Origin: Candidatus Saccharimonadota bacterium
GTDB taxonomy: Bacteria > Patescibacteriota > Saccharimonadia > Saccharimonadales > Saccharimonadaceae
Length of the DNA stretch: 64,000 bases
Direction: 5' to 3'
Assembly (NCBI GenBank): GCA_009781895.1
Contig: WQUV01000003.1
Span: 1 to 64,000, forward strand
Position 1 is the first letter of the stretch. Each line of letters opens with the position of its first letter. The notes below the pieces were generated by a model. The model was not told the DNA's origin, made no database searches, and saw nothing but the letters and a program-made list of their open reading frames with translations. Shown here in pieces: positions 1 through 64,000 of this stretch. Position numbers and translations under genes: made by a program.

Positions 1-1134
1 AGTGTTCAGCCAGACCAGTCCATAAGTGTTTGTCCTGCTGGGTGGAGGTTGCCAACGGGCCAGGCAACGACTGGTGAGTTTACGCTACTTAACAATGCTA
101 TTAACGGTGGTTCAACCAGCACAGATCAGGGGCTAAGAGAGAATTGGTTAGCTATGCGGGCTGGTCAGCTGACGGGTGGCGGCACTCTTTCGGGCCAGGG
201 TCATAGTAGTTGGCTTTGGTCTTCTAATGTCAGTACCTCGCTCAATTCGGTAAGCTTTTTCCATAGTGATTTCGATGGTGTGGTGCCAGTATCTGTTCAG
301 AACAAAGGTATGGGGCTTGCCGTTAGGTGTGTGGCGGAGCCTGTGCTAGTCATGCAGGAGGTTACCTTAGACAACTGCCCCCTAGAGAGAACACTAGCTG
401 CGGACGCAAGAGATGGAAGAACCTACTGGATACGAAGAATTCCTAACACTAGACAGGGTGGAGGAGATCTGTGTTGGATGGAGACCAATCTAGCCTATGC
501 TGGTGGAGGAGATAATAGGTTTGGTGATGTAATGCCTATAGGTACAACACCTGGTACCCTTACTGCTGGTACTAGTGCCCCAGGCATACTTATCCCAGGT
601 GTAACTGGTGTAGGGCAGGTATGTGGAGGAGATAATGCAGCGGCCTCATTTGGTCGAGGCTGCTTCTGGGAACCTTTAGGTTCTAACCCAACTACCTATC
701 CACAACAGCCTAGTACATCTACTGCTGGCACAGGTCAATTCGGACTTCTTTATAACTGGTGCGCTGCTATGGGAGGGCAAACCGCCTGTGAGCCGGGGTG
801 GGTGGCAGACCCTGCGGTTAATATTTGTCCGGCAGGGTGGAGGCTTCCTACAGGCCAGTCTACAACTGGAGAGTTTGCAATCCTCAACAACACTATAAAT
901 GCTGGCAATCTGTCATCAGATATAGGGCTTCGTATCAACTGGCTAGGTCAGTACGGTGGCAACTTCCTTAATGGTAGTTTCTCCAACCAGAGCTTCGTAG
1001 GCGGTGGCTTTTGGTCTTCTTCAGCTGGCACTTCTGTAACTTTTATGGCCTTATGGTTCGCTCCTAGCTTCCTAGACCCGGCACTCAGTATGGGTATGGG
1101 TACAGGTTTAGCCGTGAGATGTGTGAGGGAGTAG
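1..1134 (+). CDS. Secreted FISUMP-repeat protein, 5' truncated by window edge
   Basis: The reading frame is open from base 1, so the start lies outside the window; a first in-frame ATG is at 49. Two similar copies of a roughly 100-residue unit are visible. Each opens with CPAGWRLPTGQ and closes with GLAVRCV, with a conserved TTGEF..LNN..N segment and a WSS motif between. This pattern matches the FISUMP family (Fibrobacter succinogenes major paralogous domain), usually found in secreted or surface proteins. A Gly/Thr/Pro-rich linker with paired cysteines joins the copies. The truncated left edge starts just before a repeat, so more copies may lie upstream. A strong terminator follows the stop. 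Its substrate or partner is unknown; an adhesin or envelope role is inferred. Confidence 0.8.
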   Translation, partial: SVQPDQSISVCPAGWRLPTGQATTGEFTLLNNAINGGSTSTDQGLRENWLAMRAGQLTGGGTLSGQGHSSWLWSSNVSTSLNSVSFFHSDFDGVVPVSVQNKGMGLAVRCVAEPVLVMQEVTLDNCPLERTLAADARDGRTYWIRRIPNTRQGGGDLCWMETNLAYAGGGDNRFGDVMPIGTTPGTLTAGTSAPGILIPGVTGVGQVCGGDNAAASFGRGCFWEPLGSNPTTYPQQPSTSTAGTGQFGLLYNWCAAMGGQTACEPGWVADPAVNICPAGWRLPTGQSTTGEFAILNNTINAGNLSSDIGLRINWLGQYGGNFLNGSFSNQSFVGGGFWSSSAGTSVTFMALWFAPSFLDPALSMGMGTGLAVRCVRE

Positions 1135-1150
1135 AGCGTATACGACTATA

Positions 1151-1185
1151 CCATAAAGCCCGCAGTAGCTCTGCGGGCTTTATGG
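1151..1185 (+). terminator. Hairpin terminator after FISUMP gene
   Basis: A perfect 15-bp inverted repeat (arms 1151-1165 and 1171-1185) with a 5-base loop lies 17 bases after the stop codon. The inner stem is GC-rich. There is no long T tract, so strict intrinsic termination is likely but not certain. It also separates this gene from the convergent tRNA gene. Confidence 0.75.
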
Positions 1186-1197
1186 GAAAGATTATTT

Positions 1198-1274
1198 TGG
1201 TAGCACCAACAAGGATTGAACTTGTGACCTCAGGCTTATGAGTCCTGCGCTCTAACCAGCTGAGCTATGGTGCC
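1198..1274 (-). tRNA. tRNA-Met (CAT)
   Basis: The minus strand folds as a full cloverleaf: acceptor GGCACCA with TGGTGCT, D stem GCTC/GAGC, anticodon loop CTCATAA with anticodon CAT, T arm with loop TTCAATC, and an encoded CCA. It lacks the three G-C pairs typical of the initiator anticodon stem, so it is an elongator Met tRNA or an Ile tRNA whose CAT is lysidine-modified. The 31-39 position looks like an A-G mismatch. Confidence 0.9.
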
Positions 1275-1322
1275 GCGTATCCAATGGATTACGAGTATTA
1301 GTATACCACACTATTGCGACAA

Positions 1323-2252
1323 TCACAACAGTGGTGGCAGGGTGATATCGCCCACCATATTAACATGACTAAACTCAATTGTCATGGTGAAGTTGCTGAG
1401 GTTAGGCGAGATGTTGGTGAGGTCGTATCTGATGCGGGTGATATGGCCATCACTAATATGGAAGACGGCGTGAATGTTGTCGGAGAATAGATGTTCGTCC
1501 AGACCGTCAAGGGCAGCGAGACCAGACGCAAAGATGAGGAACTGTACTTGTTCGCTAGTCATTCTCATGGTGTAGACGCCGTCACGTACTCTTGTGGGGT
1601 TGCCCGCTTTTAGCGATTCGATCTCGCCGACCAAATTAACCGGAAACTCGTAAGATGAATTGAAAGAGCTTTCACGATGCCATGGATTACTTGGGGCGTC
1701 TCTCGTAAATATGAGGCCGCTATTGAAGTCACGGTATCCCTCAATGTCTAGCACGGTGCCGAATATGCTGCCAGTGGTGCGGAAGCTTTGGGTCTGGTTG
1801 GTCTTATCTGTGAACCCTGTCATGTTGAGGGAGGTTCGGAGGTTAGTTCCTTGGATATTTTCCATAATTTCGATCTCCCAGGAGAATCGATAGTTTCTGA
1901 TGTTTTCGGTGGACAAGCTGCTGATATCGTTGTATCCGTTGGCTTGGTCTGTATCCTGGTTGTTACTATCTGCGATAGTGGTTTCGTCGGTGTCGCTATT
2001 CAGAAAGAGGAATCCAGCATATACTGATGCTCCTACGAGAGTGATAGCTAGAAGACTAATGCCAATAGGGAGGAGCTTTGACTTGCGCGATGGTGTACCC
2101 AGCGGACCAGATGCCAATATCTGACCAGATGTAACTGGTGTTTGTACGGTAGGTGTCGGGCTCGGCGGGATTATTGGTTGATGAGGTGGCAGGGGTGGGG
2201 GTGTGGTTTGTGGTTGCGGCTCGAGCATTGGGTGGCTATCATCTGCTTGCAT
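1323..2252 (-). CDS. Anchored extracytoplasmic protein of unknown function
   Basis: A 309-residue protein not assigned to a family. Residues 1-60 are rich in Pro, Thr and Gln and should be cytoplasmic. One membrane helix follows at about 64-88 (GISLLAITLVGASVYAGFLF). The rest, about 220 residues, is polar and rich in beta-type segments and should lie outside. The layout resembles small anchored lipid- or ligand-binding proteins, but no signature motif was recognised. A -10 box TAAAAT at 2261-2266 (minus) lies 8 bases before the ATG, so the mRNA is probably leaderless. It is convergent with the FISUMP gene across the tRNA. Confidence 0.7.
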   Translation of the reverse strand: MQADDSHPMLEPQPQTTPPPLPPHQPIIPPSPTPTVQTPVTSGQILASGPLGTPSRKSKLLPIGISLLAITLVGASVYAGFLFLNSDTDETTIADSNNQDTDQANGYNDISSLSTENIRNYRFSWEIEIMENIQGTNLRTSLNMTGFTDKTNQTQSFRTTGSIFGTVLDIEGYRDFNSGLIFTRDAPSNPWHRESSFNSSYEFPVNLVGEIESLKAGNPTRVRDGVYTMRMTSEQVQFLIFASGLAALDGLDEHLFSDNIHAVFHISDGHITRIRYDLTNISPNLSNFTMTIEFSHVNMVGDITLPPLL

Positions 2253-2381
2253 ATGTTAATATTTTAGCATAAAGCTTGCTTATTTTCGAGTAGGCTCTAC
2301 GAGACCCACATATTTATGGCAGGTGTTAATCTGGAGCGTAATGTGGTATAATGCGATAAATATTATTTTGGAATTGTAGCT

Positions 2382-3419
2382 GTGCAAGAAAACGTAAACA
2401 TCTCAGATATAACTACCATGCGGATTGGCGGGAAGGCGCGCTATGTGGCAGAGATTGAAGATATCGCTGACCTTGAGGAGGCGATGGAGTTTGCGCGCGA
2501 GAAGGGTTTGTCGACTTTTACTTTGGGTAGTGGCGCGAACACGATTGGGCGTGACGAGGGCTTTGATGGTGTGGTTTTGCTATGCAAGATCCGTGGTTTT
2601 GAGATAATCAGGCAGACGAGCAAAGAAATTACGGTGAGGGTTGGTGGTGGCGAAGTTCTGGATGATATCGTGCGAATACTTTGTGAGCGTGGCTATACTG
2701 GAATGGAGGGTCTGACGAGCATTCCTGGGACGATGGGGGCAGCGCCGGTACAGAATGTCGGGGCTTATGGTCAGGAGATCTCGCAAATACTAGAGAGGGT
2801 TGAGTGTTATGATATGCGGGCGCGTGGCCGACGTGAGTTTAGCAAGGATGATTGCAAGATGGCGTATCGTAAGAGTATCTTTAATCACGGGGCGGATGCG
2901 GGGCGGTATTTTATCACTCATGTGGTGGTGAAGTTGAAGAAAGGTCAGATGAAGCCGCCGTTTTATACGAGCTTACAGAAGTATATTGAGGAAAATAACA
3001 TCACAAGCTACTCGCCAGAGAGTATTCGATTTTGTGTAGCGCAGGTGCGCGAGACGAAGATGCCAGACCTCAGATTTGAGCCGAGTGCGGGGTCGTTTTT
3101 CAAGAATATTTATTTGAGTGATAAAGAAGCAGAGAGTGCGAGGGCGAAAGGAATCGAAGTTTGGCGTGAGGATGGGCAGAATATTATTCCGTCGGGCTGG
3201 TTGATCCAGAATGCTGGGCTTTCGGGCCGGACTTTCTATGGAGTGCGAGTGAGTGAGAAAGCGGCGTTGATTTTGATTAATGATGGGGCGAGAGGGTATT
3301 CGGACCTGGCGCGAGCGCGCGAGCGGATTGTTTGGGCGGTCGAAAAAAGGTTTGGCTATAGGCTGAAACAGGAGCCTGTGGAGATGGGATTCCCCGATAA
3401 GGAGTCTGAGAAGATATGA
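2382..3419 (+). CDS. murB: UDP-N-acetylenolpyruvoylglucosamine reductase (MurB)
   Basis: MurB reduces UDP-GlcNAc-enolpyruvate to UDP-MurNAc with NADPH and FAD in cytoplasmic peptidoglycan precursor synthesis. Visible signatures are the FAD-binding TMRIGGKARY and TLGSGANTI, the central segment LTSIPGTMGAAPVQNVGAYG, the type I YRKSIF motif, the catalytic AGSFFKN serine region and GWLIQNAGLSG near the C terminus. The length of 345 residues is normal. The start is GTG, because no better ATG exists before the conserved N terminus; a TATAAT lies at 2347-2352 and no Shine-Dalgarno is seen. The stop codon overlaps folD by four bases, so the two are probably co-transcribed and translationally coupled. 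Confidence 0.95.
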   Translation: MQENVNISDITTMRIGGKARYVAEIEDIADLEEAMEFAREKGLSTFTLGSGANTIGRDEGFDGVVLLCKIRGFEIIRQTSKEITVRVGGGEVLDDIVRILCERGYTGMEGLTSIPGTMGAAPVQNVGAYGQEISQILERVECYDMRARGRREFSKDDCKMAYRKSIFNHGADAGRYFITHVVVKLKKGQMKPPFYTSLQKYIEENNITSYSPESIRFCVAQVRETKMPDLRFEPSAGSFFKNIYLSDKEAESARAKGIEVWREDGQNIIPSGWLIQNAGLSGRTFYGVRVSEKAALILINDGARGYSDLARARERIVWAVEKRFGYRLKQEPVEMGFPDKESEKI

Positions 3420-4315
3420 AATGGCTGGATGGGTCGGAGCTGGCTGGCTATATGCAGGCTGAGCAAGCGACTGAGGTTCGACGACTAAAAGGCGCGTGGG
3501 CGGAGAAGCGTGCGAAAGCAGCTTCTGAGGCAGGAATAGCCTTGACTGCCACAGAAGCTGCTTCGCGTACTCGGACCCCTAAACTACTCATATTACAAGA
3601 CCACCCTAACAAGGTGAGCGAATTGTATGTGAATAAGAAGTTGCAGTATGCGGCGGACATTGGCGCGGAGGCGGAATATAAGATCGTCGAAACATCTGAG
3701 TTAGCAAATGAGATTCGAAAAGCGAACGCGGATAAGAATGTTCACGGAGTGATCGTGCAGTTGCCGTTGCTGGAATCGTCTGCCTATGAAGTGTTGAACG
3801 AGATTGCGCCAGAGAAAGATGTCGATGGACTGAATGAGAAAATCCAAGAGGAGGGTCGCGATATTTTCAAGAGTGCGACGGCGGAAGCGATAAATTACCT
3901 ATTGGCTGGATATAATGTTGAGCTCGCAGGTAAGAAGATCGCGATAATTGGCTATGGGCGCTTGGTCGGCAAGCCTTTGAGTGAGATGTGGCGGGCGATG
4001 GGGCTAGATGTGACAGTATTCCGCAAGAAAGACACGGAACGACTACCAGAAGCTTTGCCAGAATTTGACGTGGTGGTGAGCGGGACTGGTGTGGCGGGGC
4101 TCGTGAAGTCAGAGATGCTAAAGCAAGGCGCGGCGGTAGTCGATGCGGGGACGGCGACAGATAAGAATGGTGTGAGTGGAGATTTTGAGCCAGCAGTGTT
4201 AGAGCGAGATGATTTGACTTTGACGCCGAAGGTTGGTGGAGTGGGGCCTGTTACCGTAGCGACACTATTTTCTCATCTATTAAGATCGGCTCGCGCTAGC
4301 CTGCCTAATCAGTAG
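3416..4315 (+). CDS. folD: Bifunctional methylenetetrahydrofolate dehydrogenase/cyclohydrolase (FolD)
   Basis: FolD interconverts methylene-, methenyl- and 10-formyl-tetrahydrofolate using NADP. Signatures seen are YVNKKLQYA (substrate-site Tyr and Lys), GVIVQLPLL, PEKDVDGL, the NADP-binding IIGYGRLVGKPL and the late TPKVGGVGPVT. The ATG overlaps the murB stop. Residues about 33-51 are an Ala/Thr/Glu-rich insertion between the first helix and the first beta strand, where relatives have a short turn; these codons are exactly a 55-bp palindromic element. The last codons also come from a second element. Length is 299 residues, slightly longer than usual, as expected from the insertion. Confidence 0.95.
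   Translation: MKWLDGSELAGYMQAEQATEVRRLKGAWAEKRAKAASEAGIALTATEAASRTRTPKLLILQDHPNKVSELYVNKKLQYAADIGAEAEYKIVETSELANEIRKANADKNVHGVIVQLPLLESSAYEVLNEIAPEKDVDGLNEKIQEEGRDIFKSATAEAINYLLAGYNVELAGKKIAIIGYGRLVGKPLSEMWRAMGLDVTVFRKKDTERLPEALPEFDVVVSGTGVAGLVKSEMLKQGAAVVDAGTATDKNGVSGDFEPAVLERDDLTLTPKVGGVGPVTVATLFSHLLRSARASLPNQ
3512..3566 (+). repeat. Palindromic element copy A, inside folD
   Basis: Arms at 3512-3527 and 3552-3566 are complementary with one bulged base. An inner GGCAG/CTGCC pair flanks the shared core AGGAATAGCCTTGACTGCC. The element is 55 bp, in frame, and encodes FolD residues 33-51. The core recurs at 4326, 9521, 23411 and 25612. Confidence 0.8.
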
Positions 4316-4364
4316 CCACCGAGCTAGGAACAGCCTTGACTGCTTCGGAGACTATTAGCCGCTA
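4297..4364 (+). repeat. Palindromic element copy B, end of folD and gap
   Basis: The core AGGAACAGCCTTGACTGC at 4326-4343 is flanked by imperfect arms (TAGC, CTAATCAG on the left; CTATTAG, GCTA on the right). The left arm supplies the last codons and stop region of folD. The right arm ends 12 bases before the -10 box of the next gene. Confidence 0.7.
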
Positions 4365-4389
4365 AGGTTCTTGTGCTATAATCTGGTAT

Positions 4390-5190
4390 ATGATTATTAG
4401 AGTGCGGTATATTCTGTTAGTGGCGATATTGATTGGGTTCGGCTGGTTTATCTTCTGGCGTAATGTCGAGACAGAGATTGATGATGTGGCGCGTGGGGCG
4501 GAGTCGGCGTTAGGGCAGGAGACAGAAGAGCCTGAGGTGGATGTTGACGCGCAGATTGCTGAGGCGACTTCAGAGGCGGTCTCGGCGTGGGCTGGGAATC
4601 GGAATGTGGGCGTCCTAATCCGTAATATTGATACTGGCGAGACGTTGGTGAATATGCACTCGGATCGAGTATTCTTCGCGGCTAGCTTATATAAGCTGAA
4701 AGTGGTGACAGATAGTTTTGTGCGAGTGCAGGAGGGGCAGAATCCGCACGCGGCGCTGAATGGTGGGCGGAGTTGGGCGCAGTGTATGGATGTGTCTATT
4801 CGGATTAGCGATAACCCGTGTGCTGAGGCATTATGGCTAAGAACGGGTCAGGTACGAGATGAGATTATGAATGTCAGCGCAAATGATGTGTATCAGGAGT
4901 TGATGCGGATTTGGCGGGGCTCGGAGCTGTCGGCGGAGAATCGGGCTTTGTACCTCGACTCGATGTTGAACCAGCCTGACGATCAACGACTAGGGTTGCC
5001 GTTTGGGTTTTCGAGTGATGTGCGAGTTTATAATAAGGTTGGGTGGCTGGGTGATCGCTGGCATGATGCGGCAATTGTGGTGATTGATGGGCGACACTTT
5101 GCGGTGGTAGTGTTGACGCGCGGGGTTGGTGGGTCTTCGGTGGTGTCGGAATTGGGTGTGATTTTAGATAGGACGTTAAGAGGAGAATAA
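4390..5190 (+). CDS. Anchored class A beta-lactamase-like serine hydrolase
   Basis: A 266-residue protein with one N-terminal membrane helix (residues 7-23) and an acidic spacer (30-60), followed by a beta-lactamase/transpeptidase-like domain. Motifs are SLYK at 99-102 (nucleophile Ser and Lys), SDN near 140 and KVGW near 217 in place of KTG. This fits the beta-lactamase-like serine hydrolase family, whose members include penicillin-interacting enzymes and beta-lactamases; the KVG variant makes the substrate uncertain. It should face outward and act on peptidoglycan or beta-lactams. A TATAAT at 4377-4382 lies 7 bases before the ATG, giving a leaderless mRNA. The next gene follows after one base. 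Confidence 0.8.
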   Translation: MIIRVRYILLVAILIGFGWFIFWRNVETEIDDVARGAESALGQETEEPEVDVDAQIAEATSEAVSAWAGNRNVGVLIRNIDTGETLVNMHSDRVFFAASLYKLKVVTDSFVRVQEGQNPHAALNGGRSWAQCMDVSIRISDNPCAEALWLRTGQVRDEIMNVSANDVYQELMRIWRGSELSAENRALYLDSMLNQPDDQRLGLPFGFSSDVRVYNKVGWLGDRWHDAAIVVIDGRHFAVVVLTRGVGGSSVVSELGVILDRTLRGE

Positions 5191-5191
5191 T

Positions 5192-5503
5192 ATGAATAAA
5201 GGTGTTTTCTATTGTGAGTTTAAGTTGAAAAAGGACGCGAGTGTGGTGGACTTCTTGGCAGCGTCGCGCGAGCTACGCGACGGCCACATATCGAAGCAGA
5301 AGGGCTATGTCTCGTGGCAACAGCTGCAGTCGGAAGACGGCGCGACTTGGGTCGATATCTTAACCTTCGAGTCGATGGTGGATGTGAAGGCGTTCGAGGT
5401 GAATGCAGCTGCGAATCCGAATGAGCTGGCGTTAAAATTCTACTCGTTCATAAATATGATGAGTTGCAAGGTGAGATACTTTACTGTGGAAGTTGATCAC
5501 TAA
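5192..5503 (+). CDS. Small dimeric alpha/beta-barrel-like protein
   Basis: A 103-residue cytoplasmic protein starting at an ATG preceded by an AGAGGAG Shine-Dalgarno and one base after the serine hydrolase stop, so it is in the same operon. The alternation of strands and helices (YCEFKLKKD, FLAASRELRD, GYVSWQQL, WVDILTFESM, CKVRYFTVEVD) resembles antibiotic-biosynthesis-monooxygenase or stress-responsive ferredoxin-like barrels. No cofactor motif is seen and such folds have varied roles. Function is not assigned. Confidence 0.65.
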   Translation: MNKGVFYCEFKLKKDASVVDFLAASRELRDGHISKQKGYVSWQQLQSEDGATWVDILTFESMVDVKAFEVNAAANPNELALKFYSFINMMSCKVRYFTVEVDH

Positions 5504-5518
5504 AGTAGTTGCTAAGCA

Positions 5519-5547
5519 TTGTATTTTATTGGTTTTTATGTTATGAT
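5519..5547 (+). promoter_or_regulatory. Promoter of the DUF4867-isomerase pair with long leader
   Basis: TTGTAT at 5519-5524 and TATGAT at 5542-5547 are 17 bp apart. The leader to the ATG at 5714 is about 160 bases and contains a GGCTC/GAGCC pair and a CAGTCGC/GCGACTG hairpin (5619-5638 region), then an AGGAGGAG Shine-Dalgarno. The long structured leader suggests post-transcriptional control. Confidence 0.6.
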
Positions 5548-5713
5548 CATATTCAGTTAGGTCAAGTAATTACTGACTAAGGCTCTTTAACATTCTTTTA
5601 GTTTTTGAGCCATGTGGCGACCAGTCGCAAGGGAGCGACTGCTAGCTAACCCAATGAGAGAGGAGAATTATAACTCATTAGTCCCTAGACATAACAGACA
5701 GGAGGAGTCTGAA

Positions 5714-6358
5714 ATGAGCAATATAAAGATTCGTAGTCTTGGCAGTGGTGATTTCGCTCGATACGGTTTCGTAGTGGAAGGTAAGTATGATTTTACTGAG
5801 TTGCTAGCGGTGCTGGCAGCAAACACGGATTGCCCTACAGAAAGAGTAATCTACGAACCTGAGTGTAAAGCATTGCATGAGTTGCCTATTTATCGTCAGT
5901 TACGCGATAGCTTGTACGGCGACATGCCGCTGCAGTTAGGATACTGCAATGGTCATAATTTGCAGTTAGGCTGTTTGGAATATCATCGTGGTAGTGAGTT
6001 TATAATCGCGACGACACCAATTGTATTACTGGTAGCTGACCTTAGAGATATTATTGGTGGCGAGATTGACACTTCGGAAGTCCAAGCGTTCTGGGTGCCA
6101 GCTGGAACTGCCGTAATGCTATACGAAACTACGCTACACTATGCTCCATGCACGGCGCCTGGGGAAAGTGGATTCCGTGCGGTTATTGGTTTGCCGCAGG
6201 GCACTAATCTCATAATGCAAGAGCCTGACGAGATGACTGTCGAAGGTAGAGCATTGTATGCTACGAACAAATGGCTGTACGCCCACCCAGACTCGTCTGA
6301 GGCGAAGAGTGGCGCTTACGTTGGTCTGAAAGGACCAGATATTGTTTTACAGTATTAA
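5714..6358 (+). CDS. DUF4867-like protein
   Basis: The 214-residue product starts at the ATG with a strong AGGAGGAG Shine-Dalgarno; the frame is open 102 bases further upstream but that part overlaps the leader hairpins. The sequence resembles DUF4867 proteins, cupin-like proteins of unknown function. The segment FWVPAGTAVMLYETTLHYAPC, seen around residues 127-147, holds conserved-looking Glu, His and Cys residues that could bind metal or sugar. It sits 32 bases before a sugar isomerase-like gene, which suggests a shared sugar pathway. Family assignment is by recall of the motif pattern and should be treated as probable. Confidence 0.6.
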   Translation: MSNIKIRSLGSGDFARYGFVVEGKYDFTELLAVLAANTDCPTERVIYEPECKALHELPIYRQLRDSLYGDMPLQLGYCNGHNLQLGCLEYHRGSEFIIATTPIVLLVADLRDIIGGEIDTSEVQAFWVPAGTAVMLYETTLHYAPCTAPGESGFRAVIGLPQGTNLIMQEPDEMTVEGRALYATNKWLYAHPDSSEAKSGAYVGLKGPDIVLQY

Positions 6359-6390
6359 AGGCTACAACTTCAAAGAGAGAAGGTAGAAGA

Positions 6391-7869
6391 ATGAAAAACA
6401 TTCCAACTGTAAAGATAGGGATTGTGGCGGTCAGTCGTGACTGCTTCCCGGTCCAACTATCTGAAAAGCGACGTGCCGCTTTGGTAGTCGCTTGTGGAAC
6501 GTACGTACACGAATGCTTAACCACGGTGGAAAACGAGAACCACGTTACTAAAGCTCTTGCTGAGCTGCAGACTGCAGGCTGTAATGCGCTTGTTGTTTAC
6601 CTGGGTAATTTCGGGCCAGAGGGCCCAGCAACAATGTTGGCGCAGAGATTTGATGGACCTGTAATGTTTGTGGCTGCCGCGGAAGAAAGTGCTGACGACC
6701 TAATGAATGGGCGTGGCGATGCTTATTGCGGCATGCTGAATGCGTCATATAGCCTTAGCCTGCGAGGGGTTAATGCATATATACCAGAATATCCTGTAGG
6801 TACAGCTAAGGAAGTTGCTGCTATGATCGCCGACTTCATTCCTGTTGCCAGGGTGGTAATTGGTATTAAAAAGCTGAAGATCTTTGGCTTTGGACCGCGA
6901 CCATACGACTTCTTTGCGTGTAACGCACCAATTAAGCCACTCTTTAATCTTGGCGTAGAGGTGCAAGAAAACTCAGAACTGGATTTGTTTGCGCTCTACA
7001 GTTCGCTTGAAGGCGATGCGCGCATAGAAGGCATCGTAGACGATATGGCGGCCGAGCTTGGGTGTGGTAATAAGCATCCAGGCGTTTTGAACCGATTGGC
7101 GCGGCTTGAGCTTGCGCTATTAGACTGGGCAGGAAAAAATCAGGGTGCATCCGAGTTCTTTGCATTTGCTAATAAGTGTTGGCCCGCGTTTCAGACGCAA
7201 TTTGGTTGCGTACCATGTTATGTAAATAGTAGGCTTACAGGGCGCGGTATACCCGTAGCTTGTGAAACTGATATTTACGGCGCGCTTTCTGAGTATATCT
7301 TGACCTGTGCGTCGGGGGTATTGCCGCCGACCTTGCTCGACATCAATAATACTGTCCCACATGGCTTGTATGAAGAAAGCAAAGCAGCGTTTGGCGGTCA
7401 TGTCTTGACTAATCTGTTTATGGGCTTCCATTGCGGTAATACTCCAATAAGCCTCCTAAAAGAGGGCGCGGCAATGAAGCATCAGCTAATAATGAAGCGT
7501 TTACTTGAACCTGATAGCGACCCCGATATCACACGCGGCACACTTGAGGGTGTACTGAATGCTGGTGATATCACGTTATTCCGTTTGCAGTCAACAGCGG
7601 GTTGCGAATTGCGCTCCTACGTTGCACAAGGTAGTGTAATTGACGTGGATCCGAAAACATTCGGCGGTACAGGAATTATAGCGATTCCAGAAATGGCACG
7701 TTTCTACCGCCATGTTCTGGTTGCGAAACACTTCCCCCATCATGCGGGCATGGGTTATGGTAAGCTTGGTAAGACTCTGTTTGCGGCCATGAAGATGCTT
7801 GGCGTAGGTGACGTTGCATACAACCAGCCTGCAGGAAGCCTGTATCATGGCGAGAGCCCGTTCGCATAA
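6391..7869 (+). CDS. L-fucose/L-arabinose isomerase-like protein
   Basis: A 492-residue protein with the fold pattern of the FucI/AraA family: an N-terminal nucleotide-like domain with ALVVYLGNFGPEGP, a middle domain with GFGPRPYDFF, and a C-terminal metal site. Candidate metal ligands are Glu in CETDIYGAL, Asp in LLDINN and His in GFHCGN. These enzymes interconvert aldoses and ketoses with Mn2+. No kinase or aldolase gene is adjacent, so the product's fate is unclear and the substrate is unassigned. A moderate Shine-Dalgarno (AGAAGG) precedes the ATG. It ends at a clear terminator. The pair may be acquired, as it is alone in metabolic function here. Confidence 0.75.
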   Translation: MKNIPTVKIGIVAVSRDCFPVQLSEKRRAALVVACGTYVHECLTTVENENHVTKALAELQTAGCNALVVYLGNFGPEGPATMLAQRFDGPVMFVAAAEESADDLMNGRGDAYCGMLNASYSLSLRGVNAYIPEYPVGTAKEVAAMIADFIPVARVVIGIKKLKIFGFGPRPYDFFACNAPIKPLFNLGVEVQENSELDLFALYSSLEGDARIEGIVDDMAAELGCGNKHPGVLNRLARLELALLDWAGKNQGASEFFAFANKCWPAFQTQFGCVPCYVNSRLTGRGIPVACETDIYGALSEYILTCASGVLPPTLLDINNTVPHGLYEESKAAFGGHVLTNLFMGFHCGNTPISLLKEGAAMKHQLIMKRLLEPDSDPDITRGTLEGVLNAGDITLFRLQSTAGCELRSYVAQGSVIDVDPKTFGGTGIIAIPEMARFYRHVLVAKHFPHHAGMGYGKLGKTLFAAMKMLGVGDVAYNQPAGSLYHGESPFA

Positions 7870-7903
7870 AGCCTGAAGTAGAAGAAGCTGAAAGAATAAT
7901 CCT

Positions 7904-7925
7904 AAAGCCCCCACCTGGGGGCTTT
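7904..7925 (+). terminator. Terminator of isomerase operon
   Basis: AAAGCCCCC at 7904-7912 and GGGGGCTTT at 7917-7925 form a 9-bp stem with a 4-base loop. The right arm provides only three T residues. Confidence 0.8.
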
Positions 7926-7953
7926 GGCACGTCAGGTCTACCAGGGATTGTGG

Positions 7954-7959
7954 TATAAT
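7954..7959 (+). promoter_or_regulatory. -10 box of leaderless glyS mRNA
   Basis: TATAAT preceded by TGTGG (extended -10) lies 6 bases upstream of the glyS ATG at 7966, so transcription should begin at or within a base or two of the start codon. No Shine-Dalgarno can fit. Confidence 0.75.
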
Positions 7960-7965
7960 GTCCCT

Positions 7966-9279
7966 ATGGATGAGATTGTAAGTTTGTGCAAGCGGCGTGG
8001 TTTTATTTTTCCTGGGTCTGAGGTGTATGGTGGTTTGGCGGGTACTTGGGACTACGGACCGCTCGGCGCGATGCTGAAGCGCAATGTCGAAGCATCGTTT
8101 TGGCAGACTTTCGTCGATAGTCGGACGGACATGTATGGTGTCGATGCGACAATCATCATGAACCCGAAGGTTTGGGAGGCGTCTGGTCATGTGGCGACAT
8201 TTGCTGATCCGTTGATTGAAGATACAGTAAATAATAAGCGGCATCGACTCGATCACTTGCTAGAAGACGCAGGTGTGGATGTGAAAGGTCTGAGTCTAGA
8301 GCAGATGCAGGAGATTGTGACCGAAAAGAAGATGAAGAGCCTTGATGGTAATCCGTTGGGTGAGGCGCGAATGTTTAATATGATGTTCTCGACCCATGTC
8401 GGGCCAGTGGCTGACGACAAGTCGATTGCGTACTTGAGACCTGAAACGGCGCAAGGGATTTTTACTAATTATAAGAATATTGTCGATACGATTTATCCAG
8501 ATTTGCCGTTCGGTATTGCGCAGGTGGGTAAAGCTTTTCGTAATGAGATTTCGCCACGAGACTTTGTGTTTCGTAGCCGTGAGTTCAACCAGATGGAGAT
8601 TGAGTATTTTGTCGATCCGAAGGATTGGGAGAGTATTTTTGAGAAGTGGGTGGCAGATTTTCATAGCTGGTTAGAAGAGATGGGCTTGCCGAAAGATCAC
8701 ACGCATGACCTGGAGGTGCCAGATGAAGATCGGGCGCACTACTCGAAGCGAACGATTGATATTGAGTTTGACTATCCAGTCGGACGCAAGGAATTGATGG
8801 GGATTGCCTACCGAACTGATTTTGACTTGATGAACATTCAGCGCGAGAGTGGCAAGAATATGATGTATCGACCGAAGGATGGTAGCGAGCCGTTAGTGCC
8901 GCACGTGATTGAGCCGTCGATTGGTACGGAGCGACTGATAATGGCGATTATGTGCTCGGCATATACTGATGATGGTGAACGAGTTGTACTGAAACTGCCA
9001 GAAGTTTTGGCGCCGTATAAATTCTGTGTGTCGCCATTATTGAAGAATAAGCCGGAACTCGTCGCAAAGGCGCAGGAAGTTTTTGCGGAATTGAAGAAGA
9101 AATATAGTTTCGTGGCGTGGGATGACAGTGGTAATATTGGTAAGCGATACGCGAAGCAAGATGAGATTGGGACGCCGAAGTGTGTTGTGATTGACTTTGA
9201 AACTTTGGAAGACGATACGGTGACTGTGCGGCATAGAGATGACGCGTCGCAAGAGCGCGTGAAAATTAGTGAGCTATGA
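7966..9279 (+). CDS. glyS: Glycyl-tRNA synthetase, alpha2 type
   Basis: This class II enzyme charges tRNA-Gly with glycine. Signatures include VYGGLAGTWDYGPLG near the N terminus (motif 1 region), YLRPETAQGIF, FRNEISPRDFVFRSREF (motif 2), EYF, and the late EPSIGTERL (motif 3 region), followed by an anticodon-binding domain with DSGNIGKRYAKQDEIGTP. It is the eukaryote/archaea-like homodimeric form, not the alpha2beta2 form. The frame is open from 7924, but the ATG at 7966 directly follows the -10 box, giving 437 residues. The stop overlaps the next start by four bases. Confidence 0.95.
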   Translation: MDEIVSLCKRRGFIFPGSEVYGGLAGTWDYGPLGAMLKRNVEASFWQTFVDSRTDMYGVDATIIMNPKVWEASGHVATFADPLIEDTVNNKRHRLDHLLEDAGVDVKGLSLEQMQEIVTEKKMKSLDGNPLGEARMFNMMFSTHVGPVADDKSIAYLRPETAQGIFTNYKNIVDTIYPDLPFGIAQVGKAFRNEISPRDFVFRSREFNQMEIEYFVDPKDWESIFEKWVADFHSWLEEMGLPKDHTHDLEVPDEDRAHYSKRTIDIEFDYPVGRKELMGIAYRTDFDLMNIQRESGKNMMYRPKDGSEPLVPHVIEPSIGTERLIMAIMCSAYTDDGERVVLKLPEVLAPYKFCVSPLLKNKPELVAKAQEVFAELKKKYSFVAWDDSGNIGKRYAKQDEIGTPKCVVIDFETLEDDTVTVRHRDDASQERVKISEL

Positions 9280-10400
9280 GTAGGTCGCCACGACGGTTGA
9301 AGCGTGGAGAGATCGAACGACGCGAAGCGGAAGCGCTGGTGGAGTCGGTGCTCGCGAAGTATCCGAAACGAATTGAGCCGCGGGATGAGCAGTATGAGTC
9401 GACTAGTCCGTGGCAAGTCTTGGAGTATGGTGATGAGCTGCTAGCTAAGCGGGACTTGGTTCTTGAGATTTTTCGGAAGAATAATGTTGATTTGTTGGCC
9501 GCACTAGCAAAGCCTGTGACAGGAACAGCCTTGGCTACCGCAGACTTTACTGTTGCGACCGACAACCAGGAATACTTTTACCGAAACAAAATGGAGTATG
9601 CTCTGTACTGGTGTAATGACGAAAATAAGATTAGGCTAGCGGTGCATAAGCGACGGTCATATCGCAAACTGCCGATTACGAGCTCGAGCATTGAGCGACC
9701 AGAAATCTTGGCGAAGGCGCTAGAAATCATAGATGATCTGAATGCGCGAGGCGAAGAGGCGCGAAAGTATCAGAGCTTGATGCTTCGGTGTGATCAAAGC
9801 GGGAAGGTTTCGGGCGGGTTGCTAGAGAATGGTAAACCACATCCAGTATTTGAGCCACTTTCGGATGAGATCTTGGGGCAGAGATATAGTTATTCACCGA
9901 ACGGGTTCTTTCAGATTAATCTGCCGATGTACGAAGTAGCGCTACTTGAGATGAAGAGGTGGATTCTAGGTGACTCGGTGCTTGATTTATATGCGGGGGT
10001 TGGGACGATTGGGTTGTCGATCGCGCGCGATAAGAAGCTGACATTGGTGGAATTGAATGCGAGTGCTGTGGCGGAAATGCAAGCTAACATTGCTAGTGCT
10101 GCAGTAATCCCCGAGCCTGCTGCCGTCCTAGCAAAGAGCGAAGATGCTTTATCCCATATAGCGGATAAAGATACGGTGATTGTTGATCCGCCGCGAGCGG
10201 GGCTGCATCGCGATGTAGTGGATGAGTTACTGAAGCAAAAGACGAAGAGAGTGATTTATTTGTCGTGCAATCCGACAACACAGGCGCGAGACGTGAAGAT
10301 GTTGGTGGATGGCGGATATAGAATAGAGTTTGCGAAAGCTTTTAATTTCTTCCCGCGGACACTTCATATCGAGAACCTGGTAGTGCTTGGGCATAAGTAG
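9276..10400 (+). CDS. RNA (uracil-5-)-methyltransferase, TrmA/RlmD-like
   Basis: A SAM-dependent enzyme that forms 5-methyluridine in tRNA or rRNA. Motifs: FFQINLPMYEVAL, SAM-binding DLYAGVGTIGLSIA, VDPPRAGLH and the catalytic-loop YLSCNPTTQARD with the nucleophilic Cys. The N-terminal TRAM domain of RlmD is absent, so the 374-residue form resembles TrmA or short RlmD homologues; the exact target is not decided. Residues 78-94 are encoded by palindromic element C, and 272-286 coincide with a weaker palindrome. It overlaps the glyS stop (ATGA) and is co-transcribed with it. Confidence 0.88.
   Translation: MSRSPRRLKRGEIERREAEALVESVLAKYPKRIEPRDEQYESTSPWQVLEYGDELLAKRDLVLEIFRKNNVDLLAALAKPVTGTALATADFTVATDNQEYFYRNKMEYALYWCNDENKIRLAVHKRRSYRKLPITSSSIERPEILAKALEIIDDLNARGEEARKYQSLMLRCDQSGKVSGGLLENGKPHPVFEPLSDEILGQRYSYSPNGFFQINLPMYEVALLEMKRWILGDSVLDLYAGVGTIGLSIARDKKLTLVELNASAVAEMQANIASAAVIPEPAAVLAKSEDALSHIADKDTVIVDPPRAGLHRDVVDELLKQKTKRVIYLSCNPTTQARDVKMLVDGGYRIEFAKAFNFFPRTLHIENLVVLGHK
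9507..9556 (+). repeat. Palindromic element copy C, inside methyltransferase gene
   Basis: The core AGGAACAGCCTTGGCTACC at 9521-9539 is identical to copies A and B in all but a few bases and read in the same frame as in folD. Flanks form an imperfect inverted repeat (GCAAAG...CTTT..GC). Confidence 0.7.
10091..10133 (+). repeat. Possible degenerate palindromic element F
   Basis: TGCTAG and CTAGCA arms at 10091 and 10128 flank GCAG...CTGCTGCC, resembling the core of copies A to E only in part. It encodes an Ala/Pro-rich stretch after the SAM motif of the methyltransferase. This copy is weak. Confidence 0.35.
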
Positions 10401-10408
10401 CTGAAAGG

Positions 10409-10437
10409 TTGACATGCTTATGTTTTCGGGTTATACT
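10409..10437 (+). promoter_or_regulatory. Strong promoter of dockerin gene
   Basis: TTGACA at 10409-10414 and TATACT at 10432-10437 are 17 bp apart. The ATG at 10444 follows 6 bases later, so the transcript should be leaderless. Confidence 0.8.
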
Positions 10438-10443
10438 GGGGGC

Positions 10444-11835
10444 ATGATATCAAAAACAAAAATAAGATTTAATAAAATACCTCCAGTGTATCGTGCGGCA
10501 TTGGCGGTGGCTTTGTTTCTAGTGGCGGGTGTGGCGGGAGCGTTCTTGGTGGCGGGAGAGCGAAGTGAGGCACGAGAATTAACAGCGGCAACAATTACGC
10601 CAGCTGATTTTAATCCTGGTAATATTATTTCGGATGACGTCTTCTATAACTATAATTCGATGACGGCGGCAGAGATACAGACGTTCCTGAATGAGCGCAA
10701 CTCAAACTGTGACCCGTGGGGACTACGAAATAATCGTGCGGCACCGTTTCTAGCGGCAGGGCATACGCTACCAGTTACTTGTTTGCCAGACTTTCAGGGT
10801 AGAACGGTTGATCGTCCAGTTGATGCTTATTGTAATGGGTATGTAGGACGGCCGAACGAGACGGCAGCAGAGATGATTTATAATGTGGCGCGAAGCTGTC
10901 GGGTGAATCCGCAGGTTCTTCTAGTGAAACTACAGAAAGAGCAAGGCTTAGTGACTAGCCAGTTCCCGTGGCCACGACAGTATTCGGCAGCGATGGGCTT
11001 TGCTTGCCCAGACGACGCACCGTGCAATGAGGCATTTGCTGGATTCTTTATGCAGGTTTGGGCGGCGGCGCGACAGTTCCGAGTTTATCGTCAGGCGGAC
11101 CGCTTCATCAATGGCTGGTTCAGGGTTGGCCAGTATAACAATATCGGTTTACACCCAGATGCGAGTCGTAATTGTGGTACGCAACGAGTTTTCATCGAGA
11201 ACCAAGCGACTCAGGGCCTCTACTACTACACGCCATTTGTGCCAAATGCCGCAGCGCTACGGACGCTTAGTGGTTCGGGCGACAGGTGCTCGGTTTATGG
11301 CAACCGTAATTTTTGGGTGATTTTCTGGCGATGGTTCGGTAATCCGCATGCGCCAGTGGCAGATCGCACGACTCCAGTGCCAGATTTGCCAGAAGGGACG
11401 CATATTGAGCTATCGGGAGCATCGTTAATGCGACTGGATCTACGTGCGCAGATGTTGTCGCGAGTGGCGGCGGGCGCTACATTGGATCAGATTATGCAAG
11501 ACGTGAGCGTTAGTGACAATATCACTGTCAGAATGACAGAGAATGGGCAGGTGGTTGAGCGAGCGGCTACTGGGACGATTGTAGAGTTCTTTATCACGGG
11601 TCGCGATGCACCGTTAGTGACATGGAACGTTTCGGCGTTAGGTGATGTGAATGGTGACGGTGTAGTAGATGTGGCGGATTTGGTGGCGATACGATTGCAT
11701 TTGGCAGGGACGCGACCATTAACAGGCGAGCATCTGACAGCGGCTAATGTTTTGCCAGATAATGGTGGTGTGGATATTGGTGATTTGATCCGAATGCGAC
11801 AACTTTTAGCAGGTACTATTACGAACTTAAGGTAG
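10444..11835 (+). CDS. Secreted actinobacterial-type protein with C-terminal dockerin
   Basis: The start is set by the promoter 6 bases upstream, giving 463 residues. An N-terminal signal/anchor helix spans about 14-37. The main domain (about 45-300) has NPQVLLVKLQKEQGLVT, MGFACPDD, ENQATQGLYYYTPF and YGNRNFWVIFWRWFG. This set is known in secreted Actinobacteria proteins and looks like a lysozyme-like or peptidoglycan-interacting fold; its activity is not established. After a short linker domain, residues about 399-460 form a type I dockerin: GDVNGDGVVDVADLVAIRLHLAG is the first calcium loop plus helix, and DNGGVDIGDLIRMRQLLAG is a degenerate second one. The next gene, 10 bases on, has a cohesin-like domain. 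Confidence 0.85.
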   Translation: MISKTKIRFNKIPPVYRAALAVALFLVAGVAGAFLVAGERSEARELTAATITPADFNPGNIISDDVFYNYNSMTAAEIQTFLNERNSNCDPWGLRNNRAAPFLAAGHTLPVTCLPDFQGRTVDRPVDAYCNGYVGRPNETAAEMIYNVARSCRVNPQVLLVKLQKEQGLVTSQFPWPRQYSAAMGFACPDDAPCNEAFAGFFMQVWAAARQFRVYRQADRFINGWFRVGQYNNIGLHPDASRNCGTQRVFIENQATQGLYYYTPFVPNAAALRTLSGSGDRCSVYGNRNFWVIFWRWFGNPHAPVADRTTPVPDLPEGTHIELSGASLMRLDLRAQMLSRVAAGATLDQIMQDVSVSDNITVRMTENGQVVERAATGTIVEFFITGRDAPLVTWNVSALGDVNGDGVVDVADLVAIRLHLAGTRPLTGEHLTAANVLPDNGGVDIGDLIRMRQLLAGTITNLR

Positions 11836-11845
11836 GAGGAGAGGT

Positions 11846-12637
11846 ATGTTTACAGCTAACTTTACAGGTCAGGCGACCACACAGTTTTCGAACCAGTTTA
11901 CAACAAATATCGTGATCTCATGTGCGCAAGGGCGACCAGCGGGCTTCACAGCAGATTTGGTATTTGATAATACTCTGAACGTAACGGTAGCGAACCGAAC
12001 GGGCGTGACATTTAACGCAAATACTGGACGGATTGTGATGGAGTCGGATGGTGTGAATAATAATACGAGTGTTGCAACATTGACAGTGCGAAATCGTAGC
12101 TTGGCGGATGGGCAGTCGGGGCAGATTCGGCTGACGAACGTGAGGGGGGCCTGTATCGACGCGAGCCATAATGTGACTAGCCATAATATGACAACAACGC
12201 CGACTAGGACGGCGCGATTCCAGAGGCCAGTACAGCAGCCGCAGCCACCGCAGGATGATTCTGAGGATGATGGCCCGAGCGAAGAGTTATTGGCGATCGC
12301 GCGCGAGATAGGCGTATCGCATGAAGAGATATTGCGTTTAGCGACGAAATTTGAGATGTCACCAGTACGGCTTCTGGAGATCGCGCGGGAACTTGGGTTG
12401 ATCAATAGAGTGCACTCGCTAGAGGAGCAGCTTAACGTATTAGAGAGTCAGCTGCAAGAGTTCCAGGACGGCGAGATGTCGGGCGAAAGGAATGAAGGGG
12501 AGCGAGAGGGGATATTCCGTCTGCTCGATAACCGCTGGGCGTTCTTTGGGGTTGGTGCTTTTATGGCAACCTTGATTGCGGCGGCGATTGCGATTATTAA
12601 GAGTTTGGTGAAGGGCAGCCGAGAAGAGGCAAATTAA
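11846..12637 (+). CDS. Cohesin-like domain protein with C-terminal membrane anchor
   Basis: The 263-residue protein starts with a GGAGGAGAGG Shine-Dalgarno. Residues 1-120 are Asn/Thr-rich and beta-rich; GFTADLVFDNTLNV followed by VATLTVRNRSL and GQIRLTNVRG follows the strand order of cohesin and related cohesin-like sandwiches. A Pro/Asp linker (about 128-147), a charged helical region (148-215, with LLAIAREIGV and LLEIARELGL as a helical repeat) and a single membrane helix (about 232-252) follow, with a basic tail. There is no N-terminal signal peptide, which is odd for a surface domain. Expected partner is the dockerin of the previous gene. Cohesin assignment is by pattern, not by alignment. 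Confidence 0.65.
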   Translation: MFTANFTGQATTQFSNQFTTNIVISCAQGRPAGFTADLVFDNTLNVTVANRTGVTFNANTGRIVMESDGVNNNTSVATLTVRNRSLADGQSGQIRLTNVRGACIDASHNVTSHNMTTTPTRTARFQRPVQQPQPPQDDSEDDGPSEELLAIAREIGVSHEEILRLATKFEMSPVRLLEIARELGLINRVHSLEEQLNVLESQLQEFQDGEMSGERNEGEREGIFRLLDNRWAFFGVGAFMATLIAAAIAIIKSLVKGSREEAN

Positions 12638-12663
12638 CGCAGGTTCTTGTAGGGGTTAAAAAA

Positions 12664-12687
12664 CACTCCTGGCATGAACCAGGAGTG
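12664..12687. terminator. Bidirectional terminator
   Basis: CACTCCTGG at 12664-12672 and CCAGGAGTG at 12679-12687 form a 9-bp stem with a 6-base loop between convergent genes. An A-run precedes it on the plus strand, which is a T-run for the minus gene. Confidence 0.75.
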
Positions 12688-12691
12688 AGGG

Positions 12692-13348
12692 TTAGCTGAA
12701 AGCATTAGCTGAGGCTGTGAGCGGGGGTAGATCGCAGGCTTTTCTGAGGCGATTAACTGTGTCAGTGACGTCGTAGAAGTCGCAATCGACTGGTCCGTCG
12801 TCGCTCAATTCGTAAGTAAGCATATCACCATCTGTAATTTTGAATCTACTGACGCATTTCTGCATGTTGGGTGTAGTGGGGGACGCTGCCAGTAAATCGA
12901 TAATTTCATTGAGGTCATCTTTGTATAGGTGGTCGCCAAAGCAGAGATAGATCATATCGTCTACGTCCTGGCTGTCTCTATGGTGTATGTGATGACGCGC
13001 TAATTGGACGACCGATTCTCGCACTATACTGAGTGCGCCGAAGGTGCTATCGTCTAAAAACTGGCTGTAGATAACACTCCAGTACTCGCTATCTGTCTGG
13101 GTAGCTTCGCGCAAGCGCAGTAGCTCGGCCATAGCCAAAACTTTGTTTTTTGGGAGCCCAGAATTGACGAGTTCTTCGTAGATAGCTTCGACGGGGAACT
13201 CTGCGAATTGATCCAAGCAAACTTGCATAAGCGCGTCATTAGCGCCTATGATTTCTGCTATTCTGCGTAGTTGGAGATACCCGTTTTCCCAGTCGTACGT
13301 GTCGCGGGATAGCTTTGCTAATTCTTTCTTTAAAAGTTCTGCTACCAT
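12692..13348 (-). CDS. Orphan acidic helical protein with strong Shine-Dalgarno
   Basis: A 218-residue soluble protein, mostly helical and acidic, with no recognised domain, signal peptide or membrane helix. A central HHIHHRD motif (around residue 117) is notable but not assignable to metal binding. The ATG has a TAGGAGG Shine-Dalgarno, and the leader contains TCCT upstream that can pair with it. The promoter belongs to the shared class described at 13391-13419. It is one of several orphan genes of this control type in the window. Confidence 0.65.
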   Translation of the reverse strand: MVAELLKKELAKLSRDTYDWENGYLQLRRIAEIIGANDALMQVCLDQFAEFPVEAIYEELVNSGLPKNKVLAMAELLRLREATQTDSEYWSVIYSQFLDDSTFGALSIVRESVVQLARHHIHHRDSQDVDDMIYLCFGDHLYKDDLNEIIDLLAASPTTPNMQKCVSRFKITDGDMLTYELSDDGPVDCDFYDVTDTVNRLRKACDLPPLTASANAFS

Positions 13349-13390
13349 ATTTTTCAGCCTCCTAAGGAATATATGATATTTACTCTCTAT

Positions 13391-13419
13391 ATTATATCAC
13401 ACTTACGTTTAAAAATCAA
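13391..13419 (-). promoter_or_regulatory. Shared-class orphan promoter
   Basis: On the minus strand TTGATT (13414-13419) and TATAAT (13391-13396) are 17 bp apart with the spacer ending TAAGTGTGA, as at 22993, 41485 and 52558. Confidence 0.75.
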
Positions 13420-13489
13420 TACCTAGGGCATTTTTGGTGAGATTTTGGGTGATTTTCTAATGTGTCCTAGCGAGAATGTTTGAAAGGTG

Positions 13490-13518
13490 TTGCATTGAGG
13501 CGGATAGTCTGCTATAAT
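13490..13518 (+). promoter_or_regulatory. Promoter and 105-base leader of ribosomal cluster
   Basis: TTGCAT at 13490-13495 and TATAAT at 13513-13518 are 17 bp apart. The leader of about 100 bases to the rplC ATG has hairpin potential (for example TCTATC...GATAGA around 13548-13565) and an AGAAAGGA Shine-Dalgarno. Its position is that of the ribosomal-protein autoregulatory leaders known in other bacteria, but no known motif was recognised. Confidence 0.65.
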
Positions 13519-13624
13519 GAGTATGGAAACTTGGCGTTTTGGCAGGTCTATCTCTCACGATAGAAACCGCTAAACCCAAGGATTTATTGAGTGGAAAATA
13601 AGTTAAAAGAGAGAAAGGACAGGG

Positions 13625-14239
13625 ATGAAAGTCATCTTAGGCACAAAACTTGGCATGACCCAACTCATCGGCGAAGATGGTGTAGTTACACCTATCACGC
13701 TGCTGCAGGCGGATCCGTGCAAGGTTGCACAAGTGAAAACCATCGAGATCGACGGCTATAAGGCCGCTCAGATCGTCTGCGGAGCTGGTAAGAATATCAG
13801 CAAACCAGTACAGGGCCATCTAAAAAAACACGGAATTGAGAGCGCGCCAAAGGCGATGCGAGAGTTTCGTATGGGCGAACAGGACGAAGTAGCTACAGGC
13901 GACGAGTTTACCGTCGCTAATTTTGAGCTCGGCGACAAGGTTCGCGTGAGCGGTATCTCGAAGGGTAAAGGCTTCGCGGGTACAATGAAGCGCTATAACT
14001 TCCGATCAGGACCAGCATCTCACGGCTTTAAGGGCTACGAGCGACGAGTTGGTTCGATTGGTTCGATGTACCCACAGAAAATCTTGAAGGGCAAGAAGAT
14101 GCCAGGCCGCATGGGCGCGGATCGAGTAACAGTCGCTGGTTTGACAGTGGCATTTATTGATGTAGAGAATAATCTCCTTGGTATAAAGGGGGCGATTCCA
14201 GGTCCGAAAAAGGGTCTAATTGAGGTGCGAGGAGAATAA
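13625..14239 (+). CDS. rplC: 50S ribosomal protein L3 (uL3)
   Basis: First gene of the cluster here; rpsJ, usually before it, is absent. The 204-residue protein starts [12 protein letters not shown] and has the conserved loop [17 protein letters not shown] with [15 protein letters not shown], which reaches the peptidyl transferase centre. It nucleates 50S assembly. It lies 2 bases before rplD and begins a string of closely spaced or overlapping genes on one transcript. Confidence 0.97.
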
Positions 14240-14241
14240 TT

Positions 14242-14856
14242 ATGGCAACTCTAGATAAGACAATCTTTAACGTAGAAGTAGGCAACCACGAGTTGCTGAA
14301 GGTCGCATACAATGCATACCTAGCAGATGGCCGTATGGCGAATGCTAAGACTCTGAAACGAGGCGAAGTCCGTGGTGGTGGCAAAAAGCCATGGCGACAG
14401 AAGGGGACAGGTCGAGCGCGATTTGGTTCGAGCCGTAACCCAATCTGGCGTGGTGGTGGTATCGCATTTGGTCCAACTGGTGATCAAAATTACACACTCA
14501 AACTATCGAAAACCGCGAAGCGCGTAGCTGTGAAGCAAGCGTTGTCGCTCAAGAACGCTGCTAAGAGCGTCGTCACAGCTCCGGTATTTGCTCCAAAAGA
14601 GGGCAAAACTAAGGAAGCTATCACATTTATCGAGAATGCGACTAAGGCAGAGGGGTCAGTCCTACTAGTTGTGACAGAAAAGACAGATGAAATCTTGCGA
14701 GCGACAAATAACCTCCCATACCTAAAGGTCGTTCGACCAACCTATCTAAATGTATTTGACATCTTGAACGCAGATGTGGTTGTGATCACAGAGCCATCTC
14801 TACCGATGATCGCTGAATGGCTAAATAGCGTAGAGCGAGGAGGTGAAAATGGCTAA
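14242..14856 (+). CDS. rplD: 50S ribosomal protein L4 (uL4)
   Basis: A 204-residue protein with the signature [21 protein letters not shown] in the extended loop (residues about 47-67) that lines the exit tunnel, followed by FGP. In Escherichia coli, L4 is the autoregulator of this operon; whether that holds here is unknown. It overlaps rplW by eight bases. Confidence 0.97.
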
Positions 14857-15250
14857 GAAGACAGAAAAGACAGCAGAGGCAGTAATTGTGAAGTCTAAGC
14901 TAACTCCAGTTAACTCAGAGAAGGCATTCTTCCTAAGTCATGGTGGTGTTTACATGTTTAAAGTTCCTGCGAAGATGAGCAAGCAGTCAATCGCGAAGGC
15001 GGTGGCCGAAGAGTTTAAGGTAAAGCCAGTTAATGTAACCGTCTCGGTCCGTAAGGGCAAGATGGCGCGCGGTTCAAAGGGTGCGAAGCGCTTCCCGATT
15101 CAGATTCAGCGCCCAGATGTGCGATTCGCATATGTGCGACTGGCGGCTGGTGAAACACTACCATTCTTCGATGAGCAGAAGGCGGAGGCTAAGGATGCCG
15201 CAAAGGCAAATAAAGACCTCGAGAAGGCAGAAAAGAAAGGTAAGAAATGA
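14849..15250 (+). CDS. rplW: 50S ribosomal protein L23 (uL23)
   Basis: The ATG at 14849 is chosen because GAGGAGG sits at the right spacing; an earlier ATG is two codons upstream. The 133-residue protein has the L23 core ([36 protein letters not shown]) that forms the nascent-chain docking site at the tunnel exit. The C-terminal 20 residues are Lys/Ala/Glu-rich and unstructured. Confidence 0.95.
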
Positions 15251-16104
15251 GCATTAAACAATATCGCCCAACGACTCCAGGTCGTCGACAGATGACAAGT
15301 GCTGATTTCTCAGACATTACTGCGAAGAAGCCAATGAAGTCACTTCTTGCAAGCAAGAAGCAAAAAGCAGGTCGCAACAACGCTGGCCGTATTTCGGTGC
15401 GACACCGCGGTGGTGGCGCGAAGAAACACTATCGCCTGGTTGACTTCCGGATGCTACCTGTAGCAGATGGCGTACTTACTCTAACTGTAGAGCATATTGA
15501 GTACGACCCAAATCGTACAGCACGAATCGCGCGAGTTAAGGATCAGAAGGGCGTCTACCACTACATTCTCGCTGATAGCGAGATGAAACCAGGTACAGTT
15601 ATTACCGTAGGCAAGGGAGACGTAGCTCCAGATACTTCAAACCGCATGCCGCTAGAGCAGATTCCGCTAGGTTCGCATATCTATGGTATCGAGCTAACTC
15701 CAGGTCGCGGTGCGCAACTAGTGCGAAGTGCTGGAACAAGCGCGCAGCTAGTAGCCCGAGAGGGTGAGTTTGCGAGCGTGAAAATGCCAAGCGGTGAAGT
15801 TCGCAAGATTTCAGTCAACTCAATGGCAAGTATCGGCACAATTGGTAACGCGCAGCATCAGAACATCAAATGGGGTAAAGCAGGACGCATCCGAAACAAG
15901 GGTATCCGCCCAACAGTTCGCGGTGTTGTGATGAACGCAGTAGATCACCCGCATGGCGGTGGTGACGGCGGTCGACACGGTTCTGGTAAGCCACCACGCA
16001 CGCCGTGGGGTCAGCTGACTCTAGGTGTACGCACACGCAAGAATAAGCGAACAACAAAGATGATTGTTGTGAGCCGACATAATGCAAAAAGGGGTAAAAA
16101 ATGA
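15247..16104 (+). CDS. rplB: 50S ribosomal protein L2 (uL2)
   Basis: A 285-residue protein of normal length. Motifs include [20 protein letters not shown]-like [15 protein letters not shown] and the C-terminal [19 protein letters not shown] containing the conserved His that supports peptidyl transfer. It overlaps rplW by four bases and rpsS by four. Confidence 0.97.
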
Positions 16105-16388
16105 GTAGGTCACTAAAGAAAGGCCCATTCCTCGACTATAAGCTAGTGCGAAAGGTCGAGAGACTAGGCGCAGAGGATCGCACCGTGATTAAGACATGGG
16201 CGCGAGCATCAGTTATTTCACCAGAGATGGTCGGACGAACGATCGCGGTTTATAATGGCAAGATGCACATCCCTGTATTCATTTCAGAGAATATGGTTGG
16301 TCATAAGCTCGGTGAGTTTGCGCCAACACGTAAGTTTAAGAAGCACGGCGGCAAGAAGGCTGCTGAGGCGGCGAAAGGTAAAGGTTAG
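16101..16388 (+). CDS. rpsS: 30S ribosomal protein S19 (uS19)
   Basis: A 95-residue protein beginning [18 protein letters not shown] and containing the conserved [28 protein letters not shown] pattern in residues about 52-79. It binds 16S rRNA in the 30S head. The start overlaps rplB and it lies two bases before rplV. Confidence 0.97.
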
Positions 16389-16390
16389 TC

Positions 16391-16825
16391 ATGGCTGAAC
16401 AGACTGATTATATCTTTGCACACGCGGTTGCTAAGGGCGTAAAGTCTATGCCAAGGAAGACGAGCGTTGTAGCGGCTTTAGTTCGCGCGCGAATGGTTGA
16501 TGACGCTTTGGTCATCTTAGATCATACGCAGCGGCGTGCGGCATTGCCGGTCAAGAAGGCGATTATGAGCGCGAAGGCGAATCTAATCGACCAGCACCGA
16601 GTTGACCCGAAGACTATCGTGATTACTCGAATTATGGTGACCGCAGGCAAGCGAATTCGCCGATATGTTCCAGCATCCCGCGGTCGAGCGTTGCCTTATG
16701 AGAAAGTATCAAGTAATATTTTTGTAGAAGTTGCTGGCTTGCCGAAGGCAGAGAAGGTAGCAAAAGCTGCCAAAGCTGAGGATAAAGCAGACGACAAGAA
16801 GGCTAATAAGAAGGAAGGCAAATAA
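16391..16825 (+). CDS. rplV: 50S ribosomal protein L22 (uL22)
   Basis: A 144-residue protein with the L22 fold: AKGVKSMPRKTSVVAALVR, the tunnel hairpin tip, and RYVPASRGRALPYEK. The C-terminal 26 residues are Lys/Ala/Asp-rich and extend past the usual end of about 110-115 residues. The stop overlaps the rpsC start by one base. Confidence 0.96.
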   Translation: MAEQTDYIFAHAVAKGVKSMPRKTSVVAALVRARMVDDALVILDHTQRRAALPVKKAIMSAKANLIDQHRVDPKTIVITRIMVTAGKRIRRYVPASRGRALPYEKVSSNIFVEVAGLPKAEKVAKAAKAEDKADDKKANKKEGK

Positions 16826-17454
16826 TGGGACAGAAAGTTGATCCACGCAGTTTCCGACTGCAAGTCCACAAAAACTGGTCGTCAAACTGGTTTGCTGCCT
16901 CGAAGTCTGACTTCAAGAAGTGGCTGCACCAGGATGTTAAGATCCGTGAGTTTATCGAGAAGAAGTACGGTGAGCGACCAACTATCGCTGGTATTAAGAT
17001 TGAGCGATCACATAACCTTGTAACCGTAACCATCTCAACAGCGAAGGCTGGTGTGGTGATTGGTCGTGGTGGCGTTGGTGTGAATGAGCTCAAGGCTGAG
17101 CTTGAAAAGATCACTCAAATGCCAGTTCGTATCGACATTGAAGAAGTGAAGAAGTCAGAGCTATCTGCTAAGCTGGTATCAGAAAACATCGCAGCGCAAC
17201 TAGCGCGACGCATCAATTTCCGCCGAGCAACCAAGATGGCAGCACAAAGTACAATGGCAGCTGGTGCTAAAGGTATCCGTATTGAAGTTAGCGGTCGACT
17301 AAATGGCGCAGAAATGAGCCGAAGCGAGCGACTAATCGAAGGCTCGGTGCCACTCCACACACTACGTGCAGATGTTGACTTTCATGTTGCTAGGTCGCAG
17401 ACTATCGCGGGCATCGTAGGCGTTAAGGTCTGGATCTATAAGGGGGAGAAGTAA
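16825..17454 (+). CDS. rpsC: 30S ribosomal protein S3 (uS3)
   Basis: A 209-residue protein with [12 protein letters not shown], the KH domain [15 protein letters not shown] and the C-terminal domain ([31 protein letters not shown]). It forms part of the mRNA entry channel. One base separates it from rplP. Confidence 0.97.
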
Positions 17455-17455
17455 G

Positions 17456-17875
17456 ATGGCAATTAAAATCCCAGCGCGAGTGATGCACCGCAAGGTCCGT
17501 AAAGGCAAGAATGATGGTGTTGCAACTCGTGGTAATACAGTGGCGTTCGGTGACTTTGGTCTTATGAGCATGGACAACGAGCGAGTTGACGCTCGACAGA
17601 TTGAGGCAGCGCGTCAGGCAATGACACGTCACGTAAAGCGTGGCGGTAAGATTTGGATTCGGATTTTCCCACACACACCAGTGAGCAAGAAGCCGCTAGA
17701 TGTGAAAATGGGTAGTGGTAAAGGTGACTTAGACCGCTATGTGGCGAAGGTAAAGGCTGGCACAGTGATGTTTGAAATCGCTGATGTGGCAGAGGATGTA
17801 GCACGTGAGGCATTGCGCCTTGCTGGTCACAAACTCCCGGTCCGAGTGAAGATTGTAAAAAGAGGAGAGTTCTAA
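17456..17875 (+). CDS. rplP: 50S ribosomal protein L16 (uL16)
   Basis: A 139-residue protein with [20 protein letters not shown], the signature [20 protein letters not shown] and [22 protein letters not shown]. The stop overlaps rpsQ by one base, leaving no room for rpmC (uL29), which is normally encoded here. Confidence 0.97.
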
Positions 17876-18201
17876 TGGCACTAACTAAGATTGGAAAGGT
17901 AGTGTCGGTGAAGCGTGATAAGACTATTACGGTTGCGGTTGAATCTAAGCAGATGCACCCAATCTACCGTAAGCAGTATCTTGTTACCCGCAAATACACG
18001 GCACACGATGAGAATAATGAGGCGAAGCTAAACGATCGAGTACAGATCGTAGAGGTTCGACCGATCTCGAAGACAAAGAGCTGGAAGATGACTGAAATCT
18101 TACAGCGCGCACCTGAGGTGATATCTCTACGCGACGATGTCGTGAAGGTAGAAGAGCCTGAGAAGATTGCCCCCGAGGCTGATGGGGAGGGCGAGCAATG
18201 A
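17875..18201 (+). CDS. rpsQ: 30S ribosomal protein S17 (uS17)
   Basis: The 108-residue protein has the OB-fold core [19 protein letters not shown] and [15 protein letters not shown]. The last 30 residues are an acidic tail ([17 protein letters not shown]) not found in most relatives. It directly follows rplP and overlaps rplN by four bases. Confidence 0.96.
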
Positions 18202-18566
18202 TTCAGGAGCAGTCAAGATTACATGTCGCTGACAACAGTGGCGCAAAAGAGCTAGGTGTAATCCGCGTACTTGGCGGCACACGCCGACGCTACGCCTGCA
18301 TTGGTGACGTGGTAGTAGCAAGCGTTAAGGATGCGAACCCAGCTGGCAATACCAAGAAGAAAACAATAGTTCGTGCGGTGGTTGTACGGACTCGTCGTGA
18401 AACCAAGCGATCAGATGGTTCAACTATCCGCTTTGATGACAATGCGGCGGTATTGATTAACGAAGACAAGACACCAAAGGGTACTCGTGTATTCGGTCCA
18501 ATCCCACGCGAACTACGTGAGCTCGGCTATGCGAAGATTATCAGCTTAGCACCGGAGGTACTATAA
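18198..18566 (+). CDS. rplN: 50S ribosomal protein L14 (uL14)
   Basis: A 122-residue protein of normal length starting [19 protein letters not shown], with [25 protein letters not shown] and [13 protein letters not shown]. It contacts S12-side rRNA in the intersubunit bridge. It overlaps rplX by one base. Confidence 0.97.
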
Positions 18567-18886
18567 TGGCAAGTCGAATTGTAAAGGGTGACCTCGTGAA
18601 GATTATTACTGGTGACAACAAAGGTAAGACCGGTAAAGTCTTGCGTGTTGACCCAGCTAAGGGTATCGCATATATCGATGGTATCGGTCTGCGGGAGCGA
18701 CACTATAAGGCAAACCAGTACATGCAGGGTGGCAAGCGCGAGATTCAGGTAGGTGTTGACCTATCGAAGCTAGCGGTTGTGGTTGATGAGAAGACTGGCA
18801 AGACTAGCCGAATCGGCTTCAAGCGAGCAGATGGCGGTAAGTTGGTGCGAATTGCGAAACAGCACGGCAATAAGGAGATTAAATAA
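18566..18886 (+). CDS. rplX: 50S ribosomal protein L24 (uL24)
   Basis: A 106-residue protein with the KOW motif IVKGDLVKIITGDNKGKTGK and the downstream strand region of L24. It initiates 50S assembly. It overlaps rplE by one base. Confidence 0.96.
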   Translation: MASRIVKGDLVKIITGDNKGKTGKVLRVDPAKGIAYIDGIGLRERHYKANQYMQGGKREIQVGVDLSKLAVVVDEKTGKTSRIGFKRADGGKLVRIAKQHGNKEIK

Positions 18887-19476
18887 TGGCTGCGAAGATT
18901 AAAGCGGTACAGCAACCGCGTTTGAAAGCGTTGTACGACAACGAACTACGAGCGAAATTGCAGAAAGAACTTAACCTCGCAAATGTGATGGAAGTCCCAA
19001 GTCTGCAAAAAGTAATCGTAGCTTCTGGTGTCGGCAAGAAGAAGGAAGACAAAAAATACCTAGAGACAGTAAAGAACACAATCGAGAAAATCACTGGTCA
19101 ACATGCAACTGGTCGGATCGCGAAGAAGTCAATTGCTTCATTTAAGATTCGTAAGGGTCTGGGTGGTGCACTCGGTTACACTACAACCCTCCGTGGCGCG
19201 AAGATGTATGAGTTTACTGATCGTTTGATTAGCATCGCATTGCCGCATACCCGTGACTTCCGTGGCGTGTCACTGAAGTCGTTTGATAAGGATGGTAACT
19301 ATGCTCTAGGCATCAAAGAGCAGAATATTTTTACAGAGTTGACATTTGAGGAGACTCAAGTGTTGCATGGTCTGCAAGTTATCTTTGTGGTCAAGAACGG
19401 TAGTGTAGAGAAGAGCAAGGCGCTCCTAGCGGGCTTCGGTATGCCGTTTGAGCGAGAAGAGAAGGGGGCGAAGTAA
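18886..19476 (+). CDS. rplE: 50S ribosomal protein L5 (uL5)
   Basis: A 196-residue protein with [52 protein letters not shown] and EQNIFTEL. It binds 5S rRNA. The ATG follows the rplX stop with overlap, and rpsN follows immediately. Confidence 0.97.
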
Positions 19477-19477
19477 T

Positions 19478-19747
19478 ATGGCCAAGAAATCTATGGTGTT
19501 AAAAGACAAGAAGCGCGAAGAAATGTATCAGAAGTATGCTGCAAAGCGCGCTGAGCTAAAGCAGGCTGGTGATTACGAGGGTCTACAGAAGCTGCCACGC
19601 AACAGCAGCCCAACCCGACGCAAGAATCGCGACATGCTAACAGGTCGACCGCGTAGCTATATGCGACGATTTGGCATGGACCGCTTGAATTTCCGTGAAA
19701 AGGCGTCAAAGGGTGAAATACCAGGCGTAGTAAAGAGTAGTTGGTAG
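19478..19747 (+). CDS. rpsN: 30S ribosomal protein S14 (uS14), zinc-free form
   Basis: The ATG at 19478 is one base after the rplE stop; the frame is open further upstream but that overlaps L5. The 89-residue protein has [22 protein letters not shown] and ends PGVVKSSW. It lacks the four-cysteine zinc ribbon, so it is the long, zinc-independent form. Confidence 0.95.
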
Positions 19748-19755
19748 GAGGAAAT

Positions 19756-20151
19756 ATGTCGAATTATAGTACAGATAAAATCGCCGACTTGATTACGAGG
19801 ATTCGTAACGCAATCAATGCCGGACATAATGAAATCAGCATGCCTTCATCGAAGCTAACCGAAGCGGTAGCAAATAAGTTGGTAGCGGCAGGTTATATCT
19901 CAAAGGTGAAGATTGAACCTGCGAAACCACGCGATATTCTGCATGTTGAAATTGCGAAGGGTGAACCGGTGATTAGCGAGATTACTCGAGTATCGAAGCC
20001 GGGTCGTCGTGTTTATATGGCTGCAAAAGAGATGCCGCGCATCAAGAGCGGTCGAGGTTTGGCGATTGTCAGCACCTCGCGAGGTATCATGACCAGTATT
20101 GAAGCAAAAGAAGCCAAGATTGGCGGAGAAGTTCTCCTCAAGGTCTGGTAA
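19756..20151 (+). CDS. rpsH: 30S ribosomal protein S8 (uS8)
   Basis: The ATG at 19756 is preceded by GGAGGAAA. The 131-residue protein has DLITRIRNAINAGHNEI, ITRVSKPGRRVY and the C-terminal RGLAIVSTSRGIMTSIEAKE...GGEVLLKVW signature. It binds the central domain of 16S rRNA. Confidence 0.96.
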   Translation: MSNYSTDKIADLITRIRNAINAGHNEISMPSSKLTEAVANKLVAAGYISKVKIEPAKPRDILHVEIAKGEPVISEITRVSKPGRRVYMAAKEMPRIKSGRGLAIVSTSRGIMTSIEAKEAKIGGEVLLKVW

Positions 20152-20175
20152 TAGAATAAGAAAAGAAAGGAAAGT

Positions 20176-20712
20176 ATGAGTCGAATCGGAAAACTACCCA
20201 TCAAGATCCCGACGGGCGTGACAATCACGGTTGGCGCAGACGACATAACGGTCGCAGGTGCTAAGGGTACTTTGGTGTTACCTCACCAGAACTTCGTGAA
20301 AGTCGAAGTGGTTGAGGGAGAAGCGATTGTAGCACGAGAGAATGACGAGGCAGAGGCGCGAGCGAAGCACGGCTTACAGAGGGCGTTAATCAATAACGCG
20401 GTGACTGGTGTATCTGAAGGTTTCGAGAAGAAGCTAGAAGTCAATGGAGTCGGCTTTCGCCTGAGTGGTGGTGGGCAGGAAATTGACATGGCGCTTGGAT
20501 TCTCGCATCCAGTCAAATACAAAGCACCAGAGGGCGTGCAGCTAGAGACCAATAAGATGGAGATTACTGTTAAGGGTATCAGTAAGCAAGCTGTCGGTCA
20601 AGTAGCGGCAGAGATCCGAGCTCTAAGGCCACCAGAGCCATACAAGGGTAAGGGTATCAAGTATGCTGATGAGCGAATTCTAAGGAAGGCTGGAAAGGCA
20701 GGTAAGAAATGA
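20176..20712 (+). CDS. rplF: 50S ribosomal protein L6 (uL6)
   Basis: A 178-residue protein with SRIGKLPIKIPTGVTI, the internal duplication typical of L6, and the C-terminal signature PPEPYKGKGIKYADE. It sits near the sarcin-ricin loop. A GAAAGGAA Shine-Dalgarno precedes the ATG. It overlaps rplR by four bases. Confidence 0.97.
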   Translation: MSRIGKLPIKIPTGVTITVGADDITVAGAKGTLVLPHQNFVKVEVVEGEAIVARENDEAEARAKHGLQRALINNAVTGVSEGFEKKLEVNGVGFRLSGGGQEIDMALGFSHPVKYKAPEGVQLETNKMEITVKGISKQAVGQVAAEIRALRPPEPYKGKGIKYADERILRKAGKAGKK

Positions 20713-21062
20713 GCGAACTAGTAAATAAGAAAAATCGAGCAGTGCGACGCGCTAATCGAGTGCGCGCAAAGATTACCGGTACAGCTGAACGACCACGATT
20801 GGTAGTTAGAATCAGCAATCTGCACATTGAAGCACAGATAATTGATGACGAAAAGCGAGTTACGCTAGCGGCAGCAACAACTGTGGGCCAGAAGATGACA
20901 GGCAATAAGACTGAGAAAGCAGCTGTGATTGGTGCAGATATTGCAAAGAAAGCAGTGAAGGCAGGCGTAAAGAAGGTTGTTCTGGACCGCGGTAGCCGAA
21001 AATATGCGAGCCGACTAGCATCTCTAGCAGATGCAGCACGCAAGGAAGGATTGGAGTTCTAA
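20709..21062 (+). CDS. rplR: 50S ribosomal protein L18 (uL18)
   Basis: A 117-residue protein with RRANRVRAKITGTAERPRLVV, SNLHIEAQIIDD and the C-terminal VVLDRGSRKYASRLASLADAAR. It binds 5S rRNA with L5. The rpsE start follows one base after the stop. Confidence 0.96.
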   Translation: MSELVNKKNRAVRRANRVRAKITGTAERPRLVVRISNLHIEAQIIDDEKRVTLAAATTVGQKMTGNKTEKAAVIGADIAKKAVKAGVKKVVLDRGSRKYASRLASLADAARKEGLEF

Positions 21063-21063
21063 T

Positions 21064-21711
21064 ATGGCAGATGAAAATGTAAAAACTGAAGCAGCTCCAA
21101 AAACTGCTGACGGCGAGTTCACAGTTGTGAATGAGCAGGGTACAACCCGAGCATTCCGCGGTGGGCGTGATGGTCGTGGTGGCCCACGACAGAGGGGTCG
21201 TGGTCGACGCGATGAGCCGCAGGCACCAAAGGAGTTTGAGGAGATAACCGTATCGATTGATCGAGTTGCTCGCGTAGTAAAGGGTGGTCGACGATTCCGC
21301 TTTAAAGCGTTGGTGGCAGTTGGTGATGGCAAGAATCGAATCGGTGTTGGTGTAGCTAAGGGGCAGGATGTAACCTCAGCTGTTAATAAGGCGACAAACC
21401 GAGCAAAGAAGAATGTCGTAACCATCAACCTTGAGAATACGACTATTCCACATATTGTGGAAGCAAAAGAAACTGGCGCAGTTGTATTAATCAAGCCAGC
21501 ACCAGAGGGCTTTGGTATTGTGGCAGGCGGTGTAGTGCGAACGCTACTAGGTTTGACTGGCATTAAGAACGTGAGTTCTAAGTCGCTAGGCTCGACTAAT
21601 AAAGTAAACATTGCCTATGCGACCGTTAAAGCATTGCAGGGACTAGAACCGAAGTCATCATGGGTGACTCGAAAGAACGCACCTGCTAACAAAGAGAAGG
21701 GAGCAAAGTAA
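21064..21711 (+). CDS. rpsE: 30S ribosomal protein S5 (uS5)
   Basis: The 215-residue form uses the ATG right after rplR. An N-terminal extension of about 58 residues is Gly/Arg-rich (RGGRDGRGGPRQRGRGRR) and probably contacts RNA. The S5 core follows: IDRVARVVKGGRRFRFKAL, GVGVAKGQDV and KPAPEGFGIVAGG. The stop overlaps rplO by one base with no room for rpmD (uL30). Confidence 0.96.
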   Translation: MADENVKTEAAPKTADGEFTVVNEQGTTRAFRGGRDGRGGPRQRGRGRRDEPQAPKEFEEITVSIDRVARVVKGGRRFRFKALVAVGDGKNRIGVGVAKGQDVTSAVNKATNRAKKNVVTINLENTTIPHIVEAKETGAVVLIKPAPEGFGIVAGGVVRTLLGLTGIKNVSSKSLGSTNKVNIAYATVKALQGLEPKSSWVTRKNAPANKEKGAK

Positions 21712-22175
21712 TGAAATTTCATGAATTAGAAGCTGCTGCTCGCCCTGCTCGCAAGCGCGTAGGTCGTGGTATTTCGGCTGGGCAGGGTAAGACCGCTGGT
21801 CGTGGTACTAAGGGTCAGAAGTCTCGAACAGGACACAAGAAAATGCCGGCAACTTTCATGGGCGGTCAGCGACCGTTGATGCAGGCGGTACCGAAGCTTA
21901 AAGGTTTCAAGAGCTTACATAAGAAGGCAGAAGTTGTTTACCTAGACCAGCTAAATGGCATGGCTAAGGCAGATAACTTTACTTTAGCTGAAGCGGGCTT
22001 GATCTCGAACCCGTTTGTCCGCGTGAAGATTGTCTTCCGTGGTGAACTGAAGGGTAAAGTCGAAGTTGCGACTCAGTTTGCAACCAAGACCGCAGCTGCG
22101 GCTATCGAGAAGGCAGGCGGAAAGTTTGTAAAGACTGGCGTGCCAATGCGAGAAGCGAAGCAGACCGGAAGCTAA
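21711..22175 (+). CDS. rplO: 50S ribosomal protein L15 (uL15)
   Basis: A 154-residue protein with the RVGRGISAGQGKTAGRGTKGQ loop, GGQRPLMQAVPKLKGF and the C-terminal GGKFVKTG region. It is the last gene of the cluster: a terminator follows, whereas secY, adk and map follow in most bacteria. Confidence 0.96.
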   Translation: MKFHELEAAARPARKRVGRGISAGQGKTAGRGTKGQKSRTGHKKMPATFMGGQRPLMQAVPKLKGFKSLHKKAEVVYLDQLNGMAKADNFTLAEAGLISNPFVRVKIVFRGELKGKVEVATQFATKTAAAAIEKAGGKFVKTGVPMREAKQTGS

Positions 22176-22200
22176 ATAAACTAAACCTCGGATAAAAGGA

Positions 22201-22222
22201 ATCCCGCTTGTACTGGCGGGAT
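22201..22222 (+). terminator. Terminator of ribosomal cluster
   Basis: ATCCCGC at 22201-22207 pairs with GCGGGAT at 22216-22222 around an 8-base loop, followed by TTC. It lies 25 bases past the rplO stop. Confidence 0.7.
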
Positions 22223-22272
22223 TTCTATGACGGCTCGACCCCATAACTTGCTAATGAGGTTAAGGATACGAA

Positions 22273-22302
22273 AAGAGCCCCAGTGAAGAATACAGGGCTC
22301 TT
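22273..22302. terminator. Bidirectional terminator
   Basis: AAGAGCCC at 22273-22280 and GGGCTCTT at 22295-22302 flank a 14-base loop, with T residues on both exits. It serves the minus gene ending at 22315 and is a second stop for the ribosomal transcript. Confidence 0.7.
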
Positions 22303-22314
22303 TTGAGAATATTA

Positions 22315-22881
22315 TTAATTGGGTTTAGCTTTAATCTTACTGCGTAGCTCTTCGAAGTCGGCTTCTATCGCTTGCAGTACCTCAGACTTGCTGTTGGCGA
22401 GTATGTTGTGCTTTCTGATAGGGAGTCCATTAAGAGGTTTTTCTCGGAGAATTATGAATTTCTCGCCATCTTCGGTGCCAATAGCGGCTAGTTGTCCTAT
22501 GTCCCATTGGTTGCCGAGTACACTGTTGGCAGTGCAGATCAACTTTACTTTCATGCCTTTAACAACACCGTAATCATAGTAGTCGACTTTAGAGCCCAGC
22601 AGTTCTGCTATGTTGCATAATTCGTTGTAGTGCCATGAATTATCTTGGCCTTCTGTCTCACTATCCTGTATCCACCAACTCTGGTTGATGTCGATGTTGC
22701 GTTCACCGATTGTGCAGGAAAACTTTACATTGTACATTATTGAAGGTAGGCTATCTCTTGGATCTTTGCCATCGCAGGCACGGAGACAGAACTCTTTCTG
22801 TGAAAAAGCAAATGAAAGCTCTGCCACAGTAATTGCGGCATCAAGCTCATAGTGCGGAGACGGGTTCATGGTGGGTTTCAT
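22315..22881 (-). CDS. Orphan soluble protein, shared-promoter class
   Basis: A 188-residue protein with no recognised family, signal or membrane helix. It has a Trp-rich central segment (SWWIQDSETEG) and a helical C terminus ending KIKAKPN. A GAAGGAGG Shine-Dalgarno precedes the ATG and lies between the ATTCC and GGAAT arms of a small hairpin, which could hide it. The promoter at 22993-23021 is of the shared class; the leader is about 105 bases. Function is unknown. Confidence 0.65.
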   Translation of the reverse strand: MKPTMNPSPHYELDAAITVAELSFAFSQKEFCLRACDGKDPRDSLPSIMYNVKFSCTIGERNIDINQSWWIQDSETEGQDNSWHYNELCNIAELLGSKVDYYDYGVVKGMKVKLICTANSVLGNQWDIGQLAAIGTEDGEKFIILREKPLNGLPIRKHNILANSKSEVLQAIEADFEELRSKIKAKPN

Positions 22882-22992
22882 AATTATTCCTCCTTCGGAA
22901 TTATAGGTGGGGTAAAGGGTTATGAGCTAGCTAAATTTAATAATATTTATAAATTGCGCTTGTTTGACACGAGGGTCACTCTCGCTTTTTAC

Positions 22993-23021
22993 ATTATATC
23001 ACACTTATGGCTAAAAGTCAA
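22993..23021 (-). promoter_or_regulatory. Shared-class orphan promoter
   Basis: On the minus strand TTGACT (23016-23021) and TATAAT (22993-22998), 17 bp apart. The spacer ends CATAAGTGTGA, the same as at 41485-41513. Confidence 0.8.
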
Positions 23022-23040
23022 TATGTACCTACCGAGACGG

Positions 23041-25557
23041 CTACCTGCATGTAATGCGGCTACCTTCGAGGCAGACCTTGATGCGAGGGGTAGGCTTCTC
23101 TTGACCAAGTAGGCGTAGGGCGAGAGGGGCTTCGAGTTCACGCTCGATAACTCGGCGCATTTCACGGGCACCATATTGGCTGGAGAAGCCTAGGTTAATG
23201 AGGCGATCGCGGACTTCAGGGGTAATGGATAGCTTGATGTTCTGTGGCTTGAGGCGGTCTGCGAGTTCGTTGAAAAAGAGATCAAAGATCTGTGCAGCAT
23301 CGTTATGGGTCAGCAGCTTGAATTCTAGGATTTTGTCGAAGCGGCCGATTAGTTCAGGCTTAATCTTTTTGGATAATAGCTTAGCTGAGGCAGTAGCTTT
23401 CTCTGTAGGGGCAGCCTTGGCTGCCTCGCGCCCTATTGCCGTCTCAGCTGTACTGAAACCAATAGGTGCACCAGAGCCAGACCTGCTGTTCAGATTTGAT
23501 GTCATAATAATTATAGTGTTATGGAAGTTGATAGCTTCTCCGCGGGCAGTTTTAACATGGCCATCTTCGAGGATTTGCAGGAAGATATTCCAAACGCTTG
23601 GATGAGCCTTTTCGATCTCATCGAAAAGGACGACGCTATGCGGGTTTTGGCGGATACGATCGAAGCCAGTTTCGTCTTGATAGCCGATATAGCCAGCAGG
23701 TGAGCCAAGTAGCTTGGCAGAGCTGGCACTCTCGCTAAACTCGCTCATGTCAAAACGAATGAGGTATTGTTCGCCGCCAAAGATCTCGCGAGCTAGGACT
23801 TTTGCTAGTTCGGTTTTACCGACGCCAGTTGGGCCAGTAAAGATAAAACTACCAAGTGGGCGTTTTGGGCTAGCGAGGCCAGATTTGGCACGGCGAATGA
23901 CTTCGGAGACCTCAGAGATAACATGAGACTGGCCAATTAGGTGCTGGTTGAGGCTGGATTCGAGTTCGGTGAGGGCGGTTTTTTCGCGTGATCCCAGCTT
24001 CTCGAGCGGGACTTTAGTGCGGGCGCTGAGAGCTTGGAGAACATGCTGCTCAGTTAGCGGGCTAAGTGCGGTAAGCTTCTTCTCTAGGCGGGCCTTGGCT
24101 TGGCGGAGACGAGAGATATTTGCTTTAGCGCTAACTTGGTGCGCGGGAGGAGTTTCGGCAGTGACCATCTTTGCTTTAGTCTGCCATTCCTTGATTTCTT
24201 TGTCGTACTTAGTGACTTGCTGTATAAGTTTGCTATAGTCGCCGTTCACCTTGGCGCGGGCGGCTGCTTCGTCGAGGAGGTCAAGGGCTTTGTCGGGGAA
24301 TCGACCTTCGAAAATGTGGGTATTAGAGAGGTCGACAATACGAGCAAGTAATGAGTCGTCGACTTTGACTTTGTGGAAATCGGCATAGTACGGTGCAACA
24401 CCGCGAAGAATGGCGAGAGTGGCAGCTGTATCAGGTTCGGAAACGTAGATGGTTTGGAAGCGGCGAAGCAGGGCTTTGTCGCGAGCGATACTGCGGCTGA
24501 ACTCGGCGTGTGTAGTAGCCCCGATGACCGAGAGGTTGCCGCGAGCAAGAGCGGGCTTTAAGATGTTGGCGGCATCAGTAGCTGCTTCGCTGTCGCCGGC
24601 GCCGACAATAGTGTGGAGTTCATCAATGAAAGCGATGGCGTTTGGATCGGCCTCGAGTTTCTTGACGACATCTTGGAGGCGTTTTTCGAATTGACCACGA
24701 TAGGAGGCTCCAGCAAGCATAGCTGTCATGTCGACCTGATATATTACTTTATCTTGAAAGAAGATGGGTGCCGAGTTGTCTGCGATGCGATGAGCAAGAC
24801 CTTCGACGATGGCAGTTTTACCGACACCAGCTTCGCCAAGCAAGAGCGGATTGTTCTTGGTGCGACGAGCGAGAATAGTGGTGAGACGATCGACTTCGAT
24901 ATCGCGCGAGATGAGAGGAGAGAACCTGCCTTTTTTGGCAAGCTCGACGAGGTCGACTAGAAAAGCAGAGGTGTCGGCGGCCTTACTTGTGGGCTGTGGG
25001 CTGTCTTGCGGATTGCTATGGAACTCGATAAGGAATGGAGCTAGGAAGGGTGGGGTAGAGGAGTTGCTGATGTGACTGGGGCGTTCGCGAATTGATAGGC
25101 CTTGCTCAAAGCGCTTCTCGAGTTCTTGTTCGAGCGGGAATGGGTCGACCTGAATAAGTCGCAGAATATCCTGAGCGCGACGTCGTGATAGCACATATGA
25201 GAGTAGCATCTCAGAAGTGAGCAACATACCATCGTAGTCCTCTAGGCAGTCTTTGAGAAAGCGGACATAGCCAGTCGGCATAGTCGGACTTGGTTCGGGT
25301 GCAGTGGCGAGGTCGCAAGAAGCGATGGAAATAGCCTTGGTGAGGGCTACGAGAGTGACCTTGCGGGCAGCGAGGAATTTATGGGCTGGTGAGTCAACTT
25401 GCCACATGATAGCGAGAAGCAGAGCGCCTTCTTCGTCATATTTAAGAGCAGAAAAGAGCGCACGAAGCTGCAAGGCGCGACGGAAAATCGCAAGGACCGA
25501 CTGGTCTGTTGCGCCTCCGAAATCGTTAAGCGAAGTGATGGACTGGATGCTGGACAT
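23041..25557 (-). CDS. Clp/Hsp100 AAA+ ATPase (ClpB/ClpC-like)
   Basis: An unfoldase or disaggregase with two AAA+ modules: D1 Walker [14 protein letters not shown] and Walker [12 protein letters not shown]2 Walker [14 protein letters not shown] and Walker [13 protein letters not shown], then a C-terminal D2-small domain. The N domain (about 1-150) is divergent. The middle coiled coil is shorter than in ClpB, and no ClpP-binding loop (LGF-type) was confirmed, so ClpB versus ClpC is open. The ATG at 25557 is 9 bases after the TATACT box, so leaderless; it gives 838 residues. A palindromic element (copy D) encodes part of D2 after [11 protein letters not shown], in the region before [10 protein letters not shown]. 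Confidence 0.88.
23383..23449 (-). repeat. Palindromic element copy D, inside Clp gene
   Basis: AGCTGAGGCAGTAG at 23383-23396 pairs with the 23433-23449 arm with small bulges. The inner GCAGCCTTGGCTGC at 23411-23424 matches the shared core. Relative to the gene it is in the orientation opposite to copies A and C, yet still keeps the frame open and encodes an Ala/Thr/Glu/Lys-rich loop. Confidence 0.78.
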
Positions 25558-25595
25558 AACAGTGGTAGTATAGCATAAAACAGAGAGCAACGCAA

Positions 25596-25645
25596 CAGGC
25601 GACCCCTGAGGCAGGAACAGCTTTGGCTGCCTCCGAAATCGCCTG
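25596..25645. repeat. Palindromic element copy E, between clp and hisS
   Basis: Two nested perfect 7-bp inverted repeats: CAGGCGA/TCGCCTG (25596, 25639) and GAGGCAG/CTGCCTC (25608, 25627), with the core AGGAACAGCTTTGGCTGCC between. It starts just upstream of the Clp promoter and ends 10 bases after the hisS stop, so it may also act as an RNA hairpin for hisS. Confidence 0.82.
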
Positions 25646-25655
25646 GCGTCGGGCG

Positions 25656-26906
25656 TTAATTTACTATTTTAGTTTCGTAATTACCGCTGTTGATCTCGTT
25701 TTCGCCAATAATTGCGACCTGATATGCTCCAGATTTAGAGGCGTATTCGAGCTTCTTGCTGAGAGCACGGTCGGAGAAGAGTATGTCGGTAGTTTTACCT
25801 TCGGATTGGAGTTTTTTGCTTTCATTCACACAGAACTCGTAGGCATTCTGGTCGATAGGGATGAAGAGGAGGTCGACGCCACTAGGTTTGACTTCGACTA
25901 GCTCAGTCTCGACTAAGACTTCGTAGAGGCGAGAGAGGCCGATGCTGGCGCCGACGCCTTCGAATTTCTCGTCACTGTAATTGGCGACGAGGTTGTCGTA
26001 GCGACCGCCACTCATGATACTGCCGTAGTTTTCGTAGTTGACGATATTGGTCTCGAAGACGGTGCCAGTATAGTAGTCGAGACCACGAACAATAGCTAGG
26101 TCAACAATAACGTTCTGGGTTTGGCGGAGTTCGAGGTTTTGCATTACAGCCACCAGCTCGCCCAAACCTGTGGTGAAATCTTCAGTTGTAATATTGAGGG
26201 TTTCTAGCTTGGCGAAGACATCCTGAGCGCTACCTTTAAGCTCGATGAAGTTGGTGATTTGCGCGAACTGCTCCTCGTTCACGCCGCACTCGGCGAGCTT
26301 TTTCTGGAAATCTTCAGGCGAGATTTTTTCAACGTCGTCGATGATTTTGCGGACTTGGAGTGCGTCTTCGCCTAGGCCGAGGCTCTCGAGGAAGCCAGAG
26401 AGGAGCTTGCGGTTGGCGACGCGAATGGTGAACTTAGCATTGCCCTGGAATAACTCACTGTAGATAGTGTCAATGAGTGCGATACACTCGGCGTCATACT
26501 CAAGCGGTAGTTTGCCACGAGCGATAACGTCGGCGTCGCATTGGTAGAATTCGCGGAGGCGGCCTTTTTGAGTCTTCTCACCCCTGTAGGCTTTGTTGAT
26601 CTGCGAGACTTTAAGCGGAAAGGCGAGTTCGCGCTCGTTGCTTGCAATAAAGAGGGCGAGTGGCACGGTGAGGTCGAAGCGAATCGCAAGCTTGGTATCG
26701 CCCTTTTCGAGGCGATAAACTTGCTTGTTGGTGTCACCGCCTGACTTGGCGAGCAAGGCGTCTTCACGGAACATCAGTGGGGCGTCGTAAGTTTTGAAGC
26801 CACTTCTGAGGTGTGCATTCTGAATGACGCGTTTAATGCGGTCGAACTCGGCTTGCTCGTTTGGCTTTAGGTTTAGGAAACCTGATAGGTCTTCATATTT
26901 TTTCAT
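25656..26906 (-). CDS. hisS: Histidyl-tRNA synthetase
   Basis: A 416-residue class II synthetase that charges tRNA-His. Motifs: RFDLTVPLALF (motif 2-side), YRGEKTQKGRLREFYQCDAD, IVRGLDYYTGTVFE and the glycine-rich SGGRYDNLV with ASIGLSRL (motif 3), then an anticodon-binding domain (VDLLFIPIDQNAY). The length is normal. Promoter TATACT at 26935-26940 gives a leader of about 20 bases with a weak AAAGGG Shine-Dalgarno. It is downstream of typA but separated by a hairpin. Confidence 0.95.
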   Translation of the reverse strand: MKKYEDLSGFLNLKPNEQAEFDRIKRVIQNAHLRSGFKTYDAPLMFREDALLAKSGGDTNKQVYRLEKGDTKLAIRFDLTVPLALFIASNERELAFPLKVSQINKAYRGEKTQKGRLREFYQCDADVIARGKLPLEYDAECIALIDTIYSELFQGNAKFTIRVANRKLLSGFLESLGLGEDALQVRKIIDDVEKISPEDFQKKLAECGVNEEQFAQITNFIELKGSAQDVFAKLETLNITTEDFTTGLGELVAVMQNLELRQTQNVIVDLAIVRGLDYYTGTVFETNIVNYENYGSIMSGGRYDNLVANYSDEKFEGVGASIGLSRLYEVLVETELVEVKPSGVDLLFIPIDQNAYEFCVNESKKLQSEGKTTDILFSDRALSKKLEYASKSGAYQVAIIGENEINSGNYETKIVN

Positions 26907-26944
26907 AGCTTATCCCTTTCGATTAGTATATCATAATCGCTTTT

Positions 26945-26988
26945 TGACGATTGCTTTCGGGGCATAGCGATTGCCGCGAAAGCCGTCA
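26945..26988 (-). repeat. 44-bp hairpin between typA and hisS
   Basis: The inverted repeat TGACG..TGCTTTCG with CGAAAGC.CGTCA starts right at the typA stop. No T tract follows on the minus strand. It may be a processing or attenuating hairpin, or another relative of the palindromic elements; it lacks their core. Confidence 0.6.
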
Positions 26989-28821
26989 TTAATGGGCGTT
27001 AGCTTGTTTTGCCGCGCGCTTACGGTCGTTTGGGTCGAGATGGCGCTTGCGAAGACGAAGGCTTTTAGGTGTGACTTCGAGTAGCTCGTCGTCAGCGAGG
27101 AAGTCGAGGCATTGCTCGAGACTGAATTGAGTATGCGGAGTTAGCTGGATGGTGCCGTCAGAGGTCTTGCTACGCATGTTGGTTAATTGCTTGCCTTTGC
27201 AGACATTGATATCTAGGTCTTCTTGCTTGTTGTTCTGGCCAACAATCATACCTTGATAGACAGTAGTGCCTGGGCCGACGAAGAGTTCTCCACGCGCTTC
27301 AGACATCTGGAGGGCGTAGGCGGTGGACTCGCCAGGTTCGTGTGCAATAAGGGCGCCGTTACGCTTCTGGCTGATAGCTGTCCCCCTCGGCTGATAGCCG
27401 TAAGGGATTGAGTTCATGATGACAGTGCCTTTGGTGGCGGTAAGTAGATGACCGCGTAGTCCGATGAGGGCGGCAGTGGTAATTAAGTACGAGAAACGTT
27501 GAGCGCCAGTGCTGGTGGACTCTTGGTTTTGCAAGGTAGCACGGCGAAGACCCATCTCTTGGCTGATAACGCCGACAAATTCTGAGCTGACTTCGATGCT
27601 GAGGTCTTCGACTGGTTCACTTAGGACTCCGTCGACTTCACGGTAGACGACTTGCGGGCGACCGACTTCGAGCTCGTAGCCGTCGCGACGCATAGCTTCG
27701 ATCAGGACTGAGAGGTGAAGCTCGCCACGACCTGAGACTTTAAAGCCGAGGCCGTCTGACTCTAACTTTAGCGCAATATTAGTTTCGAGCTCCTTGTTGA
27801 GGCGGTCGGCGATTTGGCGTGACGTGGTGAATTCGCCCTCTTTGCCTTTGAGAGGGGCGGTATTTGGACCGATGTAGATGCTCATAGTTGGAGCTTCGAG
27901 CTCGAGGGTTGGCAGGGCTTCGGCGTCGCCAGTGGCGATGGTTTCGCCGATTTGGACGTCAGAAATACCGCTGATGGCGATAATGTCGCCTGCGGTGACT
28001 TCGTTGATTTCTTCACGAGTGAGACCGCGATAACCGAAGATTTTGTCGATTTTGCCTGATTTGTTGCTGGCGGCATTGACGATTTTAACGGATTCGCCAG
28101 ACCTAAGCTTGCCACGAGATAGCTTGCCGATGATGAGCTTGCCGATGTACTGGTCGTAGCCGAGAGCGGTAATTAGTAGCTGGGCGCCCTTTGAGGCATC
28201 TTCGTCGATCTTTGGCGCTGGGATTTCGCGAATAATTGCGTCGAAGAGAGAGTCGAGATTGGCTAGCTGGTCGTGGCTAGCTGGTCGTTCGCTCCAGGCT
28301 TTGCCTTCGCGGGCGATGGCGAAATAGATTGGGTACTCGAGCTGAGAATCATCGGTAGCGAGTTCAAGGAAGAGGTCAGAAACTTCGTCAATGACTTCAC
28401 TTATACGCTCGGCTGGTTTGTCGATTTTGTTAATAACGACAATTGGTTTGAGGCCGAGGCTGAGGGCTTTTGATAGGACAAACTTGGTTTGCGGCATCGG
28501 GCCTTCTTGCGCGTCAACTACGAGCAGGACGCCGTCCGCCATGTTGAGTGTGCGCTCGACCTCGCCCGAGAAATCGGCGTGACCTGGAGTGTCGATAATG
28601 TTGATCTTGTAGTCGTTATAGAAGACGGCAGTTTGCTTGGCGGTAATAGTGATGCCGCGTTCGGCTTCTTGGTCGCCGCTATCCATGATGAGAGTCTGGG
28701 ACATTTCGGCTTGATTGTCGCGGAAGGTCTTGGACTGCTTGAGTAGACCGTCCACCAAGGTTGTCTTGCCGTGGTCGACGTGGGCGATAATTGCGATATT
28801 GCGGATCTTCTGTTGCTCCAT
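26989..28821 (-). CDS. typA: Ribosome-associated GTPase BipA/TypA
   Basis: A 610-residue translational GTPase acting in ribosome assembly and stress. GTPase motifs: [14 protein letters not shown] (G1), ERGITITAK (G2), DTPGHADF (G3), VINKIDKP (G4, canonical NKID). EF-G-like domains and the C-terminal TypA domain with [15 protein letters not shown] follow. A TATAAT 6 bases before the ATG (28828-28833, minus) gives a leaderless mRNA. A 14-bp tandem duplication at 28261-28288 lies within codons for the segment after GKAWSERPA. Confidence 0.95.
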
Positions 28822-28934
28822 TTGGTAATTATAGCATAATAAAGCGCTTTGTTCAAGGGGTGGAGGCGGGGAAAATGCAAGGAGTTCAACTTGCGATAAA
28901 GGGTATAATGTGATATTATGTTTACTCAGATAGT

Positions 28935-28952
28935 GGGCGCTCTAAAGCGCCC
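28935..28952 (+). promoter_or_regulatory. Terminator-like hairpin in leader of HD gene
   Basis: GGGCGCT (28935-28941) and AGCGCCC (28946-28952) make a 7-bp GC stem with a 4-base loop, followed six bases later by TTTTTAT and an AAGGAGG Shine-Dalgarno. A TATAAT lies about 25 bases upstream. It could be an attenuator or an mRNA stabiliser. Confidence 0.55.
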
Positions 28953-28980
28953 AAGAATTTTTATAAGGAGGCGAGTAATT

Positions 28981-29847
28981 ATGTCTGAGAGGTATGAGCT
29001 GGTCGTCGACCTTAGGGCGAAGGCACATAGAATCTGTGAGTTCTACGCCATGATTTATCGTATGTATCAGCCGCGGGCGATTTGCCGTCGTTACGCATAC
29101 CCGGGAGCGCGTTATCGGACAGAGTTTTACGTACAGTCGTTGGCGGAGCATTCGTTCTTGCTAGCGCAACTGGCACCCGTGGTGTATGCTGAGTTTCGTG
29201 ACTTGTTCGCGAAGACAGATATATCACCATTTACGCTGGCGTTTTATGGCATAAAACATGATAATCCTGAGGCAATTTGCGGTGATGTGTCTACAGATGT
29301 GGATGGTGTGACAGCAGCGACCAAGCAGGCGGTTGAGCACGGTGCGATTTCGCAGATTTATGATGGACTGGCGATCAGTGACTTCATGAAGGAGATATTT
29401 CATCATTACGAAGACCGTAGTGAGTATCTGACGAAAATCATCAAGATGCTGGATGCTTTGGAGCTAGTGCTGTATTCTCAGCTTTGCGTGCGAGGCGGCG
29501 TGGGCGCGATCAAGCAGATTTACGGGTCAGATCCTGTGCAGTTTTGCTTGGTTGTAGATGGTGAAGAAAGACCGATTGATATGCGGACATATGGGGAGGT
29601 AGCGGAATACTTTGATGGTAATGGTCAAGTGAGGATCGACGGTGCGGTAGTGAAGAGTGATCTGTCTTATGTTCTGCCGATCTCGCGGATCATGTACGAT
29701 CACAGCTTAACGCGGATGAAAGCGAGTATTATTGGTAGGACAGCGCCCGAACTGATAGCGATATTTGAACTGATTTGTAGTGAAGCGTTTAAATTTCCGT
29801 TTGAGGATTATAATTTGGGTAACATGCCCGCGCCATTCGCCTTATGA
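28981..29847 (+). CDS. HD-domain phosphohydrolase, YfbR-like
   Basis: The 288-residue protein begins at the ATG with an AAGGAGG Shine-Dalgarno; an in-frame ATG at 28918 lies in the leader. The HD metal site can be followed: VQSLAEHSFLLAQL (His), GIKHDNPEAICGD (His-Asp and later Asp). This matches the YfbR-like 5'-deoxynucleotidase or related HD hydrolases. The C-terminal half is longer than YfbR (about 200 residues) and carries no recognised domain. Substrate is inferred to be a nucleotide; other HD substrates are possible. The gene is isolated on the plus strand. Confidence 0.72.
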   Translation: MSERYELVVDLRAKAHRICEFYAMIYRMYQPRAICRRYAYPGARYRTEFYVQSLAEHSFLLAQLAPVVYAEFRDLFAKTDISPFTLAFYGIKHDNPEAICGDVSTDVDGVTAATKQAVEHGAISQIYDGLAISDFMKEIFHHYEDRSEYLTKIIKMLDALELVLYSQLCVRGGVGAIKQIYGSDPVQFCLVVDGEERPIDMRTYGEVAEYFDGNGQVRIDGAVVKSDLSYVLPISRIMYDHSLTRMKASIIGRTAPELIAIFELICSEAFKFPFEDYNLGNMPAPFAL

Positions 29848-29852
29848 TGTAG

Positions 29853-29877
29853 AGCCACCCCGCGATATGGGGTGGCT
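29853..29877. terminator. Terminator after HD gene
   Basis: AGCCACCCC (29853-29861) and GGGGTGGCT (29869-29877) form a perfect 9-bp stem with a 7-base loop between convergent genes. Confidence 0.8.
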
Positions 29878-29887
29878 AAAATCTTGG

Positions 29888-30247
29888 CTAGTCGAGGATA
29901 ATGAAGTTTTGGACGGCGAAATTGCCGTTGACGATGGCGGCAGCGAGGAGGGGTTGGTGGTCGGAGAATTCGGAGTGCTGGGCGATGAAGAGCTCAGCAG
30001 CTCTGGTCATCTGACGGAGCTTGGATTGGGAGATGGCGCCGATACCGCCACCGAAATGGTCGGATTCGCGCATCTTGACTTCCACGAAGAAGATTTCATT
30101 TTCGCCATCTTCATTCTCGGAAGTTGAAACGATGTCAATCTCACACATGCGAGTCCGCCAGTTGCGTACGACTATTTCATGCCCATGATCTTCTAGGTAT
30201 GAGGAAACCGCACTTTCAGCGCGGTTCCCTATATTAGTCGTATTCAC
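29888..30247 (-). CDS. YraN/UPF0102 endonuclease-fold protein
   Basis: A 119-residue protein of normal YraN length. GNRAESAVSSYLEDHGHEIVVRNW, CEIDIV and IFFVEVKMR give the restriction-endonuclease-like Glu, Asp and E-x-K residues. Its role is unknown; YraN is often next to ribosomal or RNase H genes. It lies three bases after rplS and should be co-transcribed. Confidence 0.88.
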   Translation of the reverse strand: MNTTNIGNRAESAVSSYLEDHGHEIVVRNWRTRMCEIDIVSTSENEDGENEIFFVEVKMRESDHFGGGIGAISQSKLRQMTRAAELFIAQHSEFSDHQPLLAAAIVNGNFAVQNFIILD

Positions 30248-30250
30248 TAA

Positions 30251-30727
30251 TTATTCAGCTGGTTCTTCGGCTGGCTCGTCGTTAGCGGGAGCGTTGTCGG
30301 TATCTTTCTCGTCAGCCTCGAGGACTTCAACGGCTGCTTCTTCGGGAGTGCCGCCAACTAGCTCGTTAGCGTTAACTCGGTCGAAACGGGTGGCTGCGAG
30401 GCGAGTAGATTTACCAACGCGATTACGCATGTATGACAGGAAGTTACGGCGGACCTTGCCGCGGGCAACGATCTCGATCTTTGTGATAAGTGGACTGTGG
30501 AGCATAAAGCTTCTTTCGACGCCAACGCCGCTAGCGATCTTGCGAACTAGGAAGCTAGCAGTGTGAGAATTGTTGCGAGTAACGCGAATAACGGTACCCT
30601 GGAACATCTGAACACGCTCTTTGTCGCCTTCTTTAATCTTCTGGTAGACCTTGACGGTGTCACCAGTACGGAGCGCAACAACTGCACGCTTTTGCTTGTC
30701 GTTAACTGTCTTGATTAATTCACTCAT
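30251..30727 (-). CDS. rplS: 50S ribosomal protein L19 (bL19)
   Basis: A 158-residue protein with GDTVKVYQKIKEGDKERVQMFQG and RVTRNN..TASFLVRKIASGVGVER. The L19 core ends near residue 110; an acidic tail of about 45 residues (VEVLEADEKDTDNAPAND) is extra. TAAAAT at 30734-30739 (minus) is 6 bases from the ATG, so leaderless. Confidence 0.95.
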   Translation of the reverse strand: MSELIKTVNDKQKRAVVALRTGDTVKVYQKIKEGDKERVQMFQGTVIRVTRNNSHTASFLVRKIASGVGVERSFMLHSPLITKIEIVARGKVRRNFLSYMRNRVGKSTRLAATRFDRVNANELVGGTPEEAAVEVLEADEKDTDNAPANDEPAEEPAE

Positions 30728-30802
30728 AGAGACATTTTACCACACTTTGAGGTGATTTACAAGGGTTTTTCGCGATATGTAAGTGTGGTATAGTAGATGT
30801 GT

Positions 30803-31309
30803 ATGACTGACAGATTCAACAAAAAAGTTCGTGGCGGGATCCTAGCGCTCGCGGCAGCTGGAATTGCGGTGACCTTAGTTTTGGTGGGAGCGTTTAATGC
30901 GCATGCGGAAGATGAGATACAGTCTTGTGATGAGCTGCAAATGTCGGCGAAGCATCAGTTGGAGCGAGATGCGCCACTACAGTCGGCGTTATGGCGACGC
31001 TACGATCATATGCTACGTAACTTGATGTTACCAATGAACGCAAGGTTAGCGTTAAATGGACATTCGATTGATGAATTGGCGAGTATCGCTAGTGATTTTA
31101 CGGGCGAAATGGGGGTATTTGAATCGACTTTTGCGCACTACCAAGAGGAAGCAGAGGCTTTCTTGATTATGCGATGCGACGAGACAGCACCAGATGTAGC
31201 GAGAGAGATTGGTAGCTTACGTGAGAATATGGTTGCGTCGAAGCAGCGCCTAGACAATCTGCTGGAGGCGTTTCGAGCTAGGGTGGTAGCGGAAAGCGAG
31301 AATTTCTGA
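30803..31309 (+). CDS. Secreted small protein of unknown function
   Basis: The frame opens at an ATG at 30797; the ATG at 30803 fits better, 8 bases after TATAGT (30789-30794). The 168-residue product has a basic N terminus (RFNKKVRGG), a hydrophobic segment of about 20 residues and an AHA cleavage site before EDE. The mature part is helical with two cysteines. No family is recognised. It overlaps the next gene's ATG by one base, so the two form a unit. Confidence 0.7.
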   Translation: MTDRFNKKVRGGILALAAAGIAVTLVLVGAFNAHAEDEIQSCDELQMSAKHQLERDAPLQSALWRRYDHMLRNLMLPMNARLALNGHSIDELASIASDFTGEMGVFESTFAHYQEEAEAFLIMRCDETAPDVAREIGSLRENMVASKQRLDNLLEAFRARVVAESENF

Positions 31310-31587
31310 TGGAAGAGGCGACAGGTATGAGTGGCGGTAAGAAGTTAACACTAGTAGTGTTCGGCGCGATTGCCGTGGCGCTCGTGATAGTAACTGTGGG
31401 GATTGCGTTATATTATCATACAGGCACCTATAGAGTAGATCCGACGCGCGTTGGCGCAGGTCGACCACTACCAGCAGGCGATAATTGGGAGTTCGAGGCG
31501 GTTGGTCCGTTAAATCAGCAGACATTCCAGCTATTTCTCGAGCATTTCGACATCAACTTTAACGCCGTTCGCAATCACGACTTTTAG
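31309..31587 (+). CDS. Small single-pass membrane protein
   Basis: A 92-residue protein with a helix at about 13-38 (LTLVVFGAIAVALVIVTVGIALYY) and a polar outer tail. No family is recognised. Its ATG overlaps the stop of the secreted protein, so the two are probably translated together and may act together at the envelope. Confidence 0.6.
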   Translation: MEEATGMSGGKKLTLVVFGAIAVALVIVTVGIALYYHTGTYRVDPTRVGAGRPLPAGDNWEFEAVGPLNQQTFQLFLEHFDINFNAVRNHDF

Positions 31588-31723
31588 AGTGCTCCCACCC
31601 TCCAGCGACCTTTGAATTTTTCTCTGCAGTGCCGTGCTCGACGTATACTAGATACGCCTGCGCGTGACCCTTTGAGAGAAAACCCAAATCTCATCTGGAT
31701 GGAGAGAGCTTAAACGTGCAAGA

Positions 31724-34174
31724 CTAGCTGGTGAGGAGTAGAGAGAGCTTGGAGGCGAAATGTTCGCGTTCTTTGGTGATGAGCTGAGCGCGTGACTGGA
31801 TGGCTGGTTCGGCGATCGCGATCTCGCGGGCGATGTCAGGTTGTTTGGCGAGTGGCTTAAAGAAAGCTTTGAAGTCACCGAGTTCTGGTACTGTGCGAAG
31901 AGTGCGGCCGAGTAGGCGTGGATAATAAGCTAGGTCGTGGCCACGGAAGAGAGCGTCGAGAGTGGCCCAGTTGGCTTTGATCCAGTCGAAGGTGAGAGGT
32001 CGAGCGTAAGGATTTAATAGAAGACCGCTTACGAAAGTGAGGAGGTCTTGTGAGCGGACGAAGCTCTTGTCGAGGAGGCGTCCAAGAATGACATTGATGA
32101 GGTCTGGGTTCTTGGTGCTAGTGATGGCAATAGCGACGTCGTGCTGAATATCTGGTGCAATAATCTGCGGGTAGTGGCTGGCGAGGAGGTCGACGTTGGC
32201 ACCAGTGTCGAATTTGACATGAGTAGCAAGGATAGTGGCGCGAATATTCGGATCGAAGCGCATAAACTGGTTGATGTCATAGCGGAGGAGGCTGTTGATG
32301 GCATCAGGACTTTCGGAGTAGGCCATATAGCCAACAATGATGGCTCGGAGTTCGGTGTCGTGAGCGGTGTCCTGCGGGCTTGGTTCGAGCCCGAGGGCGA
32401 CATAGCACTTCAGTGCGGCTCTGCCGACTAGGGTCTTGAATTGTTGTTCCTGGAGAGTGTTAGGTTCGATGAAGTTGCGAAGTAGCGCTATCAAATAGCC
32501 AGCAGCAGACCAGACGAGATAATCGGTCTCGAATTGGAGCGAGACGAGGAGGTCGAGAGCGGTAGCGACTGAGAGCTCGCCAGCTTCGACTAGAAGGCGA
32601 GCGTCGGTAAAGACGCGGGCGCGTTCTTGTGGGGTAAGGTTAGGCAGGCTGTGGATCTTTTCAGGTGTGACAGGTAAGAGATAGTAGCCAGAGAGGTCGC
32701 TGCGGAGTTTAGGTAGCGGGAACTTGGATTTGCCGCCGATGCCTTTCAGGCTGAAGGCACGCTGTTTAACATTGTCGCCATTGACGCTTTCGATGTATGG
32801 ATAGCCAGTGTTGTCGAGCCAGTAATCCATGAGCTGTTTGGCGTTTGGGAGCTCGGCCCATAGATCGTCGGAAGTAGTGTTTTTGAAGGCGTGCTTAGTG
32901 AAGTAGGACTTAATCCCAGCGTAGAAGGCTTCCTCGCCGAGCTCAGAGATGAGTTGAGAGAGGAGGCAGGCGCCTTTGGCATAAACTATAGCACCATCGA
33001 AGAGAGTTTGGATCTCGTCGGGGCTGTTGACGTTCTGACGAATAGCTTGGATGTTTGGCATGAGGTCGCGCTGCATAGCAAAGGCGCGTTCATTGAGGTA
33101 GAAGTCGTCCATGATTTTCCACTCAGGGAAGATTGAGTCAATACAGACGTACTCAATGTAGGTAGCGAAAGATTCGTTAAGCCAGAGGTCGTCCCACCAG
33201 CGCATAGTGACGAGATTACCAAACCATTGATGAGCGACTTCGTGGGCGACGACTAGAGCAATGCGCTTCTTGGCGTCGAGGCTGGTGGCTTCATTGACGA
33301 TCATGAGGCTTTCGCGGTAGGTGATGAGACCCCAGTTTTCCATAGCGCCAGCTTCGAAGTCAGGCAAGGCGACTTGGTCGAGTTTGACAAGTGGGTAACG
33401 GACCCCGAACTTTTCGGTGAAGAAGTCGAGCGAACGACTCGCTACCTCACAGGCGAATTGCAGGGAGGCCTGAGAATGATTAGCGGTGGCATAGGTGGTG
33501 ACTTTAGTGCCGTGCTTCGAGATGTGCTCGACCGACTGGAATTGACCGAGGACGAAGGCGAGCAGATAGGTGCTCATGCGAGGGGTTTTATGGAAGGCGG
33601 TGCGGACGCGCTCGTTCTCCATTTGGAGGCGGGTGATGATAGGGGTGTTGCCGAGGGCACTCTGGGTTGGTTCGTGGATAAGGACGAGATGGAACTCAGC
33701 TTTTGCTTCTGGTTCGTCGATGCAAGGGAAGACGTTTCGAGCGTAGTGGCTCTCGAACTGGGTGGCGATGATTTCGCGCGATTTGTCGCCTACATTGCAG
33801 GTGGAAAGATAAGCGCCATTCATCTTTTGGGTGGCGATAGGAGCTTGCCAGGCGATACTGAGAGTGATCGAGTCAGGATTGGCACCGAGCTTGTCGTCGC
33901 GTTCGGCGACTTTGTCGTCTGTGTTTTTAGCGGCGCTAGGCGGCTCGGTGTCGTGGATAGACAGGATGTCGCCTTCTTGGGTGAACTTGAGCTTGCGTTT
34001 GTTTTGACCGATCTCGACTATGCGGAGGCCGTTAGCGTGGAGCTTGACGATGCGGGATTTGGGGTTCGGGATACCAACTACGACCATCTGACCAGTGATC
34101 TGGCGGTCAGCGGTGTAGACGTCTAGCAATAATTGATAAGAAATAGGCTTGAATTGATTATATAAACGCTCCAT
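31724..34174 (-). CDS. M1 family aminopeptidase (PepN-like)
   Basis: An 816-residue zinc aminopeptidase that trims N-terminal residues from peptides in the cytoplasm. It has the substrate motif GAMENWG, the zinc motif HEVAHQWFG and the distal Glu in NESFATYIE, followed by an ERAP1-like C-terminal domain. TATACT at 34184-34189 (minus), 9 bases from the ATG, indicates a leaderless mRNA. Residues about 75-98 (EPPSAAKNTDDKVAERDD) interrupt the N-terminal beta domain and coincide with an inverted repeat at 33883-33950. Peptide scavenging fits an organism with few amino acid pathways. Confidence 0.93.
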   Translation of the reverse strand: MERLYNQFKPISYQLLLDVYTADRQITGQMVVVGIPNPKSRIVKLHANGLRIVEIGQNKRKLKFTQEGDILSIHDTEPPSAAKNTDDKVAERDDKLGANPDSITLSIAWQAPIATQKMNGAYLSTCNVGDKSREIIATQFESHYARNVFPCIDEPEAKAEFHLVLIHEPTQSALGNTPIITRLQMENERVRTAFHKTPRMSTYLLAFVLGQFQSVEHISKHGTKVTTYATANHSQASLQFACEVASRSLDFFTEKFGVRYPLVKLDQVALPDFEAGAMENWGLITYRESLMIVNEATSLDAKKRIALVVAHEVAHQWFGNLVTMRWWDDLWLNESFATYIEYVCIDSIFPEWKIMDDFYLNERAFAMQRDLMPNIQAIRQNVNSPDEIQTLFDGAIVYAKGACLLSQLISELGEEAFYAGIKSYFTKHAFKNTTSDDLWAELPNAKQLMDYWLDNTGYPYIESVNGDNVKQRAFSLKGIGGKSKFPLPKLRSDLSGYYLLPVTPEKIHSLPNLTPQERARVFTDARLLVEAGELSVATALDLLVSLQFETDYLVWSAAGYLIALLRNFIEPNTLQEQQFKTLVGRAALKCYVALGLEPSPQDTAHDTELRAIIVGYMAYSESPDAINSLLRYDINQFMRFDPNIRATILATHVKFDTGANVDLLASHYPQIIAPDIQHDVAIAITSTKNPDLINVILGRLLDKSFVRSQDLLTFVSGLLLNPYARPLTFDWIKANWATLDALFRGHDLAYYPRLLGRTLRTVPELGDFKAFFKPLAKQPDIAREIAIAEPAIQSRAQLITKEREHFASKLSLLLTS
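33883..33950 (-). repeat. Inverted repeat inside aminopeptidase gene
   Basis: CACCGAGC at 33883-33890 and GCTCGGTG at 33943-33950 are perfect 8-bp arms with a 52-base interior holding a small GTCGC/GCGAC palindrome. It encodes a hydrophilic insertion in the N-terminal domain. The core of copies A to E is not present. Confidence 0.5.
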
Positions 34175-34236
34175 AGTGTATATAGTATATCACAAGAACC
34201 ACCCCCGAGACAGAAGTGGTTTTGACTGTATTGGGG

Positions 34237-34857
34237 TTAGCTTTGCGATATAGAGTATAGAGCTATGCCTGTTGCTACCGACACATTGAGGGATTCTTTG
34301 ATGCCTTGCATCTTGATTTCGATGCTAGAGTCGCAGAGCTTGAGGATTTCGGGCGGGAGGCCATGGCGTTCTTCGCCGATTATAAGGAGGACGTCGTCTT
34401 TTAGCTTTGGTAGGTCGGGGAGGACATGGCTGTCGGGTGACTGCTCAAGCGCAATGATTTGAGTGGGCTTGTCTATGGTGGCGAGGGCTTCTTCTAGGCA
34501 GTCATAGCGGAGGAGGTTTAGGGATTTTTCGGCGCCGAGAGAGGTCTTAGCGAAGACGCGGTCCATCTTGGTGCGGACATGGGAGAGACGAGAGTCGCGC
34601 TTGAGGGTTGGGTGAGGAGTGGTGCCGATGAAATAAACGGTGTCGACCGCGAAGCCGTCGGCGGTCCGCAAGATTGAGGCGACGTTATGGATGCTGCGTA
34701 AGTTCCATAATGCTAAAGAAATGCGAGCTTTAGGCAAGCCAGCCATCTCGGCACGACGTTCGCCCACCCCGTCTCCACGGGAGGGCGCCGTCTCGAACTC
34801 GCCAGCAGGCTCCGTTAGCCCTCGTTGTCTGAGCTTGCCTCCTAGCTCGCTGCTCAT
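34237..34857 (-). CDS. SpoU/TrmH-family RNA 2'-O-methyltransferase
   Basis: A 206-residue SAM-dependent enzyme of the SPOUT knot class. Motifs: LALWNLRSIHNVASILRTADGF (motif 1), LPPEILKLCDSSIEIKMQG...SLNVSVATGIALY (motif 3), with LLIGEERHGLP (motif 2). The target, tRNA or rRNA, is not decided. The ATG overlaps the upstream stop. The first 45 residues are Gly/Arg/Glu-rich, have no counterpart in the family and come from a 124-bp inverted repeat; an internal Met at about residue 38 could be the ancestral start. Confidence 0.88.
   Translation of the reverse strand: MSSELGGKLRQRGLTEPAGEFETAPSRGDGVGERRAEMAGLPKARISLALWNLRSIHNVASILRTADGFAVDTVYFIGTTPHPTLKRDSRLSHVRTKMDRVFAKTSLGAEKSLNLLRYDCLEEALATIDKPTQIIALEQSPDSHVLPDLPKLKDDVLLIIGEERHGLPPEILKLCDSSIEIKMQGIKESLNVSVATGIALYSISQS
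34725..34848 (-). repeat. Long inverted repeat at 5' end of trmH-like gene
   Basis: Arms GAGCTTTAGGCAAGC (34725-34739) and GCTTGCCTCCTAGCTC (34833-34848) match with three differences. A second inner repeat CGCCCACCCCGT / ACGGGAGGGCG sits inside. It encodes the nonconserved N terminus of the enzyme. Confidence 0.65.
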
Positions 34858-35714
34858 AGTATCCCTCCAGCTAGTCCGGTGATCTTTGGGTTGGGGGACC
34901 AGAGGGAGAGGAGGAGGGTGCGAGTGGCAGCTTCACCGGCCCAGAGGGTGAGAGGATTGTATTTAGTGGTGGCGAGGTTAGTGACGATAACTTTGCCGTC
35001 TTGGGTTGCGATATGGTTATCGTGAGTGAAGGTTGCAAGACCGCATTCGTAGGTGAGAGTGAACTTATGGAGGGCTTCGGCGACCTGTGGGAGGGGGGTG
35101 CTGAAGTTGATCAACTTCGGGTAAAGCACGGATTTAAAGAGGTGCTGGAGCTGATTGAATGTGATCAACATCTTTAGGTGGGGATTTTCGAGGGGGAGGT
35201 GGTCATTCAAAAGCGAGATGGCGTCGCGGGTGACTAGGATTGGTTTTTTGTCGGCGTGAAAATCCTTGAGATTCCCCAGGAAGTGAGCGAAGGTTTGCTG
35301 GGTTTCGGAGTTCTTGCCAAAGTCGCCGATGAGGAGGATGCCGTCAGCCCAGGTGGCTAGCTCCTTGAGGTCGCCGTAGATGGCTTTGGTGAAGCCGAGA
35401 GACTTGGCATCGCCAGAGAAGATGAAATCGGGATTCTTGGGCAGCATTTTCTCGAGGCATTTTGGCAGGAGGACTTTGACTTCGGCGGCTCCTAATTCGA
35501 GAGTTTTGCCGTAGGTATAGCTGACGCCAGCAAATCCTGCTGAGCTACCACCAATGATGAGGATCTTACCGCAGAGATCGAGGCGGTCGGGCGGGAGGAG
35601 GCTATCTGGGTGGAGGGGTTTGTTAATATCCTGAATCTTGAGAAAGCCACCGGCTCCTCGATAGGAACCGCCCTTTACTATCTCGGATTTGGTGTTCTTC
35701 TCTGATCCAGCCAT
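34854..35714 (-). CDS. NAD(P)H-hydrate dehydratase-like kinase-fold protein
   Basis: A 286-residue ribokinase-fold protein. KILIIGGSSAGFAGVSYTYGKTLELGAAEVKVL resembles the N-terminal part of YjeF C-domain (NnrD) proteins, which repair hydrated NAD(P)H using ADP or ATP. The C-terminal NnrD signature (GSGDVLAG-like) is replaced by NPLTLWAGEAATRTLLL, so activity is uncertain. A Gly-rich 20-residue N terminus is added. It is overlapped by the next gene and follows exonuclease III directly. Confidence 0.6.
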   Translation of the reverse strand: MAGSEKNTKSEIVKGGSYRGAGGFLKIQDINKPLHPDSLLPPDRLDLCGKILIIGGSSAGFAGVSYTYGKTLELGAAEVKVLLPKCLEKMLPKNPDFIFSGDAKSLGFTKAIYGDLKELATWADGILLIGDFGKNSETQQTFAHFLGNLKDFHADKKPILVTRDAISLLNDHLPLENPHLKMLITFNQLQHLFKSVLYPKLINFSTPLPQVAEALHKFTLTYECGLATFTHDNHIATQDGKVIVTNLATTKYNPLTLWAGEAATRTLLLSLWSPNPKITGLAGGIL

Positions 35715-36497
35715 CTATAGTTTAACCTCCACGCTGATGGGGCAGTGATCAGAGCCTGTTATTTCTGGGTAGATTTGGGCGTTTTGGGTTTTGAGGCCCT
35801 TGGTTAGCTGATAGTCGATACGCCAGCCGTTGTCGGGGCGGCGCTCTTTGACGCGAAAGCTCCACCAGGTGTATTGGATTCGGTCAGGGTTTTCGTCGCG
35901 CCAGACATCTTGGAAGCCGCTTTTTAGGTAGTTCTTGAAACCATCGCGCTCTTCGAGGGTGAAGCCGTGCTTGCCTTTCTTGGTGTTGGGCTTTGCGACA
36001 TCGATGGGTTCGTTTGCGACATTGAAGTCGCCCATCAAGAGGACTTTGTCGTACTTCTGGAAGAGACGATTGATATGAGCGTCGTATTTGACGCGGACAG
36101 GGATCCGACTCAAATCTTCTTTGCCGTTGGGTGAATAAATGCTGACGAATAATGCACCCTCGATGTTAACCGCTGTAAGGCGACCTTCGCTGCAGGCGTC
36201 GCCGTACTGATCGTGAGTGTCGGTGGATTTTTCGAGGATTTGCTTGTGGGCTTTGAGGTCTTTACGAACCCAGAGGGCGGTGCCAGAGTAGCCTTTTTTG
36301 TCTTTGGCGAAAGACCAGAAGAATTGATAGTCGGGGAAGAGTTTCTCTAGCTCAAGTTCGGAGAGCTGAGGTTCTTGGATTTTGGTTTCCTGAAGGGCGA
36401 GTATGTCGGGGTCGTACTCTTGAATGAATTTTTGTAGATTACCTCTTTTGATGACGGCTCTAAGCCCATTTACGTTCCAAGAGAAGGCGCGTATCAT
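35715..36497 (-). CDS. xthA: Exodeoxyribonuclease III / AP endonuclease
   Basis: A 260-residue enzyme of the EEP family that cuts at abasic sites in base excision repair. Motifs: FSWNVNGLRAV, LALQETK (catalytic Glu), GTALWVR, MGDFNVANEPID, and TGSDHCPI (catalytic Asp-His). Length is normal. The ATG overlaps the smpB stop by four bases. Confidence 0.95.
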   Translation of the reverse strand: MIRAFSWNVNGLRAVIKRGNLQKFIQEYDPDILALQETKIQEPQLSELELEKLFPDYQFFWSFAKDKKGYSGTALWVRKDLKAHKQILEKSTDTHDQYGDACSEGRLTAVNIEGALFVSIYSPNGKEDLSRIPVRVKYDAHINRLFQKYDKVLLMGDFNVANEPIDVAKPNTKKGKHGFTLEERDGFKNYLKSGFQDVWRDENPDRIQYTWWSFRVKERRPDNGWRIDYQLTKGLKTQNAQIYPEITGSDHCPISVEVKL

Positions 36498-36976
36498 CGT
36501 TGGCCTTTCATCTGCCGTAACGCTTCGCGGTCGGACTCGCGACGCTTGATGGTCTCGCGTTTGTCGTAGGATTTCTTGCCCTTACCGATGGCGATTTCGA
36601 CCTTGATGTAGCGACGACTAGGGAGGAGTTTGGTTGGGACGATGGTGTAGCCGTCGGTGCGGGCGCGGGTGAGTTCTTTGAGCTCTTTCTTGTTGACAAG
36701 AAGCTTAACGGGGCTCGTGTCGATAACGTTATCGCTGTCGTTGCCGCTACTTTTGACGCTAAAGCTGGCGTTTTGGAGCCAGAGCTCGTCGTTACGAATG
36801 ACGACAAAGGCACCCTTCAGGTGGACGCGACTGTCGCGGACAGCGCGAACTTTGGCGCCTGTTAAGACCATACCAGCGAGGATATTTTGCCCGAGCTCAT
36901 AGTCGAAGCGGGCACGGCGATTAATGACTGCTGCGGGTTGCTTGCGCTTAGGGTCTTTAGTCGGCTTTTTTGTCAT
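36494..36976 (-). CDS. smpB: SsrA-binding protein SmpB
   Basis: A 160-residue protein that pairs with tmRNA to rescue stalled ribosomes. NRRARFDYELGQNILAGMVLTGAKVRAVRDSRVHLKGAFV and the basic C-terminal tail KKSYDKRETIKRRE are diagnostic. No tmRNA gene (ssrA) was seen in the window. It overlaps the 3' end of the thioredoxin-like gene by 20 bases. Confidence 0.95.
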   Translation of the reverse strand: MTKKPTKDPKRKQPAAVINRRARFDYELGQNILAGMVLTGAKVRAVRDSRVHLKGAFVVIRNDELWLQNASFSVKSSGNDSDNVIDTSPVKLLVNKKELKELTRARTDGYTIVPTKLLPSRRYIKVEIAIGKGKKSYDKRETIKRRESDREALRQMKGQR

Positions 36977-37232
36977 TACCCTCGCTTTTTATGTCGTATT
37001 TTTCGATTGCTTTGAGGATTTTATCGCGCTGGAAGCCCTCAATTAAAGCTAGACGCTTACCTGAATCGTCGACGATTTCAGCGGTAGGGAAGCCAGTAAT
37101 CCAGCTCTCGCCGTCGCCGTCGCGTTCTTCGTAGGGAAGCCCGCTGTCATTTAGCCAGTCCATTAATGCATGGCAATAGCCACACCAGTCAGCGGACCAG
37201 ACGATGATCTTGGCTGATTTTTTCTCACTCAT
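36957..37232 (-). CDS. Thioredoxin/glutaredoxin-like protein
   Basis: A 91-residue protein with WSADWCGYCHALMDWL, a CGYC redox motif in the thioredoxin position, and a cis-Pro region GFPTAEIV. Likely a small thiol oxidoreductase in the cytoplasm. It lies one base after dus and is co-transcribed with dus, smpB and xthA. Confidence 0.82.
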   Translation of the reverse strand: MSEKKSAKIIVWSADWCGYCHALMDWLNDSGLPYEERDGDGESWITGFPTAEIVDDSGKRLALIEGFQRDKILKAIEKYDIKSEGNDKKAD

Positions 37233-37233
37233 A

Positions 37234-38283
37234 TTATATTTCCTCCTTATCTAATATTTCACGAACCTGAGCAATGTCTTTGCATTCCATTAAGCGGGCG
37301 CGGAGGTCGCTAGCGCCACGAACGCCGTGGATGTAGATCTTGAAGAAGCGCTTTAGCGGTTCGAAAGGTACTGGTCCTGGTCGCAAGACGGACTCCTTCT
37401 CGGGCGGAACCGCAGGACCTTGGCGGTCCTCTTGTCCTGCGGACAATTCACCTGGCATCGCCCTCAAAGAAGCCGACTCACGACCATCTAGCCAGTGCAT
37501 CTCCCAGATGTCTAGATGATAATTCAAGAGTGCTACGAGTTCTTCGTGGGTTGGTTCGTGGTTTCGGAAGCAGAAAGGGTTCTTGAAGATGCCGCGACCG
37601 ATCATCCAGCCGTCGAAGCCGTATTGTTCAGCCATCTGAAGGCCCATTTTGGAGTTGGTGACATCGCCGTTAATAACGAGCTTGGTTTCGGGGGCGATTT
37701 CGTTACGCATGCGCACTAGATCTGGGATAAGTTCGAAATGAGCGGGTGGGATAGACATTTCTTTACGGGTACGGAGATGGACGGTGAGGGCTTTGACGTC
37801 TTGTTTAAGGAGGTGGGGGATCCAGGTTTTGTATTCTTCGACTTTAGTGAAGCCGAGGCGGCATTTGACGCTGACATCCAGCCCGGAAGACTTGGTGGCC
37901 TGGATGATCTCGGCAGCGAGGTCAGGGGTTTTGATGAGGCCAGAACCGCCGCCAGTTTTGACGACGTTTTTCTCTGGGCAGCCGGTGTTGATGTCGACAG
38001 CAGTGTAGCCCATCTCTTTAAGTCCGTGGCTTGTGATGGCGAAGCTCTCGGGCTTACTGCCCCAGATCTGCGGGACGATTGGTTGCTCGCTGGGTAGGAA
38101 CTCGAGGCGACGCATGGCGTTTGGGCGGCCAGCCTCGCTGGCGTAGCTGTCGGAATTGGTGAATTCGGTGAAGTAGATATCTGGACGACCAGCTTTTGTC
38201 ACAACCTGGCGAAAGACAAGGTCGGTGACGCCCTCCATGGGGGCTAAAATAGAAAATGGTGCTTTGAATTGATCCCAGAACAT
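37234..38283 (-). CDS. dus: tRNA-dihydrouridine synthase
   Basis: The FMN enzyme reduces uridine in the tRNA D loop. Motifs: APMEGVTDLVFRQ, DINTGCPEKNVVKTGGGSGLI (catalytic Cys), SVKCRLG, INGDVTN and WMIGRGIFKNP. The ATG at 38283 lies 11 bases after a TATACT, so it is leaderless; it gives 349 residues. Between LDIWEMHWLDG and FEPLKRFFKIYIHG, residues about 269-299 are a Glu/Pro/Gly-rich insertion absent from relatives, coinciding with an inverted-repeat element. Confidence 0.93.
   Translation of the reverse strand: MFWDQFKAPFSILAPMEGVTDLVFRQVVTKAGRPDIYFTEFTNSDSYASEAGRPNAMRRLEFLPSEQPIVPQIWGSKPESFAITSHGLKEMGYTAVDINTGCPEKNVVKTGGGSGLIKTPDLAAEIIQATKSSGLDVSVKCRLGFTKVEEYKTWIPHLLKQDVKALTVHLRTRKEMSIPPAHFELIPDLVRMRNEIAPETKLVINGDVTNSKMGLQMAEQYGFDGWMIGRGIFKNPFCFRNHEPTHEELVALLNYHLDIWEMHWLDGRESASLRAMPGELSAGQEDRQGPAVPPEKESVLRPGPVPFEPLKRFFKIYIHGVRGASDLRARLMECKDIAQVREILDKEEI
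37389..37478 (-). repeat. Inverted repeat element inside dus
   Basis: The inner perfect arms CCGCAGGAC (37410-37418) and GTCCTGCGG (37434-37442) enclose AGGACC/GGTCCT. Outer flanks are weakly complementary. It encodes about 30 extra residues in the enzyme. The stretch GCAGGACCTTGGC is similar to the copy A-E core with four bases missing. Confidence 0.55.
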
Positions 38284-38331
38284 ATATAATATATAGTATA
38301 GCATAGAACAGAGGAGGAAGGCAAGGAAAAG

Positions 38332-38358
38332 CCCCGACACCAAATAGTAGTGTCGAGG
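38332..38358 (-). terminator. Terminator of orphan transcript
   Basis: On the minus strand CCTCGACAC and GTGTCGGGG (38350-38358, 38332-38340) form a stem followed by CTTTTCC. Confidence 0.75.
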
Positions 38359-38478
38359 CGATCAACGGAGGTCTCCTGTGCCCGAGCAGGAGCCTCAAGG
38401 AACACGAAAGGTTCGCTTTCGGGGGAGGTGAGAGCCGAACCCTTGTTGCGGGTGCCTTTCGTGGGGGTTAGTTTGGCT
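38359..38478 (-). other. Structured 3' region of the orphan transcript
   Basis: On the minus strand CACGAAAGG pairs with CCTTTCGTG and encloses GGTTCG/CGAACC. A second hairpin, GAGG.CTCCTG with CAGGAG.CCTC, follows. It could be an mRNA 3' structure or a small RNA. No SRP, tmRNA or RNase P signature was found. Confidence 0.5.
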
Positions 38479-38928
38479 TTACAACAAGACCACTCTGTTC
38501 GCTGGTGCGGACTTTGTGGTGCCATTGAGGTGATTCAGAAATCCGTCGCCTGAGTTTGTGAGTTCTTGGGCGATGGTCGTGTTGCCAACTTGCGTCAGTT
38601 TGACGCGTCGTTCTGGCGGGGCACCTAAGGTTTGTCGGTGGACGCCTGCGCCCGTGTAGTCTTTCATAGTAACGACAGCTTCTTTGGGGCCTCTGGCCTC
38701 GATGGTTACGTGTTGTTCGCCGCCGTCGTAGTTGCCGAGTGCCTGGCCAAAGAATCCGGTTTTGTAGTCAGTCTTGACGGTCGTTGTTTTTTTGTCGCCA
38801 AGTCCTAGGAAGTCTAAGAGCCAATTCCCGCTGTCGCTTGCCGCCCTGCTGCTGCTACTGCTAGAGGCAGAGACAGGGGTGCTTGCTGCGTTGAACGCTC
38901 TGTGGAAGTAGGGGTTTATCTGTCCCAT
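38479..38928 (-). CDS. Orphan protein with structured UTRs
   Basis: The ATG at 38928 is preferred over the frame's first ATG at 39015 because AAGGTGAG precedes it at good spacing. The 149-residue product has a Ser-rich low-complexity stretch (VSASSSSSSRAAS, about 14-33) and a C-terminal half with alternating polar strands. No family, signal peptide or membrane helix is recognised. The transcript has a folded leader of about 110 bases and a folded 3' region before a terminator. Confidence 0.6.
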   Translation of the reverse strand: MGQINPYFHRAFNAASTPVSASSSSSSRAASDSGNWLLDFLGLGDKKTTTVKTDYKTGFFGQALGNYDGGEQHVTIEARGPKEAVVTMKDYTGAGVHRQTLGAPPERRVKLTQVGNTTIAQELTNSGDGFLNHLNGTTKSAPANRVVLL

Positions 38929-39047
38929 AATTCTCACCTTGTCCCACTGGGACCCACCATCCCCCAGTATAAAGCCGGGAGCCTTTCTCAAAAGTACGCG
39001 GTCAGCGTCTTTCAAGAAAGGGTGGGGGCTGACCGTGCCGTACCGCT
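38929..39047 (-). promoter_or_regulatory. Structured 5' leader of orphan transcript
   Basis: On the minus strand GGTCAGC and GCTGACC (about 15 bases apart, with an inner CTTTC/GAAAG hairpin) extend with GTAC/GTAC. A GTCCC-AGT-GGGAC hairpin lies just before the Shine-Dalgarno. Such nested stems suggest a cis-regulatory RNA; no known riboswitch was recognised. Confidence 0.5.
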
Positions 39048-39076
39048 ATTTTAGCATACAGATATGGCAAAGTAAA
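39048..39076 (-). promoter_or_regulatory. Promoter of orphan transcript
   Basis: On the minus strand TTTACT (39071-39076) and TAAAAT (39048-39053), 17 bp apart, with a TGC extension before the -10 box. Confidence 0.6.
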
Positions 39077-39098
39077 GTTCTAGTGGTAAGATTGGTAC

Positions 39099-39127
39099 TT
39101 GATTCTTAGACGAAAGTGTGCTAGAAT
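39099..39127 (+). promoter_or_regulatory. Promoter of rnj
   Basis: TTGATT at 39099-39104 and TAGAAT at 39122-39127, 17 bp apart, with AAGTGTG before the -10 box. The leader is about 90 bases with a TAGGAG Shine-Dalgarno, unlike the leaderless genes; RNase transcripts are often self-regulated through such leaders. Confidence 0.7.
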
Positions 39128-39223
39128 AGGGGTACTAAAGAGTTCTTGGAGGTTGGTGCTAGTCGCCACTATTAGGTGTGGAACAAATCTAACAATTCAG
39201 TGAAATAATACCATAGGAGTAAA

Positions 39224-41344
39224 ATGGAAAATGACAAACAGCGCATGCAGAGAATGCAGAAATTAAGAGAAGAAAGACTAAAACAGGTAGCAAATAAGCG
39301 GCAGATGAAAGAGGTTGGCGTGGCGACTGGTGCCGCAAATAGCAAAAACGGTCGAGGTGGCAATGCTAATAGTGGTGCAGGTGCGAATGGTGGCGGCGAT
39401 AAAAAGAATCGCTATCAGCAGCTAAGACAGCAAAACGAGAAGGCGCGTTTGCGTAACGAGGAGCGTCGCAAGATGCTCGGTGTCTCGAGTCGAGCGGGTG
39501 AAGTGACCCGCGCGCAGCGCCTGAAGAGTCATGACGTGGTAGCGCAGGCGAGCCAGCATCATATCGGTGTGCCAGTGAATAAATCACGTTATAATGGTAC
39601 GGGCGGACGACAGCTTGATCCGAAGCTAGTAAAGAATGCGCCGCGCAATCCAGATGCGGTGCGAGTAGTGGCGCTTGGTGGCCATGGTGAAATCGGTATC
39701 GGCAAGAACATGACGATGATCGAATATAAAGACGAGATTGTAATTATTGATATGGGTGTTTTGTTTGCAAATCACGACTACCCGGGTGTTAATTATTTGA
39801 CCGCAAGTACAAAATACCTCGAAGACAAGATGGATAAAGTAAAGGCGATTCTATTTACTCACGCTCACCTTGATCACATCGGTGGGACACGACATATTTT
39901 GCCGCGATTTAACCCTATGACACCAGTTTATGCGACTGAGTTTACGGTTAATATGATCAAGAAGCAAATGAGCGAGCTACCAGAGCCGCCAGATACTAAT
40001 TATCAGGTAGTTGACCCGTTTGCGCACAAGGAAATCAAACTGTCACAACATTTGTCGGTTGAGTTTGTGCATGTTCTGCACTCGATTCCAGGCGCAGCGG
40101 CGCTAGTGATTCGGACGCCGAATGGTGTGATCTTACATATGGGTGACTGGCGGTTTGAGAATAATCCAGTTGGTAAAGAGTTTGACTTGCCGCGCCTAGA
40201 GGAGATCGCAAAGATCGAGGGTATCGCGATGCTGATTAATGAGTCGACCAACATCGACAGCCCAGGTACGCACCCGTACTCAGAGTTTGATGTGGGTGAG
40301 AATATGGGTCGAGCGATGGATCGGGCGAATGGTCGTTTGATCGTTTCGTGTTTCTCATCTCAGGTGGTACGAATGCAGTTCGTGCTGGATGAGGCGGCGA
40401 AGCGAGGTAAAAAAGTCGCTTTTGCTGGATTCTCGATGATTAATAACGTCGAGGTAGCTTTGCGCAGCCGACAGATCCGTGTGCCGAAAGATACGGTGAT
40501 GAAGATGGAAGACATCGTCAAAGTGCCAGATGAAAAGGCAGTGATTGTCTGTACTGGTTCGCAAGGTGAGTTAAATGCGGTATTAAATCGTATGGTCTCG
40601 GGTGAACATAGGCACATCAAGATTAAACCGACTGATACGATCGTCTTTTCGTCGAATCCAATTCCAGGTAACGAGCCGCATGTGACGGCGACTGTTTCTG
40701 GCTTGATGCGTGAAGGTGCAGAGGTGATTCAGAATGGCAAGGGTCATATTCATGGTCTCGGGCCACTGCATATCTCGGGCCACGCTTACTTTGATGATCA
40801 TGTGAAGCTGGTTTCGACACTGAAGCCAAAGAATTACTTGCCGACACACGGTGAGTACTATATGCTAGAACATAATGCCCAGATGGCAGAGAATGTTTGC
40901 GGGATCCCGAAAGAGCGAATCCTCGTGATTGATTGTGGTGATATTGTTGAGCTGGATGCCGAGCAGAACATGAAAAAGGCTGGCCGCATGGCGGCGTCGT
41001 CGGAGCTATGGGATGATGCGGGGCATATTGTCAGCGAAGCGGTGGTGAAGGATCGTATTCATGTTTCGACTGAGGGTATCTTCGTGGTTGTCTTGACCTT
41101 CTCGCGTAAGACTGGTAAGTTGATCAAGTCGCCAGATGTGATTAGTCGAGCATTCATTTATATCGATGACTCTGAAGAGTTGATTGGCAAGGTTCGTCAC
41201 TATATCCGCACCAAGACGGAGAAGGGCGTAAACATGAACAAGCTTGATGCTTTGAAGTCTGAGCTGAAAGATGACGTGGCGCATATTCTCTTTGATGCGA
41301 CTGGTAGGACACCGATTATCTTGATTGCGACTAACTATATTTAG
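39224..41344 (+). CDS. rnj: Ribonuclease J
   Basis: A 706-residue metallo-beta-lactamase/beta-CASP nuclease with 5'-3' exo- and endoribonuclease activity, central to mRNA decay and rRNA maturation. Motifs: ALGGHGEIGIGKNM, the zinc motif THAHLDHIGG, GDWRFENNP, and the beta-CASP CTGSQGE with SSNPIPGN; HISGHAYFDDH. A basic, Gln/Arg/Gly-rich extension of about 140 residues precedes the nuclease core (usual proteins have under 20) and may bind RNA or partners. Confidence 0.95.
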   Translation: MENDKQRMQRMQKLREERLKQVANKRQMKEVGVATGAANSKNGRGGNANSGAGANGGGDKKNRYQQLRQQNEKARLRNEERRKMLGVSSRAGEVTRAQRLKSHDVVAQASQHHIGVPVNKSRYNGTGGRQLDPKLVKNAPRNPDAVRVVALGGHGEIGIGKNMTMIEYKDEIVIIDMGVLFANHDYPGVNYLTASTKYLEDKMDKVKAILFTHAHLDHIGGTRHILPRFNPMTPVYATEFTVNMIKKQMSELPEPPDTNYQVVDPFAHKEIKLSQHLSVEFVHVLHSIPGAAALVIRTPNGVILHMGDWRFENNPVGKEFDLPRLEEIAKIEGIAMLINESTNIDSPGTHPYSEFDVGENMGRAMDRANGRLIVSCFSSQVVRMQFVLDEAAKRGKKVAFAGFSMINNVEVALRSRQIRVPKDTVMKMEDIVKVPDEKAVIVCTGSQGELNAVLNRMVSGEHRHIKIKPTDTIVFSSNPIPGNEPHVTATVSGLMREGAEVIQNGKGHIHGLGPLHISGHAYFDDHVKLVSTLKPKNYLPTHGEYYMLEHNAQMAENVCGIPKERILVIDCGDIVELDAEQNMKKAGRMAASSELWDDAGHIVSEAVVKDRIHVSTEGIFVVVLTFSRKTGKLIKSPDVISRAFIYIDDSEELIGKVRHYIRTKTEKGVNMNKLDALKSELKDDVAHILFDATGRTPIILIATNYI

Positions 41345-41358
41345 AGCCTACGAATCTA

Positions 41359-41396
41359 GCGAATCGCGGCGTCAGAAATCTTGGCGTCGCGTTCGC
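41359..41396. repeat. Hairpin after rnj
   Basis: GCGAATCGCGGCG (41359-41371) pairs with CGTCGCGTTCGC (41385-41396) with small mismatches, 15 bases after the rnj stop. It may be a processing hairpin or terminator without a T tract. Confidence 0.55.
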
Positions 41397-41484
41397 CGTA
41401 TCTCTAATACGACTCACTTGGTGTTCGATTCCTCCTTGCGCTTCATCTAAATTCTGCGAAAGCTGGTGAGATAGTACGTTAAGA

Positions 41485-41513
41485 TTGACTTTTTAACATA
41501 AGTGTGATATAAT
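41485..41513 (+). promoter_or_regulatory. Shared-class orphan promoter
   Basis: TTGACT at 41485-41490 and TATAAT at 41508-41513, 17 bp apart, with the spacer ending CATAAGTGTGA. The leader to 41587 has hairpins (GTTGC/GCAAC and ACGCATATGCGT) and AGAGGAGG. Confidence 0.82.
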
Positions 41514-41586
41514 GTATGAAACGAGGTTGCATAGGGCAACTAACGGACGCATATGCGTAGGACATTTACAAAGAGGAGGACTGCGT

Positions 41587-42609
41587 ATGAGATTTGTAGA
41601 GTCAGGGTTCTTAAGGAGTAATGTTACCAGTAAACAGCTGTGTATACTCCAGCTGGGTGGCGCTAAGAGCACCGAATTGACAGTAGGGGAGCTGGTTGGC
41701 AACCTGATGGTCGAGAAGATCTTTTATACCACGACAGACCATATGGGTCATGATGGACCCCACCCTGATGACAAACTGCACATGGAGTTTCGTTGTCTTT
41801 GCTGTGGCAGATCGCTGTATCTTTGCGATGACGAAGAAACATTTAGCCAAAGCACTCTAGCGCGGGAAATTATATTCCAGCTGACGAAAAAGAGGCGGAG
41901 GTGGAAGAACCCGAGTTCTGGTGAGGCATGTTGCATGAAAGAGCGAGGGAAGAGGCTGGCTTACAAGCGTGTGAGTATCTTATGCAAGGAAAGCCACACG
42001 ATAGCCCATTTTCGTGCTGCGGGCATGGTTGACGGTAGCGACAGACAGATGCAATACGAATGCCTTATGTGCGGTAAGCTGAATCGAGTTGCAATAGATA
42101 TTCTTTTCGCGCTTGAATGGACAAAGGCTGACTACAATAAAATCAGTTCTGAATGCTATAGCTATAGGTTCCCGTACATGAAGAAGCTGGACGGAGGAGA
42201 GGTGGTCGATGTAAGATGCTATATAGAGAATAATATGCCCGTAATAGCTGCTTTTAGCGAGAGAGACCATCACATTTGGCTTTATATAATGGGTCGTCAA
42301 TATGATGGATGTTGTTGCGAGGCACACAGTGACTCTATTTTGCGTGCGAGGCACGAGTTTGAAAACAGGTATCCGCTTATAAGTCTAGGTGGGTCAACTA
42401 AGGACATCGGGTTGCGACTAGGTCTAGTCAGATTAACACCGAAAATGCAAGAAATACTTGGTATAAACGCGGAAAGGTATGGCATCAAGTTAAGCACTGA
42501 AGATATAGCCGAAAAGTGCCAACTAGATGTTGCAGAGGTGGAAGCGGATTTGCTTAGCAAACGCGCTAATATCGATTTACTTCTGAGCCTATATGCTTCC
42601 TCCTTTTAA
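41587..42609 (+). CDS. Orphan protein with two CxxC knuckles
   Basis: The ATG at 41587 has an AGAGGAGG Shine-Dalgarno; the open frame starts earlier inside the leader. The 340-residue protein has FRCLCCGR (around residue 64) and YECLMCGK (around 160), a pair of similar Cys-knuckle units that could bind zinc. A Lys-rich stretch (KKRRRWKNPS) and a C-terminal helical segment EDIAEKCQLDVAEVEADLL, which resembles a helix-turn-helix, follow. A nucleic-acid-binding role is possible but not shown. Promoter class and leader match other orphans. Confidence 0.62.
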   Translation: MRFVESGFLRSNVTSKQLCILQLGGAKSTELTVGELVGNLMVEKIFYTTTDHMGHDGPHPDDKLHMEFRCLCCGRSLYLCDDEETFSQSTLAREIIFQLTKKRRRWKNPSSGEACCMKERGKRLAYKRVSILCKESHTIAHFRAAGMVDGSDRQMQYECLMCGKLNRVAIDILFALEWTKADYNKISSECYSYRFPYMKKLDGGEVVDVRCYIENNMPVIAAFSERDHHIWLYIMGRQYDGCCCEAHSDSILRARHEFENRYPLISLGGSTKDIGLRLGLVRLTPKMQEILGINAERYGIKLSTEDIAEKCQLDVAEVEADLLSKRANIDLLLSLYASSF

Positions 42610-42616
42610 AAAGCAC

Positions 42617-42640
42617 CCCACCAAGATGCGTTTTGGTGGG
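42617..42640. terminator. Bidirectional terminator
   Basis: CCCACCAA (42617-42624) and TTGGTGGG (42633-42640) form an 8-bp stem followed by TTTT, between convergent genes. Confidence 0.85.
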
Positions 42641-42644
42641 TTTT

Positions 42645-43739
42645 CTACGTTTCGAGGTTTTCTTGGGCAGCGAGATGCTCGAGATAGGCGGTTTGGAAGT
42701 TCGAAATAGCGCCATCGAGGACGGCGTCGGCGTCGGTTTCTTCGTATTTGGTGCGGGTGTCTTTGACTAAAGTGTAGGGGTGGAGGACGTAGTTACGGAT
42801 TTGCTGGCCCCAGGCGGCGGATTCGCCGGCGCGAAGAGAGTTGAGATCCTCGGCGTGTTGCTCTTGGCGGAGTTTTTCGAGACGGGCAGCGAGGATTTTG
42901 AAGGCTAGCTCTTTGTTCTTAAGCTGAGAGCGTTCGTTCTGGATGGCGACGACGGTGTTGGTTGGAATGTGGGTCAGGCGGACCGCGGAGTCGGTGGTAT
43001 TGACGGATTGACCGCCCTTGCCGCCAGAGCGGTAGATGTCGATGCGGACGTCTTTGGGGTCTAATAGGCTTTCGGCTTGCTCGATGATTGGCAGGACTTC
43101 GACTAAAGCGAAGCTTGTTTGTCGTAGATTGTCCGCATTGAAGGGTGAGAGTCGGACAAGGCGGTGAGTGCCGTGATCGGATTTGAGCTGGCCGTAAGCA
43201 TAAGGGCCAGAAATCTCAAGTACACTGGTTTTGACGCCAGCCTCTTCGCCAGCGACACGTTCGATTTGGGTGGTTTTGAGGTCGTTTTGCTCCGAGAAGC
43301 GGAGATACATGCGTTCGAGCATGGCAGCGAAATCCATGGCTTCGGTGCCGCCGACGCCTGAGGTGATACGGAGAATGGCGTTGCCAGAATCATGGTCGCC
43401 AGAGAATAGCAGGTGCTTTTTTAGGTCGTTATATGTCATAGTGGCGGAATCAAGGTCGGCTTGGAGTTCAAGTTTTTCTTCGTCACTGGCGTCGGTGCCT
43501 AACAGTAGTGAGAGTTCGTCCAAGTTGATCAACTTCGCGTGGAGCTCGGTCCAGGGTTCGACGACTTTTTTTAGTGCGGAAAGTTCGGCGACGGTTATTT
43601 CGGCAGATTCTTGGTCGGACCAGAAGTCGGATTTGGACATTTCTTGTTCGATCTCGGATAGTCGGTTTTTCTTATCTTCGACTTTGAGGGTTTCGAGGGC
43701 TGAAGTGACACTGGCTAGTAGCTCTTTGGTGGTTTTCAT
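42645..43739 (-). CDS. prfB: Peptide chain release factor 2
   Basis: A 364-residue release factor that reads UAA and UGA. It has the SPF codon-recognition tripeptide (LVRLSPFNADN) and the GGQ motif in SGGKGGQSVNTTDSAV. The gene is one open frame without the programmed frameshift found in many bacteria. Its presence supports UGA as a stop codon here, unlike SR1/Gracilibacteria. It overlaps the upstream MurD-like gene by four bases. Confidence 0.95.
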   Translation of the reverse strand: MKTTKELLASVTSALETLKVEDKKNRLSEIEQEMSKSDFWSDQESAEITVAELSALKKVVEPWTELHAKLINLDELSLLLGTDASDEEKLELQADLDSATMTYNDLKKHLLFSGDHDSGNAILRITSGVGGTEAMDFAAMLERMYLRFSEQNDLKTTQIERVAGEEAGVKTSVLEISGPYAYGQLKSDHGTHRLVRLSPFNADNLRQTSFALVEVLPIIEQAESLLDPKDVRIDIYRSGGKGGQSVNTTDSAVRLTHIPTNTVVAIQNERSQLKNKELAFKILAARLEKLRQEQHAEDLNSLRAGESAAWGQQIRNYVLHPYTLVKDTRTKYEETDADAVLDGAISNFQTAYLEHLAAQENLET

Positions 43740-44701
43740 AGCTTATTCACCTCCATGACGAACTGCTCGGGATTGATGCCGGGGACAGCGGGGGCGAAGA
43801 GCACGGTGTCGCCTTCGAGAGCAAAGATACTGGCGAGTCCAGCTGCATCTGCCAAGGTGTCAGCATAGTCAACAAGTGGCTCGGATATACCGAGCGTCGA
43901 AGCGTTTGCCGTTGTGTCATTAGTAGTCTTGACAGACTCTGGTGTGGTGGGGGCTGGTATGATTATTTGTCGCTTGACCAATTCTTTTGGGAATTTGTGG
44001 GCTGATATGACGATGGGTTGATTGAAGGTGCGAATTGAGATTGTGGCGAGCTCTGGAGTGACGGAGACGCCGTCGTCGTAGTATTTGACGCCGCTGACCT
44101 CACGGATGAAGTCAAGGTGATGCGGGAGTTCGGCAAAGGCAGCGAGAGCTTGCTGGATAAGGTCGGGCTTAAAGCCGAATTCCAGGGCAGTGATAGCGGC
44201 GGCGGCGGCGCATTCGCGTTGCCAGTCACCAACTACTTGCAGGTCGGGCAGGCTGAATTGGAGATCTTCAGGAAAGGCGCGCTTAGATGACGCCATAGTT
44301 TGGTTGGCGAGAGCGTAAGAATTGAGGTCGCGCCCGAGATAGAAGGTCTTTTGTGAGTTCAGATGGGTATTACGGACAACTGGAACACCAGTGGTTGAGT
44401 CGGTAGTCTGGTCGATGACAAAGAAAGGAAGATTAACGGCGAGATCGGCAAGCTGAGACCTAGACAATAAATACAACACAATGTCAATATTGCTAATGTC
44501 GCTTAGAGTGTCGACGTCACGTAGGATGCGATGGGCTGGATCGGCGACTTCAGCAACTGTGACGACTTTGTCGGCGAGATCGGTGGTGGCGAAATAGGTG
44601 TTAAAGATCTGCTCAAGCATGGCAGCGGCAGTTCTCTGATGGAAGCCTGCGAGAGCGATGATGGTGCCAGGGCAGTTTTGAAAAAAGGACTTACTATCCA
44701 C
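43736..44701 (-). CDS. Divergent MurD-like protein, probably without ATPase activity
   Basis: The 321-residue protein resembles Mur ligases in order: a strand-loop-helix at residues 14-34 in the P-loop position (IIALAGFHQRTAAAML), a central domain, and a MurD-like LPHHLDFIREVSGVKYYDDGVSVTPE. Canonical GTNGKT is replaced by GFHQRT, so the P-loop Lys is missing. MurD is normally about 450 residues; the N-terminal UDP-binding domain is lacking. It may be a scaffold or have changed function. A low-complexity segment (TTPESVKTTNDTTANAST) near residue 265 contains a CTCGG-ATATA-CCGAG palindrome at 43880-43894. Confidence 0.65.
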   Translation of the reverse strand: MDSKSFFQNCPGTIIALAGFHQRTAAAMLEQIFNTYFATTDLADKVVTVAEVADPAHRILRDVDTLSDISNIDIVLYLLSRSQLADLAVNLPFFVIDQTTDSTTGVPVVRNTHLNSQKTFYLGRDLNSYALANQTMASSKRAFPEDLQFSLPDLQVVGDWQRECAAAAAITALEFGFKPDLIQQALAAFAELPHHLDFIREVSGVKYYDDGVSVTPELATISIRTFNQPIVISAHKFPKELVKRQIIIPAPTTPESVKTTNDTTANASTLGISEPLVDYADTLADAAGLASIFALEGDTVLFAPAVPGINPEQFVMEVNKL

Positions 44702-46004
44702 TGATTATACCTCCGCCGCGGACGTTCTGTTGGAGCTTCTCGAGCTTTAGCCCAAGATCATCGATAAGTTTCTTGTCGCGCTTGGTGCCGACGGCAACCA
44801 GAGACAACTTGCCGTTTTTCAGGAAGTCGGTCGCGATATTCTGCATGCTGCGGGCGCTGATGGCATTGATGCGTTCCTCCATACGATCGTAGTCGTCGAT
44901 CTCGCCATAATTGACATAGCGGCCAGAATAGAAATTGCCAGTTTGGGCGACGGTTTGGCCCTGCATTTGGAGGCGACCGAGAGCGTAGCTGCGGTTAGCT
45001 TTGACTTCGTCAGAGTCGATTTGACCGCTGGCTACTTTCTTCAGTTCGCGGGTGATTATATTGAAAAGTTGTTCGATGGTGTCGGGATTAGCTTCGCCGC
45101 CGAAATCCCAGCTGGCGTGCTGTTGACCGAGCTGAGTCTCGCTAAAAATGCCGTAAACTAGGCCTTTACGACGAGCTTCACCGAAAATGCGGCTGGACAT
45201 GGTGCCATTTAGGAGATGGTTGAGGCCACCCATGGCGTCACTTTCTTTGCTACTGAGGCGACGAGGGAGGACGAAGGAGAAGCCAAAGGATATATTGCTG
45301 GCGTCAGCGCGTGATATGAGTTCGGGCGCGGCGTTGCTGTAGGTGTCAAGCGGGAAAGGAAGCTCAATGCCTTCGTCGAACTTGGCGGATTCGAGTAGTT
45401 CGAGAATGCGGGCGGTGCGGCCAGAGAAATTACCTGCAATGACGAAGCGAAGGTTGCGAGCGGTGTGGGTCTTTTTGTAGTGAGCCCAGACGTCATTTAG
45501 TGTGATATTAGGGAGGGTTTTGAGGCGTTGGGTTAAGGTTAGGACTGGCTCGCCAATGCGGATTTGGACTTCGGGCCAGAGGAGGCGCATGTAATCATTC
45601 TGATAACCAGTGAGCTCGGACTTGATATTGCCGAGTTCGGATTGCAGCTCTTTTTCGTTAAATTGCGGCTCGGCGATTGAGAGGAGTTGGAGGTCGAGAA
45701 TGCGCTCCCACTCGAAGTCAGCGCATTCGGCTGAATAACAGACGATATTGTCTGAGGTGTAAGCATTATGGTAGGCGCCGTTTTGAGTGAAGTCGTTTTC
45801 GAATTCGGTTTGATTTTTGTGGCGCGAGTTTTTGCCAAATGCCATATGCTCAAGGAGATGAGCGACTTCGTAGACGTTAGGATCGGCGAAGCGGAAGCCA
45901 GCGCGGAAGAGGAAACGGAAGTTCATGACAGTAGCATCAGGGACGTGGACGAAAAGTCCGCGTGCGCCGTTTTTTAGTTTTACCTCCTTGATCGTGTGTT
46001 TCAT
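44694..46004 (-). CDS. M16 family zinc peptidase
   Basis: A 436-residue pitrilysin-type protease. The inverted zinc motif HLLEH (residues around 48, in AHLLEHMAFG) with a downstream Glu region (ELQSELGNIKSEL) supports an active site. Its two-lobed M16 layout is of processing-peptidase size. The gene is upstream of the MurD-like and prfB genes and they overlap, forming one unit. A -10 box TACAAT near 46030 (minus) gives the promoter. Confidence 0.88.
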   Translation of the reverse strand: MKHTIKEVKLKNGARGLFVHVPDATVMNFRFLFRAGFRFADPNVYEVAHLLEHMAFGKNSRHKNQTEFENDFTQNGAYHNAYTSDNIVCYSAECADFEWERILDLQLLSIAEPQFNEKELQSELGNIKSELTGYQNDYMRLLWPEVQIRIGEPVLTLTQRLKTLPNITLNDVWAHYKKTHTARNLRFVIAGNFSGRTARILELLESAKFDEGIELPFPLDTYSNAAPELISRADASNISFGFSFVLPRRLSSKESDAMGGLNHLLNGTMSSRIFGEARRKGLVYGIFSETQLGQQHASWDFGGEANPDTIEQLFNIITRELKKVASGQIDSDEVKANRSYALGRLQMQGQTVAQTGNFYSGRYVNYGEIDDYDRMEERINAISARSMQNIATDFLKNGKLSLVAVGTKRDKKLIDDLGLKLEKLQQNVRGGGIISG

Positions 46005-46118
46005 ATCTCTCTTACTCTTTCACTTAATTGTATCATACTTATTAGTGCCGCACTATATCGTCAACTTCGGTCGTAGGTTTTGTGTTGTCGGATATATATG
46101 ATATAATCATTGTGAAAT

Positions 46119-46475
46119 ATGGGAAAAAGTGTTAAGACGCTTGTGATTAAGCAGCAAGCATCTTGGGCGGTGGTAGATGATGGGGCTTCTGGCGATAAAG
46201 AGGCTAATCATATCTTGCAGGAGATTGAGAGGGCGAACGAAACTCTGGGCGCAGTTGGTCGAGTTTCGCTATCAGTACGGACGGCGCGCACGCCGCTAGA
46301 GCGGACACGTAGTCGTTGTGTGCGAGAATTGAAGCATATGTTCTCGGCATATCTGTCTGGCGATTACAGCAGAGATGACTCATCAGCAGTAACTTTAGGG
46401 CAGATTGAAGTGATGGGAGAACTAATAGAAGCCGAACATTCGGTTGATGTCCCGTCAGATTTACTTAGACAGTAG
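46119..46475 (+). CDS. Small orphan protein
   Basis: A 118-residue soluble helical protein not assigned to a family. TATAAT at 46102-46107 lies 11 bases before the ATG, so the leader is very short. Its 3' end overlaps the convergent phosphorylase gene by 15 bases, which may allow antisense pairing. It has a charged central helix with RTARTPLERTRSRCVRELK. Confidence 0.5.
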   Translation: MGKSVKTLVIKQQASWAVVDDGASGDKEANHILQEIERANETLGAVGRVSLSVRTARTPLERTRSRCVRELKHMFSAYLSGDYSRDDSSAVTLGQIEVMGELIEAEHSVDVPSDLLRQ

Positions 46476-48206
46476 CTGGATATAGTCGCGAAGCATACGG
46501 GCGCCTGAGATGGTTGGCAGATAGGCAGCGATCTGACCCTGCAGGTAGCCAGCGAGTTCTTCGGTGCGGAGGAGGTGACAAGAGTGCTCCATGTGCTGAT
46601 AGAGGCTTTGGACTTCGGCTGCTTCGTCACTACCTTCGATTTTCATGTAGGCGCCTGGAGTTGTGATGTCAGCCACGCCGCCGTCTTCAGTAGAAATGAG
46701 AATCTGGAGGTTCATGATGTCTTTCTCCCATGAAGTACCGCAGGCTTCGAGGCCGACGATTGGATTATTGATGGCGACATCAGAGCCGACGCTTAAGGCA
46801 TAGGCGGTTTTCTCGTCGTAGTCTGCAAGATAGAAGACGCGTTTCTTGAGTTCCTCGTCACTATTGACGATGTCTATGATCTTATTGAGCCGATCCATCA
46901 TACTGGTGTCGCCAGTGTGGACGCGGCCAGCGAGGATGTAGTAGGCATTAGACGCGACAAGGATTTTCCTGAGGCGTTCTGGGTCAGTAAAGGCAAGCCA
47001 GGGTCGCTTATAGTCGACAAAGCGACGCTTGAAGTTGAAGACGATAGCATCCTCGGGGATATGGATTTGACGATCGGCCAGAGCTTTGATGAGGAGTTCG
47101 CGACCGATTTTCTTCTGGGCCCAGATCTTCTCGTTATTTAGTTCGGGGAGCTTGTCGAGGTAGTCGTGGGAGGGGAGGTTGTACTTTGTCAGTAGGTCCA
47201 TATCGTGATACAGCTTGAGAGTTTCAGGCATAGTCCAGGTAGCGACATCGATACCGTTGGTGACAGCGTCGAAATGGATTTTGTTGCCATCGAGGTCGTG
47301 GTAGTTTGCGACTTTGGCGTGGAGCTTCGATACGCCAGATTTTCTACCTGATAGCTCGAGCGTAATACTGGAGAGTTGTAATGGGGCTTCTGTCTGGGTG
47401 GTTAGCTTGTCGGTGTCGGCATACTTGACATGGCCATCGCTGTCGGGGAACTGAGCCATAGTCCAGCGGGCGACCGATTTACTCTTGATGTTAGGCAGGA
47501 CAAACTCGGCAAATTGGGTGCGCGTGAAGCTAGCTTCGGCAGCTTGGACGAGGGTGTGATTGGTGTATAGAGTGTGGTCGCGGACGTATTTTAGCGCCTC
47601 GAAAATATGCATGCCATTAGACACTAGATCGTCAAGGCGGGCAAGAGCGGCGAAGAAGCAGGCGGTTTCATTGAGTTGAATTACGTTAGATTGGAGACCT
47701 GCGATTTTTAGGGCTTCAGTACCAGCAAAGCCCATGGCGACTTCTTGATATAGACGGTGGTTAGAGTTGCCTTCGTCGGCGTAGAGTTCGCGGAAATTCG
47801 GGTCGTAGATGGTGAGAAGCTGGGTGGAGCCCATCTTCTTTTGCCAGATCTCGATTTTGATGTGGTCATCGAACTTGGTGGCGACATGAGTGTCGCCAAT
47901 ATGCTCGAAGCCGTTGGTTGACGGATGAACTTTGAGAAAGACGTTTTCAAGTTCAAAGTCCATGACGGAATCTGAATTAGATGCAGCTTCGGTTTTACGA
48001 ATTTGGTGCTGCTCTAAAGGGTAGAAAGGCGTGAGTAGTACGAAAGGTACATCTAGCTGTTCAGCGACGCGACGCGTGTCAGCAGCGAGAACGCCGAGGC
48101 CACCGCCACCGCGAATGCCGTTCGATTGGTCATAGAGCTCCATCGTGAAGTACGTATAAGGACGCTCTGGTGTGAGACGTAAATCTGAATTATCCACCCA
48201 AGCCAT
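46461..48206 (-). CDS. GT35 alpha-glucan phosphorylase-like protein
   Basis: A 581-residue member of the glycogen/starch phosphorylase family, which cleaves alpha-1,4-glucans with phosphate using PLP. The N-terminal MELYDQSNGIRGGGGLGVLAAD is the phosphorylase opening. The C-terminal EACGTSWEKDIMN aligns with canonical EASGTGNMKLALN, so the PLP lysine (K in WEK) and the Asn are kept, and later DGG and I are in place. It is shorter than the usual 800 residues. No glycogen synthase or debranching gene is near; the enzyme may use imported glucans. Confidence 0.8.
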   Translation of the reverse strand: MAWVDNSDLRLTPERPYTYFTMELYDQSNGIRGGGGLGVLAADTRRVAEQLDVPFVLLTPFYPLEQHQIRKTEAASNSDSVMDFELENVFLKVHPSTNGFEHIGDTHVATKFDDHIKIEIWQKKMGSTQLLTIYDPNFRELYADEGNSNHRLYQEVAMGFAGTEALKIAGLQSNVIQLNETACFFAALARLDDLVSNGMHIFEALKYVRDHTLYTNHTLVQAAEASFTRTQFAEFVLPNIKSKSVARWTMAQFPDSDGHVKYADTDKLTTQTEAPLQLSSITLELSGRKSGVSKLHAKVANYHDLDGNKIHFDAVTNGIDVATWTMPETLKLYHDMDLLTKYNLPSHDYLDKLPELNNEKIWAQKKIGRELLIKALADRQIHIPEDAIVFNFKRRFVDYKRPWLAFTDPERLRKILVASNAYYILAGRVHTGDTSMMDRLNKIIDIVNSDEELKKRVFYLADYDEKTAYALSVGSDVAINNPIVGLEACGTSWEKDIMNLQILISTEDGGVADITTPGAYMKIEGSDEAAEVQSLYQHMEHSCHLLRTEELAGYLQGQIAAYLPTISGARMLRDYIQLLSK

Positions 48207-48209
48207 ACG

Positions 48210-49064
48210 TTAGTCCGTTGAAATTGCTATTTTGATAATTTGCTGCGAGGTAAGAGTGTCAGCGCCGGTAATAGTGTACAGGATACCTCCGTTCGCCCAG
48301 ATAGCGTCAGAGCCGTCGACGAAGATGGTGAGTCCGCCACCAAAGACACTTTCGGCGCCCGGCATGATGCTACGAGCATGGTCGGCTACTTGGTACGGGT
48401 CAAAGGAAGAGCGGCGAGCAGTGAAGACGAAAGAGTCGTCTGGTGAAGCGAAGTTGACAGTTAGGGTGTCGCCATGAACTTCGGCGATGCCTTGGACACT
48501 GAATCCATCAGGTCGGAAGGCTGGAAGGCTAGCGGAGATACCGAGTTCGCTGGCGCGGACACGGACTGAGATGTCGGGGAGATTGAGATATACGAGGAAG
48601 CCAGTAGCAGCTAGCGAGAAGCCAGCGAAAGCAAGCCCCGCCCAGACTTTACGCTTGGCAATAGCGTATTTCTTGATTGGTTTTGTGGTTTCGGTTTCCC
48701 TGTCTAGGAGAACAGAGGCGAAACGAGAGTTGTCGTCGTGTTTTTCCACAGGCTTACGCACAGACTTTTGCACAGGTTTATCCACAGGAGTACTTTGAGG
48801 CTTTTCAGCTGGAGATCCAGTAAGATCGGGGCGCTTAAAAGCGAGGGGTTCTAGAGGAGTAGCTGCGGGCTTCCTGAGAGCTGCAGTGGAGGGGGTTCGG
48901 TTAACCGTGATAGACTGTGGTGATTTGAGAGTGGTGACGCGAGGTTGTGGAGTGATAGAAGCGCTGGTTTTAAGAACTGTAACTGGTGTGGCATTGGTTG
49001 TTCTGGTCGGTTTTGGTGCTGTGGCGCCTTTCATGGCGCTTAACTTTGATCCTGGTAGACCCAT
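48210..49064 (-). CDS. Single-pass membrane protein with KPV repeats
   Basis: The 284-residue protein has a Thr/Pro/Lys-rich cytoplasmic part with a four-residue repeat (KPVD, KPVQ, KSVR, KPVE at about residues 92-108), a membrane helix at about 139-163 (VWAGLAFAGFSLAATGFLVYL) and an outer domain of about 120 residues with beta character. No family is recognised. The ATG has a CGGAGG Shine-Dalgarno. It lies 3 bases before the phosphorylase gene, so the two are likely one operon. The repeat codons carry four DnaA-box-like sequences. Confidence 0.65.
   Translation of the reverse strand: MGLPGSKLSAMKGATAPKPTRTTNATPVTVLKTSASITPQPRVTTLKSPQSITVNRTPSTAALRKPAATPLEPLAFKRPDLTGSPAEKPQSTPVDKPVQKSVRKPVEKHDDNSRFASVLLDRETETTKPIKKYAIAKRKVWAGLAFAGFSLAATGFLVYLNLPDISVRVRASELGISASLPAFRPDGFSVQGIAEVHGDTLTVNFASPDDSFVFTARRSSFDPYQVADHARSIMPGAESVFGGGLTIFVDGSDAIWANGGILYTITGADTLTSQQIIKIAISTD
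48742..48786. repeat. Four DnaA-box-like sequences at 12-bp phase
   Basis: TTTTCCACA (48742), TTACGCACA (48754), TTTTGCACA (48766) and TTATCCACA (48778), each 9 bases and spaced exactly 12. The last is a perfect match to the TTATNCACA consensus. They result from the codons of the KPVx protein repeat, so they may be coincidental. Confidence 0.4.
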
Positions 49065-49097
49065 CTATAAATACCTCCGCATAACTCTCTCCTTAGT

Positions 49098-49116
49098 GCT
49101 TATACTAAGTATAAGC
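49098..49116. promoter_or_regulatory. 19-bp perfect palindrome with -10 box on each strand
   Basis: GCTTATACTAAGTATAAGC is a perfect 9-1-9 palindrome. The TATACT appears on both strands, upstream of the 48210-49064 gene. It may be an operator or a symmetric promoter. Confidence 0.5.
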
Positions 49117-49225
49117 TTTAGCATGAGCGTTTGCAACCCCCAATTCGGTTTTCTTTTCATGAAACGACTTGCTTGAGCAGAAAGGATCTGGTTCGGTCTC
49201 CTCTGTATGCTATAATGAACGCAAC

Positions 49226-49313
49226 GGAAGTGTGTCCGAGTGGTTTAAGGAGCACGCTTGGAAAGCGTGTAAGGGGCAACTCTTCGGAGGTTCGAATCCT
49301 CTCACTTCCGCCA
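49226..49313 (+). tRNA. tRNA-Ser (GGA)
   Basis: The sequence folds with acceptor GGAAGTG/CACTTCC, a D arm, an anticodon stem CACGC/GCGTG with loop TTGGAAA (GGA), a long variable arm and an encoded CCA. Promoter TATAAT at 49211-49216. Confidence 0.95.
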
Positions 49314-49339
49314 TTAAGGATGCTAGAGAGTTATTTGAT

Positions 49340-50047
49340 ATGACATTAGATGAAATAAGAGAAGTGTTTGGACAGCATGCGGATGCCGAGAGGGGTGAGC
49401 GCGACAAGAAATACATGCGAAACCTATTCCCGCATTACGGAGTGCGGGCTAGTGAGCGCGACAAACTATTCAAGCCACTATGGGATTCTAAGACTGACCC
49501 GCTGGATTGGCAGCTTGTTTTTGATCTGTGGAATGAAGATATGCGTGAAATGCAATATATTGCGGTATGGTATTTACATACCAGGAAAGATCAACTGACC
49601 AAGTCAGATATCCCAAATCTAAAGAAGCTGGCGCAGACGAAGCAGTGGTGGGACACGATTGACGGAATGTGCGGGCTGTTTGGTGACCTGGCGCAAAATG
49701 ATGAAAGCGTGAAGCAGACTATGCTTGAATGGAGCACGGATGATGACTTCTGGATTCGTCGGATTGCAATCCAGCATCAACTGCACCTGAGAGACAAGAC
49801 TGACACAGAGTTACTAGCAAAGACAATAAAGAATAATTTTGGCGAGAAAGAGCGGAGTAGCCCCTCGACAGACGGCCTAAATCAAGAGCAGAATAGAGCG
49901 TTTTTCATCAATAAGAGTATAGGCTGGGTGTTGCGCGAATATGCAAAAACCAACCCAGGTTGGGTGCGGAAATTTATCGATGAGAACAAAGACAGGATGG
50001 CGAAGCTCTCGGTGCGTGAGGCAAGTAAGCACCTAGGCAAGAAGTAG
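49340..50047 (+). CDS. DNA alkylation repair protein, AlkD-like
   Basis: The 235-residue form starts at the ATG at 49340; the open frame begins inside the tRNA, which cannot be protein-coding. HEAT-repeat-like helices and the C-terminal IGWVLREYAKTNPGWVRKFID with LSVREASKHL match AlkD/AlkC-family DNA glycosylases, which remove alkylated bases. It starts 27 bases after the tRNA-Ser CCA with no separate promoter seen, so it is probably read through from the tRNA promoter. Confidence 0.85.
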   Translation: MTLDEIREVFGQHADAERGERDKKYMRNLFPHYGVRASERDKLFKPLWDSKTDPLDWQLVFDLWNEDMREMQYIAVWYLHTRKDQLTKSDIPNLKKLAQTKQWWDTIDGMCGLFGDLAQNDESVKQTMLEWSTDDDFWIRRIAIQHQLHLRDKTDTELLAKTIKNNFGEKERSSPSTDGLNQEQNRAFFINKSIGWVLREYAKTNPGWVRKFIDENKDRMAKLSVREASKHLGKK

Positions 50048-50051
50048 GGGT

Positions 50052-50498
50052 CTAGTCGACATTAACCATGGTTGGGCGGATAACTTCGCCGTTTAGGGTG
50101 TATCCGGTGCGGAGTTCGGCGACGATTTTCTCGCCGTTTTCACCGCTTTGGACGGCCTCGTGGAGGTTGGGGTCGAATTTGGTACCAGGCTTAGACTCGA
50201 TCTTTTTGACTCCGAGGCTAGCGAGGGTAGTTTCGAGGCGCTTGTTGATACTCGTAACGCCTTGAGCCCATGGATCTTCGGCTAGGCTGTCGGGGACGTG
50301 AGCGGTGGCGCGCTCGATGTCGTCGAGGGCGGGAAGGAAATTAATCAGGGTGCGGCGAGCGGAGGCATCCATCAGTAAGGCTTTCTCGCGGTCGATGTTT
50401 TTGCGGTAGTTTTCAAAGTCGGCGCGGAGGCGCTGTAGGTCAGCGGTGAGCTCGGCGACTTGAGTGTTGTCGATTTCGACTTCTTTCTTCTTGTTCAT
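50052..50498 (-). CDS. grpE: GrpE nucleotide exchange factor
   Basis: A 148-residue co-chaperone that resets DnaK. It has a coiled coil (LTADLQRLRADFENYRKNIDRE), the central LPALDDIERA and the C-terminal beta domain (FDPNLHEAV, LRTGYTLNGEVIRPTMVNV). The protein is near the shorter end of the family. dnaK and dnaJ are not in the window. Confidence 0.94.
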   Translation of the reverse strand: MNKKKEVEIDNTQVAELTADLQRLRADFENYRKNIDREKALLMDASARRTLINFLPALDDIERATAHVPDSLAEDPWAQGVTSINKRLETTLASLGVKKIESKPGTKFDPNLHEAVQSGENGEKIVAELRTGYTLNGEVIRPTMVNVD

Positions 50499-50527
50499 AA
50501 TGTCTATTATATAGGCTTATTACAGTA

Positions 50528-50557
50528 TTGACAAGTGGTAGCGACTCCTGATAGAAT
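50528..50557 (+). promoter_or_regulatory. Promoter of CHAP gene
   Basis: TTGACA at 50528-50533 and TAGAAT at 50552-50557, 18 bp apart; ATG 6 bases later (leaderless). Confidence 0.75.
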
Positions 50558-50563
50558 AAAAAC

Positions 50564-51832
50564 ATGAGCATAACTGTGAATAAAGAACGAATTAAGAAGC
50601 TCCTGGAAGGTCGAATCTTCCGAGGGGCGGCAGTTTTTGCGGCTTGTGTGGCGGCGTTCGTCATGGCTGTGCAGATCTCGACAGTTCAGGTTGGTGATGC
50701 AACGACCTTGTCGCAGCTAGACCGTGAGATTGCGGCGTTGAATGCCCAGATTCGACAATTCCAGCAGCAAATCGCGGCTTATCGTGAGCAGGCGGACAGC
50801 TTGGCGACTCAGATTGGTATATTACGATCACAGGAGGCGGCGATCCAGGCTGAGATTGACATGTCGGAGTTGCAGGTCAGGCAGTTACGGGATCAGATCA
50901 AGAATACCGAGGGTCGTATTTACGGTTTACAAGGACAGCTGGGCGACGTGATTGTCGATATGCATTTGGCGCGAGAGCTGTCGCCACTTATGCGGGCGTT
51001 GTCATCGCGTAATATTGCGGAGTTTATTGACCGAGAGATGGCGATGTCGATTGTGTCGAGTAATTTAAGGAACTCGATCACTGAGCTGCAGATGTTACAG
51101 AATCAGTTAGAGGCAGATAAGTCGGCGGTGGAAGTGATTTTACATCAGCAAACCAATCAACGCAGTAGTTTAGTGGCGGTGCGAGCGCAGCAGCAACATC
51201 TATTAGCGGTGACACGTGGTACTGAGCAGGGTTATCAGCAGATGCGACAAGCAGCGCAGTCTGAGCTTGATGCGTTGAATGCAGAGCGTCTAAGGCTCTG
51301 GCAGGAGACTCAAGGTGGCGGTAATCATATTGATCGCCAACCAGGTCAGAGGGCGGTACGGAACTTCTCGGGGCTACAGGGTTGCTCGGGTAATCGTTCA
51401 GGTTATCCAGCGAGTGCGCGTGGTCTCTGGGGTCGATGGGGTTGTAACTATGGTATGTCGACGGCGGTTGGTGTAGATAACTGGGGAATGTTTAACCGCC
51501 AGTGTACCAGCTATGCGGCGATGGTGTTATTTAATGAGTTCGGGCGGCATATTACTTCATTTGGCGGGCAGGGGAATGCGAAGCTCTGGCCAGATACGGC
51601 ACCACGGATTATGGGTGCGGTAGCAAATAATACGCCAGCGGTTGGGTCGGCAGCGATTTGGGGCTGGCGTGATCCGAATTCGCGCTTTGGTCATGTGATG
51701 ATTGTGCGAGCAATCCTGAACGATGGCTGGATTCGAGTTTCGCAGTTTAATTATGGTAATCGACCAGGTGAGTTTTCGACCATGGAGATTCCGATTGACT
51801 CGGCGGTATTTGTTCACTTTAGAGCCCGATAG
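50564..51832 (+). CDS. Secreted CHAP-domain peptidoglycan hydrolase with coiled coil
   Basis: A 422-residue protein with a basic N terminus and membrane segment (about 20-45), a long coiled coil (about 50-255, Gln/Leu-rich, with RDQIKNTEGRIYGLQGQL), then a CHAP domain. The domain shows the catalytic Cys in FNRQCTSYAAMVLF and the His in RFGHVMIVRAI. The layout is that of PcsB-type hydrolases, which split cells under FtsEX control. It probably cuts its own or a host's peptidoglycan. Confidence 0.9.
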   Translation: MSITVNKERIKKLLEGRIFRGAAVFAACVAAFVMAVQISTVQVGDATTLSQLDREIAALNAQIRQFQQQIAAYREQADSLATQIGILRSQEAAIQAEIDMSELQVRQLRDQIKNTEGRIYGLQGQLGDVIVDMHLARELSPLMRALSSRNIAEFIDREMAMSIVSSNLRNSITELQMLQNQLEADKSAVEVILHQQTNQRSSLVAVRAQQQHLLAVTRGTEQGYQQMRQAAQSELDALNAERLRLWQETQGGGNHIDRQPGQRAVRNFSGLQGCSGNRSGYPASARGLWGRWGCNYGMSTAVGVDNWGMFNRQCTSYAAMVLFNEFGRHITSFGGQGNAKLWPDTAPRIMGAVANNTPAVGSAAIWGWRDPNSRFGHVMIVRAILNDGWIRVSQFNYGNRPGEFSTMEIPIDSAVFVHFRAR

Positions 51833-51857
51833 TTATAGTAAAGAAACAAGAGAAAGA

Positions 51858-51881
51858 CTCCTCGGTAAAGACTGAGGAGTT
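51858..51881 (+). terminator. Terminator after CHAP gene
   Basis: ACTCCTC (51858-51864) and GAGGAGT (51875-51881) pair around a 10-base loop, followed by TTTC. Confidence 0.75.
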
Positions 51882-51888
51882 TTCAAAG

Positions 51889-52482
51889 CTATTCTATACG
51901 ACTTATTGCTTGGGCTGGGTTACTGAGATGGAAGAATTGGCCGACCTGGATTGCATATGGGGTTATTGTTACTTGCACTATATCATTGACTGAAAGGTTT
52001 GCTGCGCTGAGGAGAGGTGACGATATTTCGAAGATGAAAAGCGTGCTGGCGGTTGCGCTTGGGCTGGCTATGATGACGGTAGAGAAGCCGAAGTTTTCTG
52101 ATTGGACAATCAGCTGCACCTCACCATATAGGACGAAGGGGTAGTATTCGGGTGGGGCGGAATCTGCAACCTCTGGCTCAGGTCTGTACTCTTCGGATTC
52201 TATAGGAGGTTCGGAATTGACTTCTGTAGGACCTCCATTAGCAGGCTCGTCTGGGCTGGTAGCTGGTGGTGGCGTAGGTGCCTCAGCTGTAGTAGTAGGT
52301 GGTGATGTCTCAGTGGTGTTATGTGTGGCTGTTTGGCTCCCATTGGTTGTGGGTTGGGGTTGCGAGCGTTCGTTATGAGTGTGTGTCTGTATCTGTAGCA
52401 TGAATACGATGAAGAGAGCTGCGAACAGTAACGCAGCTATTAGCAAGAATAGTCCTTTGGAACTATTTCGTCTGTCAAGCAT
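51889..52482 (-). CDS. Orphan anchored Pro/Thr-rich protein
   Basis: The 197-residue protein has an N-terminal membrane helix (about 11-30), then a Thr/Pro/Glu-rich stretch of about 80 residues typical of an extended linker, and an outer C-terminal domain with strands (LYGEVQLIVQSE, FSTVIIASPS, LFIFEISSP). No family is recognised. It has an AAGGAGG Shine-Dalgarno, and the promoter at 52558-52586 is of the shared class. Confidence 0.65.
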   Translation of the reverse strand: MLDRRNSSKGLFLLIAALLFAALFIVFMLQIQTHTHNERSQPQPTTNGSQTATHNTTETSPPTTTAEAPTPPPATSPDEPANGGPTEVNSEPPIESEEYRPEPEVADSAPPEYYPFVLYGEVQLIVQSENFGFSTVIIASPSATASTLFIFEISSPLLSAANLSVNDIVQVTITPYAIQVGQFFHLSNPAQAISRIE

Positions 52483-52557
52483 GTGAGAACCTCCTTTGGG
52501 CTAGAATAGATTTATTAAGGTGATAAGAACTGCGTGGCATTGAGTCCTAATGTCTAT

Positions 52558-52586
52558 ATTATATCATACTTGTGCTTAGAAGTCAA
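52558..52586 (-). promoter_or_regulatory. Shared-class orphan promoter
   Basis: On the minus strand TTGACT (52581-52586) and TATAAT (52558-52563), 17 bp apart, spacer ending CAAGTATGA. Confidence 0.78.
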
Positions 52587-52666
52587 CAAAAAGATAGCCG
52601 TATACTTAATTGTCGGGTTTCGTGATATATATTATAATGTGGCTATACACCTAAAAAAGGGGGAAG

Positions 52667-53158
52667 ATGTTCGGAAGGAGCGCAAGGAAGTACGCTGGTT
52701 TAATGGGAGGCATTTTGCTAGTACTGGCTATTCTAACTTTTGCCGCCCTTCTTGTTCACAGGATGCATATCCGTGATCCACAACCCGCTTGGGCTATGCT
52801 TAACTCCGAAGGCTCATCTTTAGACGACATACGTGAGCTTATGACGTACGCCACTACTATATATGTCTGCCCTGGTGGCGGCGCAAGAGACAGCGTATGC
52901 AGGAGGCCAAGTAGTATTGTCACGAACGAGCAAGCCGTTAGCGATTTCCTCGATATAGCCACTTCGCTGACTGATCGTTCTCACTATGTTCACACATTTG
53001 ACGGTAGTGCTTATACTTTATATCTCGTAAGTTCCGATCGCAAGATCATTGCCGCCGTTGACTTCTCTCGGCATTTCGTGATCATGACTTCCCACCGTAT
53101 GGCTTGGCTTGACACGTCGCGCAATGACGAACTCATGGAGATTCTAGGTTTAAGGTGA
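52667..53158 (+). CDS. Orphan single-pass membrane protein
   Basis: A 163-residue protein with a basic N terminus (RSARKYAG), a helix at about 13-31 (GGILLVLAILTFAALLV) and an outer domain with two cysteines (VCPGGGARDSVC). TATAAT lies about 30 bases upstream and a GGGGGAAG Shine-Dalgarno precedes the ATG. No family is recognised. Confidence 0.65.
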   Translation: MFGRSARKYAGLMGGILLVLAILTFAALLVHRMHIRDPQPAWAMLNSEGSSLDDIRELMTYATTIYVCPGGGARDSVCRRPSSIVTNEQAVSDFLDIATSLTDRSHYVHTFDGSAYTLYLVSSDRKIIAAVDFSRHFVIMTSHRMAWLDTSRNDELMEILGLR

Positions 53159-53216
53159 CTAAGGGTTTCGCGAAAAGAGCTTATGCGGATTTCTGAGTGT
53201 CTTGGATAAGAAAAAC

Positions 53217-53231
53217 GCGCCCTCTGGCGCT
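53217..53231 (-). terminator. Terminator of tRNA-Val
   Basis: On the minus strand GCGCC-AGAGG-GGCGC type stem is followed by GTTTTTC, an intrinsic terminator placed 13 bases past the CCA end. Confidence 0.75.
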
Positions 53232-53243
53232 GAAGTCTATTTT

Positions 53244-53319
53244 GGTGGGCGATATAGGAGTCGAACCTATGACCTCGTCTACGTCAAAGACGCGCTCTAG
53301 CCAACTGAGCTAACCGCCC
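53244..53319 (-). tRNA. tRNA-Val (GAC)
   Basis: On the minus strand the acceptor is GGGCGGT/ATCGCCC, the anticodon stem CGTCT/AGACG has the loop TTGACGT (GAC), and CCA is encoded. Confidence 0.95.
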
Positions 53320-53449
53320 CACATCTGGATTATAGCATATCGTAGACAGGTAAGCAATATCGTTGACTTTTACGAGGTTAAATGATAGATTATTAACAAG
53401 GTGTGTAGCCTAGGGGCTATGACTATTGGGAAAACAATTAAGGAAAAAA

Positions 53450-55543
53450 ATGGCAGAAAAGCAGATTTCATTAGAGAAGTTTCGTAACGTGGGGATTATT
53501 GCCCACATTGACGCGGGCAAGACTACTACGACAGAGGGCATCCTGTACCGAACTGGTATCAATCACAAGATTGGTACAGTACGTGGCGATGATGGTGGTG
53601 CGACTACAGACTGGATGGACCAGGAGAAGGAGCGAGGTATTACGATTACTTCAGCTGCGGTGACTTGCTTCTGGAAGGACCATAAGGTCAATATTATCGA
53701 TACTCCAGGTCACATCGACTTTACTGCTGAAGTTGAGCGATCTCTCCGTGTTCTAGACGGTGCAGTGACAGTGTTTGACGGCAAGATGGGCGTTGAGGCT
53801 CAGTCAGAGACGGTTTGGCGCCAGGCGAACAAGTACGGAGTGCCACGAGTCTGCTTTATTAACAAGATTAACCAAATTGGTGGCGATTTTTACAAGTCGC
53901 TTGAGAGTATCCATAAGCGACTCTCGCGCAATGCTTTCCCGATTCATTTGCCAATTGGTTTTGAGAAAGATATTAATGGTGTGGTTGACCTTATTGACAT
54001 GAAGGCATATACCTATAAAGAATTTCATGACCGTGAGCTGATCGTCGGTGAGATTCCTGAGGATATGCGTGAGAAAGCTAAGAATGCGCGAAGCCTATTG
54101 GTTGAGAACGCGGTCGAAGCTGAAGAAGAGCTAATGAACAAATTCTTCGAGGGCGGTGAAGAAGCGATTACGACAGAAGAGCTGAAAAGAGGCCTCCGCA
54201 AGCGAGTATTGGCTGGTGACTTCTTCCTCGTGACTGGTGGCGATGGTCGTGGCGTGATTGTGGAGAAGGTGCTTGACCTCATGGTTGACTACCTGCCAAG
54301 CCCACTAGATATCCCAGCAATTTGGGGTACAAACCCAAAGACCGCAGAGGCGATTGACCGCAAGCCGTCAGACAAAGAGCCGATGAGCGCCTTGGCGTTT
54401 AAGCTTGCGACTGACCCATTTGTTGGTAAGTTGATTTTCGTACGCGTTTATAGTGGCAAGATCACGGCTGGCTCATATATATTGAATGCGACAACGGGCG
54501 AGAAGGAGCGAGTTGGTCGACTGGTTCGAATGCATGCCGACAAGCGAGAAGAAATCGCGGAGATTGGCGCGGGTGACATCGCGGCGATTGTAGGGCTTAA
54601 GAACGCGACAACTGGTACTACAATATGTGATGTAGCACACCCAATTATCTTAGAAAGCATCGACTTCCCAGATCCGCCAGTTTCGATTGCGGTTGAGCCA
54701 AAGACGAAGGCTGACCAAGAGAAGATGGGTATTGGTCTAGGCCGGCTAGCTGAAGAAGACCCAACTTTCCGCATTCATACAGACGATGACACGGGGCAGA
54801 CAATTTTGTCAGGTATGGGCGAGCTTCACCTAGAGATCATTATTGACCGATTGAAGCGAGAGTTTAATGTTGAAGCGAATACTGGCGAGCCACAGGTGGC
54901 ATTTCGTGAGTCTATCCGTGGTACAGCGGAAGCTCAAGGTAAGCACGTCAAACAGTCTGGTGGTCGCGGTCAGTACGGTGATGTTTGGGTCAAGTTTGAG
55001 CCGAGCGAGCCAGGCAAGGGCTTTGAGTTCGTAGACGTGATTAAGGGCGGCGTGGTCCCGCAGGAATACCGCAAGCCAGTTATGGAAGGCATCAAGGAAA
55101 CTCTCGAGGGCGGTGTTCTTGCTGGCTACCCAGTAGTTGATGTTAAGGCGACTCTATATGATGGTTCGTATCATGATGTTGACTCCTCGGAGCTCGCGTT
55201 CCAGTTGGCTGGTGTATTGGCTACTCGTGAGGGTATCAAGAACGCGAAGCCAATTATCCTTGAGCCAGTTATGAAGCTAGAAGCGACAACGCCAGAAGAG
55301 TTCATGGGTGATGTGATTGGCGACCTAAACTCACGTCGCGGTCGAATCGATGCGATGGAAGACCTCCAGGGTGGCGCGAAGTTGATTAGAGCGTTTGTGC
55401 CGCTAGCGAATCTGTTTGGCTATACGTCTGACCTTCGCTCAATGAGCCAGGGTCGTGCGGCTTCTACCATGGAGCTACACGCGTACGAGGAAGTGCCGCC
55501 AAATGTAGCGCAAGAGATTATTGAGAAGCGCGCAAGCAAGTAG
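53450..55543 (+). CDS. fusA: Elongation factor G with a variant G4 motif
   Basis: The 697-residue translational GTPase moves tRNA and mRNA after each peptide bond. The ATG at 53450, after AAGGAAA, is chosen over the upstream ATG at 53426. Motifs: [13 protein letters not shown] (G1), ERGITITSA (G2), DTPGHIDF (G3), and, in place of NKMD, NKIN at about residue 137 ([12 protein letters not shown]). The G4 Asp is normally needed to choose guanine. The C-terminal domains ([19 protein letters not shown]) are intact. EF-Tu and S7/S12 are not adjacent. Confidence 0.95.
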
Positions 55544-55558
55544 TTGACACACGATTAA

Positions 55559-55585
55559 TCCTCCCTCGGTGATACTGGGGGAGGA
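55559..55585 (+). terminator. Hairpin after fusA
   Basis: TCCTCCC (55559-55565) pairs with GGGAGGA (55579-55585). There is no T tract, so termination is probable, not certain. Confidence 0.55.
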
Positions 55586-55643
55586 CTGATATTATCATTA
55601 TATAATTAATCAACCAAAAAGTCAATTATGATATAATTATAGA

Positions 55644-57602
55644 ATGTTTAATCTAGTCAGCAAGTACCAGCCAGCGGGCGATCAGCCGAAGGCGATTAAG
55701 GCTCTGACGAAGGGTCTGAATTTGTATCGCGAGCAGACTTTGCTTGGTGCGACAGGTACAGGCAAGACTTTCACTATGGCGAACGTGATCAAAAATCACG
55801 GCCGGCCGGCGCTGATTTTGGCGCATAACAAGACTCTGGCGGCGCAATTGTTCTCAGAGTTCAAGGAGTTCTTTCCAGATAACGCGGTGCATTATTTCGT
55901 GTCGTACTTCGACTACTATCAGCCAGAGGCTTATATCGCAGCATCGGACACCTATATAGAGAAAGATAGTGCGATAAATGATGAGATTGAGAAGATGCGC
56001 CATGCGGCGACCGCAGCGCTCTTGACGCGTGATGACGTTGTGGTGATTTCGTCGGTGTCGTGTATCTACGGCATTGGCGATCCGAGTGACTATGAGGATA
56101 TGTCTCTGCTGCTGAAGGTGGGTGATGAGCGACCAGTACAGTGGCTGGTAAGATTCTTAACTAATATACTTTATCATCGTAATGACGTTGATTTTAAGCG
56201 CGGAACTTTCCGTGTTAAGGGCGATGTGATTGATATTTATCCGGCAGGCGAAGAGCGAGGGATCCGGATTGAGCTAGATTTTGATGTGATCGCGAAACTG
56301 AAACTGATTGATCCATTGACTGGTGCGACAGTAGCAGAGCAGTCGGAGATATTCTTGTTTCCGAACTCGCATTATGCGACGCCGAAGGAGAAGGTGCAGG
56401 CGGCGACCGCAAAGATTCGTGAGGAGTTTGCTGAGCGACACGCTTATTTCTTGAAACACGGGCGGCATTTGGAGGCAGAGCGGCTAGCGCAGCGGACAAA
56501 GTATGATCTCGAAATGCTGGAGGAGACAGGGTTCGTAAAAGGGATTGAGAATTATTCTAGGCATCTGTCAGGTCGCGAGGAAGGTTTGCCGCCGAGTACC
56601 CTGATTGATTACTTCCCAGATGATTTCTTGCTGTTCATTGACGAGAGTCATATGACAGTGCCGCAAGTGCGTGGAATGTATAATGGCGATCGAGCGCGTA
56701 AGCAGAACCTAGTTGACTATGGCTTTCGCTTGCCGAGTGCGCTAGATAATCGACCTTTGAAGTTTGATGAGTTCTATCAGAAGATAAATAAGGTTGTCTT
56801 TGTCTCGGCTACGCCTGGCGACTTTGAGTTGGGTGTGAGCCCAGATCCAGTGCGGCAGGTGGTACGGCCGACTGGGCTGCTTGATCCAGAAATTGATGTC
56901 AGGCCGATATGTAATCAAGTTGATGATTTAGTGGAAGAGATTGACAAGACGGTAGCGAAGGGCGAGCGAGTGCTCGTGACAACCCTAACGAAGCGAATGG
57001 CAGAGGATTTAAGTGTATACCTGCAAGAATTGAAGGTTAAGACGGCTTACCTGCACTCGGATATTGATACGCTGGAGCGGTCGGATATTTTGCGAGATCT
57101 ACGAACTGGCGTTTATGATGTGCTGGTTGGTATCAACTTGCTACGAGAGGGCCTCGACTTGCCTGAGGTGTCGCTAGTGGCGATCCTGGATGCGGACAAA
57201 GAAGGGTTTTTGCGGTCGGAGTCGGCGCTGATCCAGACGATTGGGCGAGCAGCGCGGCACTTAAATGGGCGAGTGATCATGTATGCAGATAATGTGACCG
57301 ACAGCATGGCGCGGGCGATTGGTGAGACGGAGAAGCGACGTGCGGTGCAGCAGGAATATAACGAGAAGCACGGGATTACTCCAGAAGGTATCTCAAAGAA
57401 CGTAACTGAGGGCTTGAGAGCAATAGCACCAAAGAAGAACGAGCCGACCAAGCTGGATGTAAAGAAGATCCCGAAGGGTGAGATTAAAGAGATTGTGCGG
57501 GAATTGACGGGGCAGATGCAGATGGCTGCGGCCGAACTGCGTTTTGAGGATGCTTCAAAATTACGTGACCAGATACGAGAGCTAGAAGCTCACGATAAAT
57601 AG
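55644..57602 (+). CDS. uvrB: UvrABC system protein B
   Basis: A 652-residue helicase-like damage-verification protein of nucleotide excision repair. Motifs: [14 protein letters not shown] (Walker A), [10 protein letters not shown], the beta-hairpin region [21 protein letters not shown] (Walker B) and [13 protein letters not shown]-terminal UVR segment ([14 protein letters not shown]) contacts UvrC. TATAAT at 55632-55637 lies 6 bases from the ATG (leaderless). Confidence 0.97.
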
Positions 57603-57639
57603 TCTTGAGTGATTCTTTTACTGATGGATTAGAGCTACT

Positions 57640-58989
57640 TTATGGCGTCGGCTGTGCGGGCGGTACGACCTGAGCGACGGTTGCGTCTGTTGGTGCGGGA
57701 TTAGATGATTGCGCCATTGCGAGAGCGTTTTGCTCTTCTTGGAATTGCTGCTCAGAGATGCGTGGGAAGCGAAGATAGAAGACCGAACCCGTGCCAATCT
57801 GGCTCTCAGCATAGAGCTTGCCACCCATAGCCTCAGCTCGCTGCTGGGCGATGAAGAGTCCGAGACCAGAGCCGCCCTGGGTGCGGGTGTCGGAATTGTC
57901 GACACGGTAGAACTTATTGAAGATGTGCGGCAAGTCAGTTTGCGGGACGCCAATGCCAGTGTCGCGGACGGTAATGACGACTTCATGCTCATTGCCGACT
58001 GTCGAGACATCGATACGACCGCCTTCTGGCGTGTATTTAAAGGCGTTCTCGAGTAGCTGAGTGATGATTTCACGAAGGAAGTTGGGGTCGATTTTGGCGT
58101 AGAGGAGTTGGCGGACGTGGGTTTGACTGTTGGCCGAGATTGGCACAGAGTCGAGGGAGAGGACTTGTTGTTTCCCGGCGGCTAGCGGGCTGGCGTGAGC
58201 GGCGATAGCGGAGACGACCTGGCCAACTTCGACTGCCTGGAATTGTGGGGTCATCTGGTGATCAGATAACTTAGTGGTGTCGAGGAGTTGCTGTAAGAGG
58301 GTGCCGAGATGGGTGCAGGCGCTATGGGCTTTTGTAACGTAGTCTTGAGCGCGAGCGTCGAGGGTGGCATTGTTGGGGTCTAGGACGATACTGAGGTAGC
58401 CCTCGATGGCAGCGACTGGAGTACGCATCTCGTGAGAAGCGGTAGAGACGAAAGCAAGCTGTTCGTGACTTTCGCGAACTTCGGCGCTAATGTCGCTAAA
58501 GACGACAATTATAGCGTCGTCAGTCTGGGAGTAGGTGACGTGGAGCGAGATGGGGATGCGAGTCTTTTGCTCTTGATTAAATATTTTGAGGGTGCGACTG
58601 ACGTATTCGGTGTTCTTAGAGAGGGCAGCGCGGATTGGGTTGTCGTTGTCTGGGATTGCATTGTCCGCGGCATCAAAGAGAGAGACGACACTGGAGAAGT
58701 TGAGGCCGACAGCGTCACTGCCGAGAGCAAAGCCAGCGAGACGGAGAGCAGCAGGGTTGACGAGGCGAATATTGCCGAATCGGTCAAGCGCCATCACGCC
58801 ATCAGATAAGGCGTCGACAACGGAGCTCGCAGGAATGGTCGGAGCGCCACCAGCACCGCTTACTACAGTGTTGGCTTTAGGGACGGGCTTGCTGCTGGCT
58901 CCAGGTACGGACGAAAGGTCGCCTGGTTTTATTTTCTGGCCACCAATGGGCGTTGTAACCGCTGTCTTTAGTTTTTGGAAGAAGCTCAT
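57640..58989 (-). CDS. Soluble PAS-histidine kinase (orphan)
   Basis: A 449-residue kinase with a PAS domain (LSDGVMALDRFGNIRLVNPAAL), HisKA with the phospho-His in SHEMRTPVAAIEGYL, and HATPase_c with ENAFKYTPEGG (N box), DTGIGVP (G1) and GGSGLGLFIA (G2). There is no membrane helix, so it senses an internal signal. No response regulator is adjacent. TACAAT 6 bases before the ATG suggests leaderless transcription; it is divergent from the 59026 gene. Confidence 0.92.
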   Translation of the reverse strand: MSFFQKLKTAVTTPIGGQKIKPGDLSSVPGASSKPVPKANTVVSGAGGAPTIPASSVVDALSDGVMALDRFGNIRLVNPAALRLAGFALGSDAVGLNFSSVVSLFDAADNAIPDNDNPIRAALSKNTEYVSRTLKIFNQEQKTRIPISLHVTYSQTDDAIIVVFSDISAEVRESHEQLAFVSTASHEMRTPVAAIEGYLSIVLDPNNATLDARAQDYVTKAHSACTHLGTLLQQLLDTTKLSDHQMTPQFQAVEVGQVVSAIAAHASPLAAGKQQVLSLDSVPISANSQTHVRQLLYAKIDPNFLREIITQLLENAFKYTPEGGRIDVSTVGNEHEVVITVRDTGIGVPQTDLPHIFNKFYRVDNSDTRTQGGSGLGLFIAQQRAEAMGGKLYAESQIGTGSVFYLRFPRISEQQFQEEQNALAMAQSSNPAPTDATVAQVVPPAQPTP

Positions 58990-59025
58990 ATTGTTATTGT
59001 ATCATGCTCGTGGTAAAATGAGAAC

Positions 59026-59463
59026 ATGAAACGACGACAAAGACACATAAAAGCACTTCGGGCTTGGTGTATTATCTTGGCTGTTCTTTTATTAGGGGTG
59101 AGTGGGACGTGGTTCTTGGCGCATCGTAATGGTTGGTGGTTCTACCAGGAGGATTATCTGACGCGACGACTTGATGGCTTGGCGCAGGTTTATTATGCGG
59201 ATTTTCGTGATCGGATTATCTCTGAGAACGGCAAAGAGGCGGCAATTGGCGCACTAGAGCGGATAGAAGAGACGGGTGGCATGGCTGTGAGTCTAGGTGA
59301 GATCTTTATCGGCAGAAATGCAGGAGAAACAGCGCTTCGTGATCGATTTGTCGAGCGAGCTGGCTGTGATCAGCGAGAGACTGTGGTGAATATGACACCA
59401 AGGTACCCGTATGGAGTGAATGATATGAACGTTAGTATGCGGCTTGTTTGTCATAATCTTTAG
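59026..59463 (+). CDS. Small single-pass membrane protein
   Basis: A 145-residue protein with a basic N terminus (KRRQRHIKAL), a helix (about 14-30), and an outer domain of about 100 residues with two cysteines. No family is recognised. TAAAAT at 59014-59019 is 6 bases from the ATG. It is divergent from the histidine kinase; the two -10 boxes are 13 bp apart, so they may be regulated together. Confidence 0.6.
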   Translation: MKRRQRHIKALRAWCIILAVLLLGVSGTWFLAHRNGWWFYQEDYLTRRLDGLAQVYYADFRDRIISENGKEAAIGALERIEETGGMAVSLGEIFIGRNAGETALRDRFVERAGCDQRETVVNMTPRYPYGVNDMNVSMRLVCHNL

Positions 59464-59476
59464 CTTCTCTCAAGAG

Positions 59477-59505
59477 TTGTCTTTTAGAGAGAAATCGGGT
59501 ATAAT
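59477..59505 (+). promoter_or_regulatory. Promoter of tRNA-Gln
   Basis: TTGTCT at 59477-59482 and TATAAT at 59500-59505, 17 bp apart, 10 bases before the mature 5' end. Confidence 0.75.
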
Positions 59506-59515
59506 TAGGGGGTCT

Positions 59516-59590
59516 TGGGGAGTCGCCAAGCGGTAAGGCACCAGGTTTTGGTCCTGGCATTCAGGGGTTCGAATCCCTTCTCCCCAGCCA
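59516..59590 (+). tRNA. tRNA-Gln (TTG)
   Basis: Acceptor TGGGGAG/CTCCCCA, anticodon stem CCAGG/CCTGG with loop TTTTGGT (TTG), encoded CCA. A hairpin at 59602-59624 followed by TTTTAT acts as terminator. Confidence 0.95.
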
Positions 59591-59601
59591 AAATTATAGA
59601 G

Positions 59602-59624
59602 GTCTCAGGGTTAAGCTCTGGGAC
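59602..59624 (+). terminator. Terminator of tRNA-Gln
   Basis: GTCTCAG (59602-59608) pairs with CTGGGAC (59618-59624), one G-T pair, then TTTTAT. Confidence 0.75.
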
Positions 59625-59645
59625 TTTTATGGTCTTTATGTATGA

Positions 59646-60437
59646 CTAGTCGTTGGTGAGGAGGTATATGAAAGCGCCTGCAACTGCACCGAAGACAGCG
59701 ATGAGAAAGCCGAGCACAATGATGAGTGGGGCGGAAGATTTCTTAGGTGACTTACGCTTAGTGCTGTTCTCGCTGCGAGCAGAGCGGATGGGGCGACGTG
59801 GTTTGATGCGTTCTTCGGTGAGAATGCGAGCTTGCGATAGCTCTTGCCTTTTGCGTTCTTTCTCACGGAGTTTGAGTTCGGTCTTATCTAGGGTGAGGTC
59901 GCTCTCTATGTCGAGGCGGGCTAGCTCGCGTTCTGATTTCTTGGCGCGCTCAGCGGCGCGTTCGGCAGCCTCGACAGGAACATCGCCAGAGAGAGGGACC
60001 TTATTAACTTTGACATTAGGTAGGAATGGCGCGAGCTCATGCGGTGCGGCGAGGAAGTCTTTAGCGGCATCGGTTGATGTGACACCCTTGGTCTCTTCTT
60101 CAGCTTGGACGGCTTCGACAAAAGCGGTAAGGTCATTGACGTCGAGGCTGGCTGGCTTGGTGTCCTCGCCTAGCGAGATGTCCCCAGAGTCTAGCTCACG
60201 GTTGATGAGCTCTGATATGTCCAGGGCTGGAGGATTAACCTTCTCGACCTTTTGAGTGACAACTCTCTTAGTTTTGCGCACAACTGATGATTTACGGACG
60301 GCGTTAGGGCGTCTGACAGCGCCAGATTGAATGACGTCAATATACTTGGGAGACTTGAGATTAGATGGGGAGGAAGCGCGCGGACTTACCCGCTTTTGTG
60401 AAATCACTTGGTCCAACGCGTCAAAATCAATCTCCAT
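59646..60437 (-). CDS. C-terminally anchored charged protein
   Basis: A 263-residue protein, largely charged and helical. The N-terminal basic stretch (RRPNAVRKSSVVRKTKR) is followed by an acidic one, a coiled-coil-like region (ERAAERAKKSERELARLD to LKLREKERKRQ), then a basic patch and a C-terminal membrane helix (about 238-261). It is a tail-anchored type with most of the protein in the cytoplasm. No family is recognised. The ATG is 18 bases past the tpiA stop region, likely one unit. Confidence 0.6.
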   Translation of the reverse strand: MEIDFDALDQVISQKRVSPRASSPSNLKSPKYIDVIQSGAVRRPNAVRKSSVVRKTKRVVTQKVEKVNPPALDISELINRELDSGDISLGEDTKPASLDVNDLTAFVEAVQAEEETKGVTSTDAAKDFLAAPHELAPFLPNVKVNKVPLSGDVPVEAAERAAERAKKSERELARLDIESDLTLDKTELKLREKERKRQELSQARILTEERIKPRRPIRSARSENSTKRKSPKKSSAPLIIVLGFLIAVFGAVAGAFIYLLTND

Positions 60438-60455
60438 ATCTACCTCTACTTGCCC

Positions 60456-61220
60456 CTATTTCAACAATTCCATTTTATCCAGTATATCACGGAAAGAATA
60501 GACGTTCAAGGAAGCACCGCCGACCAGGAAGCCTTCGGCTTCGGAGGTGCGGGCATAAGATGTGACATTGTCTGAATCGACGCTGCCCCCGTAGAGGACG
60601 GCAACCTTGCGGGCGCCGACCGCACCAAAGAGAGCTTTGATTTCATCGCGAACTATACCTAGCATTCTCTTTGCTTCACGTGGGTCGCAGAGTTTAGCGT
60701 TGGTCGCGGTAGAGAGTGCCCAGGATGGCTCGTAGGCGATAATGACTTCGCCGAGACGATTTGATGGTACGCCAGCGAGTCCAGCAGCGACCTGAGTGCG
60801 GACCACGAGTTCGGCATGACCACGCTCTCGTTCTAGGGCAGTTTCGCCAACACATAGTATAGGGCGAATCTTGACCGACAGGGCGGCAGCGACTTTTTGC
60901 GCGCAATCTTTGTCGTGTTCATGATAGTACATGCGTCGCTCTGAGTGTCCGACTAAAGCATATGGTGCGAGATCGATAATCTGTGCGATACCTGTCTCGC
61001 CAGTGCGCGCGCCGTTTGGGTGAAAATCAAAATTCTGCGCGGCGATTTTTAGCGGGCAGTTCTCCGTGGTCTTAGCTAGCTCGCCAAGGGTGGCTAGGGA
61101 GACCTGGGGCGCAGCAATGATAACTTCGGTGTTCTTCGACTCTAATTTGCTGAACTTCTTGAAGTTACGGACCGCTTCCGTTACCGTGAAGTTCATCTTC
61201 CAGTTTGCAACCAACAACAT
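60456..61220 (-). CDS. tpiA: Triosephosphate isomerase
   Basis: A 254-residue glycolytic enzyme interconverting glyceraldehyde-3-phosphate and dihydroxyacetone phosphate. Catalytic residues are in ANWKMN (Lys), GHSERR (His) and AYEPSWAL (Glu). The phosphate loop is LYGGSVDSDN and GFLVGGASL. The ATG at 61220 is 6 bases past TATAAT (61227-61232, minus), so leaderless. It is the only central-carbon gene in the window. Confidence 0.95.
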   Translation of the reverse strand: MLLVANWKMNFTVTEAVRNFKKFSKLESKNTEVIIAAPQVSLATLGELAKTTENCPLKIAAQNFDFHPNGARTGETGIAQIIDLAPYALVGHSERRMYYHEHDKDCAQKVAAALSVKIRPILCVGETALERERGHAELVVRTQVAAGLAGVPSNRLGEVIIAYEPSWALSTATNAKLCDPREAKRMLGIVRDEIKALFGAVGARKVAVLYGGSVDSDNVTSYARTSEAEGFLVGGASLNVYSFRDILDKMELLK

Positions 61221-61319
61221 AAATCTATTATATACATAAGCATACAAGAACACAACCCTCCTAGCGGGTTAATCGGCAGAAACTAGCCTCGGGTGGACTG
61301 TGTGATATACTTATAGTAT

Positions 61320-62021
61320 ATGTCTGGACTGATCTTTATAGTTGTAGGTGCGGCGCTGATTTGCTTTGCCTTGCCGTGGTTTGAAAAGAAACGACGACAG
61401 AAAGCCGAACGAATGGCGAGCCAGCTAGATAAGCTTTGGTCGATTTCGAATGACGCACAGAAGCAGAAGAACACTGGCAAGGCCGAGAAGGCACTGCTGA
61501 CCATCTTGAAGTTCGACGAGCGTAATGCGGCGGCCTATAATAGGCTCGGGATTCTCTATGCGAAGAATAAGCAGTTCGATGAAGCGTTGCAGTGTTTTGA
61601 GATCGCACAGAGCCTTGACTATTCTGTGAATACATTGCATAACATTGGACTGGTTTATCTAGAGGTGGGCGATCCAGTGAAGAGTGCGATTGCCTTACGA
61701 CAGGCCCTGCAGATTGATGAGACGGCGGCGCGACTGATGATGTTAGCAAGGGCGGAAGAGAAGATGGAGAACTACAAGAATGCCGCGGAAGCTTACGAGC
61801 GAGTATGGGAGGAGTATAAAAAGCCAGACGTGTTACCGAAGTTGCTGGTGGCGTATGAGCAACTTGAAGACATGGAAGCAAGGCGGCGTGTAATGGCGCG
61901 GATGCGGGCATTGGAGCAGAAATTGGCGCTTGAGACGAAAAAACGAGCAGCTTCAACTAAAGCCAGCTCCGCGAAGAATGTAGTTAGGAAGATTGTGAAG
62001 CGACCAATCGCTAAACGGTAA
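61320..62021 (+). CDS. TPR protein with N-terminal anchor
   Basis: A 233-residue protein with a membrane helix at 1-18, a basic segment, then TPR-like repeats (AYNRLGILYAKNKQFDEALQCFE, LHNIGLVYLEVGDPVKSAIAL, MMLARAEEKMENYKNAAEAYE, about residues 75-185) and a basic Lys/Ala tail. It probably scaffolds proteins at the inner face. TATACT at 61306-61311 lies 8 bases from the ATG. It is divergent from tpiA. Confidence 0.8.
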   Translation: MSGLIFIVVGAALICFALPWFEKKRRQKAERMASQLDKLWSISNDAQKQKNTGKAEKALLTILKFDERNAAAYNRLGILYAKNKQFDEALQCFEIAQSLDYSVNTLHNIGLVYLEVGDPVKSAIALRQALQIDETAARLMMLARAEEKMENYKNAAEAYERVWEEYKKPDVLPKLLVAYEQLEDMEARRRVMARMRALEQKLALETKKRAASTKASSAKNVVRKIVKRPIAKR

Positions 62022-62074
62022 GTAAGCGTAGACCCTAGAAAAAACAGGTCAAACGTGTTATACTGTATGCACGT

Positions 62075-62159
62075 GCTGGAGTTGAGCAATTGGTTAGCTC
62101 CGCAGACTGTAAATCTGCCGCCTTTGGCTATGTAGGTTCGAGTCCTATCTCCAGCACCA
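62075..62159 (+). tRNA. tRNA-Tyr (GTA)
   Basis: Acceptor GCTGGAG/CTCCAGC, anticodon stem GCAGA/TCTGC with loop CTGTAAA (GTA), a long variable arm, encoded CCA. TATACT at 62059-62064. Confidence 0.95.
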
Positions 62160-62186
62160 AGACATTATCTTTCAAAAGAATAGATT

Positions 62187-62209
62187 CCCCCGCAATTATC
62201 TTGCGGGGG
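62187..62209 (+). terminator. Terminator of tRNA-Tyr
   Basis: CCCCCGCAA (62187-62195) pairs with TTGCGGGGG (62201-62209) around a 5-base loop. Confidence 0.8.
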
Positions 62210-62302
62210 ATCAAATTTGGAGGTGTTGCTATATAAAGCTGAGTCTTATGCATGGCTGCTACGCCGTGCGAAAGGCAGCAACGGGGTCAATCAGGGGTAG
62301 CC

Positions 62303-62881
62303 TTAGCCATTCGCTGAGGCAAGGGTAGGGTATCTTCGGGGTCGCGTGGCCTTGTTGCGGTTTCCATCCTTAGACTTTTTGTTAGGTGTGGGTGTGTGCG
62401 GCACCTCTCGGGTGAGCGATAGCGCGTCCATCACATATTGAAGCAATGAAAGACTTAGTTGCTTTGTGAAGTCTAATGCCTGATTAAAATGGCTGGTGGC
62501 AACAGTGACTTTCATCATGACACTGCGGCAGCCATTAGGGCTATGGTAGCCTGGCTTTAGGTTGAGATGCTTAACTTCGCAGCCCGGGATGATAAACTTT
62601 ATCATTGCAGCCATATCAAGCTGCGTAGAGATGCTGAGGCTTTCAGTGATGGTTTTTATCACGAACCAACCCTCTGTGCCTCGTGCGCCCTTTAGGCTGA
62701 TACGTAAGACTTCTTTGCCTTCATGGTGTATGCGGACTTCTCGTCCGCCACTCAATAGATTGCTAATAGAGCTATACAATCGACTGAGATTATCACTGAC
62801 GGATTGCTGCTTGTCGCTGCCTACTGTAAGCACGGCGAGGGTTGGTTTGATGGTAATCGTGGTGGCTTTTCCTCTTGGCAT
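62303..62881 (-). CDS. Orphan soluble protein, shared-promoter class
   Basis: The 192-residue protein has an N-terminal beta-rich part (ATTITIKPTLAVLTVGSD, VRIHHEGKEVLRISLKG), a helix-rich middle, and a basic Lys/Arg/Asn-rich tail (NKKSKDGNRNKATRPRR). No family is recognised. A TAGGAGG Shine-Dalgarno and a leader with two hairpins (GGGGC/GCCCC and CTCCG/CGGAG type) precede it. The promoter is at 62974-63003. Confidence 0.62.
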   Translation of the reverse strand: MPRGKATTITIKPTLAVLTVGSDKQQSVSDNLSRLYSSISNLLSGGREVRIHHEGKEVLRISLKGARGTEGWFVIKTITESLSISTQLDMAAMIKFIIPGCEVKHLNLKPGYHSPNGCRSVMMKVTVATSHFNQALDFTKQLSLSLLQYVMDALSLTREVPHTPTPNKKSKDGNRNKATRPRRYPTLASANG

Positions 62882-62973
62882 AAATTCTAATTCCTCCTAT
62901 AAATGTGCTAAGGGGGCTTGCCCCTAAAGTTGACTGGGATATCCAGCCGCTCCGGTTGCTCGGAGTCGATATC

Positions 62974-63003
62974 ATTATATCAGAGCGAAAGTGGGCAAGT
63001 CAA
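62974..63003 (-). promoter_or_regulatory. Shared-class-like orphan promoter
   Basis: On the minus strand TTGACT (62998-63003) and TATAAT (62974-62979), 18 bp apart; the spacer ends CTCTGA, partly like the class. Confidence 0.68.
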
Positions 63004-63022
63004 TGAGGAAAGCATAAAAGAG

Positions 63023-63051
63023 TTGACTTTTGATGGTTTTTATGCTAAACT
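63023..63051 (+). promoter_or_regulatory. Promoter of the 63058 gene
   Basis: TTGACT at 63023-63028 and TAAACT at 63046-63051, 17 bp apart; ATG 6 bases later. It is divergent from the 62974 promoter. Confidence 0.75.
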
Positions 63052-63057
63052 GAAGAT

Positions 63058-63333
63058 ATGAAAACTGAGACTGTAAAGAACGCAGAATTTCAGATCCCAC
63101 AGTGGCTAGGGAGTGGCGCGTCGGAAAGCGCAACCTTTGCCGTGCAGCAGACAAAAATGACAAGCACAACAATGATCACAGGGAGCAAGATCGCACGAGA
63201 GGCAGAGATTACTGAGAACGAAATGATCATGGAGATCCTGCATATAGGTAACGAGATTGAGGCCCTAAGGGTGCAAAAGATAGGAGAGCGAAATGTTCGA
63301 TTCTGGAAAACGACGACGCGAACGGCTCGTTAA
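63058..63333 (+). CDS. Small orphan protein upstream of cysteine desulfurase
   Basis: A 91-residue protein starting just after a strong leaderless promoter. The N-terminal half is Ser/Thr-rich, the C-terminal half helical and charged. No family is recognised. It overlaps the next gene by 41 bases, so the two are translated together. Confidence 0.55.
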   Translation: MKTETVKNAEFQIPQWLGSGASESATFAVQQTKMTSTTMITGSKIAREAEITENEMIMEILHIGNEIEALRVQKIGERNVRFWKTTTRTAR

Positions 63334-63616
63334 TCAAGAAAGCGCGGTAGGCGCTAAGATCTTCGGGCCTCTGGTCGAGGGTCGACGTCGAGAGTTCTTC
63401 TGCCATACGCCGACGGAATGGTTCTGGCATGAGGAATGGGTTGATGAGTACGGCTTATCAAAGCTACAGACAGTACGCTATATTGTATCTGGCGGACAGG
63501 TGATTAAAAAGCAGGTGGGGCAGCCGAATACAGTTCTAGCAGGGCCAGAACTAAAGAATTTCACACGCGCAACACGGAAATATTTGCGCGAGGTGAAACG
63601 TGAAGTCTATCACTAA
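63293..63616 (+). CDS. Small orphan protein, operon with cysteine desulfurase
   Basis: A 107-residue basic protein with a GGAGAGCG Shine-Dalgarno. It has a Trp/His-rich centre (EWFWHEEWVDEYG) and a basic C terminus (RATRKYLREVKREVYH). No family is recognised. The desulfurase GTG lies inside its last codons, implying coupling. Confidence 0.6.
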   Translation: MFDSGKRRRERLVNQESAVGAKIFGPLVEGRRREFFCHTPTEWFWHEEWVDEYGLSKLQTVRYIVSGGQVIKKQVGQPNTVLAGPELKNFTRATRKYLREVKREVYH

Positions 63617-64000
63617 TAACATCTACCTGGATCATGCGGCTGCGACGCCAGTATGTGGCGTGGCGAGCTTTGCGATGGAGCGATTTTGTAGCTCGGAGTT
63701 TTACAATCCGAGCGCTTTATACGAGGCAGGGGTCGATGCACGAGAGGCTTACGAGGCGGCGCGTAGCGAAATCGCGCGCGCTATTGGTGCTAGACCAGCG
63801 AATATAGTTCTGACGGCTGGTGCGACAGAGGCAAATCAGCTGGCGGTAGCGAGCTTTGGGAAGGTTCTGGTTTGTGAGAATGAGCACCCGAGCCTACTGG
63901 CGCATGCTAGTGATATTATTAGAGTGCTAGATAATGGCGTTGTAGACCTGGAGCACCTACGCCAACAGCTTCCCGTTTCAGCAGAAGTATTTTCGGTTTC
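63600..64000 (+). CDS. Cysteine desulfurase (NifS/IscS type), 3' end outside window
   Basis: A GTG start at 63600, overlapping the previous gene by 17 bases, opens a frame that runs off the window. NIYLDHAAATPV near the N terminus and LTAGATEANQLAV mark the aminotransferase-V fold. These PLP enzymes release sulfur from cysteine for Fe-S clusters or tRNA thiolation; the PLP lysine and active Cys lie beyond the window. No shorter ATG start fits the conserved beginning. Confidence 0.88.
   Translation, partial: MKSITNNIYLDHAAATPVCGVASFAMERFCSSEFYNPSALYEAGVDAREAYEAARSEIARAIGARPANIVLTAGATEANQLAVASFGKVLVCENEHPSLLAHASDIIRVLDNGVVDLEHLRQQLPVSAEVFSV

Follow-up and report, generated by a model that had tools for sequence, protein, structure and literature searches.

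How Patescibacteria hold on to their hosts and act upon them has yet to be explained. The locus reported here can be compared with several described systems. Among cellulosome components the nearest are the anchoring scaffoldins, such as ScaE of Ruminococcus flavefaciens, where, as here, a secreted protein with a terminal dockerin is paired with an anchored cohesin fold. The present genome differs in having one cohesin fold and one dockerin, a membrane helix and no multi-cohesin scaffold, and we find no carbohydrase or CBM domain in the pair; because each genome has only one dockerin and one cohesin fold, this is not a cellulosome. Cohesins and dockerins are also described from bacteria and archaea outside cellulose degradation, with the same folds, but here each is encoded by a gene of its own, the two genes being neighbours, with a dedicated anchor and varied cargo, and the arrangement recurs across a family of bacteria with small genomes. 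A third likeness is to exported wall proteins of Micrococcales, which have a homologous N-terminal module of about 250 residues but carry LysM, LGFP, CWB2 or FG-GAP modules where the protein described here carries a dockerin.

Within the Saccharibacteria themselves, the cultured Southlakia epibionticum has an essential, envelope-associated dockerin protein, SEML1_0315; no partner was named for it, and its authors speculated that host glycans are involved (PMC10633639). Our search for dockerin-cohesin pairs in Saccharibacteria, Patescibacteria, Parcubacteria or the candidate phyla radiation, which left most subscription papers outside its reach, found no such title or abstract.

The dockerin gene and its neighbour

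The window, by which we mean the whole stretch of 64,000 nucleotides that was analysed, belongs to a 678-kb genome in 14 contigs, the relatives of which are Saccharibacteria MAGs (one of them labelled Nomurabacteria) with isolate names that look like those of termite-gut samples; the bacterium itself is tiny and probably parasitic. A sequence-only reading of the window had described a gene ending in a dockerin and, 10 bases further on, a gene for an anchored, cohesin-like protein. Both open reading frames were found where that reading had put them, on the same strand, with the stop of gene 1 at 11835 separated by 10 bases from the ATG of gene 2 at 11846 (Table 1). On the 3' side of the pair and on the minus strand (12692-13348) lies a 218-aa gene with no match in Pfam or NCBIfam.

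Table 1. Features of the dockerin gene (gene 1) and the cohesin-fold gene (gene 2), in window coordinates.
Feature	Position	Strand	Basis
Gene 1, exported protein with terminal dockerin, 463 aa	10444..11835	+	ORF, Pfam, PDB sequence match, relatives
N-terminal hydrophobic segment, preceded by basic residues (signal peptide or anchor)	10483..10554	+	Model helix 14-39; kept in 4 genomes
Cysteine-rich module of ~250 aa, common to Micrococcales and other Saccharibacteria	10591..11343	+	Alignment; pLDDT mostly >90
Glu166 codon	10939..10941	+	Invariant in 42 aligned modules
Linker or small domain ahead of the dockerin	11380..11637	+	Low-confidence model region; kept in genus
Dockerin type I domain	11638..11829	+	Pfam, PDB sequence match, relatives
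AGGAGG ribosome-binding site of gene 2	11834..11839	+	Read from sequence; 6 bases 5' of ATG
Gene 2, cohesin-fold protein with C-terminal anchor and no signal peptide, 263 aa	11846..12637	+	ORF, model, family comparison
Cohesin-fold beta sandwich, residues 2-126	11849..12223	+	AlphaFold2, PDB structure match
Helical residues 146-208, including a long helix at 173-208 (low-confidence stalk)	12281..12469	+	Model
Membrane helix, residues 231-251	12536..12598	+	Hydropathy

The ATG assigned to gene 1 matches the start sites in its relatives, and the dockerin at the other end of the protein, as the sequence-only reading had it, is upheld both by a Dockerin_1 match (PF00404) with an E value of 3.5e-5 and 24.3 bits (cut-off 22.9), and by sequence matches to dockerins in the PDB (best E 7.8e-6). 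The first calcium loop is canonical (DVNGDGVVDVAD), and the second (11746-11784) is one residue longer, degenerate and devoid of ligands. An AlphaFold2 model of gene 1 is confident for the N-terminal module but not for the dockerin part, probably because just four alignment rows cover the dockerin. Pfam identifies no carbohydrase domain in the protein.

The module shares 41-58% identity with those of Micrococcales over the aligned part and has conserved cysteines. Of the modules to which the Micrococcales copies are joined, LysM, LGFP and CWB2 are wall-binding domains, and because of these fusions we propose that the module acts on cell walls; judged by its relatives, the cargo of gene 1 is probably a wall-acting enzyme, in which the invariant Glu166 would be a candidate catalytic residue. 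Searches of PDB structures and viral structures gave no significant fold match for the module, PDB sequences and phage records gave no significant match either, and no phage family covers this part of the gene 1 protein. The weak PDB fold matches include AtlE and LytB (E >1), which are GH73-type glucosaminidases, so that a likeness of the module to GH73 or lysozyme-like glucosaminidases is a lead and not a result. On a midpoint-rooted tree of the module the genus of gene 1 lies outside the main cluster of other Saccharibacteria, which suggests a separate exchange of the module with Actinobacteria.

Two observations concern module genes elsewhere in the Saccharibacteria. At several loci (L020, L023, L028, L033, L040, L041, L055, L063, L069, L074 and L081) a gene of 90-200 aa lies directly 5' of the module gene, and its product mostly has an N-terminal membrane helix or a lipobox, with a similar short sandwich-like tail at the end; it is possible that this, too, is an anchored partner, and there is no such gene beside gene 1 in its genus. 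One Saccharibacterial module protein (L074:2349-4361) carries a D-mannose-binding lectin domain, in the manner of lectin-like bacteriocins.

For gene 2, a fold prediction of residues 1-120 had been put forward as the check on the cohesin-like sandwich, and AlphaFold2 does predict a sandwich, with 11 strands in residues 1-130 and a mean pLDDT of 85-95 per block. Foldseek comparison of the model with the PDB returns cohesins at each of the first 15 ranks, the best with an E value of 2.1e-6, at target-normalised TM scores of up to 0.63 and identities of 10-14%. Pfam Cohesin (PF00963) has no match in gene 2 or elsewhere in the genome at E values up to 10, and we therefore call the predicted head a cohesin-fold domain and not a Pfam cohesin. 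The membrane anchor that had been described for gene 2 is likewise recovered by hydropathy, as a C-terminal helix.

Conservation of the pair

All four genus genomes have genes 1 and 2 side by side, and a strongly diverged version of the pair is present in G085, which belongs to another genus. Each genus genome has a single dockerin and a single gene 2 homologue, in line with the earlier description of a lone pair. The suggestion that the pair be sought across Saccharibacteria has a divided answer: among 394 family genomes the gene 2 sequence was found in these five and in no other, but the arrangement of a dockerin gene with an anchored neighbour is common in the family. A match in a further genome, G235, proved to be an unrelated protein.

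Dockerins above the cut-off occur in 40 of 245 family genomes. With three dockerin matches left out as small cytosolic EF-hand proteins (L169, L173 and L181), we asked how often a gene within 100 bases on the same strand encodes a protein with a single C-side membrane helix by a simple hydropathy rule, and find such a neighbour for 25 of the 33 secreted dockerin genes examined and for 19 of 162 controls taken from the same loci (Fisher p 3e-13). The neighbours at L147 and L168 are probably chance matches, and the count without them is 23 of 33 (p 3e-11). Gene 2, which neighbours its dockerin gene on the same strand and has one C-side membrane helix, fits this pattern.

Seven family genomes have a Pfam cohesin, and in six of them it lies beside the dockerin gene. 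A profile of the family partner cohesins matches solved scaffoldin cohesins, and the NagJ cohesin (PDB 2ozn) is also among their matches. The profile of gene 2 aligns in register with eight family partner cohesins or close relatives, though weakly (E 0.0012, probability 19%). Cohesin likeness is weak or confined to short stretches in some other partner types, so that not all partners need be cohesins. The cargo domains of the dockerin proteins include subtilase, polysaccharide deacetylase, choline-binding repeats and BspA repeats. At three loci (L163, L166 and L174) the dockerin gene is followed, 58-93 bases on, by a gene for a protein of 1095-1369 aa that has a C-terminal membrane helix and a sandwich-like N-terminal region.

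Of the 287 genomes sampled across the phylum at large, 79 contain dockerins. In some other Patescibacteria, dockerin genes stand in rows or dockerin repeats are numerous within one contig (G361:C36, G361:C33, G335:C27, G439:C48 and G336:C7), and these contigs differ in this respect from the single pair of genes 1 and 2.

A probable docking pair and its alternatives

We consider it probable that genes 1 and 2 encode a dedicated, one-to-one surface docking pair. Gene 1 would be exported through its N-terminal signal, and its dockerin would bind the cohesin-fold head of gene 2, which would sit on a helical stalk held by the C-terminal membrane helix; the anchored head would thereby tether the module, probably a wall-acting enzyme, to the surface of the Saccharibacterium, where it could act on the cell's own wall or on that of the host. 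The tethering proposed in the sequence-only reading, for example at contact with a host, is partly supported. The dockerin sequence, the predicted cohesin fold and the membrane helix speak for docking, as do the adjacency and conservation of the genes, the occurrence of one dockerin with one gene 2 homologue in each genus genome, the family-wide enrichment of anchored partners, and the Pfam cohesins that lie beside dockerin genes. It is also consistent with docking that gene 1 carries its dockerin at the place where the Micrococcales proteins carry wall-binding domains, and the essential SEML1_0315 of Southlakia epibionticum offers a possible parallel (PMC10633639). Several observations count against it, namely the missing signal peptide of gene 2, its lack of a Pfam Cohesin match and weak profile match to the family cohesins, the degenerate second loop of the dockerin, the absence of a significant structural match for the module, and the dependence of the neighbour count on a simple hydropathy rule.

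Neither the irregular second dockerin loop nor the missing signal peptide had been remarked on in the sequence-only reading; the latter bears on where the head resides. No signal peptide is present in any of the five gene 2 family members, compared with 22 of 22 other partners checked, and in all five the start codon leads straight into the sandwich, ahead of which there is neither a hydrophobic segment nor a basic residue. An overlooked upstream start is excluded by an in-frame TAA at 11828-11830 and, in the relatives, by stop codons in the same frame. Two possibilities are to be weighed: export of the head, driven by the C-terminal helix, or its retention inside, at the membrane, in some other role such as holding gene 1 before export, with no display on the outside. 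We regard a cytoplasmic head as unlikely, since the charge flanking the membrane helix is net negative before it and zero to positive after it in all five homologues, which suggests that the sandwich is outside and the tail inside, although this rule is weak for the anchor of gene 2 itself. Signal-bearing partners in the family moreover share the gene 2 layout, and two cysteines of the head are kept in the four genus homologues, though G085 lacks them. A further way of reaching the outside would be a +1 frameshift at the stop codon of gene 1, which would fuse gene 2 to gene 1 and lend it the gene 1 signal. Gene 2 does lie in the +1 frame in 4/4 genus genomes, with a one-codon window between stops, but in G085 it lies in another frame, which makes a conserved frameshift unlikely, and every gene 2 is preceded by a ribosome-binding site and starts with an ATG of its own; we have therefore rejected this explanation, the chance of which we put as very slight.

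Gene 2 could also encode an unrelated adhesin that has a sandwich fold but does not bind the dockerin, in which case the two genes would be adjacent on account of a common surface role. The want of a Pfam cohesin match in gene 2 would agree with this, as would the weak or brief cohesin likeness of several partner types in the family, but an unrelated adhesin would not readily account for a list of PDB matches in which no other sandwich appears down to rank 15, nor for the position of the genome's sole dockerin next to gene 2, and true Pfam cohesins show the same arrangement. We hold this reading to be unlikely, and dedicated docking of gene 1 by gene 2 is the one that we prefer.

Implications

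The signal-less head poses a separate and sharp puzzle in protein export. A wider proposition, which we offer tentatively and think doubtful as a whole, is that dedicated pairs are a general, modular means of holding single host-directed enzymes (the wall module, subtilases, a deacetylase) on the surface of Saccharibacteria, and that in one lineage the C-terminal membrane helix takes the place of a signal peptide in the export of the cohesin head. As similar gene pairs recur in many Saccharibacteria, these bacteria may secure their surface enzymes in plug-and-socket fashion, with no cellulosome. An anchored partner beside most dockerin genes offers a direct and testable mechanism, under which each enzyme could be assigned to the protein that holds it, and the effects of losing the partner could be compared with those of losing the dockerin protein.
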